Positions 1 to 36,112 of a stretch of 36,112 bases of DNA are shown here, piece after piece. The DNA is taken from positions 1 through 36,112 of the forward strand of contig CALUYU010000019.1 of assembly GCA_944325075.1 (NCBI GenBank). Reading direction: 5' to 3'. Positions within the stretch are counted from its first letter, which is position 1, and each line of letters starts with the position of its first letter. The DNA is from Candidatus Gastranaerophilales bacterium. GTDB taxonomy: Bacteria > Cyanobacteriota > Vampirovibrionia > Gastranaerophilales > Gastranaerophilaceae. The notes below the pieces were generated by a model, which saw nothing but the letters and a program-made list of their open reading frames with translations, ran no database searches and was not told the DNA's origin. The position numbers and the translations under genes were made by a program.

Positions 1-30
1 TGTATCAGATAAAAATAATTTTAAAAGCAA

Positions 31-110
31 AGTAGGTTGGGCTTTCAGCCCAACATTAAAATATTGTTGGGGTAGAACCCCCAACATACAAAAAAGCAGA
101 GTTGGCCGCA
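31..110. repeat. Pair of GTTGGG hairpin repeats
   Basis: Two short perfect hairpins lie side by side. The first has arms GTTGGGCT (36-43) and AGCCCAAC (47-54) with loop TTC. The second has arms TGTTGGGG (65-72) and CCCCAACA (79-86). The first is preceded by AGTAG, the same flank as the copies near 35833 and 35956 at the other end of the window. A degraded copy is visible at 269-287. The unit is too small to encode anything and resembles REP-type palindromic repeats. No transposase is nearby. Confidence 0.75.
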
Positions 111-143
111 TCGGGAAAAGTTTGATAAAAAATTCTCTATGTC

Positions 144-221
144 ATCCTGAACTCGCAGCTCCTCTTGTTTCCGACGAAAAGGAGGCTTACAAGGGAGGGT
201 GCTCGCAGAGTATTTCAGGAT
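144..221. repeat. Probable degenerate palindromic intergenic repeat
   Basis: The sequence begins ATCCTGAACTCGCAG and ends CTCGCAGAGTATTTCAGGAT. The outer ATCCTGA (144-150) and TCAGGAT (215-221) are inverted copies. This is the usual look of palindromic intergenic repeats that begin GTCATCCTGA and end TTTCAGGATC. It lies inside an open reading frame that runs into prepilin A, but the translation has the composition of non-coding repeat DNA. Confidence 0.45.
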
Positions 222-286
222 CTAGCCCCCAACAAAAATGTTCGGCCATATGCACACAAAAATCTAATGTTGGGCTGAAAGCCAAA

Positions 287-319
287 CTTCCTTTTTCTTT
301 AGCACAAAGAAAAAGGAAG
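287..319. repeat. 14-bp perfect inverted repeat
   Basis: CTTCCTTTTTCTTT (287-300) and AAAGAAAAAGGAAG (306-319) are exact reverse complements around the loop AGCAC. It has the same design as the longer inverted repeat at 35864-35907 (a T/C-rich arm, then an A/G-rich arm), and both lie within the dispersed-repeat patches. Confidence 0.7.
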
Positions 320-440
320 CAAAAAGAAAGCATTATGTTTCGTGAGACTAAAATTTCAAAATGGGACTTGAAAAATAAGAAATTTAATATTATTTCTACG
401 CGTTTCAGACAGCGCAGCGTCATAATGCAGTGCCTCAGGC
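300..440 (+). repeat. Modular dispersed repeat, left copy
   Basis: Two blocks recur at the right end of the window. CGTGAGACTAAAATTTCAAA at 341-360 is identical to 36057-36076 and is followed in both places by ATGGGACTTGAAAA or a near match. GACAGCGCAGCGTCATAATG at 408-427 is identical to 36002-36021. AATGCAGTGCCTCAGGC at 424-440 is identical to 35695-35711. The block order here is reversed relative to 36.0 kb, as if cut from a tandem array at a different point. The putative start codon of prepilin A lies inside this repeat. Confidence 0.75.
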
Positions 441-1222
441 CCAACTCGCCTCGCAAGTTTGCGTTTACTTTGGCAGAGGTTTTAATAACCCTGGGCATAA
501 TCGGTGTGGTGGCTGCCATGACAATGCCCTCACTTATGGCGAATTACCAAAAGAAGGAAACTGTTGTTAGACTGCAAAAAATATATTCACAAATCAGTCA
601 GGTAATAAAGCTTGCAGAAGCTGAGCATGGATCTATTGAGGGTTGGAATTATGCTAATATGGGCTCCAGTAGCAGGGAAATAGTCGAAAACTTCCTTAAT
701 GATTATATTATAAAGCATATTAAAGTTTTAAAGAAATGTGATGCTTCAAATATGTCTGAATGTATTAATGATCCGGTCATGGATCTAAAAGGTAGTATAG
801 CTTATGTAACAACAGAAGCAAGTGCTCTATATGGCGTTCTTACACAGGATGGATATGGAATTTTATTTTGGCCGGGTGGTATAACCTCTGATGACGGCAC
901 TGAATCTTCATATTCGCAGCATATGCATTTTATTGTTGATATTAACGGCCCGCGGAAAGGTGAAAACAGAACCGGAAAAGATATTTTTGTTATCTCGGCT
1001 AATTTTGGCCCGCAAGTTTCTCTTTCTGATACGTCAGTTGAAAACAGACCTAAAAGATCCGGAGTCCACTTTTATGGAAACGGTTGGCTGCCTGAATTAA
1101 CTCGTGACGAAATTTTAACTTCTTCCCATGGCTGCAATAATACTGTATACAGAGCAGGAGTAATGTGTGGTGCACTAATACAACGTGACGGATGGGAAAT
1201 TAAAGACGACTATCCGTGGTAG
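425..1222 (+). CDS. Prepilin-like protein A (type IV pilin / pseudopilin family)
   Basis: The N-terminus has the type III prepilin signature: a short basic leader, then A|FTLAEVLITLGIIGVVAA, a 20-residue hydrophobic helix and a charged start to the globular part. A prepilin peptidase would cleave before the Phe and the helix would pack into a pilus or pseudopilus. The C-terminus ends C-G-A-L-I-Q-R-D-G-W-E-I-K-D-D-Y-P-W, almost the same as prepilin B, while the middle differs. I chose ATG 425 because it gives a 12-residue leader (ending SPRKFA). The frame is open back to 122, but that extension is translated repeat DNA. Neither ATG 425 nor the in-frame ATG 335 has a good ribosome binding site, and ATG 425 lies in a dispersed repeat, so expression is uncertain. 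A strong terminator follows. Confidence 0.75.
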   Translation: MQCLRPNSPRKFAFTLAEVLITLGIIGVVAAMTMPSLMANYQKKETVVRLQKIYSQISQVIKLAEAEHGSIEGWNYANMGSSSREIVENFLNDYIIKHIKVLKKCDASNMSECINDPVMDLKGSIAYVTTEASALYGVLTQDGYGILFWPGGITSDDGTESSYSQHMHFIVDINGPRKGENRTGKDIFVISANFGPQVSLSDTSVENRPKRSGVHFYGNGWLPELTRDEILTSSHGCNNTVYRAGVMCGALIQRDGWEIKDDYPW

Positions 1223-1252
1223 GGTTTCATCGCAAATAAAAAGTTACATGTT

Positions 1253-1287
1253 AAAGCGGGTGTACAATAATATATACACCCGCTTTT
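1253..1287 (+). terminator. Intrinsic terminator after prepilin A
   Basis: Perfect 12-bp stem AAAGCGGGTGTA (1253-1264) / TACACCCGCTTT (1275-1286) with a ten-base AT-rich loop and a short T run. It sits 30 bases after the stop of prepilin A. Confidence 0.85.
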
Positions 1288-1466
1288 GGCACGAGATAAT
1301 ATAATTATTCTTAATCCCAAAATTTATTAAATTATATTTCAGTTCAAAACTGACTTTATTGTAATATTTTTACGGTTAATATAATATAAAGTAGTAGGGT
1401 ATATATTTTTATAAATTCCTCACTTCAAAGAGATTTCTGCAATTTATAAGAGAAAGGGTTATTAAA

Positions 1467-2147
1467 ATGGCTATTACAAAAATTGGGGCAAGGTTCGTAA
1501 AAAGGATTAACCAAGGATCTAATTCAAAACAGATCGTAACAGAAACATTAAACGGGAAAACTTATACACGAGTTATAGAAAACGGTCGAATTATTCACGA
1601 TCGTGTTAAGCAAATTACAAGATCGACTGTTGGAAATAAGAAGGTAAACACTATAACAAAAGTTAGCATGTTTCCGCATGACAAAGAGCAACCTTTAATT
1701 GGCAAAGCAGTTTATGACAGAGTTTATTCTGAAAATGGCAGTCTGCTGGGTGTACGGCAGGTTATAAGCAATAATGTTTCTTCAGATCAGACATTGACCA
1801 GAAAAATTGTTGCCAAGCAAGGTAATGACGGTATTATGACTTATAAATTCTACTGTGATGAAGGCCGTCGGGTCGATTCAAAGGCCGCAAATCAGCATTA
1901 TGTTGGGAATCAATATGTTAATCCTAATCCTACTGCGGCACGAATTTTTTATAATGAAAAGGGGCTTCCAATGCCAAACGGATATAAAGGTGCTAAAAAT
2001 TTGTCGTTAAAAGAAATGCGCAATTGGCACTTTGAGAATTCTCCTGAACAGCCTTATGCGCCATCCGGTTTGAAATTAGAATTTTTGGATAATCGCGGCG
2101 GAGATGGTACTTTGTCTACAATGAATTCACTTGATAAATATATTTAA
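1467..2147 (+). CDS. Hypothetical protein, 226 aa
   Basis: I do not recognise this protein. It is soluble and rather basic at the N-terminus, with no signal peptide or membrane segment. Residues 20-70 alternate polar and hydrophobic positions (for example TLNGKTYTRVIENGRIIHD), and a second similar stretch around 85-125 (YDRVYSENGSLLGVRQVIS) suggests beta-hairpin repeats of the 'YNEKGLPMPNG' kind, as in many lineage-restricted surface-associated or structural proteins. The start ATG is preceded by AGAAAGGG at a normal distance. It is a single-gene unit, flanked upstream by an AT-rich stretch and downstream by a terminator. Function unknown. Confidence 0.7.
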   Translation: MAITKIGARFVKRINQGSNSKQIVTETLNGKTYTRVIENGRIIHDRVKQITRSTVGNKKVNTITKVSMFPHDKEQPLIGKAVYDRVYSENGSLLGVRQVISNNVSSDQTLTRKIVAKQGNDGIMTYKFYCDEGRRVDSKAANQHYVGNQYVNPNPTAARIFYNEKGLPMPNGYKGAKNLSLKEMRNWHFENSPEQPYAPSGLKLEFLDNRGGDGTLSTMNSLDKYI

Positions 2148-2166
2148 TTACTTAAAATATATATTT

Positions 2167-2210
2167 AAAAAGATTCAGGCGATTAAGTATTAAATCACTG
2201 AATCTTTTTT
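2167..2210 (+). terminator. Intrinsic terminator
   Basis: AAAAAGATTCAG (2167-2178) pairs perfectly with CTGAATCTTTTT (2198-2209) and runs into Ts. It is 20 bases downstream of the 226-residue unknown gene. Confidence 0.85.
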
Positions 2211-2347
2211 ATGCATTATGAGTAGAAAAGCTTTACCTCACTTTTTTACATAAGGTATTTATAAGTTTGCACGCAAGTAACTTGAGCATTTCAGCGGTTT
2301 AAAGTAGTACTCTAAAATAAAAGAAGTTATTGTATTGCCCGGTTTTA

Positions 2348-2581
2348 TTAATTAAATTCTATAGATTTGACTTGCCAAAACTCCTCAAGTCTTTTTTGTA
2401 ATTCATTGGAGTCTCCCGCAACATCAAGAATGATAATTCCTTCAGGAGAGCAGGTGTCCTCTGTTCCATGATGCAAGCCTATTCGTGTTTTTATTTGGCA
2501 GCCGTATTGGGTTAATATTTTCTGGAATTCTATTGAATCATTATTTCGTTCTGTAAGTTTTATTGCTAATATTGAACTCAT
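2348..2581 (-). CDS. TM1266-like ACT-fold putative iron-only hydrogenase system regulator
   Basis: This 77-residue protein has the pattern of the small ACT/ferredoxin-like family exemplified by TM_1266: an N-terminal beta strand (SSILAIKL), a helix ending in ILTQYGCQIKTRIGLHH, a central strand EGIIILDVAGD and a C-terminal helix plus strand (LQKRLEEFWQVKSIEF). Family members are annotated as regulators linked to FeFe-hydrogenases and probably bind a small ligand or metal. I chose the second ATG because GGGGG lies five bases before it; an in-frame ATG six codons upstream would give 83 residues. No hydrogenase gene is in this window. The assignment is by pattern only. Confidence 0.65.
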   Translation of the reverse strand: MSSILAIKLTERNNDSIEFQKILTQYGCQIKTRIGLHHGTEDTCSPEGIIILDVAGDSNELQKRLEEFWQVKSIEFN

Positions 2582-2898
2582 TGTTTCCCCCTTACTCAAT
2601 GATTGCCTGCTAAATTATTTTTTCATATTGGCCAAATAGCTTATAAACAGGGATAGTTAGGTTATTTGTAAACATTTGTTACAAAATATATATAAATTAT
2701 ATCCAAAATAAGCAATTTTTAAATCTAAAAATACTTTATATAAATACGAGAGAAAATTAATTTATAGGAAAAAGATTTGAGGTATAAAGCATAATGTAAA
2801 TAATTGTAACAAATATGGAAAATTAATAGTTAATCATTAAAGATTAACAGAATAAATGTCGATAGTAAACACGTGAGTAAATATAAAGGAGATTAAAA
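2582..2898. other. AT-rich intergenic region
   Basis: About 317 bases with no credible ORF separate two divergent genes, so promoters for both should lie here. An 11-bp sequence, ATTTGTTACAA (2674-2684), recurs in exactly inverted orientation as TTGTAACAAAT (2804-2814), a possible operator pair. I could not assign a clear -35/-10 pair. Confidence 0.5.
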
Positions 2899-3222
2899 AT
2901 GTCTACATTTGATTATGGAAATTATGGAAAAAGAGCTGAAGGAACATCATATCAACCAAAGGTTAAAACTCAGGATTTAGCTGTTTCTAAACAAGCTGAA
3001 AGTGAAGCAATATTGAAATTCGGGGCTCCGAAAGAAACTGAGCTAAGCAGTTTGGAAGCTATGTCTAATTATGCGCTCGGAGCGCTTGGTGTCGGAAATG
3101 GAAAAAGGGTTGATGTATCTGCTTTAGGGTTATCAGAAAATGACCAAAAACTTATTTCAAGATATGTAACTCCTGAGCAGCAGGCAAGAATCGAATCCGG
3201 AATGTTATCTTATTTGGGATAG
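2899..3222 (+). CDS. Hypothetical protein, 107 aa
   Basis: Not recognised. It is a small soluble protein with no signal peptide. Residues 50-70 form a helix-like stretch (ELSSLEAMSNYALGALGVG), and the C-terminal third reads ALGLSENDQKLISRYVTPEQ, a charged helical end. The start is well supported by AAAGGAG seven bases upstream of ATG. It is a single-gene unit closed by a perfect terminator. The YALG motif also occurs near the N-terminus of the 1364-residue protein at 31462 (LYSYALGQIGLSF), which may be chance. Confidence 0.75.
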   Translation: MSTFDYGNYGKRAEGTSYQPKVKTQDLAVSKQAESEAILKFGAPKETELSSLEAMSNYALGALGVGNGKRVDVSALGLSENDQKLISRYVTPEQQARIESGMLSYLG

Positions 3223-3254
3223 CAGACTTATAAAATACATTTACTCACAAGTTT

Positions 3255-3279
3255 AAGGCTGACATGTGTCAGCCTTTTT
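3255..3279 (+). terminator. Intrinsic terminator
   Basis: AAGGCTGACA (3255-3264) and TGTCAGCCTT (3267-3276) form a perfect 10-bp stem with a two-base gap, followed by Ts. It ends the 107-residue gene. Confidence 0.88.
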
Positions 3280-3293
3280 GATTTTTGTTTTTG

Positions 3294-3302
3294 TGATAAA
3301 AT
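3294..3302 (+). promoter_or_regulatory. Extended -10 promoter candidate for purA
   Basis: TG-A-TAAAAT (3294-3302) has the extended -10 form and lies 39 bases before the purA start. The upstream T-rich stretch gives only a weak -35 (TTTTTG at 3275-3280). The trxA promoter candidate near 30944 has the same TGTGATAnAAT wording. Confidence 0.5.
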
Positions 3303-3341
3303 AGGTTGGTAAATAAGCTAACATGAAGAAGGGATAAGGAT

Positions 3342-4616
3342 ATGAATAGAGTTGTAGTAGGTGCGCAGTGGGGAGACGAGGGGAAAGCGAAAATTACGGA
3401 TTTACTGGCTGCGGAGGCTGATCTTATTATCAGGTATCAGGGCGGATGTAATGCCGGTCATACTGTTGTTGTTGATGATAAAACTTTTAAATTTCACCTT
3501 ATCCCGTCAGGAATTTTATATTCCGGCAAGGATTGTTTTATTGGGGCCGGGACTGTTATTTTGCCTGAATATTTTGAGGAAGAGGTAAATGGATTAATAA
3601 AAGATGGAATTGATGTTTCAAGATTAAAGGTCAGTCCGCTTGCCTCTATAACAATGCCTTATCATACAGAGGTTGACGGATACAGTGAAGATAATGCGAA
3701 AAAAGGTAAAATAGGTACTACTAAAAAAGGTATTGGACCTACTTATACCGATAAATATGCCAGAATTGGCCTAAAGGTTCAGGATTTGTATTCAGAAGAA
3801 ACATTGAGTGAAAAACTTGATGTTATTTTACCATTGAAAAATAAGATGCTTGAAAATGTTTACGGGCTTAAAGCCTATTCAAAGGAAGACGTTCTTGGAC
3901 TTTGCAAAAAATATGCGGAAATTTTCAGACCATATGTTTGTTTTGAGTGGCAGGAATTTTTGGAAACCTCAAAGGATAAGACAATACTGTTTGAAGGCGC
4001 TCAGGGCGTTATGCTTGATGTGGATTACGGGACTTATCCTTTTGTAACAAGCTCAAGCCCTATCGGAGGCGGTGCTTGTACCGGCAGTGGGTACGGGCCT
4101 AAGATGATTGATGAAATTGTCGGAGTTGCCAAGGCTTACGTAACCCGTGTTGGGGAAGGTCCTTTTGTAACAGAACTTACAGATGAAACAGGCGATAGAA
4201 TAAGAGAAATTGGTCATGAGTTTGGGGTTACGACCGGGCGTCCGAGAAGATGCGGATGGTTTGATGCGGTTACCATGCGTTACGCGGTTCTTGTCGGCGG
4301 GTTGACAACTATTGCGCTTACAAAAATAGATGTATTTGATGAGTTTGATGAAATTAAAGTTTGTACGGCTTACAAAGATACAAGAAATGGTAAAATATAT
4401 ACATCTTATCCTACAGATGTATATATGCACAAATATCTTGAGCCGGTTTACGAAACTCATAAAGGATGGAATACTTCTTTGACCGATATACGTGATTACG
4501 ATAAGCTGCCTGAAAATGCTAAAGAGTATCTTGCAAGGCTGGAAGAGCTTCTTGGGGTTCCAATTTCTATTGTAAGTGTAGGCCCGGGAAGAGATCAGAC
4601 AATTTTTAAACATTAA
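3342..4616 (+). CDS. purA: Adenylosuccinate synthetase
   Basis: PurA joins IMP and aspartate using GTP to give adenylosuccinate, the first committed step to AMP, in the cytosol. The 424-residue length is normal. Family motifs are visible: the GTP-binding N-terminus GAQWGDEGKAKITDLL, YQGGCNAGHTVV, the IMP-site block GTTKKGIGPTYTDK, FEGAQGVMLDVDYGTYPFVT, TTGRPRRCGWFDAV and the C-terminal VSVGPGRDQT. One oddity is GDEGKAK, where most PurA proteins have GDEGKGK. The start follows AAGGGATAAGGA. secA lies downstream on the same strand with no clear terminator between them. Confidence 0.97.
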   Translation: MNRVVVGAQWGDEGKAKITDLLAAEADLIIRYQGGCNAGHTVVVDDKTFKFHLIPSGILYSGKDCFIGAGTVILPEYFEEEVNGLIKDGIDVSRLKVSPLASITMPYHTEVDGYSEDNAKKGKIGTTKKGIGPTYTDKYARIGLKVQDLYSEETLSEKLDVILPLKNKMLENVYGLKAYSKEDVLGLCKKYAEIFRPYVCFEWQEFLETSKDKTILFEGAQGVMLDVDYGTYPFVTSSSPIGGGACTGSGYGPKMIDEIVGVAKAYVTRVGEGPFVTELTDETGDRIREIGHEFGVTTGRPRRCGWFDAVTMRYAVLVGGLTTIALTKIDVFDEFDEIKVCTAYKDTRNGKIYTSYPTDVYMHKYLEPVYETHKGWNTSLTDIRDYDKLPENAKEYLARLEELLGVPISIVSVGPGRDQTIFKH

Positions 4617-4642
4617 GTCCATAAGAGGTTATATTGGCTGGT

Positions 4643-4650
4643 GGGGGGGG
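4643..4650 (+). repeat. Eight-G homopolymer upstream of secA
   Basis: A run of eight G lies just before a good ribosome binding site (GGAGGA, 4649-4654) for a tiny ORF upstream of secA. Such runs can slip during replication. Compare the 11-G run at 7916-7926. Confidence 0.7.
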
Positions 4651-4662
4651 AGGATCATTTAT

Positions 4663-4725
4663 ATGCTCGGTCTTTTGTGGCTTTTTACGCCGGTCGTGTC
4701 TGTGGAAATATTATTTTTTTCTTAA
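4663..4725 (+). CDS. Possible 20-residue hydrophobic leader peptide upstream of secA
   Basis: ATG 4663 is preceded by GGAGGA with an eight-base spacer. The frame encodes 20 residues, mostly hydrophobic (MLGLLWLFTPVVSVEILFFS), and stops 75 bases before secA. A short hydrophobic ORF upstream of secA recalls secretion-monitoring leader peptides such as E. coli SecM, but it is far shorter and no arrest motif is recognisable. A different frame starting at TTG 4634, with AGAGG upstream, is open into secA, so the assignment is unsure. Confidence 0.3.
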   Translation: MLGLLWLFTPVVSVEILFFS

Positions 4726-4799
4726 GATGTATAAAATCTCCTTTGTCTATGTTAAAATAAACGCATACGAATACCAAATTTGGAGAGGACAATTTAATA

Positions 4800-7460
4800 A
4801 TGCTAAATTTATTGATGAAAGTATTGGGCGACCCTAATGAAAGAAAAATAAAAAGTATTATGGGGATTATTGACCATATTAACGCCCTTGAACCACAGTT
4901 TGAAGCAATGTCTGATGAAGAGTTAAGGGCCAAAACAGACGAGTTTAAATCGATTTTGGCAAAACGCCCGACATCTAAAGATTTTAAGACTGATAGAAAG
5001 CTGGAAAAAGAAGCGTTGGATAAACTTCTTCCTGAAGCGTTCGCGACTGTTCGTGAAGCCGGGAAAAGAGTGCTTAATATGAGACATTTTGATGTTCAGC
5101 TTATCGGCGGATATTTCCTTCATAACGGGCATATTGCCGAGATGAGAACTGGTGAAGGTAAAACTCTTGTGGCGACTTTACCGGCATATCTTAATGCGCT
5201 TACCGGTAAAGGCGTTCATGTTATTACGGTTAATGATTACCTGGCAAAACGTGACAGCGAATGGATGGGGAAGATTTACAAATTCCTTGGACTTTCAGTT
5301 GGTGTAATCCTTTCCGGCAGCCGTACAATGGATGATTTTGCAGCTAAAAAGGCCGCTTATGACTGTGATATTACTTACGGCACCAATAATGAATTTGGGT
5401 TTGATTATTTAAGGGATAATATGGCGCAGAGTCCAAATGCCCTGGTTCAAAGGCCTTATAATTACGCTATTATTGATGAAGTCGACAGTATTTTGATTGA
5501 TGAGGCCAGAACCCCGCTTATTATTAGCGGAAGACTCGAAAAATCCGCTGAAACTTATAAATTGATGGCAAAAGTTGCTCCTCAGTTAAAGAAAGATATT
5601 GACTATGAAGTTGATGAAAAAAATAAGAACATTATTTTAACTGAAGAAGGAATTGACAGAGCTCAGGAAATTCTTCAGATTAAAGATTTGTTTGACCTTA
5701 ACACGCAATATGCACACCATCTTTTGCAAGCGTTAAAAGCTAAAGAATTGTTTGTGAAGGATACGGATTATGTTGTGAGAAACAATGAAGTAATGATTGT
5801 AGATGAGTTTACGGGACGTTTGATGGAAGGAAGACGCTGGTCTGACGGGCTCCATCAGGCTATTGAGGCAAAGGAAGGTGTCCAAATTCAGGATGAAACC
5901 CAAACTCTGGCAAGTATTACTTTCCAAAATTTATTCAGACTTTATCCTAAACTTGCCGGTATGACCGGTACAGCAATGACTGAAGAAGCTGAGTTCGGTA
6001 AAATTTATAATCTTGAAGTTACGGTGATTCCAACTAACAAACCCGATATCAGAATAAATTATCCTGACGTTATCTATAAAACTGAACGGGCAAAATTCGC
6101 TGCAGTTGTTCAGGATATTATATATCAGCACAAGCTTGGGCGTCCGGTTCTTGTAGGTACAATAAGTATTGAAAAATCCGAGTATGTATCCCATTTGTTA
6201 AATAAAATTGGTATAAAACATAATGTTTTGAATGCAAAACATCACGAAAAAGAAGCATATATTATAGCTCAAGCCGGCCGTGTAGGCGCAGTTACAATTG
6301 CTACTAACATGGCAGGCCGCGGTACAGATATTCTATTGGGTGGTAACGCTGAGTATATGGCTAAAGAAAAGCTTGATGAACTTGGAATAGATCCGGACAG
6401 CCCTCAGTACGAACAAAAGAAAGCTGAATTACTGGCAGAGGCAACAGCTATTACAAAGGAAGAACACGCTCAGGTTGTAGAAGCCGGCGGATTACACGTT
6501 ATAGGTACTGAACGCCACGAATCACGCCGTATTGATAACCAGTTAAGAGGCCGTGCTGCCCGTCAGGGTGATCCCGGTTCTACAAGATTTTTCCTGTCTT
6601 TAGAAGATAATTTGATGAGGATTTTTGGCGGGGATAAAATTACATCTCTTATGAATGCCCTTAATGTTGATGAAACTATGGCAATTGAACACCCGCTTAT
6701 TACAAGGCAAATTCAGTCTGCACAAAAGAAGGTGGAAACTTATCACTTTGATATAAGAAAAAGCGTACTCGAATACGACGATGTTATGAATATTCAACGT
6801 GAAAAATTCTATGCCCAAAGACGAAAAGTTTTATTTGGAAAAGATTTGAGTTCAGATATTTACTATATGATTGAAAAAGAAATAGACAGACTTTTAAGAA
6901 GTTATATTTCTCCTGAACAAACCCCTGATGAGTATGTATTTGAAGACTTGAATACCATGATTAAAGAAATACATTCTATTTTCCCTCCTCTAACCGGGTT
7001 CGGGATATCTGATGTTCAGGGCGTGAGGTTCGAGGCTATATATGATAAATTGAAAGAACTTGCAATTCAGTCGTATAAAGATCATGAAGTTCAGGTTATT
7101 GCATTTTATAATAATGTAATTTCTCAATATGATCCTAATTTTGTTCCACAGGAACCTTTTAGCCATAACAATGTTATCAGAACCTTGGAAAGAGATATTC
7201 TTTTACGTGTAGTTGATAATAAGTGGATTGATCATCTGCATAATATTGATATGTTAAGAGACGGCATAGGATTACGTGCATACGGGCAGAAAGATCCACT
7301 GCTTGAATATAAGCGGGAAGCGTATGATATGTTTAATAAAATGATGTATGAGATTCAGGGAGATACTGTTAAACATTTGTTTAGAACAAAGTTTGGTATT
7401 CAGGTTATGGGTGAACCTCCGATGGATATGGGCGGAGAACCTCCCGAGGATATAGTTTAA
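4800..7460 (+). CDS. secA: Preprotein translocase ATPase SecA
   Basis: SecA is the motor that pushes unfolded preproteins through SecYEG at the inner face of the membrane. At 886 residues it is of normal length. Visible motifs are the Walker A region [30 protein letters not shown], the Walker B / DEAD-like [19 protein letters not shown], the preprotein cross-linking segment, [27 protein letters not shown] and the arginine-finger block [19 protein letters not shown]. The C-terminus ends in a Met/Pro/Gly/Glu-rich tail ([15 protein letters not shown]) without the Cys-rich zinc-binding SecB site found in many proteobacterial SecAs. The start is preceded by GGAGAGGA. A terminator follows directly. 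All exported proteins in this window should depend on it. Confidence 0.98.
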
Positions 7461-7465
7461 TCGTA

Positions 7466-7494
7466 AAAAAAGCTCATTTTATATGAGCTTTTTT
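7466..7494 (+). terminator. Intrinsic terminator after secA
   Basis: AAAAAAGCTCAT (7466-7477) pairs perfectly with ATGAGCTTTTTT (7483-7494) around a five-base loop, only a few bases after the secA stop. Confidence 0.9.
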
Positions 7495-7834
7495 AGTTTT
7501 TACGGAGAATTTTCATAAGTTGTCTTGTTGCGAAATGTATTTTACCGGATGATTGATTAAAATGTCGGGCGCTGTAAGAAGTAATAAAAATAGAAGAGAA
7601 TGTTATACAAAAAGCATAAGGAGTATGGATTTTAATTTTGGTTATTGTAGGCGCAGGGTTTTCGCGTTCTATGGGCACCTCACTATAACACTGTGCTTCC
7701 CTTGATACATATAAATAGTATTAAAAACAAATGATGCCGTAGTTTCAGTCCAACAACAAAAAATATTAATTCTTCAAATATTTTCTTTAAGTTCAGCCCG
7801 GCGGAGCATCATCTAAAAGGGTGCTGTGCCCCAC
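7495..7834. other. Intergenic region with repeat remnants
   Basis: About 340 bases with no convincing gene. A 61-codon minus-strand frame exists but has no ribosome binding site. On the plus strand a short hydrophobic frame (WILILVIVGAGFSR near 7625-7670) has no start, so it may be a relic of a membrane protein. GTTTCAGTCCAACAA near 7741-7755 resembles half of the GTTGGG hairpin repeat at 36-54. Confidence 0.5.
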
Positions 7835-7863
7835 TTGAAAAAACAGAAAAAATAGTATATAAT
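7835..7863 (+). promoter_or_regulatory. Consensus sigma-70 promoter for prepilin B
   Basis: TTGAAA (7835-7840), a 17-base spacer and a perfect TATAAT (7858-7863). The ATG with the best ribosome binding site follows 24 bases later. The 20 bases GAAAAAATAGTATATAATAA (7846-7865) recur exactly at 36093-36112, so this promoter is part of a dispersed cassette. Confidence 0.85.
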
Positions 7864-7886
7864 AAAAGAAAAAAGGGGGTAAACAC

Positions 7887-7994
7887 ATGGAAAAGTCAAG
7901 TATAGTATGGTATACGGGGGGGGGGGTAACGAACCTCAAGGGAGACAAGGGCTTTTGTCAAAATTGCTTTCCTCCATATCAAAGTGTTCTGTAG
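7887..7994 (+). CDS. Out-of-phase leader frame of prepilin B
   Basis: ATG 7887 has the best ribosome binding site at this locus (AAAAAAGGGGG, seven-base spacer) and lies 24 bases after a consensus promoter. Read as given, it runs through the 11-G tract and stops at 7992-7994 after 35 codons. One extra G, or two fewer, would put it in frame with prepilin B and give a 304-residue fusion. I therefore read it as the true start of prepilin B in an 'off' phase, not as a separate peptide. Confidence 0.45.
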   Translation: MEKSSIVWYTGGGVTNLKGDKGFCQNCFPPYQSVL

Positions 7995-8800
7995 CAAATA
8001 ATGTAGGTAGGGGAGGGATTCCCAAAACTACAAAAAACTCCTACTCGCCTTGCAGGACCGCATTCACTTTGGCTGAGGTACTTATAACTTTAGGCATAAT
8101 CGGAGTTGTTGCTGCTATGATTTTGCCAACTTTGATAGCCAATTATCAGAAACAAGAAGTTGTAACAAGATTAAAATATTCATTTAATATTTTTAGTAAT
8201 ATGATACGCCGTGCTGAGGCCGACTATGGAAATATTACTGAATGGGGGCTTGAGTTTGAAGGTGGAGAAGAGTATGATATTGAAAATAATAGAATTTTGC
8301 GTGCGGAGTTTGTCTCAAAATACATGCTTCCTTATCTAAATGGTGCTCACTTTTCCGCTGCTAAATCTCTGGCCGATTGTGGATATAAAAGAACAATTAC
8401 ATATCCTGCAGGATCACCTTGGATTTCTATTGATAAGGCTGCACCAATATTAGAATTTCCAAACGGAATAATTGCTCTGATTAGCGGAGCAACTGGTACT
8501 GACTCATCAGACCCAAACAAAAAATTGGTTTTTGGTTTTACTTTTGTTATTGATATAAATGGCCCGAGCGGACAAAATTGTTTAGGTCGTGACGTTTTTT
8601 TTGTGACTATTCCTTTTGCAGTAAATACACGAGTTTTATTTTTCCAATATTATTCTCTTGATGCTCAAAAAAGGATGACAATTAGTAAAAGTAGAAGCTC
8701 GAGACCTTATTTGATAAATGACTGTAAAACTTACGGAGCAAATTGCGGATATTTAATTCAGCAGGATGGTTGGCAGATTAAAGATGACTATCCGTGGTAA
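7907..8800 (+). CDS. Prepilin-like protein B with phase-variable 5' end
   Basis: Residues 52-70 carry A-F-T-L-A-E-V-L-I-T-L-G-I-I-G-V-V-A-A, the cleavage site and hydrophobic helix of a type IV prepilin or pseudopilin. The globular part ends Y-L-I-Q-Q-D-G-W-Q-I-K-D-D-Y-P-W, close to the end of prepilin A. The words before the core, YSPCRTAFTLAEV, also match NSPRKFAFTLAEV of A. ATG 7907 has no ribosome binding site and no other Met precedes the core. The well-equipped ATG 7887 is out of frame because of an 11-G run at 7916-7926. The protein would sit in a surface pilus or a pseudopilus. A hairpin follows the stop. Confidence 0.8.
   Translation: MVYGGGGNEPQGRQGLLSKLLSSISKCSVANNVGRGGIPKTTKNSYSPCRTAFTLAEVLITLGIIGVVAAMILPTLIANYQKQEVVTRLKYSFNIFSNMIRRAEADYGNITEWGLEFEGGEEYDIENNRILRAEFVSKYMLPYLNGAHFSAAKSLADCGYKRTITYPAGSPWISIDKAAPILEFPNGIIALISGATGTDSSDPNKKLVFGFTFVIDINGPSGQNCLGRDVFFVTIPFAVNTRVLFFQYYSLDAQKRMTISKSRSSRPYLINDCKTYGANCGYLIQQDGWQIKDDYPW
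7916..7926 (+). repeat. 11-G homopolymer (candidate contingency tract)
   Basis: Eleven consecutive Gs in AT-rich DNA lie 27 bases inside the reading frame from ATG 7887. The three possible lengths modulo 3 decide whether that start reads into prepilin B. Similar poly-G tracts cause phase variation of surface genes in Campylobacter and other bacteria. Confidence 0.8.
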
Positions 8801-8824
8801 TATTTTACTTTTATCTGTTTTTAT

Positions 8825-8871
8825 AAACCCTGGCCGGTTATACATATAAATGTAAAATCCGGTCAGGGTTT
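8825..8871. terminator. Hairpin between convergent genes
   Basis: AAACCCTGGCCGG (8825-8837) pairs with CCGGTCAGGGTTT (8859-8871) with one G-U pair. It lies between the convergent ends of prepilin B and the GNAT-like gene and could end both, although the T run is poor. Confidence 0.6.
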
Positions 8872-8886
8872 GTATTTGACAAATTT

Positions 8887-9438
8887 TTAGACAGTAAAAT
8901 ATAGATTATTTGAGTTTCTTTCTATTGGGCGGAATCCGTTTTTCATATAAAAATCTAAAGTTGAATATAAAGAATGCAGACTTATTTCTTTACCTTTGTA
9001 TAAATCCTTTATGAAGTCGAGGAACGCTGTTCCTATCCCTTTATAAATTCTGTTTTCTGACTCGAACATGTTATCCGGCTGAACCTGAAGATAGTCAAGA
9101 TAAATAGAATTTTCTTTCGGATGTTTAAGTATAATTTTCCCTTCAGCAATTATGTCTTCTGCATTTAGATTATTAAAATTGTTTTTCTGGTGTGTTAAAA
9201 TGAAAAATTTAATTTTTTCATCTTTGATTGCTATATTATTAATGGCATTGGCATCTTTATAAATATTGTTAGAAAAGTTCCCCTGCCATAAGTCATTGAC
9301 TTCGCGTAAAGCTTCTAAATCATGAAAATTCAGAGGGTCGGCTTCTATAACCGATATTTTTTGTGTAATATTAATCGGTTTTACTCTTTTAATATTTATA
9401 TGAGAAATAAAGTTTCCGGTGAAAGTGATGTTGTCCAT
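8887..9438 (-). CDS. GNAT-like acetyltransferase (putative)
   Basis: A 183-residue protein. The C-terminal half has the N-acetyltransferase pattern: a strand containing IYLDYLQVQP (acceptor-side strand beta 4), then NRIYKGIGTAFLDFIKDLY, which fits the acetyl-CoA pyrophosphate loop (Q/R-x-x-G-x-G/A) and its helix, and FYMKNGFRPI, the usual beta 5-alpha 4 turn. The substrate is unknown. I start at the second Met (DNITFTGNF), with AAGGG upstream; an in-frame ATG 11 codons earlier overlaps the upstream gene. The N-terminus shares an I-[ST]-F-T-[GS] motif with that neighbour, 19 bases away, and the two are probably co-transcribed. Confidence 0.6.
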   Translation of the reverse strand: MDNITFTGNFISHINIKRVKPINITQKISVIEADPLNFHDLEALREVNDLWQGNFSNNIYKDANAINNIAIKDEKIKFFILTHQKNNFNNLNAEDIIAEGKIILKHPKENSIYLDYLQVQPDNMFESENRIYKGIGTAFLDFIKDLYKGKEISLHSLYSTLDFYMKNGFRPIERNSNNLYFTV

Positions 9439-9457
9439 AATTGAGCCCTTATACTTT

Positions 9458-10021
9458 TTATAAAACTTCATCTGTTTCTGATATATTAACTTTTTTGAAC
9501 ATGCTTTTTAATATCGATAACGGTTCAGTTCCTTTTTTCAGAAGCTTATCAATATATGACGATGATATAAGCCATTCATCTGTTTGCGACGAATACGCTG
9601 TTTTTATGGGATCTTTGCCGATTTTTAATTCAGAATACGGGATATTAAAATTTCTTAAAACTTCTGATAGTTTCTCATAAATTTCCTGGCTTTTTTTATT
9701 TAATTTTGAGCCGACAAGTATTCCTTCTAAATTATCTTTTTTTAAATCCAATTTTTGCGCAATAAATTGTTTTATTGAAAATAAGTTATGGTTTTGCTCA
9801 ACTGTAGGGCAAATATGCATCATAAGTACATTTGTTCCGTCCGATATCCCGAGCATGGTGCAGTCGCAGATGTTTGTTGTGTACGCGGCTGGGGCTTTTA
9901 TTGATTCTTTAATTGTCCAGGGGTAATTTACTGAATTTTGGGTCCCGATTTTCCCTATGGAATTACTGAACTCTATAAGAGAAACCGGCTTTATGCCTGA
10001 TGTAAATGAAATTTCGGTCAT
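9458..10021 (-). CDS. Putative remote CheD-like protein
   Basis: A 187-residue protein, not firmly recognised. Its layout resembles CheD-type glutamine deamidases. N-terminal TTNICDCTMLGISD...MMHICP places a Cys and a His like the catalytic Cys (GSC) and His (HxxLP) of CheD. The later LEGILVGSKLNKKSQEIYEK, an FNIPYSELKIGKDPIK segment and YSSQTDEWLIS follow the GGA...IG..N...L...IP....D.GG....F....G order. Motif wording is divergent, so this is only a hypothesis. Start ATG 10021 follows AAAGGA. The N-terminal ISFTSG is shared in style with the downstream GNAT-like protein. Confidence 0.4.
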   Translation of the reverse strand: MTEISFTSGIKPVSLIEFSNSIGKIGTQNSVNYPWTIKESIKAPAAYTTNICDCTMLGISDGTNVLMMHICPTVEQNHNLFSIKQFIAQKLDLKKDNLEGILVGSKLNKKSQEIYEKLSEVLRNFNIPYSELKIGKDPIKTAYSSQTDEWLISSSYIDKLLKKGTEPLSILKSMFKKVNISETDEVL

Positions 10022-10095
10022 AAATATTCCTTTCACTACAGATAAAGAGTGTGAAGTAAATAAATTGCCTAATATTTTAAGTAATGTAAAGCTGG

Positions 10096-11409
10096 CTAAA
10101 CGATTGTACCAAAAAGATCATATTCATCGGCGTTATCAATCATAACATTTTCAATATCACCCGGAACAACCGGCCGTTCAGCCTTTGCATATACAAGTCC
10201 ATCTATATCAGGTGCGTCATGCTCCGATCTCATAATAACAACTCCGTCATCCGTAAAACTTTCAACTATACAAGGAATGGTCTTTCCTATGTACGTTTGA
10301 TTAATTTCATATGAAATTTGCTGCTGAAGTTCCATTAGCTCCTTATAACGCTTATGTTTAAGTTTTTTAGGAACCTGATGCTCCATAGAATAAGATGTAG
10401 TATTTTTTTCTCTTGAATACTCAAATACTCCCATTCGGTCAAATCTTACACGTTTTACGAAATTGTAAAGTTCTTTAAAATCCTCTTCCGTTTCTCCCGG
10501 ATATCCCACTATAAATGCTGTTCGGATTGCAACATCAGGAATTTTAGCTCGAATTTTTTTAATTAATTCATCATAATCCGATGCCGGGCGCCTCATAGCC
10601 TCAAGTATTTTTTTACTATAATGCTGGAGAGGAATATCAACATATTTTGCAACTTTATCAAGGCTTGCTATAGCATCTAAAAGTTCATCATTCATTTGAG
10701 TTGGATATGCATACATAATCCTTATCCAGCCAAGTCCATCTATTTTGTTTAATTCCCTGAGCAATGCTGCAAGAGAAGGTTTTCCATATAGATCTATCCC
10801 ATAGCTTGTTGTATCCTGAGCTATTAAATCAATTTCCGTAACCCCTTTATCTACAAGTTCTTTAGCTTCTGCTACAATATTTTCAATTGTTCTTGAGTGA
10901 TATGCACCGCGTAATTGAGGTATGATACAATAACCGCAATGATAGTTACATCCGTCTGCAATTTTTATATAAGAGCTAGCCCCCATTGTTATCTGTTGTC
11001 TGTGTATTGTTTCCGGGTAGATATACTCAGGTTTTTCTGAAATTTTAGCAATATATTCGTCCTTTTGCTTATTTAATACTTTTTCTACAATAGGTACTAT
11101 ATCCTGAAAATCCGTGGTGCCAACCATTGCACAAACCTCCGGAATAGCTTTTTTCAGTTCGTCTTTATGTTTCTGAGGCAGGCAGCCGGTTACAATAACC
11201 TTTTTACCGCTTTCAACAATCTGTAATATACTTTGAACAGATTCTTTTTCGGCGTCATGGATAAATGAACATGTATTAATTATCACCGCATCGGCTTCTT
11301 CCTCATTTAATGTTATTTCATAACCCTTTTCGGCCAGCAGACCAAGCATAAGTTCCGAATCTACAAGGTTTTTCGCACATCCGTGGTTTATTAAAGCTAT
11401 TTTTTTCAT
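10096..11409 (-). CDS. rimO: Ribosomal protein uS12 methylthiotransferase RimO
   Basis: RimO is a radical-SAM enzyme that adds a methylthio group to the conserved Asp of ribosomal protein S12. The 437 residues contain the N-terminal UPF0004 domain with its cluster cysteines (INHGCAKNLVDSE, NTCSFI, VTGCLPQ), the radical-SAM CNYHCGYCIIPQLRG (CxxxCxxC) and a C-terminal TRAM-like segment. INHGCAKNLVDSE favours RimO over the tRNA enzyme MiaB (which has NTYGCQMN-like wording). The start is preceded by AAAGAGG on the minus strand. It is likely a single-gene unit, with its stop 74 bases from the CheD-like start. Confidence 0.93.
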   Translation of the reverse strand: MKKIALINHGCAKNLVDSELMLGLLAEKGYEITLNEEEADAVIINTCSFIHDAEKESVQSILQIVESGKKVIVTGCLPQKHKDELKKAIPEVCAMVGTTDFQDIVPIVEKVLNKQKDEYIAKISEKPEYIYPETIHRQQITMGASSYIKIADGCNYHCGYCIIPQLRGAYHSRTIENIVAEAKELVDKGVTEIDLIAQDTTSYGIDLYGKPSLAALLRELNKIDGLGWIRIMYAYPTQMNDELLDAIASLDKVAKYVDIPLQHYSKKILEAMRRPASDYDELIKKIRAKIPDVAIRTAFIVGYPGETEEDFKELYNFVKRVRFDRMGVFEYSREKNTTSYSMEHQVPKKLKHKRYKELMELQQQISYEINQTYIGKTIPCIVESFTDDGVVIMRSEHDAPDIDGLVYAKAERPVVPGDIENVMIDNADEYDLFGTIV

Positions 11410-11537
11410 ATTTATACCTCTTTTAAAAGTGATGTTATCATAAAAATATATATATTAAAATAAGATGGTTTGGCGATAAGTTTTCTTTTGTCATTTGAAA
11501 AATATTGCTTTATATGAATATATATTTGCCAAAAAAC

Positions 11538-11566
11538 TTGACAATAGGTTCTTAATGTGTTAAAAT
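11538..11566 (+). promoter_or_regulatory. Consensus sigma-70 promoter for prepilin C
   Basis: Perfect TTGACA (11538-11543), a 17-base spacer and TAAAAT (11561-11566), 36 bases before the prepilin C start codon. Confidence 0.85.
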
Positions 11567-11602
11567 TAAGTGGAACCATTTAATTAACGGAGGATTTTTA
11601 AC

Positions 11603-12253
11603 ATGATTAAAGGAACTAAGAACGCGTTTACTTTGGCAGAAGTATTGATTACGCTTGGTATTATCGGTGTTGTAGCAGCTATGACAATGCCTACATTGTT
11701 GAACTCTACTCAAGGTGCTCAATATAGAACTGCATTTAAGAAAGCTTTATCTGTATTATCTCAGGCTGTAGTTTTGAACGTAGCTCTTGATGACTATGAT
11801 TTGAGCCAAGCTACTGCTTCTGGTTCAGCAGAAACAGATGGAACTTCTGCATCATTGTATAACATGTTCAACAACAGAATGAACGTTGTAAGTACTTCTA
11901 ACGGTGAAGGTTGGGGACCTACTGATGCTAAATTTGGTGCTGATACTACTAGTAACTACACATTGTTCTTTAACGATGGTATTACTCTTACATTCCCTAA
12001 ATACAACATCGGTACAGGCAAAACTAGATCTGCTCAATGTACTGAAGTCAACAAATGTTATGGTGTAGTTGACGTTAACGGCAGCAAGAACCCTAACAAA
12101 CTTGTTACTTGTGATGGATCTACAGATTACAAAGCAACTGATGATGATTGTGTAGTATCTAATCCAACAGATATTTATCCGATTTACATGTATGATCAAA
12201 CAATTCTTCCTGCAACAGCTGCAGCTAGAGCTGTTATGTACAAAGGTAAATAA
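11603..12253 (+). CDS. Prepilin-like protein C (candidate major pilin)
   Basis: The 216-residue protein starts MIKGTKN-A|FTLAEVLITLGIIGVVAA, a textbook short-leader prepilin with cleavage before Phe. The globular domain is rich in small residues and has two Cys pairs (CTEVNKC; CDGSTDYKATDDDC), the second in the position of a pilin D-region disulphide loop. It lacks the DGWxIKDDYPW ending of A and B. Expression signals are complete: a consensus promoter, AACGGAGG with a normal spacer, and a terminator. Codon choice (GCT, ACT, AAC, GGT) is more uniform than in the neighbours, as in highly expressed genes. This is the best candidate for an abundant pilin or pseudopilin. It stands alone, with no assembly genes nearby. 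Confidence 0.88.
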   Translation: MIKGTKNAFTLAEVLITLGIIGVVAAMTMPTLLNSTQGAQYRTAFKKALSVLSQAVVLNVALDDYDLSQATASGSAETDGTSASLYNMFNNRMNVVSTSNGEGWGPTDAKFGADTTSNYTLFFNDGITLTFPKYNIGTGKTRSAQCTEVNKCYGVVDVNGSKNPNKLVTCDGSTDYKATDDDCVVSNPTDIYPIYMYDQTILPATAAARAVMYKGK

Positions 12254-12283
12254 GACTTACATAGGATTATTTAGTATTAATGT

Positions 12284-12316
12284 AGAGAACCGGCCAACTT
12301 TAGCCGGTTCTCTTTT
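12284..12316 (+). terminator. Intrinsic terminator after prepilin C
   Basis: AGAGAACCGGC (12284-12294) pairs perfectly with GCCGGTTCTCT (12303-12313), followed by TTT. Confidence 0.9.
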
Positions 12317-12448
12317 ATATTTTTTCTCATAATTTTTGTTAGTATCTTTGGTTTAAACTTTTTAGTAAATTTTGTAAATTTGTTTGGAGATATAAAAAAT
12401 AGAGTAAGAAATTTTCTTACTCTAAAGTATTAAAAATTAGAATTTCTG

Positions 12449-12823
12449 TTATTTTTCTAAAGCCTCTTTTAACGCTTTTTCAAGCACTTCAACTTTTGCT
12501 TGCAAAACTTTTACTTGAGAAGTGCTGCTATCTGTTTTTACAGAACTTCTTTCTAATTCTCTTTTGTACGCAAAAAGTTGTTCGGTTTGGGCAAGATAAA
12601 ATGGGACAAACAAACATATTCCGGCAAATAATCCTGCTCCCAGTATGCCGAGTGTGTAAAAGGCCATGTTTAATGTCTTAGTTGTATGATAAACAGTTTC
12701 TGTAACGGCGTCATAGCGCGGGGCCCATAGTTGTAATGTTATGGTGTCATTCCCGTTTAGAATAACTATATAAATTACACTAAAAAGTGCAATGAAGGCT
12801 ATGATTTGTAAAAGTAGTTTCAT
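12449..12823 (-). CDS. LapA-like (DUF1049) small membrane protein
   Basis: A 124-residue protein with two hydrophobic helices (about residues 4-24 and 53-80) separated by a short loop containing LQLWAP, then a cytoplasmic coiled coil (VKVLQAKVEVLEKALKEALEK). This is the layout of the LapA/DUF1049 family of small inner-membrane proteins, some of which take part in lipopolysaccharide assembly control. The ATG overlaps the stop of the upstream pseudouridine synthase gene (ATGA), implying translational coupling. The family assignment is by topology and the N-ND-xxTLQLW wording; function here is unproven. Confidence 0.6.
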   Translation of the reverse strand: MKLLLQIIAFIALFSVIYIVILNGNDTITLQLWAPRYDAVTETVYHTTKTLNMAFYTLGILGAGLFAGICLFVPFYLAQTEQLFAYKRELERSSVKTDSSTSQVKVLQAKVEVLEKALKEALEK

Positions 12824-13734
12824 TTTTCTTTTCCCTCAAAATATTTTAGTACTTTCTCATATTTTTGATCCGGAGGGATCTCAAGTGTAATTATCTCATC
12901 AGAAAACGGTTTTGTAAACCTCAGGTAGAATGATTGTAATACTTGTTCTTCTGTAATTACTTTCCCTTTGCCCGCTCCATATAGAGTATCATTATATACC
13001 GGATGTTTCTTAAAACTTGTGTGAACTCGTATTTGATGTGTCCGCCCGGTTATCAAAGTCAACTCAACGGCTGTTGCCTCTTTAAATCTTTTTATAACCC
13101 TGACAATGGTTGTGCTTGCTTTTCCGTTAGGTGTAATCATCATTTTATGCGGCTGATTTGGGTTCCGGCCAATTGGTAAATCTATTGTCTCCTCATCTTT
13201 TTCCCATACGCCTTTTAAAATTGCACGGTATTTTTTTTCAATTTTATGTTCTTTAATTTGATCTGCTAAAAAATCGTGAGTTTTATTATTTTTAGCTATC
13301 ATAAGTAATCCGGATGTATTGCGATCCAATCTGTGTACTATTCCTCGTCTGAATTCTCCGTTTATATCAGATAAATTCTCTCCATACTTATAAAGAAGCG
13401 CATTTACAAGAGTATTTTCTTTTTCCAGATTTGTGGGATGCGTGAGCATGCCTGATGGTTTATTTACCACAACCATGTTTTCATCTTCATAAATAATCTC
13501 TAACGGTATATTTTGAGGCTCAATTTTAATTTGATTTTTAGAGTTTGTTATTTTGATTTCAACGGAATCGTCTTCCTTTAGCTGATAAGATGGTTTTTTC
13601 AGTTCATCATTAACAATTATCCCGCCTGATTTAATCAAAGTTTGAACTTTAGAGCGGGAAATCTCGCTTAAAACCTCAGTAACAAAGGTATCTAAGCGTT
13701 TGCCTTCATCATTTTCATCTGCAACATAAATCAT
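12820..13734 (-). CDS. rluD: RluA/RluD-family 23S rRNA pseudouridine synthase
   Basis: A 304-residue enzyme converting uridine to pseudouridine in rRNA. An N-terminal S4-type RNA-binding domain (about residues 11-70, GKRLDTFVTEVLSEISRSKV) precedes the catalytic domain with the hallmark GIVHRLDRNTSGLLMIAKN, in which the Asp is the nucleophile, and GRTHQIRVHTSFKKHPVYND. S4 plus catalytic domain is typical of RluD-like proteins; the exact target (1911/1915/1917 or other) cannot be read from sequence. The start lies two bases after the lspA stop and overlaps the lapA-like gene downstream, so the three form an operon. lspA-rluD is a common neighbour pair in bacteria. Confidence 0.88.
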   Translation of the reverse strand: MIYVADENDEGKRLDTFVTEVLSEISRSKVQTLIKSGGIIVNDELKKPSYQLKEDDSVEIKITNSKNQIKIEPQNIPLEIIYEDENMVVVNKPSGMLTHPTNLEKENTLVNALLYKYGENLSDINGEFRRGIVHRLDRNTSGLLMIAKNNKTHDFLADQIKEHKIEKKYRAILKGVWEKDEETIDLPIGRNPNQPHKMMITPNGKASTTIVRVIKRFKEATAVELTLITGRTHQIRVHTSFKKHPVYNDTLYGAGKGKVITEEQVLQSFYLRFTKPFSDEIITLEIPPDQKYEKVLKYFEGKEK

Positions 13735-13736
13735 AT

Positions 13737-14201
13737 TTATTTGGTCTTCTTTAGTAAGATTATTATTATCAATGCAATTACTGATATATTTATAAATATA
13801 TCAGAAATATTAAAGACCGGAAAGTTTATAAATTTCAGTTGGAAAAAATCTCTAACATACCCAAGCACTATTCGTTCATGTAAGTTACCTGCAATCCCGG
13901 CACAGAGCAGTGATATTAGGAATATTTCTTTCATCCATATTGACTTGAGATTTTTTATAACATACAAAAAAAGCAGGGTTAAAACGACTACTGATAAAAT
14001 AATAAGGAATTCTCTTGCATTCGGGAATATATTAAATGCGGCTCCGGTATTTTTAACAAATGTAAGAGCAACTACTTTGCTTGAGAACGCAAATCCCCTG
14101 GTAATATTTTGATAAAGAATTTTAGATAGATATAAATCCGAGATTAGAAAAAATACAAAACAAACTATAAAATATAATAATTTGCTCAATTTATTATTCA
14201 T
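13737..14201 (-). CDS. lspA: Lipoprotein signal peptidase (signal peptidase II)
   Basis: LspA cleaves the signal peptide of lipoproteins after lipidation, in the inner membrane. About 154 residues with four hydrophobic helices. Motifs are FVKNTGAAFN (usually NxGAAF), AGNLHERIVLGYVRDFF and FPVFNISDIFI. The aspartates of RDF and of ISD correspond to the catalytic pair. The conserved NLxDR is NLHER here, an Asp-to-Glu change. I chose ATG 14201 because it overlaps the end of the upstream gene by eight bases and has AGGGGA before it; a longer frame begins 14 codons earlier inside that gene. It is coupled to the rluD-like gene. Confidence 0.88.
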   Translation of the reverse strand: MNNKLSKLLYFIVCFVFFLISDLYLSKILYQNITRGFAFSSKVVALTFVKNTGAAFNIFPNAREFLIILSVVVLTLLFLYVIKNLKSIWMKEIFLISLLCAGIAGNLHERIVLGYVRDFFQLKFINFPVFNISDIFINISVIALIIIILLKKTK

Positions 14202-15099
14202 CCGCGTCCCCTGGTTCTGCAAAGTTGTTTTTCGGAACAACATTTATTCTGGTCATTATGAACGCAAGACCGTTCATATATACACGAAATTTGGTCTCTG
14301 ATACTGCTTCAGCTCTTGTAATACCTACAGATGCAACGTTATATTCATTAAGATTTTCTGTATTTGCTTTAAATATTCTGGAAAGCGTTTGTTCTTCGGA
14401 TAGTTTTCTAAATTTTTCTTCAGGTTTTGCTGCCGGATTAACAATTTTTTCCTGATTAATAGACGCAATAACAATTACATCGGAAGGCAGGTCAACTTTT
14501 AAATTGGCATTATATTCCTGACCGGCTCCAATCATTGTAGGTGATTCTAAACTCATTTTAACAAATCTGGCATCCCCGTATTTTAAAGTAGAAACTTCAT
14601 CCAGAACCTGTTCACCGGTTATTACCCATTTGTTATTAGAACCTCTTTCTAAATGATATATACAATTGGATGTTGAATTTAATTCGCCAATTGATTCAAC
14701 AATATCCATATCATCCTGGGTTGTTGCTACAGCTGTTTCATGCGTTTCAACGGTTGCATAATCCCCATTAAGCTTTATATTTTTTATTTCTGTTGAATAA
14801 GTTATATCCGGATAAGTTTCCCAGGTTTCTTTTACAAGACTAAAATAAACCTCTTTATTATAACCGTCGCAATTAATAAACTTATCTCCATAAAGAGTTT
14901 TTAAGCCCTCAAGGTCATATCTTGCAGCATATTCATCTTGTTTTTCAAAAAGGTTTTCTATATCTTTGTATACACTTTTTTCAATTCTGGCCTGCTGAAT
15001 AGCGGCTTTTTTATCCGCAATAAATCCTGCCTCTGCTGAGATATTGGACGATAAAATCAGTGCTATTCCTAAAATTGTTGTTGTTAGAACTCTCTTCAT
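14194..15099 (-). CDS. Exported protein with NTF2/SnoaL-like domain (putative)
   Basis: A 301-residue protein with a cleavable signal peptide (MKRVLTTTILGIALILSSNI then SAEA|G). Residues about 45-150 look like an NTF2/SnoaL-type fold: a helix pair with FEKQDEYAARYDLEGLKTLY, then strands around ITYSTEIKNIKL and DYATVETHETA, and a closing strand with WVITGEQVL. This is common in periplasmic proteins of unknown binding function. The C-terminal 140 residues contain a possible beta domain (PSDVIVIASINQEKI). Its end overlaps lspA, making it the first gene of the lspA-rluD-lapA-like operon. Function unknown; the NTF2 call is a pattern judgement. Confidence 0.6.
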   Translation of the reverse strand: MKRVLTTTILGIALILSSNISAEAGFIADKKAAIQQARIEKSVYKDIENLFEKQDEYAARYDLEGLKTLYGDKFINCDGYNKEVYFSLVKETWETYPDITYSTEIKNIKLNGDYATVETHETAVATTQDDMDIVESIGELNSTSNCIYHLERGSNNKWVITGEQVLDEVSTLKYGDARFVKMSLESPTMIGAGQEYNANLKVDLPSDVIVIASINQEKIVNPAAKPEEKFRKLSEEQTLSRIFKANTENLNEYNVASVGITRAEAVSETKFRVYMNGLAFIMTRINVVPKNNFAEPGDADE

Positions 15100-15166
15100 A
15101 ATAATATTATATTAGAAATTTTTAGAATATCAAGTAGGTTAATTGGTTGTTGATATTATTTTACAA

Positions 15167-15745
15167 TTAATATTCTATGCCTTTGCGGGCCGCAACTCCG
15201 GTATCCCAATAATGTTTAACGGGTTCAATTTTTGACACCAGATGGGCGATATCGATTATTTCCTGCTTGGCATTACGTCCGGTGAGAACGATTTCCATTT
15301 CTTCAGGTTTATTTTTTAATACCTCAATCATTTCATTCAGGTCAATAAATCCCAAGTCTATTACAATATTGGCTTCATCAAGGATTATCAGATTATATTC
15401 GTCATTTTTAATCGCGTTTTTCGCGAGTTCCCAGCCTTTGTGAATTTCAGTAAGATCTTCCGGTGTCTGGTTTGCTTTATACACAATTCTTTCAAGTCCT
15501 GCCTGAACGATTGTGAGATTTTCGGCAATTTCCGGTGAAAGGTTCCTGAAAGAGTTTAATTCTCCATAATCCTCCCCGCCTTTAGCAAACATAATTATCA
15601 AAACTTTCCAGCATCGGCCAAGCGCTCTCATTGCAAGCCCTAATGACGCGGTTGTTTTCCCTTTACCGTTCCCGGTGTAGACTTGAATGTAACCGTGTTT
15701 TGCCCAATTAGGATTTATTAAATTACTTGAACATTTGTTTTCCAT
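15167..15745 (-). CDS. cobO: Cob(I)alamin / cobyrinate adenosyltransferase, CobO/BtuR family
   Basis: A 192-residue ATP:corrinoid adenosyltransferase that makes the 5'-deoxyadenosyl form of cobalamin. The N-terminal Walker A is YTGNGKGKTTASLGLAMRAL, followed by VLIIMFAKGG and the Walker B-like NLIILDEANIVIDLG, then VVLTGRNA-type wording (EIVLTGRNAKQEIIDIA). No corrin-ring synthesis genes are nearby, so it may serve salvage. The start codon has no ribosome binding site and sits 23 bases from the start of a divergent gene, next to a palindromic -10 element, suggesting a leaderless transcript. Confidence 0.9.
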   Translation of the reverse strand: MENKCSSNLINPNWAKHGYIQVYTGNGKGKTTASLGLAMRALGRCWKVLIIMFAKGGEDYGELNSFRNLSPEIAENLTIVQAGLERIVYKANQTPEDLTEIHKGWELAKNAIKNDEYNLIILDEANIVIDLGFIDLNEMIEVLKNKPEEMEIVLTGRNAKQEIIDIAHLVSKIEPVKHYWDTGVAARKGIEY

Positions 15746-15750
15746 TGCTG

Positions 15751-15764
15751 TTATTATATAATAA
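15751..15764. promoter_or_regulatory. Palindromic bidirectional -10 element
   Basis: TTATTATATAATAA is a perfect 14-bp palindrome in the 23-base gap between two divergent start codons. It contains TATAAT on both strands (15757-15762 plus; 15753-15758 minus), each six to seven bases before the start codon on its own strand. Plus-strand TTGTTT (15735-15740) gives a -35 with a 16-base spacer. Confidence 0.65.
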
Positions 15765-15768
15765 ATTT

Positions 15769-16275
15769 ATGGAAAATAAAACCGACTTACGTACTAAAAT
15801 TAAAAAAATAAGAACCGGTTTAGATCCTAATCAATCCGGCAAGATAATTATCGAGAAGATTTTGTCTCATCCGGTGTTTGTTAATTCTCAAAATATTATG
15901 TTGTATTATCCTCTCAGGTATGAGATAAACTTGCTGCCACTGATGAATTATAAGAAAAATTTTTATTTTCCGAAGGTCAATAAAGACCAGCTGCTGGTTT
16001 GTCCTGCGTGTGATAAATTCGAAAAATCTTCTTTTAATGTATACGAACCATGTTCTGTGCCGGTTAGTCCTGATGTTATTGATTTAGTAATTGTTCCTGC
16101 CCTTGCCGTTGATAAAGAGAATTACCGGCTGGGTTACGGCGGCGGTTTTTACGATCGTTTTCTTGCTCTTTATCCTAAAGTAACATCAATAACGCCTATA
16201 TTTAAACAATTTATTTTCGACGTTCTTCCCCGCGAAAAATTTGATATTCCGGTTACTTATGTCATATCGGATTAG
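15769..16275 (+). CDS. 5-formyltetrahydrofolate cyclo-ligase family protein
   Basis: This enzyme converts 5-formyl-THF to 5,10-methenyl-THF with ATP, returning a dead-end folate to the one-carbon pool. At 168 residues it is near the family norm of 180-200. The C-terminal signature RLGYGGGFYDRFL (phosphate and folate loop) is clear, preceded by DLVIVPALAVDKEN. An N-terminal KTDLRTKIKKIRTGLDP and IMLYYPLRYEINLLPL also match the family layout. I start at ATG 15769. A frame 14 codons longer begins inside cobO and has no ribosome binding site either. The end overlaps the convergent 113-residue membrane protein gene by four bases. Confidence 0.9.
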   Translation: MENKTDLRTKIKKIRTGLDPNQSGKIIIEKILSHPVFVNSQNIMLYYPLRYEINLLPLMNYKKNFYFPKVNKDQLLVCPACDKFEKSSFNVYEPCSVPVSPDVIDLVIVPALAVDKENYRLGYGGGFYDRFLALYPKVTSITPIFKQFIFDVLPREKFDIPVTYVISD

Positions 16276-16613
16276 TTCTGCTTGCTGTGTTCAACGCCCG
16301 GGGCATCTTTTATGATGAAAGGTCGAACAAATGCATATGTTCCGTATAAAGATGCCAATAACCCTGCAATACTTAATGTTTTCCCTGCTTTTGGCATTTT
16401 AGAAGTTATTAATCCGCCGATAGTTGCAAGTGTCGTTCCGGCCATTATTCCTAAGTAGCCTTTGAATATTGTTCTTGGAACTACTATTGTATCGGTCATA
16501 TCTGAAGAATTTTTTGTATGCTCATGGATTTTATCCAGAAAAGATTTTTGCTTGGTTTCTTGAGTTGATGTGCCTGAAAAGGCTGGATTGACTGTGATTT
16601 TTGCTATTCTCAT
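16272..16613 (-). CDS. Small membrane protein with N-terminal FSG motif
   Basis: Not recognised. The 113 residues contain two hydrophobic helices, about 52-70 (GYLGIMAGTTLATIGGLI) and 77-95 (KTLSIAGLLASLYGTYAFV), separated by a short basic turn, with a charged N-terminal third and no signal peptide. The N-terminus (PAFSGTSTQ) has the F-[ST]-G style also seen in the proteins at 8887 and 9458. It is a single-gene unit, convergent with the folate gene and divergent from gap. Function unknown. Confidence 0.65.
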   Translation of the reverse strand: MRIAKITVNPAFSGTSTQETKQKSFLDKIHEHTKNSSDMTDTIVVPRTIFKGYLGIMAGTTLATIGGLITSKMPKAGKTLSIAGLLASLYGTYAFVRPFIIKDAPGVEHSKQN

Positions 16614-16783
16614 TTTTTTATCCCTGATTTTGCCGGAACACGTTTAATTCATCCCGAATTTTATTATCTAAATAATTGCACAACCATTTTAAAGTTTCAA
16701 GTGCCGGCTGGTTTTCATTTTTATAGTTGTCCGGGATAATCAAAATTTAACTTTTTTTTAATATTTGAACCGGTATAACCCAC

Positions 16784-16812
16784 TTGATTAAGTTTTGTTT
16801 TGATGTTATAAA
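16784..16812 (+). promoter_or_regulatory. Sigma-70 promoter for gap
   Basis: TTGATT (16784-16789), a 17-base spacer and TATAAA (16807-16812), 45 bases before the gap start codon. Confidence 0.7.
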
Positions 16813-16851
16813 AGTCATGTTAAATAAGATTTACAAAATAAGAAGGAGTAA

Positions 16852-17862
<1,011 letters not shown>

Positions 17863-17883
17863 TAATCTCACCTAAATTCAATT

Positions 17884-17923
17884 AAACAAAAACGGGTCCA
17901 ATAATTTGGGCTCGTTTTTGTTT
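17884..17923 (+). terminator. Intrinsic terminator after gap
   Basis: AAACAAAAACGGGTCC (17884-17899) pairs with GGGCTCGTTTTTGTTT (17908-17923), including two G-U pairs, and ends in Ts. Confidence 0.85.
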
Positions 17924-18228
17924 GATAAATTCTATACATGGCGGAGCGTCAAGCTGCTTAAATTTCGCTAATCATTATCAGCAATAGAAAAAAATTATTA
18001 ACAGGAAAATATTTAGTTAAAAACCTGGAGTGTATCAGAGGAGACGATTTTCTCTGTTTAAGGGGGAGGGACACAAAAGATAATGAAAAATAAATTGGTT
18101 AGGGAGTATTTGGGCAGGTTGTTGGCCGGCGAAATGCAGCCCTAAATATTATTTTTCTTTACAGCAACATTTTGTATAGGAAAAATGTTTAAGTTCTTTG
18201 GTCTTCTTACTTGGATTTCCAATAAGTA
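17924..18228. other. Intergenic region, no clear gene
   Basis: About 300 bases between gap and the convergent glycosyltransferase gene. One 20-codon frame (ATG 18083 to TAA 18145) has a purine-rich stretch GGGGGAGGG, but it is about 14 bases upstream. I see no RNA gene. GGCGGAGCGTCA near 17940 resembles GGCGGAGCATCA near 7800, perhaps a repeat fragment. Confidence 0.4.
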
Positions 18229-19794
18229 CTATTTTTTTGCACGGCTTTCTTTTATCATATCAGAGATTATGTTATTTAATTTTGCCGGAGTAAATGCAGA
18301 ACATGTATTCCATACAAGTGTCTGTCTTGGTTCATCACTTATTGTCGGGCTTGGGTATTCATTTGCGCAAAAACCTCTGAGCATATTAGTTGAACCATCA
18401 ACACAAGGTTTAAAATGAGAACAACAGTTGCATATTCTCAATATAAATCCATAATCATCAAGTTTTAATTTTAATTCCTGAAGTGCATCTATCATTCTTA
18501 AGTGTGAAGATGTAACATACTTTTTGTTCTTATATATAAATTTTATTTTTGCAAGTCCGTCATGAGAGATAAACTCAAGTTTACAGTTAAGGTTGTTTCT
18601 TCCAACGGTTACAATTACGTCAACTGTAAATTTTTCTGAATTTTTATTTTCATCTTCTTTATTTAAAATTTTGTTTATAACATATCTTATTGGCGGGAAG
18701 TTTTTTATAATGTGGCAGACTGAATAAATCGGATACAGGCATAGATAGCCAATTTCTTTAATTGTCATTTTTGCGTTAATAAGGCTTAGTCCAAATGCAG
18801 CCAATAGAAGTACAAAACTTAGTGATACAATTTTGATATCTGCCATAAAGTGATAGTATAAAGAATACTTGAACAATACGGCATATATTATTAGTAAAAG
18901 CCAAATATTAGGATAAAGAAGAGATATTACATGTTCGTTAAAAACAAAGTTTGTTGAAAATAATTGTGGAATGCAGTTTTTAAACAGATCTAGTCTGTAT
19001 GACAAATTTGGTTTTCTGAAAATATAATTTGCCGGATGTACTATTGTTTGTATATTTGGATTGTAAGTGCATCTACATTTAATTTTGGATAACAGCAGGC
19101 TGTATTTTAATTCCGAATTAATGTTTTTGAAATCTACATCGCCGATTTTGTCTACAATATCACGTTTGATAATAAAAACTCCAGAGTCTGCCTGGGCAGC
19201 CAGACCAAATAATGAACGGGCTCTTCTTAAAAAATTCATATGATATTTTTGATAAGAGGCTTTTATTCTGTCTACTATTCCCAGACAATCAATTTCGATA
19301 ACTGTTTCTCCGCTAATTACGCTTTCTTTTTTCAAAGACGCATTTACAATTGATAGAAAATTAGTTGCAAGGTTTCTGTCTCCGTCAAGAAATACATAGG
19401 AATCAATATAATCATTATCAGATAATTTCTCTAACAAAGTTGAAATCGCCTGATCTTTGCCTATTGTCCCAACACCTTTGATGTCTATAACATGGACAAA
19501 ATTCTCTTCTACAAATAATTCCTGCGAGCCGTCTGTGCAGTTATCAAGAAGAACAAATACTCTGAATTTATTTATTGGATAATCTTGGGATTTCAATTCG
19601 TTAATAAGATTTGCAAGAGTTTTTCTGTTATTGTGTGCATAAACGACTATCGCTAAATTTTCTTTATCCTCATAAGCAGTATGTCTTAATTCATTCCGAA
19701 AAGGTTTGTCATTAAGGTTGCGTATCGCAAGAGCCAAAAAATAAAGCGTATATGCAGCAACAAATAAATATAGTATATTTAGTATTAATTCCAT
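18229..19794 (-). CDS. Family 2 glycosyltransferase with Cys-rich C-terminal tail
   Basis: A 521-residue membrane protein. After an N-terminal helix (about 3-24) comes a GT-A domain: LAIVVYAHNNRKTLANLI, FVLLDNCTDGS and the DxD-like metal site FLDGDRN. The QxxRW motif of processive synthases is not evident. Two or three helices follow (about 285-350, 355-375). The last 130 residues form a soluble domain with a Cys cluster (CNCCSHFKPC, FCANEYPSP, VWNTCSAFTP) that looks metal-binding. The protein probably adds a sugar to a lipid or envelope glycan; donor and acceptor are unknown. AGGAGA precedes the start. No other glycan genes are adjacent. Confidence 0.75.
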   Translation of the reverse strand: MELILNILYLFVAAYTLYFLALAIRNLNDKPFRNELRHTAYEDKENLAIVVYAHNNRKTLANLINELKSQDYPINKFRVFVLLDNCTDGSQELFVEENFVHVIDIKGVGTIGKDQAISTLLEKLSDNDYIDSYVFLDGDRNLATNFLSIVNASLKKESVISGETVIEIDCLGIVDRIKASYQKYHMNFLRRARSLFGLAAQADSGVFIIKRDIVDKIGDVDFKNINSELKYSLLLSKIKCRCTYNPNIQTIVHPANYIFRKPNLSYRLDLFKNCIPQLFSTNFVFNEHVISLLYPNIWLLLIIYAVLFKYSLYYHFMADIKIVSLSFVLLLAAFGLSLINAKMTIKEIGYLCLYPIYSVCHIIKNFPPIRYVINKILNKEDENKNSEKFTVDVIVTVGRNNLNCKLEFISHDGLAKIKFIYKNKKYVTSSHLRMIDALQELKLKLDDYGFILRICNCCSHFKPCVDGSTNMLRGFCANEYPSPTISDEPRQTLVWNTCSAFTPAKLNNIISDMIKESRAKK

Positions 19795-19886
19795 AACTAT
19801 TCTCCTATGATAGTATTTTAGTTAAAATAAATCTAAAATTCCATCAATGTAAATAAATGTGTAGTTTTGGCGGGTAAAAAGATATT

Positions 19887-20174
19887 TTAATGCGGGATAA
19901 CATACCCCCAAATAGGTTTGTTGTAACTTTCAAGCTGGCAAATATAATATATCTTTAAACGTCTTTTCTCCGGAAATTTTAAATAACCTTTTCCATAAAC
20001 AATTGAAGATACAAAATTCGAGCCAATCATTTCTTCATATTTATCTATATATTCTTTTTTGGATGTGAGAGTTACCGGCTGCTGATAAGCGGTTGATAAA
20101 TATTCGCTACATACTGTTGAATTGGCCGGGCCTGTAAATAAAAAGGTTAAAAATATTAAAAATGCTTTTTTCAT
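19887..20174 (-). CDS. Small exported hypothetical protein, 95 aa
   Basis: A signal peptide is evident (MKKAFLIFLTFLFTGPANS), leaving about 76 mature residues with two Cys (TVCSEYL and YYICQLE) that could form a disulphide. Aromatic residues are frequent (KIYYICQLESYNKPIWGYV). No family was recognised. It begins 15 bases after cysE on the same strand and is probably co-transcribed with tyrS-cysE. Function unknown. Confidence 0.65.
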   Translation of the reverse strand: MKKAFLIFLTFLFTGPANSTVCSEYLSTAYQQPVTLTSKKEYIDKYEEMIGSNFVSSIVYGKGYLKFPEKRRLKIYYICQLESYNKPIWGYVIPH

Positions 20175-20189
20175 AACTATGCCTTTATT

Positions 20190-20840
20190 TTATTTGCTTT
20201 CTATTTTTTCTTTTAAATCCTGGAGCTCGTATTTTAATCTGTTCAGTTCGCATTTTATAGGATCCGGAATTCTATTGTGCATAAGGACGCCATTTTTATC
20301 TTTAATTTTTCTACGGACTATTCTTCCGGGAATGCCTACAACTGTCGAATATTCAGGAACATCTTCCACAACAACAGAGCCGGCCCCGACTCTTACGTAA
20401 TCTCCAAGGGTGATATTTCCCAAAACTTTTGCCCCTGCTCCTACTATTACACCATTTCCAAGAGTAGGGTGGCGTTTGCCTTGTTCTTTCCCGGTTCCGC
20501 CAAGTGTAACCTGCTGGTAGATAAGCACATCATCACCTACAATTGTTGTTGCGCCGATTACAACACCTTCACCATGGTCTATAAAAAATCTTCTCCCGAT
20601 TCTTGCGGCCGGATGGATTTCTATACCTGTAATAATTCTTGTTATATAGGATATAATCCGGGGTATTAGCGGTATATGCCATTTGTATAGCCTGTGGGCA
20701 AGTCTGTATGCAATAAGTGCGTGTAACCCAGGGTAACATAATATTACCTCAAGTATATTTGTTGCAGCCGGATCCTTGTCGTATATTACCTGAATATCTT
20801 CTTTAAGTTTTGTTATTCCGCGTTTTATAACATCAAACAT
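20190..20840 (-). CDS. cysE: Serine O-acetyltransferase
   Basis: CysE transfers acetyl from acetyl-CoA to L-serine to give O-acetylserine, the precursor of cysteine. The 216 residues are of the shorter form seen in Gram-positives and cyanobacteria. After a helical N-terminal part (about 1-65, ending with PRIISYITRIITGIEIHP) there are left-handed beta-helix hexapeptides: RIGRRFFIDHGEGVVIG, then TTIVGDDVLIYQQVTLGGTG and VGAGAKVLGNITLGDYVRVG. The DHG and TLGGT wording is typical of the active-site end. The start lies 13 bases after the tyrS stop, so the two are co-transcribed. Confidence 0.95.
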   Translation of the reverse strand: MFDVIKRGITKLKEDIQVIYDKDPAATNILEVILCYPGLHALIAYRLAHRLYKWHIPLIPRIISYITRIITGIEIHPAARIGRRFFIDHGEGVVIGATTIVGDDVLIYQQVTLGGTGKEQGKRHPTLGNGVIVGAGAKVLGNITLGDYVRVGAGSVVVEDVPEYSTVVGIPGRIVRRKIKDKNGVLMHNRIPDPIKCELNRLKYELQDLKEKIESK

Positions 20841-20853
20841 GTAAATTGCCTGT

Positions 20854-22080
20854 TTATTTTATTATAAGTTTTGCAAATTTTCTTTTTCCTGCTTGTAATA
20901 CTACCGGGTCTGAGGATTCAATTACATAAGCCATATCGGTAATTTTGTTCCCGTCCAGTTTTACTCCTCCGCCTTGAATAAGCCTTTTACCCTCTGAACG
21001 GCTTTGGACAAATTTAAGGTCTGTTAGAAGATCAAGAATATTTTTTCCTGATTCAACTTCTACTTCTTCAATATCCTCCGGAATTCCTTTGTTGGATACG
21101 ACATTTATAAATTCTTCCTGAGCCTTGTCCGCTCCTTCTTTCCCGTGGTATTCTTCAGTTATTGTATGTGCAAGCTTTAATTTTATATCACGCGGATTTT
21201 TAGAGTTTGTTTTTATTTGTTCATCAATAATTTTTAATTCTTGATCTGAAATATCTGTTAATAATTCATAATATCTTGTTATTAATGTATCTGGAATACT
21301 CATTAACTTGCCAAACATGTCTTTTGCACTGTCTGTTAATGAAATACAGTGTTCCGGGTATGTTTTTGACATCTTAACAAGGCCGTCGGTTCCTTCAAGC
21401 AAAGGAAGAAGCATAACCATTTGAGGATATTTTTTTCCGTAAGCAGCCTGGATGTCGCGGCCAAGAAGAGTATTAAATCGTTGATCTGTTCCGCCAAGTT
21501 CAATATCTGCATCTACAACAACAGAATCATATGCCTGCATAAGAGGATAGAAAAATTCATGAACAGATATTGGCCGGCCTTCTGAATATCGTTTTGCAAA
21601 GTCATCGCGGGTCATCATTTGTGCAACTGTTATTTGTGCTGATAATTTTAAAAGTTCAATAAAACTCATTTTATGCAGCCAGTCTGCGTTGTTTGTAACT
21701 TCCGCTTTTGTAACATCAACAACTTTTGACATCTGTTCAAAATATGACTTTGCATTTTCTTCAACTTGTTCTTTTGTTAAGGACGGACGGGTTTCTGATT
21801 TCCCTGAAGGATCACCTACCATTGCGGTTGCCCCTCCTACAATCAAAACAATTTTGTGCCCAAGTTTTTGGAACTCTCTGAGTTTTCTCATAACAACTGT
21901 GTGCCCCAGATGCAGATCCGGTCTTGTCGGATCCATTCCAAGTTTTACCCGTAACGGTGTATTGGTATCCTTGGCATGTTGTAATTTCACAGCAAGCTCT
22001 TCTATGCCGCCTGGCAAAACTTCTGCACTTCTTGAAAGTTTTTTTGCTTGTTCTATAAATTCTTCTCTTATATCAACCAT
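20854..22080 (-). CDS. tyrS: Tyrosyl-tRNA synthetase
   Basis: TyrRS charges tRNA-Tyr. The 408 residues comprise a class I Rossmann domain with the HIGH-type HLGHTVVMRKLREFQ, IVGGATAMVGDPSGKSETR, the tyrosine-binding QAYDSVVVDADIELGGTDQR and the KMSKS loop as LVKMSKTYPE. A C-terminal S4 RNA-binding domain (DLLTDLKFVQSRSEGKRLIQ, then GGVKLDGNKI) follows. The pattern is that of the TyrZ-like bacterial form rather than classical Bacillus TyrS. GGAG precedes the start. It heads a run with cysE and a small exported protein, and is divergent from the flagellar genes. Confidence 0.95.
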   Translation of the reverse strand: MVDIREEFIEQAKKLSRSAEVLPGGIEELAVKLQHAKDTNTPLRVKLGMDPTRPDLHLGHTVVMRKLREFQKLGHKIVLIVGGATAMVGDPSGKSETRPSLTKEQVEENAKSYFEQMSKVVDVTKAEVTNNADWLHKMSFIELLKLSAQITVAQMMTRDDFAKRYSEGRPISVHEFFYPLMQAYDSVVVDADIELGGTDQRFNTLLGRDIQAAYGKKYPQMVMLLPLLEGTDGLVKMSKTYPEHCISLTDSAKDMFGKLMSIPDTLITRYYELLTDISDQELKIIDEQIKTNSKNPRDIKLKLAHTITEEYHGKEGADKAQEEFINVVSNKGIPEDIEEVEVESGKNILDLLTDLKFVQSRSEGKRLIQGGGVKLDGNKITDMAYVIESSDPVVLQAGKRKFAKLIIK

Positions 22081-22329
22081 TTCTATTCTCCTTATTTATT
22101 TTTATTGTAGCAAAAACATAAAAATAATGAAAAAACGAGATTAATAAATTGGGAAAATTTAGCGGATAACTTTTAAAAACTCTTTAAGTGGAAAAAATCA
22201 TCTATTAAATATATTTTTTTGTTGATTTTTGAAAAAAATACATTAAAAGGTTGATGTTATGCATTAATAAATACATTATTGTATTTATGGGGAAATATCA
22301 AAAGACTTGGTACAGAGGGATAATAAAAG

Positions 22330-23559
22330 TTGGTAAGAACAGCAGATAAAAAACATAAAATAGAAAGTCCCAGCGTATTATATCAGGAATACGACTGGTT
22401 CAAAAAGCTTTTTCCTTTGGGATTGCAAAAATCCGCGGATGACTTTTTCCTGCCCGGTTTGAGATGCGAATTGGTTGGTGTCAGTAAGAATATTAATCTG
22501 CTTCAGTCAAAAGAAGGTTATTTTGTTACTAAAATTCGTATTGACAAGTTTTACGATATGTACTTGAGAATTTCCGAACTTGCTATTCCTATGCTTCTTA
22601 CTAAAGGGCTTGGCAAGTCCGGCAGACCTTTTGATATTAATAAACTTACTAAATTGGAGCAGAATGTATTAACCGGTTTTAATGATTACGTTTACAAAAT
22701 AATTGTACAATTTTTTGATCCGCCGCCTGTGGTCAATTTTGTAAGAACAAATTTTGATATAACCCACTTGACTTTTGTGATAAGAGATGAGGACGCAAAC
22801 ACAGCCGGCCGGTTTATTGTATCGGTGCCGGATGGAAGATTGTCTCCCCAAAAAGTCGAGATAGGAGAGGATAAATTTGATTATGAAGACTTTTATGAAT
22901 GTCATACAAATGCCCTTGTAAGAATTGGTAAAACCCGTTTTTCGGTGATGGAGCTTAAGGATCTTGAGCCCGGAGATTTGGTTATTCTTGAGGATAGTGA
23001 CATAAGGCATTTGACATTATTTATAAATGATGAAACTAAAACTGTATTGATAGAACCTAATATGAATATAGAATTCCCATTTAATGAAAATAACGGAGGT
23101 AACGGAATGGCGAATGTAGCAGAAGCTAAAAATTTATGGGACAGTATTGAAGTTGATATGTATGCCGAGCTTGATCCGGTAAAGATTTCTCTTGGGGATT
23201 TGAAAAAAATTGAAAAGGGGCTGGTTGTTGATGTTGCAGCTCTTTACGAAAATAAAGTTACTCTGAGGGTTGAAAATAAAGTTATCGGGCATGGCGAACT
23301 TGTAATCGTGAATGACCGGTACGGCGTTAAGATTACAGATATTGAAGAGAAAGCACCTGCACAACAGGCAATTCCGGCCGTAAAAACCTCTGTCGCAGCA
23401 GAACAGCAGGCTAATGAAATTTTACCTGAAGAAAATTCTGCCTCAGATGACCAGGTGTTGCCGGAAGGTGCGGCTCCTGATGAGGCTGCACCGGCTCCGG
23501 GAAATGAAGAAGAAGAATTTGACTACAGCGACTTTGAGCTGGAAGATGAAGATATTTAA
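22330..23559 (+). CDS. FliM/FliN-like switch protein (SctQ-type double SPOA)
   Basis: A 409-residue C-ring protein for a flagellar motor or type III export machine. Residues about 60-190 resemble the FliM/SctQ middle domain (FDINKLTKLEQNVLTGFNDY). SPOA domain 1 is about 192-250 (ALVRIGKTRFSVMELKDLEP) and SPOA domain 2, FliN-like, about 270-338 (VKISLGDLKKIEKGLVVDV, then GHGELVIVNDRYGVKITDI). An acidic Pro/Glu tail ends the protein. The N-terminus lacks the LSQxEIDALL CheY-binding motif of FliM. The start is a TTG with GAGGGAT upstream. An internal ATG at codon 260 has a perfect GGAGGT site (listed separately). It is followed at 22 bases by a fliO-like gene. Confidence 0.8.
   Translation: MVRTADKKHKIESPSVLYQEYDWFKKLFPLGLQKSADDFFLPGLRCELVGVSKNINLLQSKEGYFVTKIRIDKFYDMYLRISELAIPMLLTKGLGKSGRPFDINKLTKLEQNVLTGFNDYVYKIIVQFFDPPPVVNFVRTNFDITHLTFVIRDEDANTAGRFIVSVPDGRLSPQKVEIGEDKFDYEDFYECHTNALVRIGKTRFSVMELKDLEPGDLVILEDSDIRHLTLFINDETKTVLIEPNMNIEFPFNENNGGNGMANVAEAKNLWDSIEVDMYAELDPVKISLGDLKKIEKGLVVDVAALYENKVTLRVENKVIGHGELVIVNDRYGVKITDIEEKAPAQQAIPAVKTSVAAEQQANEILPEENSASDDQVLPEGAAPDEAAPAPGNEEEEFDYSDFELEDEDI
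23095..23109 (+). promoter_or_regulatory. Internal ribosome binding site and start in the fliM/N-like gene
   Basis: GGAGGT (23095-23100), a perfect match to the anti-Shine-Dalgarno sequence, stands six bases before ATG 23107, which is in frame. It is a better initiation signal than the TTG that starts the whole gene. Confidence 0.7.
23107..23559 (+). CDS. Candidate internally initiated FliN-like product (150 aa)
   Basis: Initiation at ATG 23107 would give a separate 150-residue protein starting MANVAEAKNLWDSIEVDMYA, containing only the second SPOA domain and the acidic tail: a FliN. The well-known parallel is SctQ of type III secretion systems (YscQ, SpaO, SsaQ), where an internal start yields the small C-terminal subunit that joins the full-length protein in the cytoplasmic ring. 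The basis is the ribosome binding site and domain boundary. Expression is not proven. Confidence 0.5.
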   Translation: MANVAEAKNLWDSIEVDMYAELDPVKISLGDLKKIEKGLVVDVAALYENKVTLRVENKVIGHGELVIVNDRYGVKITDIEEKAPAQQAIPAVKTSVAAEQQANEILPEENSASDDQVLPEGAAPDEAAPAPGNEEEEFDYSDFELEDEDI

Positions 23560-23581
23560 TTGAAATATTGAGAGGGATATT

Positions 23582-24136
23582 ATGAGCGGTTACTTAGTTA
23601 ATTTCGGAGTATATATTATGGCCATGACGGGACTTATTTTCTTTGCCCTTATGGTTTATAAGAAATTTTCACAGTTTGGCAGCCCTAAAGCATTAAATTC
23701 CAGATTTCTGAGTGTTGAAGAGACAATATCTATTGCCCCGCGAAAAACGCTTTATGTTGTAAGAGCCGGAAAAGAACGGTTCCTTATTGCAGGAGATATT
23801 GACAAAACAACTCTTATTGCAAAACTTAACGGTCAACAGGGCCGTGAAGATATTTTAAATCAGGATTTAACCGGGGCTGATATTAATCAGTTGCCGGAAT
23901 TCCGTGGGAGGAATATAGTATCACCTGAAATAAATTCTTCACAACAATTAAAAGTTGATGCCGGAAAAATGATACACCAGCGTACAAATTTTGCCGGACA
24001 AAACAATTATGCGCAAGCTTCCCTCAAACATTCAAGCAGTGTTGATGATTTGCCGGTAATAGTGGATTTCCCAAAGAGACCGCACAGTGAGACTGCAAAT
24101 GTTTTACATAATATGGTTAGGAAAATAAGTGAATAG
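23582..24136 (+). CDS. fliO: FliO-like flagellar biosynthesis protein
   Basis: A 184-residue protein with one N-terminal membrane helix (about 7-27, FGVYIMAMTGLIFFALMVY) and a small cytoplasmic domain LSVEETISIAPRKTLYVVRA...FLIAGDI, which fits the FliO pattern of a strand-rich 'LGPKKSLYLVEVGGRxLLLG' core. FliO helps assemble the FliP-FliR export gate. The remaining 90 residues are polar and variable. GAGAGGGAT precedes ATG. The gene sits between the switch protein and fliP, the usual place for fliO, which supports the call despite weak sequence conservation. Confidence 0.7.
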   Translation: MSGYLVNFGVYIMAMTGLIFFALMVYKKFSQFGSPKALNSRFLSVEETISIAPRKTLYVVRAGKERFLIAGDIDKTTLIAKLNGQQGREDILNQDLTGADINQLPEFRGRNIVSPEINSSQQLKVDAGKMIHQRTNFAGQNNYAQASLKHSSSVDDLPVIVDFPKRPHSETANVLHNMVRKISE

Positions 24137-24144
24137 AGGATATT

Positions 24145-24786
24145 ATGGATAATGTTTTAAGAGATATAAACCCTGTACTACAGATATTAATAGTAATGAC
24201 GGTATTTTCCCTAATACCGCTTGTATTCTGCTGTATGACAAGTTTTTTGAGGTTTGTAATAGTATTTTCAATGCTTAAAACAGCATTGGGAACACAATCT
24301 GTACCACCTTCAATTGTTATTATCGGTTTGTCTATGATATTGACCTTTTTCACAATGGGATCGACTTTTCAAAAAATGTATGATATGGGGAATGTTCCTT
24401 ACCAGCAAAACCAAAACATTGTATTAGCGATTGAAGAAGGTTCAAAACCTTTAAAAGAATTTATGATGAAGCAGACAAGAGAATCCGATCTGGCATTTTT
24501 TATCCAGTTATCCCATAAGCAGCCGCCGGCAAGTCCTGATGAGATTACTATATGGCAGGTGGCTCCTGCTTATATTATGAGTGAACTTAAAACTGCTTTT
24601 GAAATCGGGTTTGTAATATTTGTACCGTTTATTGTATTAGACCTTGTTGTTGCAAATATTTTGCTGGCATTAGGTATGTTTATGTTATCTCCGACAATTA
24701 TTTCACTGCCGTTCAAACTCTTAATTTTTATTGCTGTTGACGGCTGGGCGCTAATCGTTCAGGGACTGGTTACAAGTTACAATTAA
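24145..24786 (+). CDS. fliP: Flagellar/type III export gate protein FliP
   Basis: FliP (SctR) forms the core of the export-gate pore with FliQ and FliR in the inner membrane. The 213 residues contain the family signatures: MTSFLRFVIVFSMLKTALGT, ILTFFTMGSTFQKMYD, PLKEFMMKQTRESDLAFF (the TRExDLxxF wording is typical of FliP), YIMSELKTAFEIGFVIFVPF and SPTIISLPFKLLIFIAVDGW. There is no cleavable signal peptide, which E. coli FliP (245 residues) has. AGAGGATATT precedes the start, nine bases after fliO. Confidence 0.95.
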   Translation: MDNVLRDINPVLQILIVMTVFSLIPLVFCCMTSFLRFVIVFSMLKTALGTQSVPPSIVIIGLSMILTFFTMGSTFQKMYDMGNVPYQQNQNIVLAIEEGSKPLKEFMMKQTRESDLAFFIQLSHKQPPASPDEITIWQVAPAYIMSELKTAFEIGFVIFVPFIVLDLVVANILLALGMFMLSPTIISLPFKLLIFIAVDGWALIVQGLVTSYN

Positions 24787-24813
24787 AATAGGGCTGGAGA
24801 AAGGAGCAGGAAT

Positions 24814-25305
24814 ATGATAGAAATTTTAGCTGAATACTTAGCAAAAGGTTTTTTAACGATGCTTGCAATCTCAATGCCGTGTGTACTTGTTGCAGCAGGT
24901 ATCGGGCTTGTTGTAGGTATTTTGCAGGCTGTAACCCAGGTTCAGGAACAGACAATTGCTGCCGCTCCTAAAATTTTAGGCGTTTTTCTCGTAATCGTAA
25001 TCGGAGGTTTCGGTTTTATAAGACTTCTTAATAATCTGTTTATAGACGGAATGGCGCTTGCGTTTAATGTTGTTCCTAAGAACGATACATATGTTCTTTC
25101 TTCTGATTATCATAAGTATACTTCATCTTACGGCGGTCTGGCACCACAGAAACTCAAAAATGAAAGTGATATCGATTATCTGATGAAGAACCCAAATAAG
25201 GTTCCATATATTGATCGTAACGAAAAAATTAAGACGATAAGATCAAACAGAGTGGCAAGTCCTAAACCGGATTTACTGGAAACACAAACTATTAATAGAA
25301 GGTAG
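24814..25305 (+). CDS. fliQ: Export gate protein FliQ with C-terminal extension
   Basis: Residues 1-90 are a complete FliQ (SctS): two membrane helices with AISMPCVLVAAGIGLVVGIL, then QAVTQVQEQTIAAAPKILGV. FliQ packs around FliP and FliR in the export gate. Family members normally end near residue 90. Here about 73 further polar, basic residues follow (SSDYHKYTSSYGGLAPQKLK, NPNKVPYIDRNEKIKTIRSN), with no known domain, probably cytoplasmic. The frame is intact and the downstream gene starts nine bases later. AAAGGAG precedes the ATG. Confidence 0.92.
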   Translation: MIEILAEYLAKGFLTMLAISMPCVLVAAGIGLVVGILQAVTQVQEQTIAAAPKILGVFLVIVIGGFGFIRLLNNLFIDGMALAFNVVPKNDTYVLSSDYHKYTSSYGGLAPQKLKNESDIDYLMKNPNKVPYIDRNEKIKTIRSNRVASPKPDLLETQTINRR

Positions 25306-25314
25306 GAGGTTTGA

Positions 25315-26103
25315 GTGGATCATTTTTATACTGAACTTTCAAAATTACTTCCGAACTTAAATGCTTGTTTATTATCCGGAATTTATATATTTTCAAGAAT
25401 AATAGGGTTCTTTAGGTTTTCCCCGGTTTTTAACCGAAAGGAAATTCCGGGCATGGTAAAACTTGCATTGGCCTTGATGTTTACGGTAATCCTGATAGGC
25501 TTAATAAATCCCGGGGTAGCAGATGTAAATACTGCTAAGGATTCTATGCTCTTATCTATAATACTGAATTTTGCAGTCGGTGCAATTATCGGTTATCTGG
25601 CTCAGCTGATACTAATCGCTGTTGAGGCCGGGGCTGATATGATTAATATGCAGATGGGACTTTCTTCTGCCATGGTATTGGATCCGACAACTTCTTCCCA
25701 GGTATCAATTCTTACAAAACTTTTTTCGCTTTTGGGGCTTTTAATTTTTATTGAATTGGGTGGTGTTTATTGGTTAATACAAGCATTATTAAGAAGTTTC
25801 GAAATATTTCCACTGTATGCAACTTCATTACCTTTGTCTCAAATAGTTAATTTTGATTATCTGATTAAAATGACTTCAAATGTATTATTTATGGGGCTGC
25901 AAATTGCTTCTCCGGTGCTTCTTGCAACACTCGGCCAGGATATTATCCTTGGTGTAATTTCCAAAACAGCTCCTCAGGTAAACGTTTTTCAATTAAGTTT
26001 CTTATTCAAACCGGTTTTTGGGGCGGCAATTTTGGTATGGATTATGCCTATGCTCCTTAACGTTATAGGAGATTATTTCCTTAGTTATTCTCATATTTTT
26101 TAA
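25315..26103 (+). CDS. fliR: Export gate protein FliR
   Basis: FliR (SctT) completes the FliP5-FliQ4-FliR1 export gate. The 262-residue polytopic protein shows the family pattern: an N-terminal helix, SRIIGFFRFSPVFNRKEIPG, the NFAVGAIIGYLAQLILIAVE segment, AGADMINMQMGLSSAMVLDP and a final helix pair. The start is GTG with AGGAGG five bases before it. It is the last gene of the run. flhB and flhA, which often follow, are absent here; a bidirectional terminator and a convergent SLH gene come next. Confidence 0.93.
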   Translation: MDHFYTELSKLLPNLNACLLSGIYIFSRIIGFFRFSPVFNRKEIPGMVKLALALMFTVILIGLINPGVADVNTAKDSMLLSIILNFAVGAIIGYLAQLILIAVEAGADMINMQMGLSSAMVLDPTTSSQVSILTKLFSLLGLLIFIELGGVYWLIQALLRSFEIFPLYATSLPLSQIVNFDYLIKMTSNVLFMGLQIASPVLLATLGQDIILGVISKTAPQVNVFQLSFLFKPVFGAAILVWIMPMLLNVIGDYFLSYSHIF

Positions 26104-26151
26104 ATTTGTAAGATGCTATTATATAAATTTTTAAAGAGAAAATCAGAAAGA

Positions 26152-26180
26152 AAAAACCGCCCTTGTTAAGGACGGTTTTT
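26152..26180. terminator. Bidirectional terminator between fliR and SLH gene
   Basis: AAAAACCGCCCTT (26152-26164) and AAGGACGGTTTTT (26168-26180) pair with one mismatch around GTT. A-rich and T-rich ends on both sides allow it to end both convergent genes. Confidence 0.8.
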
Positions 26181-26219
26181 CCGGCGTACGAATGACTATT
26201 TCTGTTCGCTGTATAATTT

Positions 26220-28265
26220 TTATTCATTACAGCCGAAGGCAATAGTAACGTGTTCTCTTGGATTAACTGCTGAGATTTTGTATCCCTTAGGGTCAACAAG
26301 GTAAGCAAATTCGTCGCCTGTTGTTTGGAATAAACCAACTGTACCTGATACGGCAGTTCTTGTAATATCGATAGGAGCCTTAACAGTTTCCCAAATTCCG
26401 TCTCCAAGGTTTCTAGCAGCAGCTCCGAATTTTCCCTGGAATACGTGGCCTAACATATAACCTGCATCGTTAGATACATTTTCAACTGCGTTACCAAGGT
26501 TAGATATAATACCACCGGTTGTACGGCCGACAATACCAACCAAAGATCCGGCTAAAGTAAACGGTGCTTCAACAAGTCTTGCAACCGGGTTAACTTGTTT
26601 TGACTTGTTAACCTGAGCCTGCAATATTTGTTTTGGCAGATTAGCTTTACAATCACCATTTTTAATGCTTGTGAATGAAAGTTTCAATGCGCCCTTGTTG
26701 CAGCCGGAAGGTCTTATTACTTCAACAACCTGGCCGGTTACGGTTGAACCGCAAGGGAATGTTACACCGTTGATGGTAATATCTTCAAGAGTGTTAGCTC
26801 TAAAGTATTGACCAACGTGAGATGATTTTGCTGTCAACTGGTCGATCATCTTAACTTTTAGTGTCGGAATTTTTACGATTTCTTCATTTTCTACAAAAGC
26901 TTGCTTATCTGTAGGACATGCAGGGCAGACTTCATTGGCTGTTTTAGGGTTTGTATCATAGCCTAATGCAACACGAATTGTCTGAAGCATAGATGCAACA
27001 TCTGCTCTGGAGGCTTCTCTGTTCGGGAAGATCATGTTAGGAGTAGGAGAATCTTTCAACGCTCCGTTTTCCAGTGATTTAGCAACAGGAATTCTTGCCC
27101 ATCCCGGAACTGTGTTACCATCCGCATATTTTGATAAGATTTCGTTTGCGCGGCATTCATCAATATCACAAGTCATACCTTTAGCAATTGATGTTAATGC
27201 TTCTGCACGTGTAACTTTGTGATTTGGTTCAAATGTTCCGTTAGGGTATCCGGCAAGAAGATCTTCATCTACAGCTTTTGCAATAGCGGCGTTAGCCCAG
27301 TTGTTTGCAGGGACATCCTTGAATATAGATTTCTGAGGAAGACCGCAATCGTCTAAGTTAAAACCTTTGACAAGCATCGTTGCAAATTCTGCACGGGTTA
27401 TATCTCTGCCCGGTTTAAACATACCGTCAGGATAACCAACGACTACATTATTTATCGCAAGTTTATCGATGTCACATGATGCCCAATATCCGTTTGGTAC
27501 ATCAGGAAACATACAACCGCTTGAAGGAGCTGCGGCTCCTATGGGAGTGCCGCCCATTGCTGTTTTAAGGTCGAATGGAACCAGCGATTTTTTCACTGCT
27601 TGCATAGAATTTTCGGTCTGTATATCTACCGGGCAGTTATTGCCGTCCATAATTCTTTCGTTTCTTTCGATAGGAATACCGTTATGTCTTGTCGGATCTT
27701 CTCCTAAACAAGGCATTTGAGTTGCAGCTCCGGTTACCTGGCCTTGAGAAGACACTGTTACACCGTTTATGGCTGAAGACATTTGAGGGGCTGCTCCGGT
27801 TGTGGTTGTCTCAGTTGAAAGAATTGAGTTTGCCGGTTCGCCAACATAGTTGTTTGCGCCATATATGGCATTTGGATAGCCGTAAACCTGTTTCATGTCT
27901 TTTCTGTCAGGTTTCCCGGTTCCGGGACATACTGCGCAAGACGGAACAGCTGGTGCATCACATCCTAAATTTTCGTTTTCGCAACCGCAGTCACTTTTCT
28001 TTGGCGGGCAAGGATCTTTGCAAGGGTCTTCACACGGATCTGCTTTTTCGCAGTCGCAATCATCAAAAGACTTGTTGCACTTGTCGCACATTGGTGTCTT
28101 AGTACACGGACAAGCCGGTCCGGTAACTACCGGCAGCGGCTCAGCGCAAGGCGCCTGGGTCACCGGCTCTTGGCTGCACGGGCATGCTGCCATTGCTTGA
28201 TTCAAGGAACACGTTGCTATTCCAACGGCAATTGCAGCTGCCACAGTAAGTTTTTTAATTGTCAT
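26220..28265 (-). CDS. SLH-domain envelope protein with Cys-rich N-terminal region
   Basis: A 681-residue exported protein. The signal peptide is about 1-26 (ends NQAMA). Residues 27-118 hold about 17 Cys, mostly as CPC, DPC and CGC pairs with Pro, Asp and Lys. Three SLH domains follow at about 252-302 (FPDVPNGYWASCDIDKLAIN), 314-362 (FKDVPANNWANAAIAKAV) and 380-435 (YADGNTVPGWARIPVAK). SLH domains anchor proteins to cell-wall polymers, in cyanobacteria and relatives linking the outer membrane to peptidoglycan. The C-terminal 230 residues include a TVTGQVVEVIRPSGCNKGAL domain and a Gly-rich hydrophobic stretch, but no recognisable OprB porin barrel. AAGGAGG precedes the start. It is a single-gene unit, probably abundant. 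Confidence 0.85.
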   Translation of the reverse strand: MTIKKLTVAAAIAVGIATCSLNQAMAACPCSQEPVTQAPCAEPLPVVTGPACPCTKTPMCDKCNKSFDDCDCEKADPCEDPCKDPCPPKKSDCGCENENLGCDAPAVPSCAVCPGTGKPDRKDMKQVYGYPNAIYGANNYVGEPANSILSTETTTTGAAPQMSSAINGVTVSSQGQVTGAATQMPCLGEDPTRHNGIPIERNERIMDGNNCPVDIQTENSMQAVKKSLVPFDLKTAMGGTPIGAAAPSSGCMFPDVPNGYWASCDIDKLAINNVVVGYPDGMFKPGRDITRAEFATMLVKGFNLDDCGLPQKSIFKDVPANNWANAAIAKAVDEDLLAGYPNGTFEPNHKVTRAEALTSIAKGMTCDIDECRANEILSKYADGNTVPGWARIPVAKSLENGALKDSPTPNMIFPNREASRADVASMLQTIRVALGYDTNPKTANEVCPACPTDKQAFVENEEIVKIPTLKVKMIDQLTAKSSHVGQYFRANTLEDITINGVTFPCGSTVTGQVVEVIRPSGCNKGALKLSFTSIKNGDCKANLPKQILQAQVNKSKQVNPVARLVEAPFTLAGSLVGIVGRTTGGIISNLGNAVENVSNDAGYMLGHVFQGKFGAAARNLGDGIWETVKAPIDITRTAVSGTVGLFQTTGDEFAYLVDPKGYKISAVNPREHVTIAFGCNE

Positions 28266-28571
28266 TTTTACCTCCTTGTGTTGTGGCGGGTTTTTACGAG
28301 AAATACCCGAAAAAAAGTTTAAAAAACAAACTTATACCTGATTATGTACTTTATTTTGTAAGATAAACATTGCCGCAAGGGCTTATTCAGTCGGGCTATT
28401 TGTAAACCTGTAAACCTTTATAATTCGGCATTATTGATGTATTAAAAATAAATATAAAATTATTACTATCCCCTGTTTGGTAGTAAAAAGCATAAAATTT
28501 TCAGGGCTTTTATGTCCTGAATTTAAAATTAAATTATTAAAATTTTGTTTTACTATTTATTAAAAATTAAT
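28266..28571. other. AT-rich upstream region of the SLH gene
   Basis: About 306 bases without a credible ORF, containing the leader and promoter of the minus-strand SLH gene and the 3' flank of the transporter gene. I did not find a clean -35/-10 pair or a perfect terminator. Confidence 0.4.
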
Positions 28572-29969
28572 TTATATTTCCGGCTTTTTTATGTTTTCGT
28601 ATAATAAAAGGATGATACAAATAACAACACAAATCATTGTAGAAATCATCCAGAAAGCTATTGCTCCGTTCCAGCCAAACTTATCTACAACATAACCGGT
28701 TCCGCTTGAAGATAATGCTGCGCCAATATAGCCGAAAACTCCGGTAAAACCTATTGATGCTGATGCAACTTTCTTAGAACTGCTTTCTACCGCGCACAAT
28801 CCGCCTATTAACATTTGCGGTCCGGCGGTAAATGTTCCTATCATTGCTGCGTATACATAATCCATTATATGATTAGAAGCAGGATTTGCAGCAAAGGCCA
28901 AAAGACTGATTATTAAACATATTAGAAATATTATATTAATAGGGGTTCTGTTGCCTTTGTAAACTTTATCGGAAATTACTCCTGCGCAAATTGCGCCCAT
29001 TGCTCCGACAAGTGCCAGTGAACTTAATTTTGTACTTGCTAACGTAAGGGAATTTCCTTTGACTTCTACAAGATATTTTACCAGCCAGTCTTCAGTGCCA
29101 AACCTTATTATATAAACGAAAATATAAGCAATAGCAAGCATCCATAATACCGGGTTGCACAAAATGTGTTCTTTAAAGATTTGGAAGTATGAGCGAGTAT
29201 CTTCCTCTTCATCATTAGAATTTTCCTTAACCGGTTCGTTATTATATTTTTCTATGTCCGGAAGACCAATAGTCTGTGGTTTGTCTCTTAATCTGTTATA
29301 AAGCCAAATTCCGGTAATAATACAGATAATTGCCGGGACGTAAAATGCTCCTTTCCATCCAAGCCTTTCAATAACAAAACCTGAAAGCGTCACAGCTGCA
29401 AATACACCTATTTGATGGGATGTTGACCATAGTGACCATTTTGTTCCTCTCTCGGAATTTGAGAACCAGTAAGAGAGGCTTTTTGCAACCGGAGGAAATC
29501 CGCAGGATTGGAACCAGCCGTTTGCCCCCCAGAAAAATGCCAGCAGCCAGAGTAAAATTGTTCCGGATGGGAGTCCGAAAAAGCTTATATGCCCGGGAGT
29601 TACAAAGATGTCACTTAAAACAAAACATAGATTGCATATTGCAGATAATATAAGTGCTGTCGGTAAAAATGTCCTTACATTTGCTTTATCTGCAATTACA
29701 CCATTAACAAACTTTCCTATTCCGTATGTTACATATAAAGTTGAACCCAAAAGCCCAAGCTGGGTATTTGTTAAATGCAGATCCTGACCCATTGCGGGAA
29801 GCGCCACTGCAATATTTTTTCTGCATAGATGAAATACTACATATGCAATAAAGCTTGAATAAAAAATTCTCCAGCGAAAATGACTATACATTTTTTTTAT
29901 CTGAGCTTCATCTTTAATTGGCTCAGCAGCCGGAGGCTCCTTAAAAAAGTCAATAAATTTATTTGCCAT
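28572..29969 (-). CDS. MFS transporter, organophosphate:phosphate antiporter type (GlpT/UhpT-like)
   Basis: A 465-residue polytopic protein of the major facilitator superfamily with 12 predicted helices. Features of the OPA group are the N-terminal FRWRIFYSSFIAYVVFHLCR, the loop 2-3 GKFVNGVIADKANVRTFLPT, NGWFQSCGFPPVAKSLSYWF, SERGTKWSLWSTSHQIG and the mid-loop RDKPQTIGLPDIEKY (GLP after the sixth helix). These carriers exchange glycerol-3-phosphate or hexose-phosphate for inorganic phosphate across the inner membrane; the substrate cannot be decided here. The start lies five bases after the stop of the exonuclease gene, so the two are co-transcribed. Confidence 0.85.
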   Translation of the reverse strand: MANKFIDFFKEPPAAEPIKDEAQIKKMYSHFRWRIFYSSFIAYVVFHLCRKNIAVALPAMGQDLHLTNTQLGLLGSTLYVTYGIGKFVNGVIADKANVRTFLPTALILSAICNLCFVLSDIFVTPGHISFFGLPSGTILLWLLAFFWGANGWFQSCGFPPVAKSLSYWFSNSERGTKWSLWSTSHQIGVFAAVTLSGFVIERLGWKGAFYVPAIICIITGIWLYNRLRDKPQTIGLPDIEKYNNEPVKENSNDEEEDTRSYFQIFKEHILCNPVLWMLAIAYIFVYIIRFGTEDWLVKYLVEVKGNSLTLASTKLSSLALVGAMGAICAGVISDKVYKGNRTPINIIFLICLIISLLAFAANPASNHIMDYVYAAMIGTFTAGPQMLIGGLCAVESSSKKVASASIGFTGVFGYIGAALSSSGTGYVVDKFGWNGAIAFWMISTMICVVICIILLLYENIKKPEI

Positions 29970-29974
29970 ATGTT

Positions 29975-30892
29975 TTACTTTCCTGCTTTTATAATTTGGA
30001 TATTACGTGTTTCCGTAATTTCCTGGCGCGCATCTTTTATTATCTCTTTTTTGTCCTCATCAAGCCTTCCGCCGCCGACAAGCCGGTCAACAAATCCGGT
30101 ATTTATTTTTACGGCTTTATCAAAAGCGCCGACTTCTTCCAGCACATCTTTTATCTGGTGAAGATCATATCCGAAAGTTTGTTTTGAATTATAAATGAGG
30201 GTTTCCCCGCTTGGAGAAACAATAGGTGTTCCGCCTTGTTCAAAATATAATTTGAAAACGGATTTAAGATCCTGAAGTTCTGATTGCAATGTGTTTACTG
30301 TCTGTTGTATTCTTAAATATCTTTCGAATAAGTACTCTATATTTTCAAGCTGTTTGCTTTCCCAATCATATTTTTGCATATATAACTTTTTTAGCGCCGG
30401 ATACGCAAGGGCAAGTCCCATGGTATCGGCCATTGCTCTATGATGATTTGTTAACGGAACATTGAATTTTTGGGTTAATGCCTCAAGCCCGTGAGAGTCT
30501 AAATCAGGATAAACTTCTTTAAACATTTGCTGGGTATCTATTCTTGTGTTAGATATTTCTTTACCGAAAACTCTTTTACTTGCTTCATTTATGAACGTAA
30601 AGTCAAAGATTGCATTGTGTGCAACGATAGGATAATCCTGAATAAATTCCATAATTTTAGGCATTGCCTCTTCTTCAGTCGGGGCATCTTCAACCATATC
30701 GGCAGTTATTCCGTGGATTGCTATACTGGATTTTCTTATATGTTGTTTAGGGTTTATGAGTGTTTGAAACTCATCCTTTATCTTTCCGTTTTCAAGTCTT
30801 ACGGCTGCAAATTCAACCATTTTCTCCTTAGTGTAATCCAATCCCGTTGTTTCTGTATCAAGAACAATTTCAATTATCTTTTTTCTAGCCAT
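29975..30892 (-). CDS. DEDDh 3'-5' exonuclease (DnaQ / PolC epsilon-like)
   Basis: A 305-residue protein. The N-terminal 180 residues are a DnaQ-type exonuclease: Exo I VLDTETTGLDYTKEKMVEFA (catalytic Asp and Glu), SSIAIHGITADMVEDAP, Exo II IVAHNAIFDFTFINEA (Asp) and Exo III NHHRAMADT (His and Asp). It removes nucleotides 3'-5' from DNA, as a proofreading subunit or free nuclease. The last 125 residues include a probable coiled coil (YLRIQQTVNTLQSELQDLKS) and are not recognised. I start at the second ATG, seven bases after AGGA; an ATG two codons upstream is too close to it. It is upstream of and coupled with the transporter gene. Confidence 0.85.
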   Translation of the reverse strand: MARKKIIEIVLDTETTGLDYTKEKMVEFAAVRLENGKIKDEFQTLINPKQHIRKSSIAIHGITADMVEDAPTEEEAMPKIMEFIQDYPIVAHNAIFDFTFINEASKRVFGKEISNTRIDTQQMFKEVYPDLDSHGLEALTQKFNVPLTNHHRAMADTMGLALAYPALKKLYMQKYDWESKQLENIEYLFERYLRIQQTVNTLQSELQDLKSVFKLYFEQGGTPIVSPSGETLIYNSKQTFGYDLHQIKDVLEEVGAFDKAVKINTGFVDRLVGGGRLDEDKKEIIKDARQEITETRNIQIIKAGK

Positions 30893-30943
30893 CTTCATAT
30901 CCTATAATATACTAATTAGATAATAGCACAAAAATTTTTTCTG

Positions 30944-30952
30944 TGATAGAAT
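30944..30952 (+). promoter_or_regulatory. Extended -10 promoter candidate for trxA
   Basis: TG-A-TAGAAT (30944-30952) has the extended -10 form, 32 bases before the trxA start, similar in wording to the purA promoter. No good -35 is visible. Confidence 0.5.
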
Positions 30953-30984
30953 ATACTCAGTAAATTTAACAAAGGAGATTCAAT

Positions 30985-31308
30985 ATGTCTAACGCAATTG
31001 ATATTAATGATTCAAATTTTGAGGCAGAGGTTTTAAATTGTGATAAACCGGTAGTTGTTGATTTTTGGGCTACCTGGTGCGGACCTTGCAGAAAATTAAG
31101 TCCTATTCTTGATGATGTTGCAGCTGAATTTGGCGATAGAGTTAAATTTGTAAAGGTTAATACCGATGAAAATCTTAAAACTGCTAAAGATTATGCAATA
31201 AGCGGTTTGCCTAGTCTTTTAGTATTCAAGGACGGGAAAGCCGTTGAAAGATTAGTTGGTTTAATGCCTAAATCAGCGATTATTTCTAATATTGAAAAGC
31301 ATCTGTAG
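30985..31308 (+). CDS. trxA: Thioredoxin
   Basis: A 107-residue thioredoxin that reduces disulphides in cytosolic proteins. The active site is WATWCGPCRKLSPIL (WCGPC). The cis-proline is in SGLPSLLVFKDGK and the N-terminal strand is VVVDFWATW, all as in the classical family. The start follows AAAGGAG. It is a single-gene unit ended by a terminator, divergent from the exonuclease-transporter pair. Confidence 0.97.
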   Translation: MSNAIDINDSNFEAEVLNCDKPVVVDFWATWCGPCRKLSPILDDVAAEFGDRVKFVKVNTDENLKTAKDYAISGLPSLLVFKDGKAVERLVGLMPKSAIISNIEKHL

Positions 31309-31333
31309 GTTAAAAAGATTAATAATTATAATA

Positions 31334-31363
31334 AAAAAACAGTCCTATTCGGGGCTGTTTTTT
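31334..31363 (+). terminator. Intrinsic terminator after trxA
   Basis: AAAAAACAGTCC (31334-31345) pairs with GGGCTGTTTTTT (31352-31363) with one G-U pair around a short loop. Confidence 0.85.
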
Positions 31364-31461
31364 GTAACAATTTGTTTCGGCAGCATTATACATATTAAAG
31401 TTTTTTGTGGAAAATCCGTTAACCAAAGAGGATAAAGTTAACTTCTCTAAGGAAAAAGTAC

Positions 31462-34400
31462 ATGTATAAGAACGTTGAAGCATTAAGAGCTGATTTAAAA
31501 CAATATATATTTAAAAGAGATCCTGAAAAAACGCTTGAGGCAAAAGCCCAGGCAATTATGGAAAATTTAAGGCAGCAGGATAAATTTAAAAATTTTTCGG
31601 ATGATGAATTATATAGTTATGCTTTAGGTCAAATCGGACTTTCTTTTGCAAATCGTGTAAATACTGTTTTAGAGAATAGTTTTTCTGTGTTAGGAAAGCC
31701 GAGTGATCCTATATGGAGTCAGTTTACATACGATGAGATTCTTGACATGGCCGATGACGGAGTGAACGTTCCTCAGGAGTTTCTTGATTGGGCAAATTCA
31801 ATGGCTGCTGCTGATACAACATCGTATGAGTTGGATACAACTTCTTCAACAGATTCCTGCACTGAAGAAAACATGAATTCACAAAGTGATGATACTACTC
31901 TTTTGGGCAGGCAAAAAAAACTGCAAAAATATTCTTCTAAGGCAAAAGCCCAGGAAGAATTACTTCAGGAAAAAAATATGGAATTGCAGGCTCAGAATGC
32001 AGATATTAATTCTCTGCAAAATGACCTTGAATTAAACCAGCAAATGATAATGCGTAGAATTGATAATTATTCAAAGGAATTTGAACTTTTGAATAGCAGA
32101 TTCCAATCTGGTGACAGCTTAACTGATGATGAAATCAGACGTTATAAAGAACTTGGATTAATTTTAAATGTGGAAAGCCAGGAGCTTTGGGCACAATCAG
32201 GCAGTGTATCTGATGAATTGGAAAATTTAATGAACGAGATGTCTGATGCTGACAATCTTGTTGACATAAATTTTAATATTGCAAGAACTCTTGATTCTTT
32301 AGGCGTTCAGTATGCAGATGAAGAGGGTTCCAAAAATTTTGGTTCTCTTAGTCAAACAAGCGGATTATTTGTATCCGGAGACCTGGAACTTTACGCTTAT
32401 GCAGCCCAAAGTCAATCTCTTACAGCTACAGCAACTACATTGAGCTCTGATTTAAACATAAATTCAATGGATCTTCAGTTTAAAATTAATATGAATGCAT
32501 CTGTTGCAGATGTCACAATGCAAAATATTAATAATATCCAGAACAACAACGATATTATTTATAGGGCGGAACCGGTAAATCAAGAAAATACTGATGAAAA
32601 TAATGTAGAAGACCTTCCACAGCCTGAACAAACAACTTCAGAGCAGCCTGCAGAAACGCAGACTACACCACCAGCCCAGGGCGAAACGGTTCCACCTGCA
32701 GAAACACAGACCGCACCATCGGCTCAGGGTGAAACAGTTCCACCAGCAGAAACGCAGACTACACCACCAGCTCAGGGCGAAACAGTTCTACTGACAGAAA
32801 CACAAACTGCAACCCCTGAACAATTTGTATCCAACTCTGTTGCAGAGTCCCAAACTATGGTTAATGATGTAGCCTCCGGTGTTCAGGACAATACTAATGT
32901 TTTGACCGGAAACGAAAATATCATAGGAACTATTACTCAGGAAACTTTAAATATTCCAACAGCTGAAACAACTGATACTCAGGTATTAAACTCAGAAGTT
33001 AATACTGCCGCAAATCAGGTTTCAGCGGACAGAAATATTGCACTAAATGATGAAAATTTATTTAGATCACGTTATAATGCAAGAATTAAGGAATACAGAG
33101 ATCTTTTAAGTAAAGTCAGAAGCCAAAATTCTGTTGAAGCTGCAGATATTCAATCTTCTCAGTTGATTAACAGTGAAATTGAGGCACAAACAGCAGATTT
33201 TTCAGTTTCTATGCAATCTTATATAAATAATTTAAATAATGTTTCTTCTAATTATGCAGATGTACCGCAAACTGTTTCCGAAAATATTCAATCCGGTACA
33301 AATACAATCAGTGCCGGTCAGGATTATACCGGTGTTGAACAAAATTTGCTTGCTGCTAATACAGATAACGGAGCGCCTTCTCAATTTAATCAGCAAGCTA
33401 CCGGACAGATTTCTGTTAACCCGAGAATTAATACTGTTGAAAATGTATCCACTGTTGAATCACAAGCTGTTTTAAGAAACTCCGTGGTTGACTCTGCCGA
33501 AACTTTTTCTGGAGAAGGGGCAACCGTGTTAAGAAACACACTTTCTTCAGTAAATTTAGAAGTTAATAATTTAAATCAACAATTTGAGCAGGCTCTTCAG
33601 GAAAATGATTTGCAATCAGGCACTGAACAAAATACAGGCATGAACAATACCTTAACCGTGACAGACAATTCCGATAACGAAAATGTAGATGAATCTGATG
33701 CCGCTGATTTGGAATCAACAGCAAGTCAGGCAGATATTCAGGCTCAGGATGCTAAAACACAAGCTAATCAGGCTGTTAAGGATAAAAAGGCCGCCGACGC
33801 TGATTTAAAACGAAATGTAAATCTGTTAAATAATAATGAACGACAAATTACAACTTTAAGCAGAAATGTTAGTCAAAACAGCGAACTTCTTAATAATATA
33901 AATACTCAAATTCAGTCATATTCTGAAGGAAATCAATCCGAACCATCAGCAAATCCGGAGGGTTCGGCTACTGTGACCAGATTTAATACCGTCCAAAATG
34001 CTTCTGATGCACCTCAAGCCCCGGCATCTGACATTAATACCGGTGATGATGCAACACAACAAGAGACAAATATTGCTCAGCTTGGCGCAATTGTGTCTGA
34101 GTCCCAGCAGATTGGGCAGCGCGTTACTTCAGACGGTACAACAATTAATGTTTTGGAAAACCAAAGCAATTCTTCTTACAATCAAGTAAATAACTTATAC
34201 ACTACAAAATCAGAACAAGCCGATGAAGACCAAAAACAAGCATTAGCCGATGCTAAAGATACTCAAGACTCAATTGAAACAGTTACAACCATAGGTAATG
34301 CCTTCACTACAACAAAAATATCCGGTCTTGGACTTATGTCTATACCTTGGACCTATAGTGCGGGAGTTGTTATGTATAATGTTGGCAGATATGGAGAATT

Positions 34401-35556
34401 GGCAAGTTATGCCACGAATTCTGCATTGAATCTTGCTAACGGAAATCTTTTAGGGGCCGCAGCAAACATTGGCGCTGCTGCTTTAAGTTTCGCAAATGTC
34501 ACATATTCAAATACAACTTCTATGCAAAGTGTCAGAGCGGCCGGAGCCATAGGGGCCCAGAGTGTCGCAGAAATTTTTGACCGTTCTTCTTCCGCGGAAG
34601 TCGCAGCGACTGCTGGCCAAGAAACTGTTGATCAAGCTGTTTCAACTGCTGCTGATATAGAAAATCAGACCGGCGACGGGAATTCTACTCCGAGAGAACC
34701 TGGAAACGGCGTTTCCCCTGAGCAGGCAATAACACCAGAAACAGATTTAACTAGCGGAAACAATACTCAGGCTGATACTGTTAATGAACAACAACCGGCT
34801 GAAACAACAATAACTGGCGGCCAGTCATCTGAAATTACTGCTAACTGGACTCCTGAATCGGACATTACAGCTTCAAATGCCCGCCAGGCAACTAATAATG
34901 TGAATGAAGTCGGCTTACAAACAAACAATTTGAATGATATAACAAATGCTGAAAATAGTCCTGAAGTTACAAATATCCAGGAAGAGGATGTTTCAACTGA
35001 CGCTGATATGCAGGATGAAGTTAATAATAATAATGAAACACGAATTGTTAATAGCACTGCCAAAGAGACAATTGCAGATTTTACGGCGTCTGATATTGCA
35101 GATGATGTAATTTCTGAGATATCTTCTGATATCAGCTCTGATATTGCTGATGAAGTCAATAATCAAACTGTTAATACAGTAAGCTCTGAGGCAGCTTCTG
35201 AAATAATTCCTTCAAGTGTTACGCCTTCACCTGTATCAATATCTTCACTTATTTCAGATGCCTCTGTTTCTGAATTTGAAGCGGCGGCCGCAACAAATAT
35301 GAGCAGTGTCAGCCAGGAAATTTCAATGCAGGAAGCAACAAAAACTTTATCGGATGACAATGCGGAGTTTTGGCTTAGAAATGCCGCATTAGATGTTGCC
35401 AAATCAACTATGCTTACTCAGGGAGACCGGTTGCAGCAAAAAGATACTAAAGACGAAACAAGACGAAAAGTTTTGGTACGTTTTGAACAGAAAAAACGTG
35501 ATGAAATCAAAAAAGGTATTGAAGCTGTTAATAAATCGGCCAGAATGAAACATTAA
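31462..35556 (+). CDS. Giant low-complexity protein, 1364 aa, function unknown
   Basis: Not recognised. Residues 1-120 look globular (LRADLKQYIFKRDPEKTLEA, SDDELYSYALGQIGLSF). About 145-210 is a coiled coil (QEELLQEKNMELQAQNADIN). Residues 396-443 are three copies of a 16-residue unit (PAETQTTPPAQGETVP type). Long Asn/Gln/Ser/Thr-rich stretches follow, with coiled coil near 750-810. An isolated hydrophobic stretch lies at about 950-1020 (GLGLMSIPWTYSAGVVMYNV, then LLGAAANIGAAALSF). Ser/Asp/Ile repeats are near 1215 (ISEISSDISSDIADEV). The C-terminus is basic. There is no signal peptide. AAGGA precedes the ATG. A filamentous, scaffold or surface role is possible but unproven. Confidence 0.75.
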   Translation: MYKNVEALRADLKQYIFKRDPEKTLEAKAQAIMENLRQQDKFKNFSDDELYSYALGQIGLSFANRVNTVLENSFSVLGKPSDPIWSQFTYDEILDMADDGVNVPQEFLDWANSMAAADTTSYELDTTSSTDSCTEENMNSQSDDTTLLGRQKKLQKYSSKAKAQEELLQEKNMELQAQNADINSLQNDLELNQQMIMRRIDNYSKEFELLNSRFQSGDSLTDDEIRRYKELGLILNVESQELWAQSGSVSDELENLMNEMSDADNLVDINFNIARTLDSLGVQYADEEGSKNFGSLSQTSGLFVSGDLELYAYAAQSQSLTATATTLSSDLNINSMDLQFKINMNASVADVTMQNINNIQNNNDIIYRAEPVNQENTDENNVEDLPQPEQTTSEQPAETQTTPPAQGETVPPAETQTAPSAQGETVPPAETQTTPPAQGETVLLTETQTATPEQFVSNSVAESQTMVNDVASGVQDNTNVLTGNENIIGTITQETLNIPTAETTDTQVLNSEVNTAANQVSADRNIALNDENLFRSRYNARIKEYRDLLSKVRSQNSVEAADIQSSQLINSEIEAQTADFSVSMQSYINNLNNVSSNYADVPQTVSENIQSGTNTISAGQDYTGVEQNLLAANTDNGAPSQFNQQATGQISVNPRINTVENVSTVESQAVLRNSVVDSAETFSGEGATVLRNTLSSVNLEVNNLNQQFEQALQENDLQSGTEQNTGMNNTLTVTDNSDNENVDESDAADLESTASQADIQAQDAKTQANQAVKDKKAADADLKRNVNLLNNNERQITTLSRNVSQNSELLNNINTQIQSYSEGNQSEPSANPEGSATVTRFNTVQNASDAPQAPASDINTGDDATQQETNIAQLGAIVSESQQIGQRVTSDGTTINVLENQSNSSYNQVNNLYTTKSEQADEDQKQALADAKDTQDSIETVTTIGNAFTTTKISGLGLMSIPWTYSAGVVMYNVGRYGELASYATNSALNLANGNLLGAAANIGAAALSFANVTYSNTTSMQSVRAAGAIGAQSVAEIFDRSSSAEVAATAGQETVDQAVSTAADIENQTGDGNSTPREPGNGVSPEQAITPETDLTSGNNTQADTVNEQQPAETTITGGQSSEITANWTPESDITASNARQATNNVNEVGLQTNNLNDITNAENSPEVTNIQEEDVSTDADMQDEVNNNNETRIVNSTAKETIADFTASDIADDVISEISSDISSDIADEVNNQTVNTVSSEAASEIIPSSVTPSPVSISSLISDASVSEFEAAAATNMSSVSQEISMQEATKTLSDDNAEFWLRNAALDVAKSTMLTQGDRLQQKDTKDETRRKVLVRFEQKKRDEIKKGIEAVNKSARMKH
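32647..32790 (+). repeat. Three tandem 48-bp coding repeats
   Basis: Three in-frame 48-bp units (32647-32694, 32695-32742, 32743-32790) encode P-A-E-T-Q-T-[TA]-P-[PS]-A-Q-G-E-T-V-[PL], followed by a partial fourth (TETQTATPEQ). High DNA identity between units suggests recent duplication, and the copy number could vary between strains. Confidence 0.9.
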
Positions 35557-35832
35557 TGTCTTGCCTCAGGCTCAAAAAAAAAAGCATTAAGAGTCGAGAG
35601 ACTTGATTTACCCTTTAGGGACTTAAAGTTGTAGGTTTGAGCATACTTGCCCACCTACTTTGATACCCGTTCCATCCCGCCGGCGGCGCATTGTAATGCA
35701 GTGCCTCAGGCACAAAAAGTAAGCAAAAAAGAAAGCACTATAAGTCGTGGAACTTAAATTTTAGAGGGGGACTTGAATATTTTAAGTCACAATGGGCGAA
35801 CGTGTGCGAATGAAATGAGGTAAATAAAGTAG

Positions 35833-35852
35833 GTTGGGGTTTCTACCCCAAC
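35833..35852. repeat. GTTGGG hairpin repeat copy
   Basis: GTTGGGGT (35833-35840) and ACCCCAAC (35845-35852) form a perfect 8-bp stem with loop TTCT, preceded by AGTAG-like sequence. It has the same fold as the copy at 36-54 with a different but complementary pair of bases at the loop end. Confidence 0.8.
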
Positions 35853-35863
35853 AAAATTTATTT

Positions 35864-35907
35864 GTTCACTTTTTCTTTTTGAAGGCAGGCAAAAAGAAAA
35901 AGTGAAC
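35864..35907. repeat. 17-bp perfect inverted repeat
   Basis: GTTCACTTTTTCTTTTT (35864-35880) and AAAAAGAAAAAGTGAAC (35891-35907) are exact reverse complements around GAAGGCAGGC. It could act as a terminator-like hairpin or as the end of a small non-autonomous element. A similar 14-bp one is at 287-319. Confidence 0.8.
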
Positions 35908-35955
35908 CGAAAAAGAAAAACTAGCTATATACCTTCACCGCCTTAGATAGAGTAG

Positions 35956-35974
35956 GTTGGGTTTTCAACCCAAC
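35956..35974. repeat. GTTGGG hairpin repeat copy
   Basis: GTTGGGTT (35956-35963) and AACCCAAC (35967-35974) with loop TTC, again preceded by AGTAG. Another covarying member of the hairpin family. Confidence 0.8.
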
Positions 35975-36082
35975 AACAAGAACAATTTCCCTTGCGTGCC
36001 GGACAGCGCAGCGTCATAATGTCGAGCCTCAGGCACAAAAAGAAAGCACTACGAGTCGTGAGACTAAAATTTCAAATGGGAC

Positions 36083-36110
36083 TTGAAAATTTGAAAAAAT
36101 AGTATATAAT
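36083..36110 (+). promoter_or_regulatory. Cassette promoter at window edge
   Basis: TTGAAA (36083-36088), a 16-base spacer and TATAAT (36105-36110). The last 20 bases of the window are identical to 7846-7865 at the prepilin B promoter, so another gene of that type may start just past the edge. Confidence 0.7.
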
Positions 36111-36112
36111 AA

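Follow-up and report, generated by a model that had tools for sequence, protein, structure and literature searches.

Why does a prepilin-like gene of Candidatus Gastranaerophilales bacterium carry a promoter, a ribosome binding site and a start codon that lead into the wrong reading frame? We addressed this question in a stretch of 36,112 nucleotides (hereafter the window) and in the genome from which it derives (G000; other G numbers denote genomes of relatives, and L numbers denote loci). The original prediction for this gene was that a run of eleven Gs makes it phase variable, in the manner of a contingency locus. We followed this idea from the window locus itself to its paralogues, to the relatives of this bacterium, and to the explanations that compete with it.

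A prepilin gene in another frame than its start codon

At the window locus (7833-8800, forward strand), a sigma-70-type promoter TTGAAA-17-TATAAT (7835-7863), with its -35 hexamer TTGAAA at 7835-7840 and its -10 hexamer TATAAT at 7858-7863, is followed by a ribosome binding site GGGGG (7875-7879, within AAGGGGGTAA) located 7 nt 5' of an ATG at 7887-7889. This start codon and the rest of the pre-tract leader, which encodes MEKSSIVWY and ends with two additional bases (7887-7915), run into a poly-G tract of eleven (7916-7926), a homopolymer of at least 9 placed early inside the coding region, 29 nt past the ATG. The number of codons open after the tract is 290, 0 or 22 in the three phases, and the phase given by 11 Gs is the one with 22, resulting in a short out-of-frame ORF of 35 codons plus stop (7887-7994; TAG at 7992-7994). 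An open prepilin frame spans 7907-8800 (297 aa), and ATG 7887 would be joined to it by 12 Gs, giving 304 aa, or by 9 Gs, giving 303 aa. The present state of the locus is therefore OFF, with one G short or two too many. An internal start at ATG 7907 was considered and rejected, as the preceding AAGTCAAGTATAGT holds no ribosome site.

On these points the original prediction was accurate: its coordinates for the promoter, ATG 7887, the 11-G tract and the stop agree with the sequence, as do the two tract lengths that it gave for connecting ATG 7887 to the prepilin and its statement that the upstream ATG 7907 is without a ribosome site. Its description of the ribosome site of ATG 7887 as strong was slightly generous; the site is present, but it reads GGGGG while the consensus of the corresponding cassettes in G000 is GGAGG.

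The tract is followed by a leader that is open in the prepilin frame only (7927-8059) and, judging from the motif at its end, would be removed by prepilin peptidase. The prepilin body (8060-8800) comprises the cleavage/methylation motif A/FTLAEVLITLGIIGVVAAM, the mature domain and the stop. It scored above curated cut-offs for PF07963 (22.5 bits; cut-off 21.2) and TIGR02532 (17.0; cut-off 16.3), and a prepilin peptidase was found in G000 (PF01478, above cut-off). An AlphaFold model of the body built from 40 relatives had a mean pLDDT of 92, with a helix at 2-56 and then strands, and two conserved cysteines are located close to the C terminus. A Foldseek search of the modelled body against solved structures gave no significant hit, and a structure comparison had the solved pilins 3sok, 5vxx and 8uhf among its matches at low Z (2.3-3.6). 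The mature domain matched no Pfam family.

Two other prepilins lie in the window. The contig opens inside the leader of one of them (2-1222), whose frame is open from base 2 with no start seen. Another (11603-12253), beside the two switchable-looking prepilins, has a six-residue leader and no tract, and is probably constitutive.

A repeated design in the genome and in the family

A post-tract leader of 44 codons, such as that of the window locus, has a 10% probability of being open by chance, and the weight of the open-leader argument lies in many parallel loci rather than in the window locus alone. We counted 124 tracts of at least 10 G on either strand in the 2.26 Mb of G000, while 0.7 runs of at least 10 G or C were expected under a first-order Markov model with the base composition of the window (36% GC). 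The sequence stretches taken around the listed G000 tracts contained 118 distinct tracts of at least 9. A prepilin motif was found on the same strand within 750 nt in 81 of the 93 tracts of at least 10 that had 750 nt of downstream sequence, and on the reverse strand in none. Matches to the prepilin N-methylation family numbered 135 in G000. The expectation of a contingency locus in a pilin-like gene is supported, but its scale had been understated, with about 120 tracts, almost all of them before prepilins.

The 5' cassette of the window locus (7833-7998, forward strand) recurs in dozens of further places in G000 and G011 at roughly 80-90% identity, and about 50 copies in G000 consist of promoter, ribosome site, ATG, nine codons, tract and leader. 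Among the 50 aligned copies, 48 have TATAAT with an upstream TTG hexamer, 49 have a ribosome site of the kind described above, and all have the same ATG-to-tract spacing of 29 nt. Three leader cassettes are recurrent in G000: family 1, that of the window, with 50 copies aligned (TTG...TATAAT, AAGGAGGTAAACAC, ATGGAAAAGTCAAGTATAGCANGGCATAC-Gn-TAACGAACCTCAAGGGAGACAAGG), family 2 (ATGCTAAAATTCAATCATAGTGCGNATTTCCCTGATA-Gn-CTAAGCTACACC), and family 3 (ATGCAAAACNCAATCATAG...TTTCCCTGATA-Gn-CAGACTAAGG). Leader cassettes that differ in sequence and follow the same design were present in other genera.

At one tract phase, a leader spanning 44 to 174 codons (the median over G000 leaders being 124 codons) links the start in frame to the prepilin in families 1 and 2, and 43 of 50 loci are open in this connecting phase all the way from the ATG into the prepilin. 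Dinucleotide shuffles of 49 G000 leaders gave 0.5 expected open; as these 49 loci were selected for being open, 43 of 50 is the figure free of this bias. Repeat-like pieces (e.g., CHPELVSGS, VGVKPQPT) are frequent in the leaders, which are open nonetheless. Family 3 is built differently, with the majority of loci unfused. In several of its loci, the leader ORF at n-1 terminates at GGAGGTATTTTATGA or a close variant, where the beginning of the prepilin ORF overlaps this stop, adjoining a good ribosome site (L036, L071, L085 and L095 in G000), a layout in which translational coupling is possible.

Leader cassettes and pilin bodies do not always travel together. Bodies that are 73% identical are found behind cassettes of families 1 and 2, and the closest bodies being behind different cassettes suggests that 5' cassettes have been exchanged between pilin genes. 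Pairs of similar bodies (68-73% identical) with different leader cassettes include L106/L052, L111/L114 and L019/L071. The start or end of many G000 contigs lies close to a G-tract cassette, at a distance of a few hundred bases or less, probably due to the repetition of these cassettes.

In a further arrangement, observed in G021 (L238-L267), a short ORF comes after the tract, and an intrinsic-terminator-like hairpin (CCGTGCC...CACGGTGATTTTT) separates it from a prepilin that has its own GGAGG and ATG. Tract phase sets whether the leader ORF ends well upstream of the hairpin, immediately upstream of it, or inside it. In G000, the longest leader ORF of three family-1 loci (L027, L061, L089) ends at a similar hairpin and T run. 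In both genomes the arrangement looks like phase-variable transcription attenuation, which is a possible reading of the layout.

Frame-setting G tracts, early or internal, were also detected in three non-pilin ORFs of G000, in line with what a general mechanism of slippage acting on G runs would produce in this genome: a glycosyltransferase-like ORF (L009:1502), a radical SAM protein with a weak B12-binding match (L110, tract on the minus strand), and a phage tail collar protein (L118, tracts on the minus strand). Separately, G12 and C13 runs (L031 and L032, G000:C11:5825-5884) face each other about 35 bases apart upstream of a malonyl-CoA acyl carrier transacylase-like ORF.

Beyond G000, at least one tract of at least 10 G was present in 216 of the 287 genomes of the order Gastranaerophilales that are at least 90% complete; nine genomes had at least 100 tracts, with a maximum of 176, and about 33 by hand count had at least 50. 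Twelve genomes outside the window's family had few, with 0 to 2 tracts in eleven and 3 in one. The tract pattern spans the window's family within this order. Tract number followed prepilin number across 12 genomes (Spearman 0.87; 0.95 without G018), and prepilin-poor species, with 6 to 14 prepilins, had zero tracts. The exception was G018 (L298-L315), with 111 prepilins and one tract of at least 10 G; in the few of its loci that were read, leaders are short or the G run is 6 to 8 long, perhaps reflecting a decayed or differently controlled repertoire. Loss of mismatch repair was rejected as the cause of the tracts in G000, where mutS (866 aa) and mutL (597 aa) are open and intact.

Tract length, phase and rival explanations

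Tract lengths, as read from assemblies, were 10, 11, 12, 13 or 14 in 36 family-1 loci of G000. These loci shared their length with the nearest paralogue in 39% of cases, compared to 44% by permutation. Given that nearest relatives match in length no more than by chance, the tract changes faster than its flanks, and inheritance of one length within the cassette family was rejected for want of a relatedness signal. Near-identical loci also differed: L221 and L222, with flanks 99.3% identical, have 9 and 10 Gs, and L069:7558 in G000 has 11 Gs and is OFF, while its 98.6% identical counterpart L134 in G011 has 10 Gs and is ON. Further cross-genome orthologue pairs were equal in length (12/12, 10/10). 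Such differences between genomes point to tract lability, which is a step short of switching inside one population. A search of 12 other species of the genus found the cassette and bodies of 65-67% similarity but no orthologue of the exact window locus. A length fixed at 11 among relatives, which the original prediction had named as the result that would speak against it, was not what we observed, and the frame-shifting homopolymer layout that it proposed is supported by promoter, start, tract, connecting frame and length variation among paralogues.

The best explanation for these observations is slipped-strand phase variation of a large pilin repertoire, to which we assign a probability of about 0.84. 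Each locus consists of its own promoter, ribosome site and start, 7 to 20 codons, 10 to 14 Gs, a leader in fixed frame, and the prepilin, and the gain or loss of a single G in replication would bring the start in or out of frame with the prepilin. Tract and leader lie 5' of the prepilin peptidase site and would be discarded by cleavage, so that a change of three Gs would spare the mature pilin, which would be the same in every ON state. From the sequence, the tracts probably switch reversibly within a population and turn expression ON and OFF, while the leaders would be removed and the products would reach the surface as pilus subunits.

Of 182 loci from seven genomes, a longest-ORF criterion scored 29 (16%) as ON, 134 as carrying a surplus G and 19 as lacking one; under a stricter connecting-frame criterion, G000 had 6 ON loci, 36 with a surplus G and 5 lacking one. 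Free switching would be expected to give equal OFF states, yet 134 loci were one G long and 19 one G short, with the window tract in the rarer OFF phase. The bias was present in cassettes with a usual length of 10, 11, 12 or 13, and is therefore one of phase rather than length. The prevailing length was 13 in family 1 and 11 in G014, and families 2 and 3 mostly had 10, together with flank-compensated 11 and 12; a purely mutational preference for one tract length is not favoured, as these lengths differ while the phase stays. A universal rule of one G beyond ON was also rejected, given that the usual phase in another genus (L221-L237) was one G below ON (7 of 10 loci).

The shared OFF phase of one G too many, unexplained as it is, leaves RNA-level slippage as the main rival. 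In a broad form that we consider doubtful, the length of ON plus one would be functional, slippage of RNA polymerase or ribosomes would yield a low random sample of about 100 pilins per cell without DNA change, DNA slippage would pick a few to be strongly ON, and in some genomes the tract would act via a leader peptide reaching the terminator, that is, by phase-variable attenuation. In a narrower form, which we hold to be improbable, RNA polymerase slippage or ribosomal -1 frameshifting would produce some full-length product from OFF DNA, and the usual length of ON plus one G would be the functional state, giving low stochastic expression of all pilins. This recoding would account for the prevalence of that phase in several unrelated leader cassettes and genera at different absolute lengths, and slippage runs that serve recoding are known from IS elements (PMC1088944). 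However, while phase is strongly biased across homologues, length is not fixed: it differs from paralogue to paralogue and between near-identical orthologues, some alleles being ON. The opposite prevailing phase in L221-L237 also argues against recoding, as does G021, where the phase reaching the terminator region is mostly n+1, and most slippage runs known so far consist of A or T (PMC3711429). Under slipped-strand phase variation, OFF as the usual state fits a repertoire of which few members are made at once.

Two other explanations have very little probability in our assessment. The tracts could serve recombination, for example as G-quadruplex sites at which pilin bodies are shuffled among cassettes, with frame effects being incidental. 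A G-quadruplex near pilE promotes pilin recombination in Neisseria, and both the related bodies behind families 1 and 2 and the dozens of repeats of the 5' cassette would be in line with such a role, but it leaves unexplained why leaders are open over a median of 124 codons in the exact connecting frame, why the 29-nt distance from ATG to tract is conserved, and why coupled and terminator-bearing leaders exist. Equally far-fetched is an assembly or sequencing artefact in which real tracts are in frame and their lengths misread. Homopolymers are prone to error and the ends of many contigs lie no more than a few hundred bases from a tract, but such tracts are found in hundreds of independent assemblies of the family and hardly in sister families or prepilin-poor species. 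Misreading would also not be expected to give +1 in some genera and -1 in another at loci of defined gene context.

Comparison with known phase-variable systems

Homopolymer phase variation is mainly known from pathogens, whose genomes each contain a few tens of such loci with mixed functions. In the gut lineage studied here, which is cyanobacterial and non-photosynthetic, poly-G tracts appear to control about 100 prepilins, members of one structural surface family; several independent leader designs are found among its genera, and mismatch repair is intact. We know of no case in which about 100 members of one structural family are under homopolymer phase variation. Our literature search found no published description of phase variation in Gastranaerophilales, which is weak evidence given the thin coverage of subscription journals and preprints; for Melainabacteria and phase variation, the sole match was a survey of flagellin diversity, and literature on the group mentioned type IV pilus genes in general terms only. 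If slipped-strand phase variation operates as proposed, single cells of these uncultured symbionts would differ in pilus composition, with a bearing on host recognition, phage resistance and adhesion. Automatic annotation would call most such genes truncated, frameshifted or wrongly started.

The proteins resemble type IV prepilins and type II secretion pseudopilins (PF07963, TIGR02532) in their N-terminal motif and, as predicted by the model of the window body, in a long helix followed by a mainly strand domain. Leaders of type IV prepilins before the cleavage motif are usually short, whereas the leaders described here are often 50 to 170 residues long and contain the tract and repeat-derived sequence.

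Phase-variable genes of Campylobacter are mostly those of enzymes that modify surface structures, and this genus is not known to have a MutS/MutL system. The pilin loci are similar to the Campylobacter poly-G/C genes (PMC8355987) in that G homopolymers in a low-GC genome would switch surface-related genes. They differ in encoding structural pilins and in the intact mutS and mutL of G000; given that mismatch repair is intact, slippage may be slower than in Campylobacter-like organisms.

In Neisseria, pilC carries G tracts of 9-20, pglA carries G tracts of 9-21 and opa carries CTTCT repeats, and putative phase-variable loci of all repeat kinds number at most 54 in the gonococcus and at most 47 in the meningococcus, with a range of 36-82 in N. 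lactamica (PMC5953494). As in pilC, pglA and opa, an early repeat in a gene of surface or pilus function sets the frame in the loci described here. However, a few genes of unrelated families are concerned in Neisseria, while one prepilin superfamily is repeated about 100 times in this unrelated lineage. There is also a likeness in content to pilE/pilS, a repertoire of many pilin bodies of which few are expressed, as would also be the case here. The two differ in design: pilS copies are silent donors that recombine into one expressed gene, whereas here each copy has a promoter, a ribosome site and a start of its own.

Follow-up and report, generated by a model that had tools for sequence, protein, structure and literature searches.

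A natural fliM–fliN fusion with a conserved internal start, the probable ring gene of a filamentless flagellum-type secretion system in Gastranaerophilales

How many proteins are encoded by the fused fliM–fliN gene of a Candidatus Gastranaerophilales bacterium, and which machine they serve, are the questions raised by this locus. The gene lies at 22330 to 23559 on the forward strand of the window, the 36,112-nucleotide stretch of DNA that was analyzed, and all features given below are on that strand. It begins with TTG and encodes a full-length product of 409 aa. The Shine-Dalgarno (SD) sequence of the TTG is weak (AGAGGG, 22314 to 22319, with a 10-base spacer): it pairs with the anti-SD at -6.3 kcal/mol, and its bases are mostly paired in the message. 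Within the gene, between two SPOA (PF01052, FliMN_C) domains, the Gly-Gly codons GGA GGT form a second SD (GGAGGT, 23095 to 23100), which is followed after a spacer of six bases (AACGGA) by an in-frame ATG at codon 260 (23107 to 23109). There, pairing reaches -10.8 kcal/mol, and most SD bases are unpaired. A sequence-only reading had put GGAGGT six bases before an ATG at the SPOA boundary, had judged the TTG to be the weaker signal, and had predicted a separate FliN-like protein from the internal start. Positions, spacing, and relative strength are as it claimed, and the predicted short product of 150 aa (23107 to 23559) is supported by conservation of its start among homologues. When the codons of this gene alone were synonymously resampled, an equal or better site arose in 0.5% of trials.

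Conservation of the internal start was assessed with homologues collected from 144 related genomes, which are drafts and in many cases metagenome-derived, and which gave 95 usable genes within the order Gastranaerophilales. Counted by pairing energy alone, an SD/start of -6 kcal/mol or better was found in the linker of 90 of the 95 genes versus 2.8% of 540 other in-frame ATGs, a contrast that is somewhat flattered because each linker contributes its best of several candidates. Synonymous resampling was therefore run with the same best-of pick. With one sequence per genus (n = 53), the sole means by which phylogeny was handled, the mean was -8.5 observed versus -5.3 resampled (Wilcoxon P = 2e-10), and 52 of the 53 representatives beat the mean of their own synonymous null. 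Gene by gene the test is weak for most (family median P = 0.25), and the ensemble alone is decisive. The site was also present in all 57 further homologues taken from named genomes, mostly Candidatus Gastranaerophilales. Five members of the order have weak sites, and one of them (G047) is essentially without a usable one. Outgroup orders in the class also have the fused gene, but their site is no better than expected by chance (median P = 0.40). Conservation beyond codon constraint, which the sequence-only reading had proposed as its check, was borne out across the order, and the loss from close relatives that it had named as counting against it did not occur; the site was kept. The Gastranaerophilales origin that its proposed check assumed is likewise supported.

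Codon choice in the linker bears on what is being conserved. GGA stands first in 53 of 56 Gly-Gly linkers versus 33% of Gly codons elsewhere, and by genus it does so in 25 of the 28 that have a Gly-Gly linker (P = 7e-10). Gly-Gly pairs elsewhere in the same genes are mostly GGC-first. Moreover, 39 genes lack Gly-Gly at the expected place, and most keep the SD in other codons (GAG GAG GAA, GAA GGA GAA, AAA GGA GAA, or AAG GAG GAT), such that linkers reading EEE, EG, GE, KG, or KE mostly retain a GGAG/AGGAG-type SD. These observations argue against the idea that a Gly-Gly-x-x-Met linker is conserved as a flexible protein hinge and that the SD is its by-product, even though Gly-Gly is common in the linker, any GGN GGN binds the anti-SD fairly well, and synonymous resampling across the family gives a mean of -6.7 kcal/mol. 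We consider a hinge extremely unlikely.

The start codon is conserved together with the SD. Nearly all homologues have ATG or GTG at start-like spacing, mostly 7 bases past GGAGG, and the SD/start pair shifts jointly along the linker, from 5 to 13 codons from a conserved Trp. A Val that replaces the Met immediately downstream of the SD is encoded by GTG, which accounts for 10% of Val codons elsewhere; the site picker takes start codons only, and the GTG result was therefore compared with the alignment. One more Val in the Met column, in L092, is encoded by GTA, and that gene uses a downstream ATG instead. The GTG picked in L057 was an artifact, and the same gene has GGAGGC before an ATG. Perhaps the SD-like sequence causes ribosomes to pause and aids folding without starting translation, and indeed the site coincides with the boundary between the two SPOA domains, where slowing could be useful. 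A pause needs no start codon, however, and would not account for start-like spacing, for GTG as the replacement, or for an SD and start that move together; it is a very improbable explanation. Because codon constraint falls far short of explaining how well the site is kept, we conclude that the gene very probably makes both the full-length protein and the 150-residue FliN-like protein.

What the long product is can be read from its predicted fold. In an AlphaFold model built from 86 sequences (mean pLDDT 79), residues 10 to 180 (22357 to 22869) resemble CheC (1xkr; Z 13.7, rmsd 3.5, 161 aligned) and the middle domain of FliM (4gc8; Z 13.2, rmsd 3.8, 148 aligned), while whole-FliM chains align with a Z of about 12.9 and an rmsd of about 20. 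The first SPOA domain occupies the FliM-type position (residues 192 to 241; 22903 to 23052), giving the modeled order of FliM, a CheC-like middle domain followed by SPOA; its PF01052 match (22915 to 23040) of 22 bits is below cut-off on its own. The second SPOA domain is FliN-type (23140 to 23349), with a PF01052 match of 57.1 bits at 23140 to 23343 (residues 271 to 338). Together, the two domains align with the FliM(SPOA)::FliN structure 4yxb (Z 9.9, rmsd 4.6, 132 aligned), and the best profile matches in the PDB are 4yxb and the FliN structure 8umd. Thus, from predicted fold and the closest sequence-profile structures, the long product is a FliM, made up of the CheC-like domain and SPOA1, fused to a FliN.

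The domain order is that of flagellar FliM plus FliN, which are encoded by separate genes rather than as a one-frame fusion with an internal start. Moreover, the proteins here fall under the flagellar family cut-offs. FliM (TIGR01397) scores 24.3 bits versus a cut-off of 219.6, whereas the flagellar FliM of a relative (G044) scores 228.8, and the short product scores 58.2 bits for FliN (TIGR02480) versus a cut-off of 84.05, although it passes PF01052 (55.5 bits versus 23.8). No CheY-binding peptide was recognizable by eye, and the N terminus is unconserved and disordered. Both products would end in an acidic tail, EEFDYSDFELEDEDI (23512 to 23556), which follows a disordered linker and is nearly invariant, with F397, D398, D401, and F402 each at least 90% conserved. 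The flagellar FliN of G044 lacks this tail, which may be a binding motif.

Whether the gene might instead be a true SctQ, from an injectisome, has to be weighed. The SctQ family (YscQ, Spa33, SpaO, and HrcQ) likewise uses one gene with two SPOA domains and an internal start that yields an SPOA2 protein, likely in a ratio of one long to two short copies, and internal starts are already known for sctQ and hrcQ (PMC8553256). The likeness to SctQ genes that the sequence-only reading had drawn is real, in that PF01052 matches twice at the C terminus of one protein and the internal start is conserved. The SctQ family (TIGR02551) is matched only partially, however, at 51.3 bits versus a cut-off of 100.8, and the N-domain has the CheC/FliM fold. 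Moreover, no type III secretion system (T3SS) secretin was found in the genome, the sole secretin being PilQ-like and encoded in a pilP-Q-B-C-like cluster; the accompanying genes make up a flagellum-type set that includes FliO, FliE, and rod-like proteins; and FlhA lies apart from rhizobial SctV. Membership in SctQ was rejected on family score, N-domain fold, and the lack of a T3SS secretin, and we regard it as highly unlikely. The two-product gene would work like SctQ yet is not a SctQ.

Which machine the gene serves is indicated by its neighbors and by the rest of the genome. Downstream in the same run lie a fliO-like gene (23582 to 24136; PF04347, 29.9 bits) and fliP (24145 to 24786; TIGR01103, 227 bits), both above cut-off, a fliQ/sctS-like gene (24814 to 25305; TIGR01403, 51.8 bits, and TIGR01402, 51.0 bits, both below cut-off), and a fliR-like gene (25315 to 26103; TIGR01400, 158 bits, just below the cut-off of 168.6; TIGR01401, 114.6 bits). 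Past the family match, the FliQ/SctS-like protein continues for about 90 residues at its C terminus. An Rfam search of 22000 to 26300 gave no match. Farther off in the window, genes at 122 to 1222, 7907 to 8800, and 11603 to 12253 have a common pilin-like start, FTLAEVLITLGIIGVVAAM, and form a repeated type IV pilin-like family. Other contigs carry a fliE-fliF-x-fliH-flhA locus (contig 46), fliI (contig 26), and rod/hook-like, FliK-like, and possibly FliJ-like genes (contigs 10 and 49). No FlhB turned up in this assembly; its presence in most relatives of the genus makes an assembly gap likely. FliE, an MS ring, rod/hook-like proteins, and an export gate are thus all represented, FlhB in relatives only.

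Other parts of a flagellum were not found. Flagellin had no match in this genome and is present in 53 of 108 genomes of the order. FliG_C and MotB_plug were also without a match here, and both are present in flagellated relatives. A PF01052 profile search found no second SPOA protein in the genome and hence no separate fliN; the sequence-only reading had held that a dedicated fliN elsewhere, with no internal initiation, would tell against an internal product. We note that in L123 a 349-aa helical protein (7973 to 9019) is encoded between fliF and fliH, where fliG would be expected. It has no significant family match, and its model (7 sequences, pLDDT 74) has no significant match in the PDB, a FliG chain ranking third with an E value of 1.3. 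The protein may be a ring adaptor without a torque domain.

An incomplete set could be the leftover of a decaying flagellum. Earlier work saw these genes and took them for flagella or for flagellum loss (PMC3787301; PMC4040986), the latter being how Soo 2014 read the partial sets of most Gastranaerophilales (PMC4040986), and the set here is indeed incomplete for a flagellum. The flagellated relatives that were examined, however, have two types of FlhA and, in addition to the fused gene, a distinct fliM and fliN; they hold the second set next to a full flagellum. In the FlhA tree, the copy from this genome groups with the second copies of flagellated relatives and outgroup orders (100/100), in a clade of its own apart from the flagellar copies of the same genomes. 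Both clades span the order, although the deep order of the tree is unsure because of long branches. Moreover, the genes retained differ little from genome to genome within the order, their reading frames are open, and the internal start is conserved. The presence of both sets in flagellated relatives led us to reject decay, and we give it scant probability. The sequence-only reading, in which the locus was a flagellar switch gene with mixed SctQ traits, also failed to hold: the genome lacks flagellin, FliG_C, and MotB_plug, flagellated relatives keep separate fliM and fliN as well as the fused gene, and the predicted fold is that of FliM–FliN and not SctQ. Because flagellated relatives carry the set besides a true flagellum and FlhA forms its own clade, we conclude that Gastranaerophilales possess a second T3SS, one without a filament, to which this gene belongs. 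Conservation of the start, the domain anatomy and gene inventory, and the coexistence of two systems are shown by comparison.

A second FHIPEP (FlhA) match occurs in most genomes of the genus, and the sole match of one (G010) is weak (E = 1e-44). In G091, a lytic-transglycosylase-like gene (L240, 11485 to 12102) lies between the rod-like genes of the second system and fliE. In G095, a flagellar fliP-fliR-flhB-flhA run abuts the flhA of the second system, tail to tail (L140, 8907 to 16086). Myxococcales are known to have a T3SS that, like this one, is without secretin, flagellin, and motor and that was earlier called a degenerate relic (Abby and Rocha 2012, PMC3459982). The Myxococcales system lacks FliE, FlgB, and FlgC, however (PMC3459982), whereas FliE and FlgB/C-like proteins are found here, and FlhA here is closer to the flagellar ones.

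How the two products might act together can be proposed. The weak TTG start would give the full-length protein, with a CheC-like FliM middle domain followed by SPOA1 and SPOA2, a FliM/FliN-type pair in one chain. The strong internal GGAGGT/ATG would give an additional, free FliN-like protein consisting of SPOA2 and the tail, and a weak outer start with a strong inner one would fit an excess of the short product. A dimer of free SPOA2 may then join the full-length protein at about one long to two short copies, as in SctQ, which works as one full-length protein with two copies of SctQ-C (PMC4832279). Long and short products together would build a cytoplasmic ring, or pods, for a T3SS that comprises FliE, FliF, FliH, FliI, FlhA, FlhB, FliO-R, and rod/hook-like proteins, without filament, motor, or secretin, and that is separate from the true flagellum of some relatives. 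We infer that the short product is made, and likewise its stoichiometry and its role in export.

Why a fusion should need its own internal start is suggested by artificial fusions. A Salmonella FliM–FliN fusion mutant had few, fragmented rings and was rescued by extra FliN and not by extra FliM (Kihara 1996, cited in PMC4832279). This fusion and the Thermotoga construct 4yxb share the covalent order seen here; the present fusion differs in being natural, order-wide, and apparently self-supplied with free FliN. An internal start on the fused gene may supply the extra FliN that FliM–FliN fusions need. Taken as a whole, a natural fliM–fliN fusion with a conserved internal start and two products, serving as the ring gene of a flagellum-type T3SS without filament, motor, or secretin, is an account in which we have considerable confidence.

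A literature search that took in few subscription papers found no report of a second T3SS in this group or of internal starts in flagellar fliM or fliN. We lean, by a little, toward the broader view that a filamentless, motorless flagellar-type secretion machine is ancient and near-universal in Gastranaerophilales, beside flagella, and that its ring gene reached the SctQ arrangement independently. If so, flagella gave rise to secretion devices by a parallel route. A two-product gene that resembles SctQ but has a FliM-type N-domain and lies outside injectisomes would also bear on the origin of SctQ from FliM and FliN. Ultimately, our results suggest that the "partial flagella" of nonflagellated gut Gastranaerophilales are a conserved second T3SS, and annotations and claims of flagellum loss in the group would therefore need to be reread.
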